From contig MNYA01000453.1 in NCBI GenBank assembly GCA_001872985.1, positions 1-14,761 on the forward strand: 14,761 nucleotides of DNA, written 5' to 3'. The stretch comes from a bacterium CG2_30_54_10 (lineage in GTDB: Bacteria; Muiribacteriota; Ozemobacteria; Ozemobacterales; Ozemobacteraceae). The translations under genes and the position numbers were made by a program. The notes beneath the pieces are model-generated. The model did no database searches. It was given only the letters and a program-made list of their open reading frames with translations, and was not told the origin of the DNA. This document shows positions 1 to 14,761 of this stretch, one piece after another (within the stretch, counting starts at the first letter, position 1; every line of letters starts with the position of its first letter).

Positions 1-63
1 AAAATCAAGCATGGGCAAGACTTCTCTGCAGTTTCAATCCACGCCCCCCCCGCGGGGAGCGAC
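1..63 (-). CRISPR. Leader-proximal end of a subtype I-C CRISPR array (one repeat, partial first spacer)
   Basis: The repeat is at 31-63 (33 nt). Read on the minus strand it starts GTCGCTCCCCGCGG and ends GCGTGGATTGAAAC, the form typical of type I-C repeats. Repeat bases 3-10 and 15-22 pair as an 8-bp stem with one G-U pair and a GCGG loop. Cleavage at the base of this stem would leave the 11-nt 5' handle TGGATTGAAAC expected of I-C crRNA. Positions 1-30 are the first 30 nt of spacer 1, cut by the window edge. The orientation, with the leader and cas2 upstream on the same strand, makes this the newest end of the array. Only one repeat copy is visible, so its exact length rests on family knowledge. 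Confidence 0.9.
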
Positions 64-302
64 AGCGGAATGCTGGAACCTTGTATTAACCGATGTTTCC
101 TGGGGTCATTCCGCGAACCCCGGAACCAGTTGGACAAAAGCAAAACACCTGACATCAATAAACAGAATCAAACCTTCTGGTAAAGCGAATCGCGGACCTC
201 TCGGGGGATTTCATGAGAGCCTTGGGTCCGCGGAGAGAACCGGGGTGGTTTATCCTCCCATTCCATGGGGGCTTTCCTGAAAACAAGGGCTTTGTGGTCA
301 AC
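64..302 (-). promoter_or_regulatory. CRISPR leader
   Basis: This is the gene-free stretch between the cas2 stop and the first repeat on the same strand, which is where a leader directs array transcription and spacer integration. The part nearest the repeat is moderately AT-rich. It contains an 8-bp inverted repeat (listed separately). I could not pick out a convincing -35/-10 pair; TTAATAC about 30 nt before the repeat is the best -10-like string but lacks a good -35. Leader assignment is by position. Confidence 0.75.
191..232. repeat. Inverted repeat inside the CRISPR leader
   Basis: CGCGGACC at 191-198 is the exact reverse complement of GGTCCGCG at 225-232. A second short pair, TCTC at 199-202 and GAGA at 215-218, continues inward with a small bulge on the 3' side. 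The structure could be a hairpin in leader RNA or a symmetric protein-binding site. Its role is not known; the pairing itself is read directly. Confidence 0.6.
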
Positions 303-593
303 CTAAACAATCAAAGTCCCCTCAGGATCGTATCCAGGCTTCGCGCCGACATGTTCGACCCGGCCATGCCAATTGCTTCCGAGAAAGTAGAAACGCAAAC
401 TGTCAGTCTCCTGCTCGATAAGGTTGCGCAACTTTCCTTCCAGCGCGGCCCACTGGCCCGGGTCCACCGCGCACTCGAAAACAGATTTTTGCACGCGCTG
501 GCCCATATCCTCGCATGCTTTGGCAATCTTGCGTAATCTGCGCCGACCTGCCGGGGTTTCCGTATTCACATCGTAGGTCACCAGAACCATCAT
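303..593 (-). CDS. cas2: CRISPR-associated protein Cas2 (subtype I-C)
   Basis: The 96-residue product is a normal Cas2 length. The N-terminus VLVTYDV carries the conserved beta-1 aspartate (D8). The QKSVFEC segment near residues 35-41 and the tail ending EGTLIV are typical of I-C Cas2. Cas2 dimers bridge two Cas1 dimers in the integration complex that inserts new spacers at the leader-repeat junction. Two adjacent ATGs (593 and 590) are possible; GGAG lies 7 nt before the ATG at 593, so I chose that one. The gene follows cas1 by 24 bp and is the last operon gene before the leader. Confidence 0.95.
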   Translation of the reverse strand: MMVLVTYDVNTETPAGRRRLRKIAKACEDMGQRVQKSVFECAVDPGQWAALEGKLRNLIEQETDSLRFYFLGSNWHGRVEHVGAKPGYDPEGTLIV

Positions 594-617
594 AGCATCG
601 CTCCATTCAATCGATGG

Positions 618-1649
618 TCATTTCCAGATGAAGGGCGGGTAGCCATCGAGATCCCCTCGGAGATGCCTCGCCAACAACAAAGCCTGAACATGGGGAAGCA
701 GCCCTATCGCGACTTTTTCATCGAGAAAGGGATGCTGGATGATTTCCTGTTTGCGCTTCTGATAAGCAACCAAAAGAGCTCTCCGAGTTTCATCGTCCAT
801 TCGCACCGCGCCGGTCTCGGTCTTTTTGAAGCCTTTTGGACGAATCTGCTGCAGGTTCACCAGTGAAAGAGCCAGGCGATCTCCCAGGAATGGCCGGAAC
901 TCTTCCATTAGATCAAGGGCCAGACTTGGACGGCCCGGACGATCGCGATGCAGGAACCCAACCGCCGGGTCGAGGCCCACCCCTTCAAGTGCGGATGCCA
1001 CATCGTGTGTCAGAAGCGTATAGATGAATGATAGCAGGGCATTCATGTTGTCGAGTGGGGGACGGCGGTTCCTGTCGCGAAAGGCGAAAGCCTCCTTTTC
1101 GACCAGAACCAGATCATCGAATACTTCGAAGTAGACACGCGCGGCATCCCCTTCCACGCCCCGCACCGAGTCAAGAGCAATGGTGGGGTCGCGCAGTCGT
1201 TGCAAGGCACTGTCCAATTCACGGGCTGCCTGCCCCAGCCGTTCCGGGGCTTGATCTGAACGCTCCCGCGCCGATCGGAGCAACACCGATCTACAGTTGG
1301 CGATCTTGGCGCTCACCATGGCCCGAGCCAACCCGGAGGAAGCGACCGGATCATCAGCACGGCGGTATTGCTCCCGTCGCAGGAGAACATTGCCCGAAAC
1401 CGGCCCCTGTACACGAGCCAGAAATCTGCCATGGCGGTCGAAGAAAGCGACATGGACGCCCCTCCTTCCGCACAAACCCAACAGCGGTGGGCTGCACGAG
1501 ACCTGGTCGAAACAGATGATCGATTGCAAAGTGTGAATCGGAATCTTTAGTTTAACCTCTTTCGCAACCCGCACCACCACTACTTCCCCTTCATGATTGA
1601 GGTAGGCTTTCTGGGTCGTCACGAATAGCGTGTTGAGTAGTTTTTTCAT
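618..1649 (-). CDS. cas1: CRISPR-associated endonuclease/integrase Cas1 (subtype I-C)
   Basis: The product has 343 residues, the usual size for I-C Cas1. The metal-binding set is intact: E166 in RGVEGDAAR, H234 in GFLHRDRPGR, and D246/E249 in LALDLMEEFRP. The N-terminal beta-rich domain covers roughly residues 1-85, followed by the helical catalytic domain. It integrates prespacers together with Cas2, and Cas4 trims and orients them. The ATG at 1649 overlaps the cas4 stop (ATGA), with GAGG 7 nt upstream, indicating translational coupling. Confidence 0.97.
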   Translation of the reverse strand: MKKLLNTLFVTTQKAYLNHEGEVVVVRVAKEVKLKIPIHTLQSIICFDQVSCSPPLLGLCGRRGVHVAFFDRHGRFLARVQGPVSGNVLLRREQYRRADDPVASSGLARAMVSAKIANCRSVLLRSARERSDQAPERLGQAARELDSALQRLRDPTIALDSVRGVEGDAARVYFEVFDDLVLVEKEAFAFRDRNRRPPLDNMNALLSFIYTLLTHDVASALEGVGLDPAVGFLHRDRPGRPSLALDLMEEFRPFLGDRLALSLVNLQQIRPKGFKKTETGAVRMDDETRRALLVAYQKRKQEIIQHPFLDEKVAIGLLPHVQALLLARHLRGDLDGYPPFIWK

Positions 1650-2359
1650 GAGCTGGCCTCGGTTTCAGGCTCGAAAAGAGACTCCAGGTATTTCCTCGCG
1701 CTGCGGGGGGACTTGGCCATTTTCGGAATACACTGATCCACCAGTGAACACGATTCGCATTTCCGATCGAACCGACCACTGGGCTTGGCGGCACCCGCTG
1801 CCAACTCACGAAGACGAATCAGAAGACGGGCGGTCTCGTCACGCAGTCCCTGGTCGATGGATACTTCGCATCGTTGGTGGGGGTTCCCGTAATACAAAGC
1901 GCCTTTGGGCACTGGTGTTGACATCATCTCCTCGAGGCAAAGTGCCTGGGCACAAAGCTGGACTTCGTCGCAGTGTTCCGTTTTGGGTTTCCCGAACTTG
2001 AACTCAACAGGAAAAGGTCGCCACCAACCCTTTCGGCCAGGCAGCTTGGCGGTTTCACCCGAGCATTCTTCGGGCAAACGGTGGAACTCGACCATGTCGG
2101 CCTTGCCGATCAGACCCCAACGCAAAGACCTAAGAGAGAGGCCGCGGGCGATTCGGAGTTCCTTGCGCGTCTCAGCCTCCGCACCATGGACCTTCTCGTG
2201 AAGAATTTTCCCGCCTGCAGTGAAGCGATTCTCCTTCCATTCCCCTTCGAGATGAATGAGTGCCCACTGCCGCTCGCAAAACAAGAGGTGCTGGAGCGCC
2301 GAGATGGGGATCAGCTCATCCTCGGAAAAGGAAATTGGCAAGCAGGGGTCAGCCATCAT
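1646..2359 (-). CDS. cas4: CRISPR-associated exonuclease Cas4
   Basis: The product has 237 residues. RecB-type nuclease residues are present: H54 (ILHEKVH), D88 (GLIGKADMVEF), E119 and K121 (PVEFKFGKPK), then the QLCAQALCLEEM helix. Four cysteines for an Fe-S cluster are seen at C28 and at C201, C204 and C210. Cas4 processes prespacers by recognising the PAM end before Cas1-Cas2 integration. The start is one of two adjacent ATGs: 2359 overlaps the upstream stop as ATGA, while 2356 overlaps as TGATG and sits 7 nt after GAAGG, so 2356 may be the one used. It overlaps cas1 at its 3' end. Unusually, its upstream neighbour is a nucleotidyltransferase rather than cas7. Confidence 0.95.
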   Translation of the reverse strand: MMADPCLPISFSEDELIPISALQHLLFCERQWALIHLEGEWKENRFTAGGKILHEKVHGAEAETRKELRIARGLSLRSLRWGLIGKADMVEFHRLPEECSGETAKLPGRKGWWRPFPVEFKFGKPKTEHCDEVQLCAQALCLEEMMSTPVPKGALYYGNPHQRCEVSIDQGLRDETARLLIRLRELAAGAAKPSGRFDRKCESCSLVDQCIPKMAKSPRSARKYLESLFEPETEASS

Positions 2360-2796
2360 CCCGCCTTCGACTTGGGAGCAGGCCGTTTCTTCAGCGACCG
2401 TACTTTTTTGAGATTTGGCTGGTCAAGGCATTCGACCACGGTGGAATCCCCTTGTGCGGCTTCATAGATTATCTTTCGGGTTGCCATGATCGACTCACGT
2501 CGATACGGATTGCGGATTGCCTTTTGCTCAACGAGATCGACTTTCCTTCCTAAGATTTGCTGAAGGTTTTCTTGCAAATCCATGAGGTCGAAGAGACTCC
2601 AGTTGGCGGCAGGATCGAACGTCAGCAGAACGTCGATGTCGCTTTCGGGGCGGAAATCATCACGCAACACCGAGCCGAAAAGTGCCAGTTGGGTGATACG
2701 CCACGTTTGGCAAATTTCACGTAAACGAACCTCGTCGAAAATGACCCGAAGCCCCAGAACAGCAACATCAGATTTTTTTTCGGAATCAAAGACCAT
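2356..2796 (-). CDS. Minimal nucleotidyltransferase (MNT/MntA-like), inserted in the cas operon
   Basis: The product has 146 residues from the ATG at 2796. It shows the DNA polymerase-beta-type core: FGSVLRDDF then ESDIDVLL, giving the Gly-Ser and the two metal aspartates, with the third aspartate in KVDLVE. The set looks catalytically intact. Such proteins are usually antitoxins that modify a partner HEPN ribonuclease, but no HEPN gene lies next to it here. The tail is basic (KKRPAPKSKAG) and nearly matches that of the upstream small protein. GAAGG is 7 nt before the ATG, which overlaps the previous stop as TGATG. A TTG one codon earlier is a less likely start. The family call is firm; the target is unknown. 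Confidence 0.85.
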   Translation of the reverse strand: MVFDSEKKSDVAVLGLRVIFDEVRLREICQTWRITQLALFGSVLRDDFRPESDIDVLLTFDPAANWSLFDLMDLQENLQQILGRKVDLVEQKAIRNPYRRESIMATRKIIYEAAQGDSTVVECLDQPNLKKVRSLKKRPAPKSKAG

Positions 2797-2850
2797 CAAA
2801 CGGCCTTCGACTTGCGTACAGGCCGTTTCTTCTCTGACTGCACTTCCTTG
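2361..2850 (-). repeat. Near-duplicate 50-bp segments flanking the nucleotidyltransferase gene
   Basis: Positions 2361-2410 and 2801-2850 match at about 39 of 50 bases without gaps, offset by 440 bp. The core GGCCGTTTCT is identical and GCCTTCGACTT is shared. Each copy encodes the basic C-terminal tail of a cassette protein, its stop codon region, and the GAAGG ribosome binding site of the next gene. Similarity fades beyond the segment. Confidence 0.75.
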
Positions 2851-3026
2851 AAAAGCGAATCGATATCCCCATCGGGAAAGAGAAGATGGCGGTCCCGGGT
2901 GTAATCCCCGGACCCAGCCCCAAACTGTTGGAGGAACCGAATCAACCCATCCGGCCCAAGGTCGCGTAGGAGAGCTTTCAGACCGGTCTGCCGGATTTCT
3001 TCATTGGAAATGGATCGAAGTTTCAT
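2796..3026 (-). CDS. Small probable antitoxin paired with the PIN-domain gene
   Basis: The product has 76 residues, starting MKLRSISNEEIRQTGLKALL. It looks mainly helical, with a GPDGLIRFLQQF segment near residues 24-35, GSGDYTRDRH near 39-47 and a basic tail KKRPVRKSKAV. From memory, similar small proteins sit next to PIN-domain toxins. I chose the ATG at 3026 because it overlaps the PIN stop (ATGA) and follows AAGGAAG. A longer reading frame back to 3050 would add eight residues inside the PIN gene and is less likely. The order is toxin first, antitoxin second. The antitoxin role is inferred from size and position, not from a recognised DNA-binding domain. Confidence 0.65.
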   Translation of the reverse strand: MKLRSISNEEIRQTGLKALLRDLGPDGLIRFLQQFGAGSGDYTRDRHLLFPDGDIDSLFKEVQSEKKRPVRKSKAV

Positions 3027-3469
3027 TTTATTTCTTCCTTCAAAAGCCATGATATCGGATTCCCGACAATAAAAGGAATCTCCAGCCTAAACTTTTCCGC
3101 CCTCCGGAGAAGTCTATCGTCGGTTGTTAGAAAGGCATCGGCTCTTCCGACGGCGGCGAGAGCCAGGTGAAGAGCATCCAAACGGTGAAAACCGCTCTCC
3201 TTGAAATGACGGCCATGCTTTTCGACCGCGGCAGAAAGACCGATGAATTCATGCGCTTCACAACTCAATGCGGTCAACAATGCCCTGCGTTGCAAGTCGG
3301 GCGCCCGGCGAATTTCATAATCGATCGCCGAACTGGAAAGCCAGGTCCAGATTTGGCCCCGACACCGACGGATAATCAGGAAAACCGCTTCCGCTTCGAG
3401 CCTGTTTCTCACCACGCTCTGATCGTCAAAAGGGCGGTTCAAACAGCAAACATCCAGATACAATCGCAT
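3023..3469 (-). CDS. PIN-domain ribonuclease, VapC-like toxin, inserted in the cas operon
   Basis: The product has 148 residues. PIN-domain acidic positions are visible: D6 in YLDVCCLNRPF, E52 in the IDYEI helix, D98 in HRLDALHLALA, and D111 with D117/D118 in ADAFLTTDDRL. These would bind the metal ions for RNA cleavage. The 'LYLDVCCLNRPFDD' opening is a recognisable subgroup of chromosomal PIN proteins. The start ATG at 3469 has the strongest ribosome binding site in the operon (AGGAGGTGA). It lies 73 bp after the cas7 stop, the longest gap in the operon, which leaves room for its own promoter. It overlaps the small downstream gene by ATGA. Family is firm; RNA target unknown. Confidence 0.88.
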   Translation of the reverse strand: MRLYLDVCCLNRPFDDQSVVRNRLEAEAVFLIIRRCRGQIWTWLSSSAIDYEIRRAPDLQRRALLTALSCEAHEFIGLSAAVEKHGRHFKESGFHRLDALHLALAAVGRADAFLTTDDRLLRRAEKFRLEIPFIVGNPISWLLKEEIK

Positions 3470-3475
3470 GTTTCA

Positions 3476-3484
3476 TCACCTCCT
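3476..3484 (-). promoter_or_regulatory. Strong Shine-Dalgarno site of the PIN gene
   Basis: AGGAGGTGA lies with AGGAGG 9 nt before the ATG at 3469. It is closer to consensus than the sites of the neighbouring cas genes and fixes the PIN start. Confidence 0.8.
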
Positions 3485-3492
3485 GGGGGTAA

Positions 3493-3503
3493 TTCCAATG
3501 GAA
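3493..3503. promoter_or_regulatory. Palindrome upstream of the PIN gene, possible operator
   Basis: TTCCAATGGAA is an 11-bp perfect palindrome (5-bp arms) in the cas7-PIN gap, 9 bp before the Shine-Dalgarno site. Its location would suit autoregulation of a toxin-antitoxin module, but no clear promoter accompanies it. Confidence 0.3.
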
Positions 3504-3542
3504 GACCGGCTTTTCTTATTTGGAACCGCGCCAAAGAAGGAT

Positions 3543-4640
3543 TCAAACGAGTTCCAGGATCTCCACTCCCTTTGTAAGCCCATCGCGGTCGATTGAAACC
3601 ACATAGTCGCTGAAAGCCCGGGACGGCTTGGCGGCATCTTTTTTGGTGACTTTTATCCGGTCGAAAAGGTCATGGGCGTGAGCATTGCCAAGCGCGGTAG
3701 CGTGCTTGAAGACGATGAGCTTGCGAGTCGCCATCATACCCCGGGCCGCGGAGCGGTCGTGCTCGAACATGTTCTCCAGGGCTTGCCATAGCAGGTCGAG
3801 ATCCTCCTGGGTGAAACCTGTCTGGGCTGCAAGATGGGCGGAGATAAACCCATGGGCAACGTAAACGCCGTATGGAACCGTGTTCTTGCGGCCCATGGTG
3901 CGGTTGTCACCATGCTGTTTTTCGGCTTCAGCCTGTGTAGCCACCGCCATGCGGGTAATAGAATGCTCCAGGGAGACAATTGGATCAACGGAGCGAGCAA
4001 AGGTCATTTGCACTGGCCCTCGTACTTGACCGCAATTAGGAGCTGATTTCAGAGAGAGAACGGCGCCGAAGGTCCGAATGTCAAAGAAGTCCCGGCACAT
4101 GCGCTCACGCCCCTTTTCTGTTTCCTCCGCGGTTGGTCGCCGAGGCTTGGCTTCTTTCAAACAACCTTCAATGACGGCTTTGACCTCGGGGCCCGGGTTG
4201 GTTTCTTTGATCCAAACCTTGATTACCTTTTTATCGGCATCTGGAGCAATGACCAGGGAAATTCCCCCGTTGTTCTCGCCTTCTTCGAGGGTTACCCCAT
4301 CAGGCAAAACCAGGTCGGAAAAAATATCAACTATATTCTCAGGAACGGGTTTCGCCGATGATTCTCCTGTTTTGAACCCCAGATCCTTAAATACCTGAAC
4401 ATGAGCATTGCCCAGAACTGCTTTTTCACGAATGTAGATTCCGTAGGGTGGTTTGAATTCCTTTGTGAGTTGCACAAAGTTGCGAATCTTTCGTTTGAGG
4501 CAGACATCGGTGACAAGTCCCATTCCCGTTTCTGGGTCAACTCGGGGAAGGTTGCCTGCATCAGGGTCGCCGTTGGGATTGCCATCCTGAACATCGAATA
4601 CGAGGACAAAATCGAACCGATTCTTGATTGGGGTGCTCAT
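3543..4640 (-). CDS. cas7: CRISPR-associated protein Cas7 (subtype I-C, Csd2)
   Basis: The product has 365 residues. Family hallmarks include [19 protein letters not shown] near residues 15-33, [63 protein letters not shown] and [11 protein letters not shown]. Cas7 subunits line the crRNA to form the backbone of Cascade. The protein is longer than the roughly 280-300 residues I expect for I-C Cas7. The extra length falls between FKDLGFK (about residue 90) and [11 protein letters not shown] (about 175). It starts at 4640, overlapping the cas8 stop (ATGA). The next gene leftward is the PIN gene rather than cas4. Confidence 0.96.
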
Positions 4641-5023
4641 ATTGTTTTCCTTTCGACTCCGTTGTTTTCGTGTCTCTTGGTGAAGAGATCCTGCATCTGG
4701 TGGTAATAGCCGATGGCAAAACGCCCCTGATCGGCCAAATCAAGGTGGGCAGGGAAACCGATGGAAGGGATGCCAGATACAATTTCCTGCATCTGTCGTT
4801 CCCGGATGATGCGAAGGCCGACAGAGAGCTTGGCCAAATGGTGGACCCTCAGTCGCATGAGGTTTCCAAACACAGTGACCGGGGAACAGGAAGCCCCGCC
4901 GTAGAATCGATCGCGGATGGTGCTGTTAGTCGATCCCTGGGCCTCGCCCTGCACTTTTTCCAGGAGGGCAAACAACCTACCGAGTCGATAACCGACATTG
5001 TTGTTGAACACATCAAGACCCAT
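4637..5023 (-). CDS. cas11: Cas11c small subunit from an internal start within cas8c
   Basis: In frame with cas8c, ATG at 5023 is preceded by AAGGAG with a 6-nt gap, a near-ideal ribosome binding site inside the coding region. It would produce the last 128 residues of Cas8c as a separate protein beginning [22 protein letters not shown]. Internal initiation giving Cas11c is established for type I-C systems, and the sequence here matches the expected location. Cas11c forms the inner filament of Cascade that stabilises the non-target strand. The helical segment around [17 protein letters not shown] and the [11 protein letters not shown] motif are in this part. Expression is inferred, not seen. 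Confidence 0.8.
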
Positions 5024-6439
5024 TGTCATCTCCTTTTCCCGTTGGGGATTGCCAAAACGAAGAGAGCGGTTGAGGCACGCCTTGATAAGAGCTGCCCGCT
5101 CGAAAGTAATGTGAGCTTCGGAATGCCCAGTCTTCTTGTTTTTCTTGCCCTGCTCGGCGCGAATTCTACGAACACTTGCCTGAAGGAGCGTTGCAGGATA
5201 TGGGGTACCGGAAAATATTGCCCGCATCGTTTCCCCAACCAGATTTGGGGGGATGTTCTTTTCGTCTTCCTGGGATGCGATCGCGCGCAACAACCGCCGG
5301 AGCGGAAGGGCATTTTCCCTTCTTCGATCGGGTACAATTGCCAGGTCATCAACATGCCTTTTGAGGAGGGAACCAATTTCCCTGACTGATCCTTCCGTCC
5401 AGAATCTCACTGCAATTCGTGCGGAGTTGGGCGAAAGACCCAGAACGAAAAACCGGTTTTCATCTTCCGGAATTGCGAAGGACCCATTCCAAATAGAGTC
5501 GTATAGAGCCTTGACGGCTTCTATGTCCTTGTCAGGATCATCTTTGGGAGGTTCAGAGAAAAAAAAGGGAACCGCGCATTCGAAAGGGGACTCCTTGGCA
5601 CTCCAAAAAACGGTTGTCGCATCCCCGATCTGGACTTTTTGCTTGGAGTCTTTCCTCAACAAATAGTTCAACCCTGTGGAATACGCAAAGGATGCGCATT
5701 TTCCGATTGGGGAGTTATTCCCCTGCTCCTTCAAAAAAGAGGAAAAAGCTGGAACAGCACCCCCATTAATACCGTTGGCTACCTTGTTGTTAACCGAAAC
5801 CAGGCTTGCACCTGTTGGGTTCGCACCGCGAACCCCTTTAATGGGCGGTTCCAGGGGAACGATTTCATTTTCTAAACCGGTCACCAAGCACCGACCGACC
5901 TTGCCCGGGGATTTGGTAACCGAGGAAATCACCCCACGAACTTCAGGGTCATCGGTTACGGGGACTCCATCAATCGCAATAAGCATGGGTTGGTTTCTTT
6001 TTACAACAGTTGGCCAAAGCGGATCGCTCTGAATCTTTGCCTTATCCAGCTGGTTTAAAAAACTCAAAACAGCATTTACCTTGCCGGATTTCTTCCCAAG
6101 AAGCTTAACTCGCTCTTCGAAAGCCAAATGCTGTCTTCCAACCCTCTCGGGATCAGGTGGTTTTCCATTTTTCCTTTGAACAGGAATTCCAAAAAGATAT
6201 TCGAGGTTCTCCCAGAGCAGGTTGGCTTTGATTCCATTTCCCTTCTTTTCGCCTAAGGAGGGAACAAGATATTCCTTGCCCCTTTTTTTTTGGCCAACTC
6301 CTTCGCTCATTTCTTTGAAACCCAAGAAATTTCCCGATAGATCAATGACTGCAAGATAGGAGAACTCCCGGCGTTCCCATCCTTCACGCGGCAGATCAGG
6401 TTTGCGGTCGTAGTATTCCTTGAGGGCTTGGAGGATCAT
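4637..6439 (-). CDS. cas8c: CRISPR-associated large subunit Cas8c (Csd1)
   Basis: The product has 600 residues, normal for Csd1/Cas8c. Typical segments are [15 protein letters not shown] near residues 28-42, [13 protein letters not shown] near 215, [10 protein letters not shown] near 285, [18 protein letters not shown] near 350, and the Cas11-like C-terminal part from M473. It is the large subunit of type I-C Cascade, which recognises the PAM and starts target unwinding. ATG at 6439 overlaps the cas5 stop (ATGA), and its stop overlaps cas7. An internal start gives a separate small subunit. Confidence 0.96.
5030..5035 (-). promoter_or_regulatory. Internal ribosome binding site for Cas11c
   Basis: AAGGAG encodes Lys-Glu of Cas8c and lies 6 nt before the in-frame ATG at 5023. 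A second in-frame ATG at 5029 directly follows it and is too close to be used. Confidence 0.75.
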
Positions 6440-7149
6440 CGGCGCACCTCCGGGCTGTCGCGGTCAGGAACGGCGATAACGCCATTATCAAGCTTTGCGC
6501 GGAAGAACATGGGCTTGATATCGGCGGGATCAGTGAAGTCCAGATCATAAAGCATGAAACCAAGTTCATGGGAATCGGTGATCGGTGCAGGGGAAGTCAA
6601 CTTTGGGTCAACCAACTGCACATTGGCGGCGAATTCCCGGCAACCCAGATATGGCTGGTGGAAATGCTGGCCCTTCCTGGCTCGCCGCTCGAACATGGCG
6701 GCATACTTGGCCTCCGTTTCGTCAGGACGACGATCGGGAATTTTCATGGCCACCGCTTCGCCCACATCAATCAACCAGTCGGGCACAGGGTTGACGGTCT
6801 TGCCGCGCTTGTCGGGTGGAATGAAACGGAACTCCCCATGCAAGCGATACCGGACATCACGCAGGAAGAGCCCGGCCCGCTGTTGGCGTTCATCCTCGAC
6901 GAAAAAGCCGTCAGATCGCGGCGATGCGACTTTCCCGACTTCGTTGCGGCGAACCGAAATCCACTTTATGGGGGCCAACACCTCGATTCGCTTGATCTGC
7001 CAGAAAATGGCAGGTTTCCAAAGGATGGCATCGAAAATGGCCCGGGCCGCGGACGGGGTAATCACATCATAACTCACCCGCTCGACCTTCATTTCCGGTC
7101 GGGTGAAACAGGCAAACGGCCCACTCACCTCGAGACAGAAACCCTTCAT
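6436..7149 (-). CDS. cas5c: CRISPR-associated Cas5c, pre-crRNA processing endonuclease
   Basis: The product has 237 residues, beginning MKGFCLEVSGPFACFTRPEM. Hallmarks are YDVITPSAARAIFDAILWKP near 27-46, GLFLRDVRYRLHGEFRF near 93-109 and the signature KGQHFHQPYLGCREF near 159-173. In type I-C there is no Cas6; Cas5c cuts the repeat at the base of its hairpin and then caps the crRNA 5' handle. I chose the ATG at 7149, with AAGGAG 6 nt upstream, 22 bp after cas3. The frame stays open further upstream, but the extra residues overlap cas3 and look non-coding. Confidence 0.95.
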   Translation of the reverse strand: MKGFCLEVSGPFACFTRPEMKVERVSYDVITPSAARAIFDAILWKPAIFWQIKRIEVLAPIKWISVRRNEVGKVASPRSDGFFVEDERQQRAGLFLRDVRYRLHGEFRFIPPDKRGKTVNPVPDWLIDVGEAVAMKIPDRRPDETEAKYAAMFERRARKGQHFHQPYLGCREFAANVQLVDPKLTSPAPITDSHELGFMLYDLDFTDPADIKPMFFRAKLDNGVIAVPDRDSPEVRR

Positions 7150-7171
7150 ATTGGTCTCCTTCCCTTGCGCT

Positions 7172-9400
7172 TCAAATGCATAGATCCTCCGGGCTGTAGG
7201 CCTCGCGGTGCAAGTCCAACCCGAGGTTTTCCCGATAGAGGGTCGTATCGACCTGGACCAGAATCCGGTCATGGAGTTTCTCGATGAAACTTTGCGTCAA
7301 AAGATGGTCAGCGGTGGGGCCGGGAACTGTTACGGTAAACCTCTGAAGTGCCCGCATAATCTCTCGAGTCGGCCCGCCAAATCGCAAACGCTCGATCAAC
7401 TTTTCGTTATTCCCATAGCTAACAACGATTGGAACGGAGTATTCATCGATCAACCGGAATTCCCCGCCCGCCGTCCGAAATTGAACATGGCCTTCATGAT
7501 TCACGTTCTTAACGAGATTGTCCCTGAGCCACGTTTCACCGAGATCATTCACGCTCGAGTAAAACAACTGAAAGTAACTCCGGAAGATTTCAGGATCAGC
7601 CGGCGCAAACTCCGGCGCAGCGCACAACTCCCTGGTCGTGTCCCGACCTTTGCGAAGCAAGTCGGGAAGCTTTCCCTCGGGGGGAATAAAAACATGCACC
7701 ATTCCGGGGCGGTCGAGACGGCCTTCGCGATTGCATCGCCCGGCGGCTTGATTGATGGAGTCGAGGCCTGCCAGAGCGCGATACACGACAGGAAAATCCA
7801 TATCCACGCCTGCCTCCACCAACTGGGTGCTGATGACGCGAACTGCATCGCCCGTCTCGAGCCGCGCCTTGATCGTGGCAATCACATTGGATCGATGTTG
7901 TCCGCACATAAGCGCCGAGAGATGGATGGTATCTTCCGGCATGGCCTTCCAAAGGTCAAAACAATCACGACGTCGATTTACGATGCAAAGCACCTGCTGA
8001 TGCTTTTGAAGTTCGGCGGCCAGCGTCGGCCAATCGGTCTGCCGATCCAGATTTTCGGGAAACCGGATGCTGGTGCGCTGGAGTTCCCCGAAAAGGCTGG
8101 AAGGGTTGGGAATGATCTCCCGGGGTGGCCGTTCGAGATATCGATCAAGAGCGGGTTGAGTGGCAGTGGAGAGGACGACCGTCACCCTGTAATCACTCAC
8201 GAGGCGGTTGAGCGCCTCAGTGCATGGAAAAAGCCATTTTGGCGGCAGGAGTTGCGCTTCATCAAGAATCACCACGCTGTTCACGAGGTTGTGAAGCTTT
8301 CGACACCGGCCCGGCTTGGCTGCATACAAGGACTCGAAAAACTGGACATTGGTCGTTACGATGACCGGGGCGTCCCAGTTCTCGGTGGCCAGTGAAAGGC
8401 CCGGGGTCTCCCGCTCTCTTTCGGGGGCGATATTCGAGTGGTGCTCGACCACGTTGGTTGCACCTAAGAAACCCCTCAGAACATCGGCGGTCTGCTCGAT
8501 TATGCTGGTGTATGGAATGACATAGACGATGCGCTTTTTGCCGTGGCGCACGGCATGATCGAGAGCGAAGGCGGTTCCAGAGAGGGTTTTCCCTCCACCG
8601 GTCGGAACGGTCAGCGTGAACATTCCCGGCTCCTCGAGAGCGGCTTTCCGGCAATCGGCCAGGATGCCTGCGCGAATCCGGTTGATGTTCTTTTCCGGCG
8701 ATCTGGCTCTGGCTTGCACCATCATCGCTTCAAGCGCCAAATCGAAGCGGGGTTTTAATTCCGCCAGGGTTGGAAAAACCAGACGACTGGATGCCTTTTT
8801 GGAGTCCATGAAGGCTTCAGTATCGAGAAAATCGGCGTCAACCAGGCATGAAAAGACCATTCGCACCCAAAGGTGGAAAGCCATCGGCTCACCATTGCGG
8901 CATTGTCCGGCAAAATCCGGGGGTCGCAAATCGAGCGGCAAGACACCCGCGAACTCGCTGACTTTATCTCGAATCCCTTCGAAAACCGGTTTTTCAGCTT
9001 CGAGTCGCTGAGAAAGTGAGTCGCGCCCTCCGTGCCAATCAGGCAAACCAGCATGGTGACCGGCGATCAGATAAGCGATTGTCCTGCCGATAATCGAGCG
9101 GGAGGGTTGACAATTGTCCAGGGCGAACACCGCGCCACACCCTGAGTGGTTGATCCGGCCCCCTGTCGCCTCACCATCAAACTCGGAGGAGTCCAGGCCA
9201 TTTTCCCGGAAAAGATAAGCCTGGAAATCAGGATGCACCTTTCCCAAATCGTGAAGTCGACCGGCCACCAGACCCCACTCTCGCGAGGAAAAACCGGCGG
9301 CGAATCCGGCCGCTTTCTCCGCTACCGAGGCAAGATGTTCCTCCAACGGCTGCCATTTATCAGGAGGAAACCCCTCCAACGAGTGCGCGAAACAAGGCAT
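7172..9400 (-). CDS. cas3: CRISPR-associated helicase-nuclease Cas3 (subtype I-C)
   Basis: The product has 742 residues. The N-terminal HD nuclease part shows H22, the HD pair at H50-D51 (GRLHDLGKVH), H85 and GHHAG at 114-118. The superfamily 2 helicase follows with Walker A PTGGGKT (266-272), DEAQ (380-383), STAT (411-414), STQLVEAGVDMDF near 535 and QAAGRCNREGR near 560. Cas3 is recruited by target-bound Cascade and degrades DNA with its nuclease and 3'-5' helicase. The start MPCFAHSLEG is typical of the I-C group, with GGGAGG upstream of the ATG. It is the first operon gene, about 30 nt after the predicted transcription start. Confidence 0.97.
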   Translation of the reverse strand: MPCFAHSLEGFPPDKWQPLEEHLASVAEKAAGFAAGFSSREWGLVAGRLHDLGKVHPDFQAYLFRENGLDSSEFDGEATGGRINHSGCGAVFALDNCQPSRSIIGRTIAYLIAGHHAGLPDWHGGRDSLSQRLEAEKPVFEGIRDKVSEFAGVLPLDLRPPDFAGQCRNGEPMAFHLWVRMVFSCLVDADFLDTEAFMDSKKASSRLVFPTLAELKPRFDLALEAMMVQARARSPEKNINRIRAGILADCRKAALEEPGMFTLTVPTGGGKTLSGTAFALDHAVRHGKKRIVYVIPYTSIIEQTADVLRGFLGATNVVEHHSNIAPERERETPGLSLATENWDAPVIVTTNVQFFESLYAAKPGRCRKLHNLVNSVVILDEAQLLPPKWLFPCTEALNRLVSDYRVTVVLSTATQPALDRYLERPPREIIPNPSSLFGELQRTSIRFPENLDRQTDWPTLAAELQKHQQVLCIVNRRRDCFDLWKAMPEDTIHLSALMCGQHRSNVIATIKARLETGDAVRVISTQLVEAGVDMDFPVVYRALAGLDSINQAAGRCNREGRLDRPGMVHVFIPPEGKLPDLLRKGRDTTRELCAAPEFAPADPEIFRSYFQLFYSSVNDLGETWLRDNLVKNVNHEGHVQFRTAGGEFRLIDEYSVPIVVSYGNNEKLIERLRFGGPTREIMRALQRFTVTVPGPTADHLLTQSFIEKLHDRILVQVDTTLYRENLGLDLHREAYSPEDLCI

Positions 9401-9436
9401 CCGGCCCCCTCCCTGTTGGCTACGTCAGGAATCCTC

Positions 9437-9465
9437 ACGATAACTCTAAATTGTCGCCCTGTCAA
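9437..9465 (-). promoter_or_regulatory. Predicted sigma-70-type promoter of the cas operon
   Basis: On the minus strand, a perfect -35 TTGACA (9465-9460) is followed by a 17-bp spacer and the -10 hexamer TATCGT (9442-9437, 4 of 6). The start site would be near 9430, about 30 nt before the cas3 ATG. Position and spacing fit well. Confidence 0.65.
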
Positions 9466-9466
9466 T

Positions 9467-9486
9467 CAACGAGATCCAACGAGACC
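9467..9486. promoter_or_regulatory. Tandem 10-bp repeat abutting the cas promoter
   Basis: CAACGAGATC (9467-9476) and CAACGAGACC (9477-9486) are adjacent direct repeats, 9 of 10 identical, ending one base upstream of the -35. One-turn spacing on the same DNA face suits binding of an activator, but no regulator gene is in the window. Confidence 0.4.
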
Positions 9487-9552
9487 CTATCCGCCAGCAC
9501 ATCCCTCTCCGACCCTCAAAAGTATTCCTTCCCCTCCCTACTCTCATCCATC

Positions 9553-9574
9553 GTACGAGTTCAGCGGTTTGGGA
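9553..9574 (+). repeat. Solitary copy of the MITE terminal-repeat sequence
   Basis: GTACGAGTTCAGCGGTTTG followed by GGA matches the left terminal repeat of the nearby MITE at 18 of 22 positions and in the same orientation. No matching right end or target duplication was found, so it is a relic end or a chance match. Confidence 0.4.
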
Positions 9575-9595
9575 AAAAATGTCGAAATGGGCCTG

Positions 9596-9617
9596 GATTC
9601 CCGCCTTCGCGGAAATC
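9596..9617. repeat. REP-like hairpin
   Basis: GATTCCCGC (9596-9604) pairs with GCGGAAATC (9609-9617) around a CTTC loop, with one mismatch in nine pairs. The GGATTCCCGC...GCGG form is common among dispersed palindromes in bacterial genomes. It has no T-run, so a terminator role is not supported. Confidence 0.45.
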
Positions 9618-9634
9618 TAGTTCATACTATTCTC

Positions 9635-9922
9635 GTAAGAGTTAAGCGGTTTGAAATAAGAAAGACGAAGAAAGCTGGGGAAACGGAAAAAAGGGAGAAA
9701 GGATAGGATATTTGGCCGCGGATTAACGCAGATTAACGCAGATCTGGAGTGGAAGGAAAAAAATTCAGAGTTTACCTGTTTGGGAAAATTGAAGAGAAGG
9801 TGAATGGGAGAAAATGGAGAATGGGAGAAAATAAATTTAGGGTTCTTGAAAAAAATTCTCCATTTCTCCATTTCTCCTTATTCTTTCCTCGTTCTCCCCT
9901 TTTCAAACCGCTAAACTCTTAC
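9635..9922. mobile_element. 288-bp MITE with 22-bp terminal inverted repeats and 8-bp target duplication
   Basis: The left end starts GTAAGAGTTAAGCGGTTTG (9635-9656 is the full 22-bp repeat). The right end, 9901-9922, is its reverse complement at 21 of 22 positions. Both sides carry the same 8 bp, CTATTCTC (9627-9634 and 9923-9930). The interior has no real gene. It contains a purine-rich central hairpin (about 9804-9832 with 9855-9882) and one arm of a 29-bp repeat. Ends beginning GTAA and an 8-bp duplication fit the IS66 family, which could move it in trans. The boundaries are read directly; the family is inferred. Confidence 0.85.
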
Positions 9923-9997
9923 CTATTCTCAATCCTCTAAACTCATATCAATTCTTTCTTGGTTCCAAATCCGCGTTAATCTGCGTTAATCCGCGGC
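9715..9997. repeat. Pair of 29-bp inverted repeats built on the decamer GATTAACGCA
   Basis: The arm at 9715-9743 contains GATTAACGCA twice in tandem after GCCGCG. The arm at 9969-9997 is its reverse complement at 28 of 29 positions. The arms are 225 bp apart; the left lies inside the MITE and the right lies 39 bp beyond its target duplication. From memory, GCAGATTAACGCAGATTAA-type strings recur in intergenic DNA of many unrelated bacteria; their function is not known to me. Confidence 0.75.
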
Positions 9998-10009
9998 TAA
10001 AACTCTTCT

Positions 10010-10040
10010 CTTTCTTTCTTTATTTCTTTCTTTCTTTTCT
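10010..10040. repeat. TTTC microsatellite-like tract
   Basis: An imperfect run of TTTC units interrupted by TATTTC and ending TTTTCTTC. It lies just past the end of the M50 gene on that gene's transcribed side, where the minus strand reads as GAAA repeats. It is prone to slippage; no function is evident. Confidence 0.6.
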
Positions 10041-10061
10041 TCGGCTAATTGTAAAACCAAC

Positions 10062-10787
10062 TCACCGCGGCTTACTAGCGCGTTCTGCTTTCATCGTTGC
10101 TTCCAAAACCAAAAAGGCAACGTAAATAGCCAGTATCAACCACGCAACCCCGACGACCATGCTGGGAAGATGGAGCTGCTCGGCCAGCCGGTAGGCATCC
10201 GACTGCGGAACGGCGCGGTCGATCAGGTCGGATTTGATGTCCAGGATCACGTAAAACATCGATGACAGGCCGATGTAGCGCAACAACTGGTCGCAGGCCA
10301 CCTCGCCGAACTGGCTGGCGAAGCCCACCATCGCCGCCCCGAAGGAAAGCCCGAAAATCACCCCGGCGGTGGTTCGCACGTAGAAAACAGTAACGCCGAT
10401 CAGCAAAACGCCAAGAAACTGCACCAGCTCACGGTCGAGGCGGGTCTTCGCGGCCATGTACAGAATGCCGGCGCCCCAGAGAAGGCTTCCCAGATACCCG
10501 GCTGAGAGGATCAGCCACCAGCTTCCGCCGGCCGTCCAGCAGAGGCCGCCCTGGTCCGCGGTCAGCTCGATCGAATGCATGCTTCCCCCGGTCAACACGG
10601 CGGCCAGTCCGTGCGACAGTTCATGGAAGAACACCGTCAGAAGCTTGATCGGATAAACAATCGGGCTCTCCCAGAAGTACACCGACAGCCCGAACAGAAT
10701 CAGGGGAATCCCCATGCCTCCGAGCGGCAGGGCGGGGGCTTTCCCCCCGCCATCGAGGTTCAATGCCGGATTGGGAAACGCTTGCAT
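10062..10787 (-). CDS. M50B-like membrane zinc metalloprotease
   Basis: The product has 241 residues. HELSH at residues 55-59, within the segment PIKLLTVFFHELSHGLAAVLTGG, is the zinc-binding HExxH motif inside a membrane helix. SAGYLGSLLWG near residue 95 is typical of the M50B group. Several further hydrophobic segments follow (about 123-160 and 208-231), giving a multi-pass protein. Members of this group cut substrates within or near the membrane, but the specific substrate is unknown. The ATG at 10787 is preferred over the TTG at 10790 because AGGAG lies 7 nt before it. It lies 217 bp after the large fusion gene on the same strand, too far for coupling. Confidence 0.85.
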   Translation of the reverse strand: MQAFPNPALNLDGGGKAPALPLGGMGIPLILFGLSVYFWESPIVYPIKLLTVFFHELSHGLAAVLTGGSMHSIELTADQGGLCWTAGGSWWLILSAGYLGSLLWGAGILYMAAKTRLDRELVQFLGVLLIGVTVFYVRTTAGVIFGLSFGAAMVGFASQFGEVACDQLLRYIGLSSMFYVILDIKSDLIDRAVPQSDAYRLAEQLHLPSMVVGVAWLILAIYVAFLVLEATMKAERASKPR

Positions 10788-10863
10788 CAAGTATCTCCTT
10801 TCATCAGGCCCTCGGCCCAGTTTACGTCGTGGCTACCAAGATCAGCTAAACTCCAGCCCTTTG

Positions 10864-10953
10864 TTGTCATTGCCGCAATGGCGGACCAGAGCGAAGCGAA
10901 GCAATCCCCGGCATCACGAGATTGCTTCGGCGCAATGCGCCTCGCAATGACAA
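10864..10953. repeat. Nested palindromic dispersed-repeat element
   Basis: TTGTCATTGC (10864-10873) pairs exactly with GCAATGACAA (10944-10953), and inside it CGAAGCAATC (10897-10906) pairs exactly with GATTGCTTCG (10920-10929). The whole forms a long imperfect hairpin in the 217-bp gap between two genes. TTGTCATTGCG...GATTGCTTCG...CGCAATGACA elements are a familiar class of dispersed intergenic repeats. This explains why the rest of the gap holds no gene. Confidence 0.75.
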
Positions 10954-11004
10954 TCTCTCGGTCGCGGGTCAGACCAGAATTTAGCATGTTTTGTTGGTCG
11001 CGGT

Positions 11005-14000
11005 TCATGCCGGGGTCGTTCCTGTCGGGGTTGAGCCTGACGGGCTTTCCCCAGCCGGAATTGACTCGGTCGGTTTCCACCGGAAAAGATGGAACATCAG
11101 GCAGGTAATGAATGTCGCGAGGAATCCCATTTTGAATGAGTTGTCGGCCTGATAAAGTTTCATCATCAGCGTGAAAGCCAACCCGGCTGACAGCAGTGCC
11201 ACCACGGTGAACCAGAAGAAACGGTATCGGCCGGTGAACATGAAGAGAAGTGAAATTCCGGCCAGGGCGCCGCACAAAACAATTCCCACCTGGAACATCT
11301 TCCCTTGCCCCGAGCGGGGGCTGACCAGAACGCCTGCCATGTGTGGCGGTTCGCCGTTGGGTTCGATCTGCTGCATCAGGAAACTCGTCGACCAGGATGT
11401 GGTCGGAATCATGAACTTGACAGGCAGGAGCCCGACGACGCTGCTTCCGCCGACATCTCCGCCCAGGACGGACTGGGTCTTGGTGGTCATCAAGGCACCC
11501 AGGTCGAGCCCTGGAAACTGCTTGCGACCATCGAGCAATGGCTGATCCGGGCGATCCATTATCCGGTCCACGTTTCCTTCCCCTCTCATCAGCTCGAACC
11601 CTTCGGGCAGGAAGGCCACCCAGCTCAACTCGCTCACGTCCAGATGGACCCGCGGCAGCTCCAACCTGAGCGCCTGGAAAGACCGCAAGGGTCCCGCCAA
11701 TCGCATGGCGAAAATGATCTCGACGGGAAACGGCTGCGGATCGCCATTGACCATCGGCGAACGGATGATGGGAATATTGAAGACTTTCTTTTCAGGATCG
11801 AATCCGGCCTTGACCGCGAGGTTCGCCACCTCGCTGCTCCACAGGGTGGTCGTGACCGAACCGAGTTCGGGGAGCCGGATCTTCAGGAACTGCTCGGAAT
11901 TGTTGCGGACCTCAAAAGCCACCCGGGTCAACAGGAAGCCATCCTCGTTGACCAGGGTCATGGCCTCGGCCCGATCGACCACGGCCGAGACCTGATCGAC
12001 CGCCTTCGGCCTGGTCAGGCTCAACTGCAGCTTGTTCGGATGCTTGATGAACTTGAAGGCCAAAGGCAACTTCTCCGGCGGCTGCCCTTTGTAATCACGA
12101 AGGAACTCACCCACATCGATTACGCTATATCCGACTAGCGTTTCAGGGGCACCGACCTCGAAGGACGGAAGACAGCCGACGGCTAACAACCCCGTGCTGC
12201 GGTCGGCATTTACAGGTATCATCTCAGGAACCAGATAGAGTTCATTCTCTTTCAACCGCTGGATGTCCTCCTCGAACTCGACCGCAAAACCGACCACGCC
12301 CTTCACCTCGGAATTGAAAGCAATGTTCAGCCGTCTGAACTTCTCGTCAGCAACCTCCTCGATCTTCCAATCATCGATCGTCCTGTCCTCGACCTTTAGA
12401 ACGCGAATTTGCGGCGGAACCCGCAAGGTGAAACTCGAAATTCCCTCGGAGCCCATTACCTGCAAGACATATTGGTTGCGACCCTGCACGAAGCCCTCCT
12501 CGAACATCAGCAGGTTCTTTTCGGTCACCAGCACCCGGGTCTCCTCGTGAAGAACGACTGGTGCCGAAGCCGCCGCGGTTGCCGAACCCGAGGCCGACTC
12601 CGCCTCGCCCTGCTCATCGGTGACCGCGGCAGGAGAAGACATGCCCAGCCGCCGCGCCAGCTCCACTTTCACCCTGGAGGTCGGAGGCAGAATTGCCCGG
12701 AAGGTGGTACCCCGCGGTCCGGAGGCTACCACCGTCAGGATCCCGGGATCGAGCCAGGCATCACAATCGCCCTCGGGAACGAGTATCTCGAGAGTCGAAA
12801 GGCAGAACGGCACCATTGGCAGTTCGAACCGACGGGTGTTGAACTCGGTTGCCGAGAAGGGAAGAAAGAAATCGACATCGAGCACGCGCGAACCCGTGCC
12901 GTTGGTGATCAGGCCATAGTGGCTTTCACCGGAATCCTGGGCGGTGACCAGGTCGAGAGGGGCCGGTGAACCATCCAGCGATACCTGGGAGGGAATCACC
13001 ATTGAAGACAACAACCTGATTGTCTTCCAGCCCTCGTTGAAAAGCTCGATCTCGAAATGGCCCCGGAACTTCACCCCGCGTTCCCCAATTGTTCCTTTGT
13101 ATTCAGCCCGCCGGGTTGAAAAATTGATGGGGGACCGGATGGGCTCGGGAGTCGGCTTTTCGCCTACATCGAGCAGATATCGATAGTCGGCTTCCGGGAC
13201 GATGACCATACTTTCCTCCGGACCCATCACCTTCGACAGTTCGGTGAAGGGGACCATCACCCGGACTTCCGGGTGAGGGGCGCCAAACGCCGCCAGGGTT
13301 CCAACCAGCAGAAAGGCCACCAACGCTATGGAAACGGGCACAGGCGAAACCACGGGCTCACCTGCCCGACCGGATACTGGCTGTTCTGGCTCAGGCTCAG
13401 GTTCAGGTTCAGGCTCCTTGCCCGCCTTGTCATCGAAGTTGATACCCGAAACAGACGGACGAACATGACGTCGTGGTTGGCTTCCCAATCCACCGGAGCC
13501 GCCGGGGCCACCGGAGCCGCCGGGGTGCTTATCATCGCCCGGACCTCCCGGGTTGCCGCCTCCGTCGCCGAATGAAACATTCTGAAGAGAGATGAACCAT
13601 CCGACCTTCCAGGCCACCCCGACGGCCAGGGCAAACCACAAACCGTAATTGGCCGAATCGCCTATGGCGGCGAACATCTGGTCCCAGACGGACAGGACCC
13701 CGATGATCGCGCCGGCCATTAGAAGCTTCGGAAAATAGCGGTGGTAGGTTCCTCCGACAAAGTAGAACCCGGCCAGCAAACCCAGCAGGAAGGCGGTGAT
13801 CTTCAAACCTTGCAGGATCTCCCATCTCATGAACCCGAACCGAACTGTCGGGCAGGTGGTGTTCCTGGTCAGCGCTCCATCGCCAGCTTGATCGGCCAGA
13901 ACCAGATCCCTGGTAAGCGAGTAGAAGTTCGAAGTCAGGACGAACTTGGTTTCCAGGGAAAGGGCTCCCTTGGTGCGTCCCCCAGAGAAGCCTTTCCTGG

Positions 14001-14460
14001 GTTCCGGAGCGCCTGGGCTCCCCGACGGTGCTGAGGTCTGAACGTGGGTCGGGCTGTGAACTCCGGCCATGTTCAGGATTTTGTCGATGTCCTGGTCGAC
14101 TCCGCCGCAGCCCTTGCAGTAGACGAAGCCGGTGCTGCTCAGATCTCCGGAAGCGAAGTATTCGCATGTCATCATGGGGGGAGTGATCGGGCTCTTCAGA
14201 TACTGGCCCTTTAACAACGCCGGCATATCCAACCCCGTCATCATTGCGGGATGGTCCATGTTGTACATTTCGACGGCTCCCTGCAAAACCCGCTGATTGG
14301 CATAACAGGCCTTCATCCGGCTCTGCTCCCTGGCCTTGCGGAAGTTGGGGGTGGCAATGGCCGCGAGAATGCCCAGAATCGCCACCACGATCATCAATTC
14401 AGCCAGGCGAAAACCCTTGCCGGAGAAGACAAAGGAAACGAGCCCGATATGGCGAGCCAG
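11005..14460 (-). CDS. Prepilin-like N-terminus fused to a multi-pass membrane protein with a large beta-rich domain
   Basis: Numbering starts at the TTG at 14397 (1130 residues). Just upstream, in frame, lies SGKG-FRLAELMIVVAILGIL, a type IV prepilin cleavage site and helix. Only a CTG at 14460 could start it; no ATG, GTG or TTG occurs before the in-frame TAA at 14482-14484. Residues 20-110 form a short pilin-like head with CKGC. Membrane segments follow near 197-217, 225-245 and 252-270. Then come a Gly/Pro linker (277-306), a Glu-Pro run (328-338), another membrane segment (353-372), a long beta-rich region (about 375-1000) and three membrane segments near 1035-1054, 1057-1080 and 1088-1107. 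The tail is Ser/Thr/Pro-rich. Function unknown; a surface or envelope role is inferred. Confidence 0.75.
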   Translation of the reverse strand: MARHIGLVSFVFSGKGFRLAELMIVVAILGILAAIATPNFRKAREQSRMKACYANQRVLQGAVEMYNMDHPAMMTGLDMPALLKGQYLKSPITPPMMTCEYFASGDLSSTGFVYCKGCGGVDQDIDKILNMAGVHSPTHVQTSAPSGSPGAPEPRKGFSGGRTKGALSLETKFVLTSNFYSLTRDLVLADQAGDGALTRNTTCPTVRFGFMRWEILQGLKITAFLLGLLAGFYFVGGTYHRYFPKLLMAGAIIGVLSVWDQMFAAIGDSANYGLWFALAVGVAWKVGWFISLQNVSFGDGGGNPGGPGDDKHPGGSGGPGGSGGLGSQPRRHVRPSVSGINFDDKAGKEPEPEPEPEPEQPVSGRAGEPVVSPVPVSIALVAFLLVGTLAAFGAPHPEVRVMVPFTELSKVMGPEESMVIVPEADYRYLLDVGEKPTPEPIRSPINFSTRRAEYKGTIGERGVKFRGHFEIELFNEGWKTIRLLSSMVIPSQVSLDGSPAPLDLVTAQDSGESHYGLITNGTGSRVLDVDFFLPFSATEFNTRRFELPMVPFCLSTLEILVPEGDCDAWLDPGILTVVASGPRGTTFRAILPPTSRVKVELARRLGMSSPAAVTDEQGEAESASGSATAAASAPVVLHEETRVLVTEKNLLMFEEGFVQGRNQYVLQVMGSEGISSFTLRVPPQIRVLKVEDRTIDDWKIEEVADEKFRRLNIAFNSEVKGVVGFAVEFEEDIQRLKENELYLVPEMIPVNADRSTGLLAVGCLPSFEVGAPETLVGYSVIDVGEFLRDYKGQPPEKLPLAFKFIKHPNKLQLSLTRPKAVDQVSAVVDRAEAMTLVNEDGFLLTRVAFEVRNNSEQFLKIRLPELGSVTTTLWSSEVANLAVKAGFDPEKKVFNIPIIRSPMVNGDPQPFPVEIIFAMRLAGPLRSFQALRLELPRVHLDVSELSWVAFLPEGFELMRGEGNVDRIMDRPDQPLLDGRKQFPGLDLGALMTTKTQSVLGGDVGGSSVVGLLPVKFMIPTTSWSTSFLMQQIEPNGEPPHMAGVLVSPRSGQGKMFQVGIVLCGALAGISLLFMFTGRYRFFWFTVVALLSAGLAFTLMMKLYQADNSFKMGFLATFITCLMFHLFRWKPTESIPAGESPSGSTPTGTTPA
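13388..13417 (-). repeat. In-frame hexamer repeat encoding Glu-Pro
   Basis: Five 6-bp units (GGCTCA, GGCTCA, GGTTCA, GGTTCA, GGCTCC) encode the alternating Glu-Pro linker of the fusion protein. Because the unit is 6 bp, slippage would change linker length without shifting frame. Confidence 0.8.
13490..13525 (-). repeat. Perfect tandem 18-bp repeat in the Gly-rich linker
   Basis: CCACCGGAGCCGCCGGGG occurs twice back to back (13490-13507 and 13508-13525). It encodes two copies of a six-residue Gly/Pro/Ser unit in the linker before the Glu-Pro run. Confidence 0.85.
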
Positions 14461-14646
14461 CTGAAGTTTTAAGGTTGTACTTTAACACTAAAATGATATT
14501 TAGTACTAGAGTGAAAAAGAAAAGCCGTTTTGCTGTCCTGTTGATATTAGTACGGGGTTCTTTCTTGCCGGGTTCGGGAAACCACCTCCTGGTTTCAGGC
14601 TCTCTTGAGATGCTTTTTCTCGACTCTATTCTACATTCCATTTTTC
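14461..14646. other. Upstream region of the fusion gene
   Basis: AT-rich DNA with no gene. ACTAAA and TTTAGT (about 14488-14505) form a 6-bp inverted repeat around ATGATA, and GAAACC/GGTTTC (14578-14583 and 14591-14596) form another. A promoter for the leftward gene is expected here, but I see no convincing -35/-10 pair. Confidence 0.35.
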
Positions 14647-14761
14647 GTAGGAGTTTAGCCTTCTGAAAAAATATCGGAAAACGGTGTACTTTTTTCCAAA
14701 AACGTGCTTCAATAAAGTCATGATGACTCAAGAAGAAGCCTGCAAGATTTTTGAGGCAGGG
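14647..14761 (+). mobile_element. Probable left end of an IS66-type insertion sequence (cut by window)
   Basis: GTAGGAGTTTAGCCTTCTG at 14647 onward matches the MITE terminal repeat: 18 of 22 against the inward-read right end, slightly fewer against the left. It lies 73 bp before an open frame with an IS66 transposase-like start. That distance suits single-gene IS66 elements. The right end and target duplication are outside the window. Confidence 0.5.
14720..14761 (+). CDS. Start of an IS66-family transposase (partial)
   Basis: Only 14 codons are visible: MMTQEEACKIFEAG, running off the window edge. The MT-x-E-E-A-x-x-I-(F/Y)-E-A-G pattern is the usual opening of IS66-family transposases of the single-gene type. 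ATG at 14720 or 14723 could be used; no clear ribosome binding site is seen. It is the only plus-strand gene. The call rests on a very short peptide plus the adjacent terminal repeat. Confidence 0.45.
   Translation, partial: MMTQEEACKIFEAG

Follow-up and report, generated by a model that had tools for sequence, protein, structure and literature searches.

Toxin-antitoxin-like genes between the interference and adaptation genes of a type I-C CRISPR-cas operon

Toxin-antitoxin (TA) genes near CRISPR loci are already known. In the available parts of two reports, a FLSHclust survey describes a large number of CRISPR-linked TA modules (PMC10910872), and in a network survey several putative cas genes carry Abi or TA annotations (PMC6967390); those parts hold neither the type I-C arrangement nor the gene pair described here. 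A proposal that immunity is coupled to suicide dates from 2012 (PMC3506569, in excerpt). A term search of the main text of a 2025 review on TA and CRISPR, as far as that text was available, returned no 'type I-C' (PMC12737573), and none of the literature matches listed reports an insertion hot spot in type I-C operons or a PIN-domain gene paired with a small gene inside a cas operon; both may be in print elsewhere.

We analysed a stretch of 14,761 nt (the window), which is an entire contig (G000:C456) of a fragmented genome that is 67% complete. Three described systems resemble parts of it. As in VapBC type II modules, a PIN fold with conserved acidic residues lies beside a small overlapping partner gene, and the two-gene pairing is conserved (54 of 73 loci); the window differs in that the toxin gene comes first, the partner belongs to no recognized VapB family and the pair is embedded in a cas operon. 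The nucleotidyltransferase (MNT) of the window carries the sequence GSX10DXD, which we take to be the MntA motif of MntA-HepT type VII systems, and its relative in the same slot of genome G001 has a full MNT-HepT pair. In contrast, the window has no adjacent HepT, its MntA score is below cut-off and the MNT tail matches the end of the small protein. The available part of the report on CreTA, an RNA TA system guarding CRISPR effectors, also ties addiction to CRISPR (PMC9458426), whereas both partners in the window are proteins, encoded within the operon. An antitoxin RNA resembling CRISPR was not seen at the window, where an exact search found the repeat-start motif once, at the array (31-63).

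Gene order and junctions of the locus

The window contains cas3, cas5c, cas8c, cas7, cas4, cas1 and cas2, all present in this order on the minus strand. Its features are as follows.

31..63, minus strand: type I-C-type CRISPR repeat, one copy found on the contig, whose end truncates the array
303..593, minus strand: cas2 (PF09827; TIGR01573 68.3 bits, cut-off 24.5)
618..1649, minus strand: cas1, type I-C (TIGR03640 511 bits, cut-off 385)
1646..2359, minus strand: cas4 (TIGR00372 106.8 bits, cut-off 65); start overlaps the MNT stop
2353..2411, minus strand: 59-nt direct repeat D1, copy 1, in the MNT tail and cas4 start
2356..2799, minus strand: MNT nucleotidyltransferase with C-terminal extension (PF01909); likely ATG at 2796
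2793..2851, minus strand: 59-nt direct repeat D1, copy 2, in the small-protein tail and MNT start
2796..3026, minus strand: small 76-amino-acid protein, probable antitoxin, no named family; longer start possible at 3050
3023..3469, minus strand: probable toxin, RNase-like with a PIN domain; PF01850 match below cut-off (E 0.001)
3470..3542, minus strand: 73-nt gap after cas7 with a strong Shine-Dalgarno sequence
3543..4640, minus strand: cas7, type I-C (TIGR02589 387.9 bits, cut-off 182.25)
4637..6439, minus strand: cas8c (TIGR01863 467.5 bits, cut-off 218.65)
6436..7272, minus strand: cas5c (TIGR01876 221 bits, cut-off 85)
7172..9400, minus strand: cas3 (TIGR01596 HD 95.5 bits, cut-off 43.45)

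For cas3 the HD model scores above its cut-off and the Cas3 core model below (87.3 bits, cut-off 102.45). A preliminary description of this DNA had placed a PIN gene, a small gene and an MNT gene between cas7 and cas4, and gene calls and family profiles agree. The junctions it gave, ATGA for PIN/small, TGATG for small/MNT, ATGATG for MNT/cas4 and ATGA for cas4/cas1, are those of the sequence. As to its further suggestion that translation of cas4, cas1 and cas2 is coupled to the insert, overlapping starts tie the insert to cas4 and cas1; cas1 and cas2 are separated by a 24-nt gap. The PIN gene is preceded by a strong Shine-Dalgarno sequence, AGGAGGTGAT, at 3475-3484 on the minus strand, inside the 73-nt gap. 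No sigma-70-like promoter was found on either strand between 2300 and 4000, where 0.9 would be expected.

The two copies of D1 are 78% alike, and the small gene and the MNT gene each end in one. One frame of the window's CRISPR repeat encodes VAPRGGGVD followed by a stop; a relative of the small protein, P0004 (88% identical over 59 residues), ends in VAPRGGGVD, matching this frame.

The PIN protein, its small partner and the nucleotidyltransferase

The PIN protein matches PF01850 weakly (20.1 bits, cut-off 23.6) and matched no NCBIfam model, and a search of solved structures gave a best E value of 0.68. It has 1231 relatives; among the best 120 of them, D6, E52, D98 and D117 show conservation of 99% or more, and position 106 deviates, being A in the window-like P0026 and E in 93% of those 120. 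In a tree of PIN proteins the window falls into a supported group of six rows (97/92) together with the protein of G011, a genome of the same family; the other four rows are a duplicate of the G011 protein and three proteins whose context is unknown. The G011 protein is identical to P0038, which is attributed to Candidatus Riflebacteria and suggests a Riflebacteria-like phylum for the window. On the tree the two cas-linked rows, window and G011, do not pair with each other most closely, and two changes of the cas-linked label are needed. It is possible, from these comparisons, that the association of the pair with CRISPR within this lineage is old.

No Pfam, NCBIfam or PADLOC family matched the small protein at E 0.1, and a search of solved structures with it gave nothing convincing. 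Twenty-five proteins are listed as matches, the window's own included. One scan of genome contigs found 75 loci that encode relatives, using exact peptide patterns, by which near relatives of the window may be missed. These loci come from many phyla, and in 54 of 73 a PIN gene lies immediately upstream of the small gene, two of the 75 being set aside because they had no small ORF call. Because the PIN gene in both the window and G011 has a cas gene upstream and is overlapped by the small gene, the latter is the candidate antitoxin closest to it, with MNT as a further candidate in the window. The small protein may not always be the antitoxin, and in some loci it may act as an accessory and not as the only antitoxin, given its neighbours at three loci read by eye: at L104 and L110 it follows a different PIN gene already preceded by a Phd-like gene, and at L229 a ParE/RelE-like pair. 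The tandems of Phd-like gene, different PIN gene and small relative span, by eye, 4210-5398 in L104 and 4358-5252 in L110.

The CRISPR link of the pair depends on where one looks. The preliminary description had staked that link on the genes not being found mostly as a free-standing island. Hidden Markov models built from type I-C loci found a cas match in none of the 75 small-protein loci, so that within the reach of the scan the pair is mostly free-standing. Within the lineage this is not the case. The phylum of the window has nine small-protein matches in 7 of 39 genomes, and the three best-scoring are CRISPR-linked, namely the window, G011 (in the order cas4-PIN-small-cas1) and G002:C67. 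Five others have no cas match within 11-17 kb, and the ninth, G001:C39, lies at a contig end, outside the cas model scan.

The MNT protein scores well against PF01909 (66.6 bits, cut-off 21) and below cut-off against the MntA_antitoxin model (52.8 bits, cut-off 60). The GSX10DXD motif is present in the window and in all 120 of the best relatives out of 2696. No HepT gene lies beside it; cas4 follows. Its C-terminal tail, encoded in the 59-nt repeat, resembles the end of the small protein, and among the same best 120 of 2696 relatives such a tail occurs only in the window-like P0146 and P0147. P0148, which is 82% identical to the window MNT, ends without it. The sole same-slot MNT relative in our survey of type I-C loci is that of the G001 MNT-HepT pair (L033; 58% identity over 97 residues). 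The cas4 most similar to that of the window is likewise in G001 (78% over 113 residues), whose slot holds MNT-HepT and no PIN-small pair. From these comparisons, MNT was acquired separately from the PIN-small pair, and it may be a leftover antitoxin or a modifier of another partner.

The preliminary description treated the three genes as one unit, and on this point we depart from it. Among the 120 type I-C loci surveyed, the three-gene order within a cas operon was seen nowhere but in the window. We rule out the cassette as a unit, the PIN-small pair alone being the common form and the tail being limited to P0146 and P0147. At L065, read by eye, a PIN-small pair adjoins an MNT gene and a possible HEPN-like gene, with no cas match.

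Inserts at the junctions of type I-C operons

Using the Cas7 family TIGR02589, we gathered 120 type I-C loci, of which 13 belong to the phylum of the window and 107 lie elsewhere, 73 of the latter coming from one sample centred on genome G346. Three cas7-like loci (L035, L036 and L037) were excluded as not type I-C. Matches outside the phylum that scored under the cut-off were also left aside, as was G623, a match at a contig edge; L032 and L033, which score too low owing to a partial cas7, were retained as same-phylum loci. Gaps of at least 200 nt occur at 74 of 323 adaptation-side junctions and at 12 of 337 interference-side junctions (Fisher p 2e-14, uncorrected for kinship and, the loci being related, overstating the evidence); the totals omit one cas7-cas3 and one cas1-cas3 pairing. 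By junction, these gaps number 49 of 114 for cas7-cas4, 19 of 108 for cas4-cas1 and 6 of 101 for cas1-cas2, against 10 of 108 for cas3-cas5c, 2 of 117 for cas8c-cas7 and 0 of 112 for cas5c-cas8c. Counting only gaps with an ORF of 75 or more amino acids on the same strand gives 40, 17 and 5 on the adaptation side and 2, 1 and 0 on the interference side, in the same order, by a script that could miss a gene where a longer ORF lies on the opposite strand, as in L025, L033 and L034. In these sequences the seam between interference and adaptation genes is thus an insertion hot spot of type I-C operons.

Of 61 recognized inserts, 37 overlap the downstream cas gene and 15 the upstream one, with start codons chosen by script, overlaps being preferred alike on both sides. 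At cas7-cas4 25 of 39 overlap cas4 and 5 overlap cas7. The two directions differ little at cas4-cas1 (12 downstream vs 9 upstream of 18), and of three inserts at cas1-cas2 none overlaps downstream and one upstream. Junctions without an insert overlap as well, 27 of 65 at cas7-cas4 and 62 of 89 at cas4-cas1.

The cargo is varied. By cluster counts there are 18 Bro-N inserts (13 of them at cas4-cas1), 13 RhuM inserts (all at cas7-cas4), 10 four-helix proteins of the 23S-rRNA-IVP type, six HEAT, three DUF559 and two Y1 transposase inserts, the families being named after Pfam scans of one to three members in each cluster, with three members of the IVP-type cluster (c5) below cut-off and the transposase just at it; Fic is also among the cargo. 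The RhuM inserts recall B. fragilis, where the available part of the report places RhuM ORFs between cas1 and cas9 (PMC5704556): foreign genes of a shared cargo class lie within a cas operon, although CRISPR type and junction differ.

Six of 13 loci in the phylum, one of them the G001 remnant, carry TA-like genes, as do 5 of 107 elsewhere, a comparison made post hoc, after the data had been seen, with a generous count outside the phylum: L134 (DUF2283-DUF433), L193 (ParE, opposite strand), L216 (HTH alone), L217 (PIN) and L224 (Fic). That such genes stand at this seam, as the preliminary description proposed for the window, is borne out by recurrence of the position in G011, G001, G037 and G002. 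Two loci of G037 and one of G002 carry TA-like pairs at cas7-cas4; the DUF4160-DUF2442 pair of the latter (L032) we take to be TA-like, and the unnamed partner at L034 is presumably so. PIN genes number about 11 per genome in both groups (118 in 11 genomes and 155 in 14, row sums by hand in chosen genomes).

Several observations concern individual inserts. In the G346-centred sample Bro-N genes lie at cas4-cas1 in L165, L177, L180, L181, L194, L198-L201, L207, L210, L219 and L221, and 11 of these 13 overlap the cas1 start or end at most 10 nt away. Bro-N occurs only in the cas operon in 5 of 25 genomes (G032, G520, G577, G624 and G558) and up to seven times in others; outside the phylum, genomes had been selected because they carry the insert, and these figures are no unbiased rate. 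Genes or fragments of the RhuM cluster at cas7-cas4 (L119, L163, L165, L172, L173, L180, L181, L183, L193, L203, L218, L220 and L222) include several that are clearly shortened, and HEAT-repeat genes lie in the cas7-cas4 gap of L156, L157, L164, L171, L195 and L197. Beside the PIN inserts of G037, cas4 itself seems shortened (L025 1-482, L034 1651-2133): matches to the window cas4 break off around residues 121 and 136, respectively, of 237, L025 being at a contig end. We also considered the cargo as a mirror of the local gene pool, which the PIN counts, from genomes chosen and not random, do not support.

Two relatives of the locus have decayed. What remains in G001 is roughly the final 30% of cas7, then MNT and HepT, both open and of full length, and then cas4, of which the first half is kept and runs into a CRISPR repeat. 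In G002:C67 the small gene, its tail replaced, is fused to a cas4 remnant with a broken start, beside I-C-type repeats. This remnant has the window cas4 as best match (E 3e-7; five other small-protein loci and L149 gave E 0.003 or worse). No PIN match was found in G002:C67, so PIN and small genes need not persist together. Another contig of G002 (L032) carries cas7-cas4-cas1-cas2. P0004, with its end equal to one frame of the window's CRISPR repeat, hints at a third such case.

Explanations for the inserted genes

In the reading that we consider best, with a probability of about one half, an addiction-type PIN-small pair hitchhikes in a tolerant seam of the type I-C operon and is coupled there to the adaptation genes. 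A type II-like pair, with the PIN protein as RNase toxin and the 76-amino-acid protein as antitoxin, would have lodged in the seam, and an MntA-type gene with no adjacent HepT would have joined it separately. The short antitoxin would be made from the same transcript as the cas genes, and if its supply ended the PIN protein would cut RNA; cells deleting or silencing this stretch would be harmed, and the pair would thus persist in the seam. The overlapping insert genes would pass ribosomes on to cas4 and cas1. We infer PIN toxicity, neutralization by the small protein, the addiction effect and the single shared transcript. This reading is favoured by the pairing in 54 of 73 loci, the conserved PIN residues, the hot spot at the seam, the unrelated TA-like pairs in G001, G002 and G037, and persistence at the decayed loci. 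Against it stand a small protein without a known antitoxin family, a window PIN below the Pfam cut-off, the small relatives that follow other TA-like genes at L104, L110 and L229, the lack of a PIN match in G002:C67 and the loss of cas genes in G001.

The decayed loci bear on what such a pair would preserve. The preliminary description had suggested that the insert might protect the operon from loss. MNT-HepT of G001 has lost its cas neighbours and so did not protect that operon. At two loci TA-type genes have outlasted cas genes, which, in these few cases, fits self-preservation better than operon protection, and the decayed loci argue against the strong claim that insert genes protect the whole operon. 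These relatives begin to separate genes that guard the operon from genes that guard themselves.

It is possible, if rather unlikely, that the genes are neutral passengers, the seam tolerating any insertion that keeps downstream genes translated and TA genes being one random class of cargo, merely carried. The very mixed cargo (Bro-N, RhuM, 23S-rRNA-IVP-type, HEAT, DUF559, Y1 transposase and Fic) would fit such tolerance, as would the nearly insert-free interference-side junctions, which encode complex subunits, and the small-protein relatives elsewhere that lack a cas match (0 of 75). However, the cargo varies by lineage (TA-like in 6 of 13 vs 5 of 107 loci, post hoc) despite about 11 PIN genes per genome in both groups, and cas7-cas4 inserts overlap downstream more often than upstream (25 vs 5 of 39), though those at cas4-cas1 hardly do (12 vs 9 of 18).

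More doubtful is a broader proposal, in which the cas7/cas4/cas1 seam would be an exchangeable slot whose lineage-specific toxin- or defence-like cargo couples to the adaptation genes and gates or guards spacer acquisition, the window having lost HepT and gained the PIN-small pair. A defined seam within type I-C operons that repeatedly acquires unrelated genes, toxin-like and other, directly ahead of the adaptation genes would offer a tractable test of whether toxins guard CRISPR, regulate it or only ride on it.

The preliminary description also raised the idea that the insert adjusts adaptation gene expression, which seems improbable. The pair or other cargo would set the expression of cas4-cas1-cas2, with translation, and perhaps a TA-regulated promoter, entering at the PIN gene, and adaptation would rise when the antitoxin falls. 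The strong Shine-Dalgarno sequence of the PIN gene after a 73-nt gap, the overlaps throughout down to cas1 and the frequent overlap of cas7-cas4 inserts with cas4 (25 of 39, against 5 of 39 with cas7) are what this would lead one to expect. However, no sigma-70-like promoter was found in the window between 2300 and 4000 (0 vs 0.9 expected), cas1 and cas2 do not overlap there, and at cas4-cas1 upstream overlaps of inserts are nearly as frequent as downstream ones. Insert-free operons overlap too (27 of 65 and 62 of 89), so coupling is not peculiar to inserts.

Least probable of all is an abortive fallback, the PIN toxin being freed to stop phage spread if CRISPR interference fails or a phage halts host transcription: coupling of immunity to suicide has been proposed for cas-linked toxins (PMC3506569, in excerpt) and the seam holds several toxin-like cargo classes, RhuM itself being a proposed toxin (PMC3710099, in excerpt), but nothing here ties toxin release to phage or Cas activity, and the available part of the former argues from toxin-like domains without typical antitoxins, whereas the window has a likely one.

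Further features lie upstream of the operon. Large, imperfect inverted repeats (79-80%) pair 9686-9748 with 9964-10026 and 9635-9674 with 9883-9922 upstream of cas3, and an ORF of 1130 amino acids with a pilin-like start (11005-14397, minus strand) adjoins the CRISPR operon.
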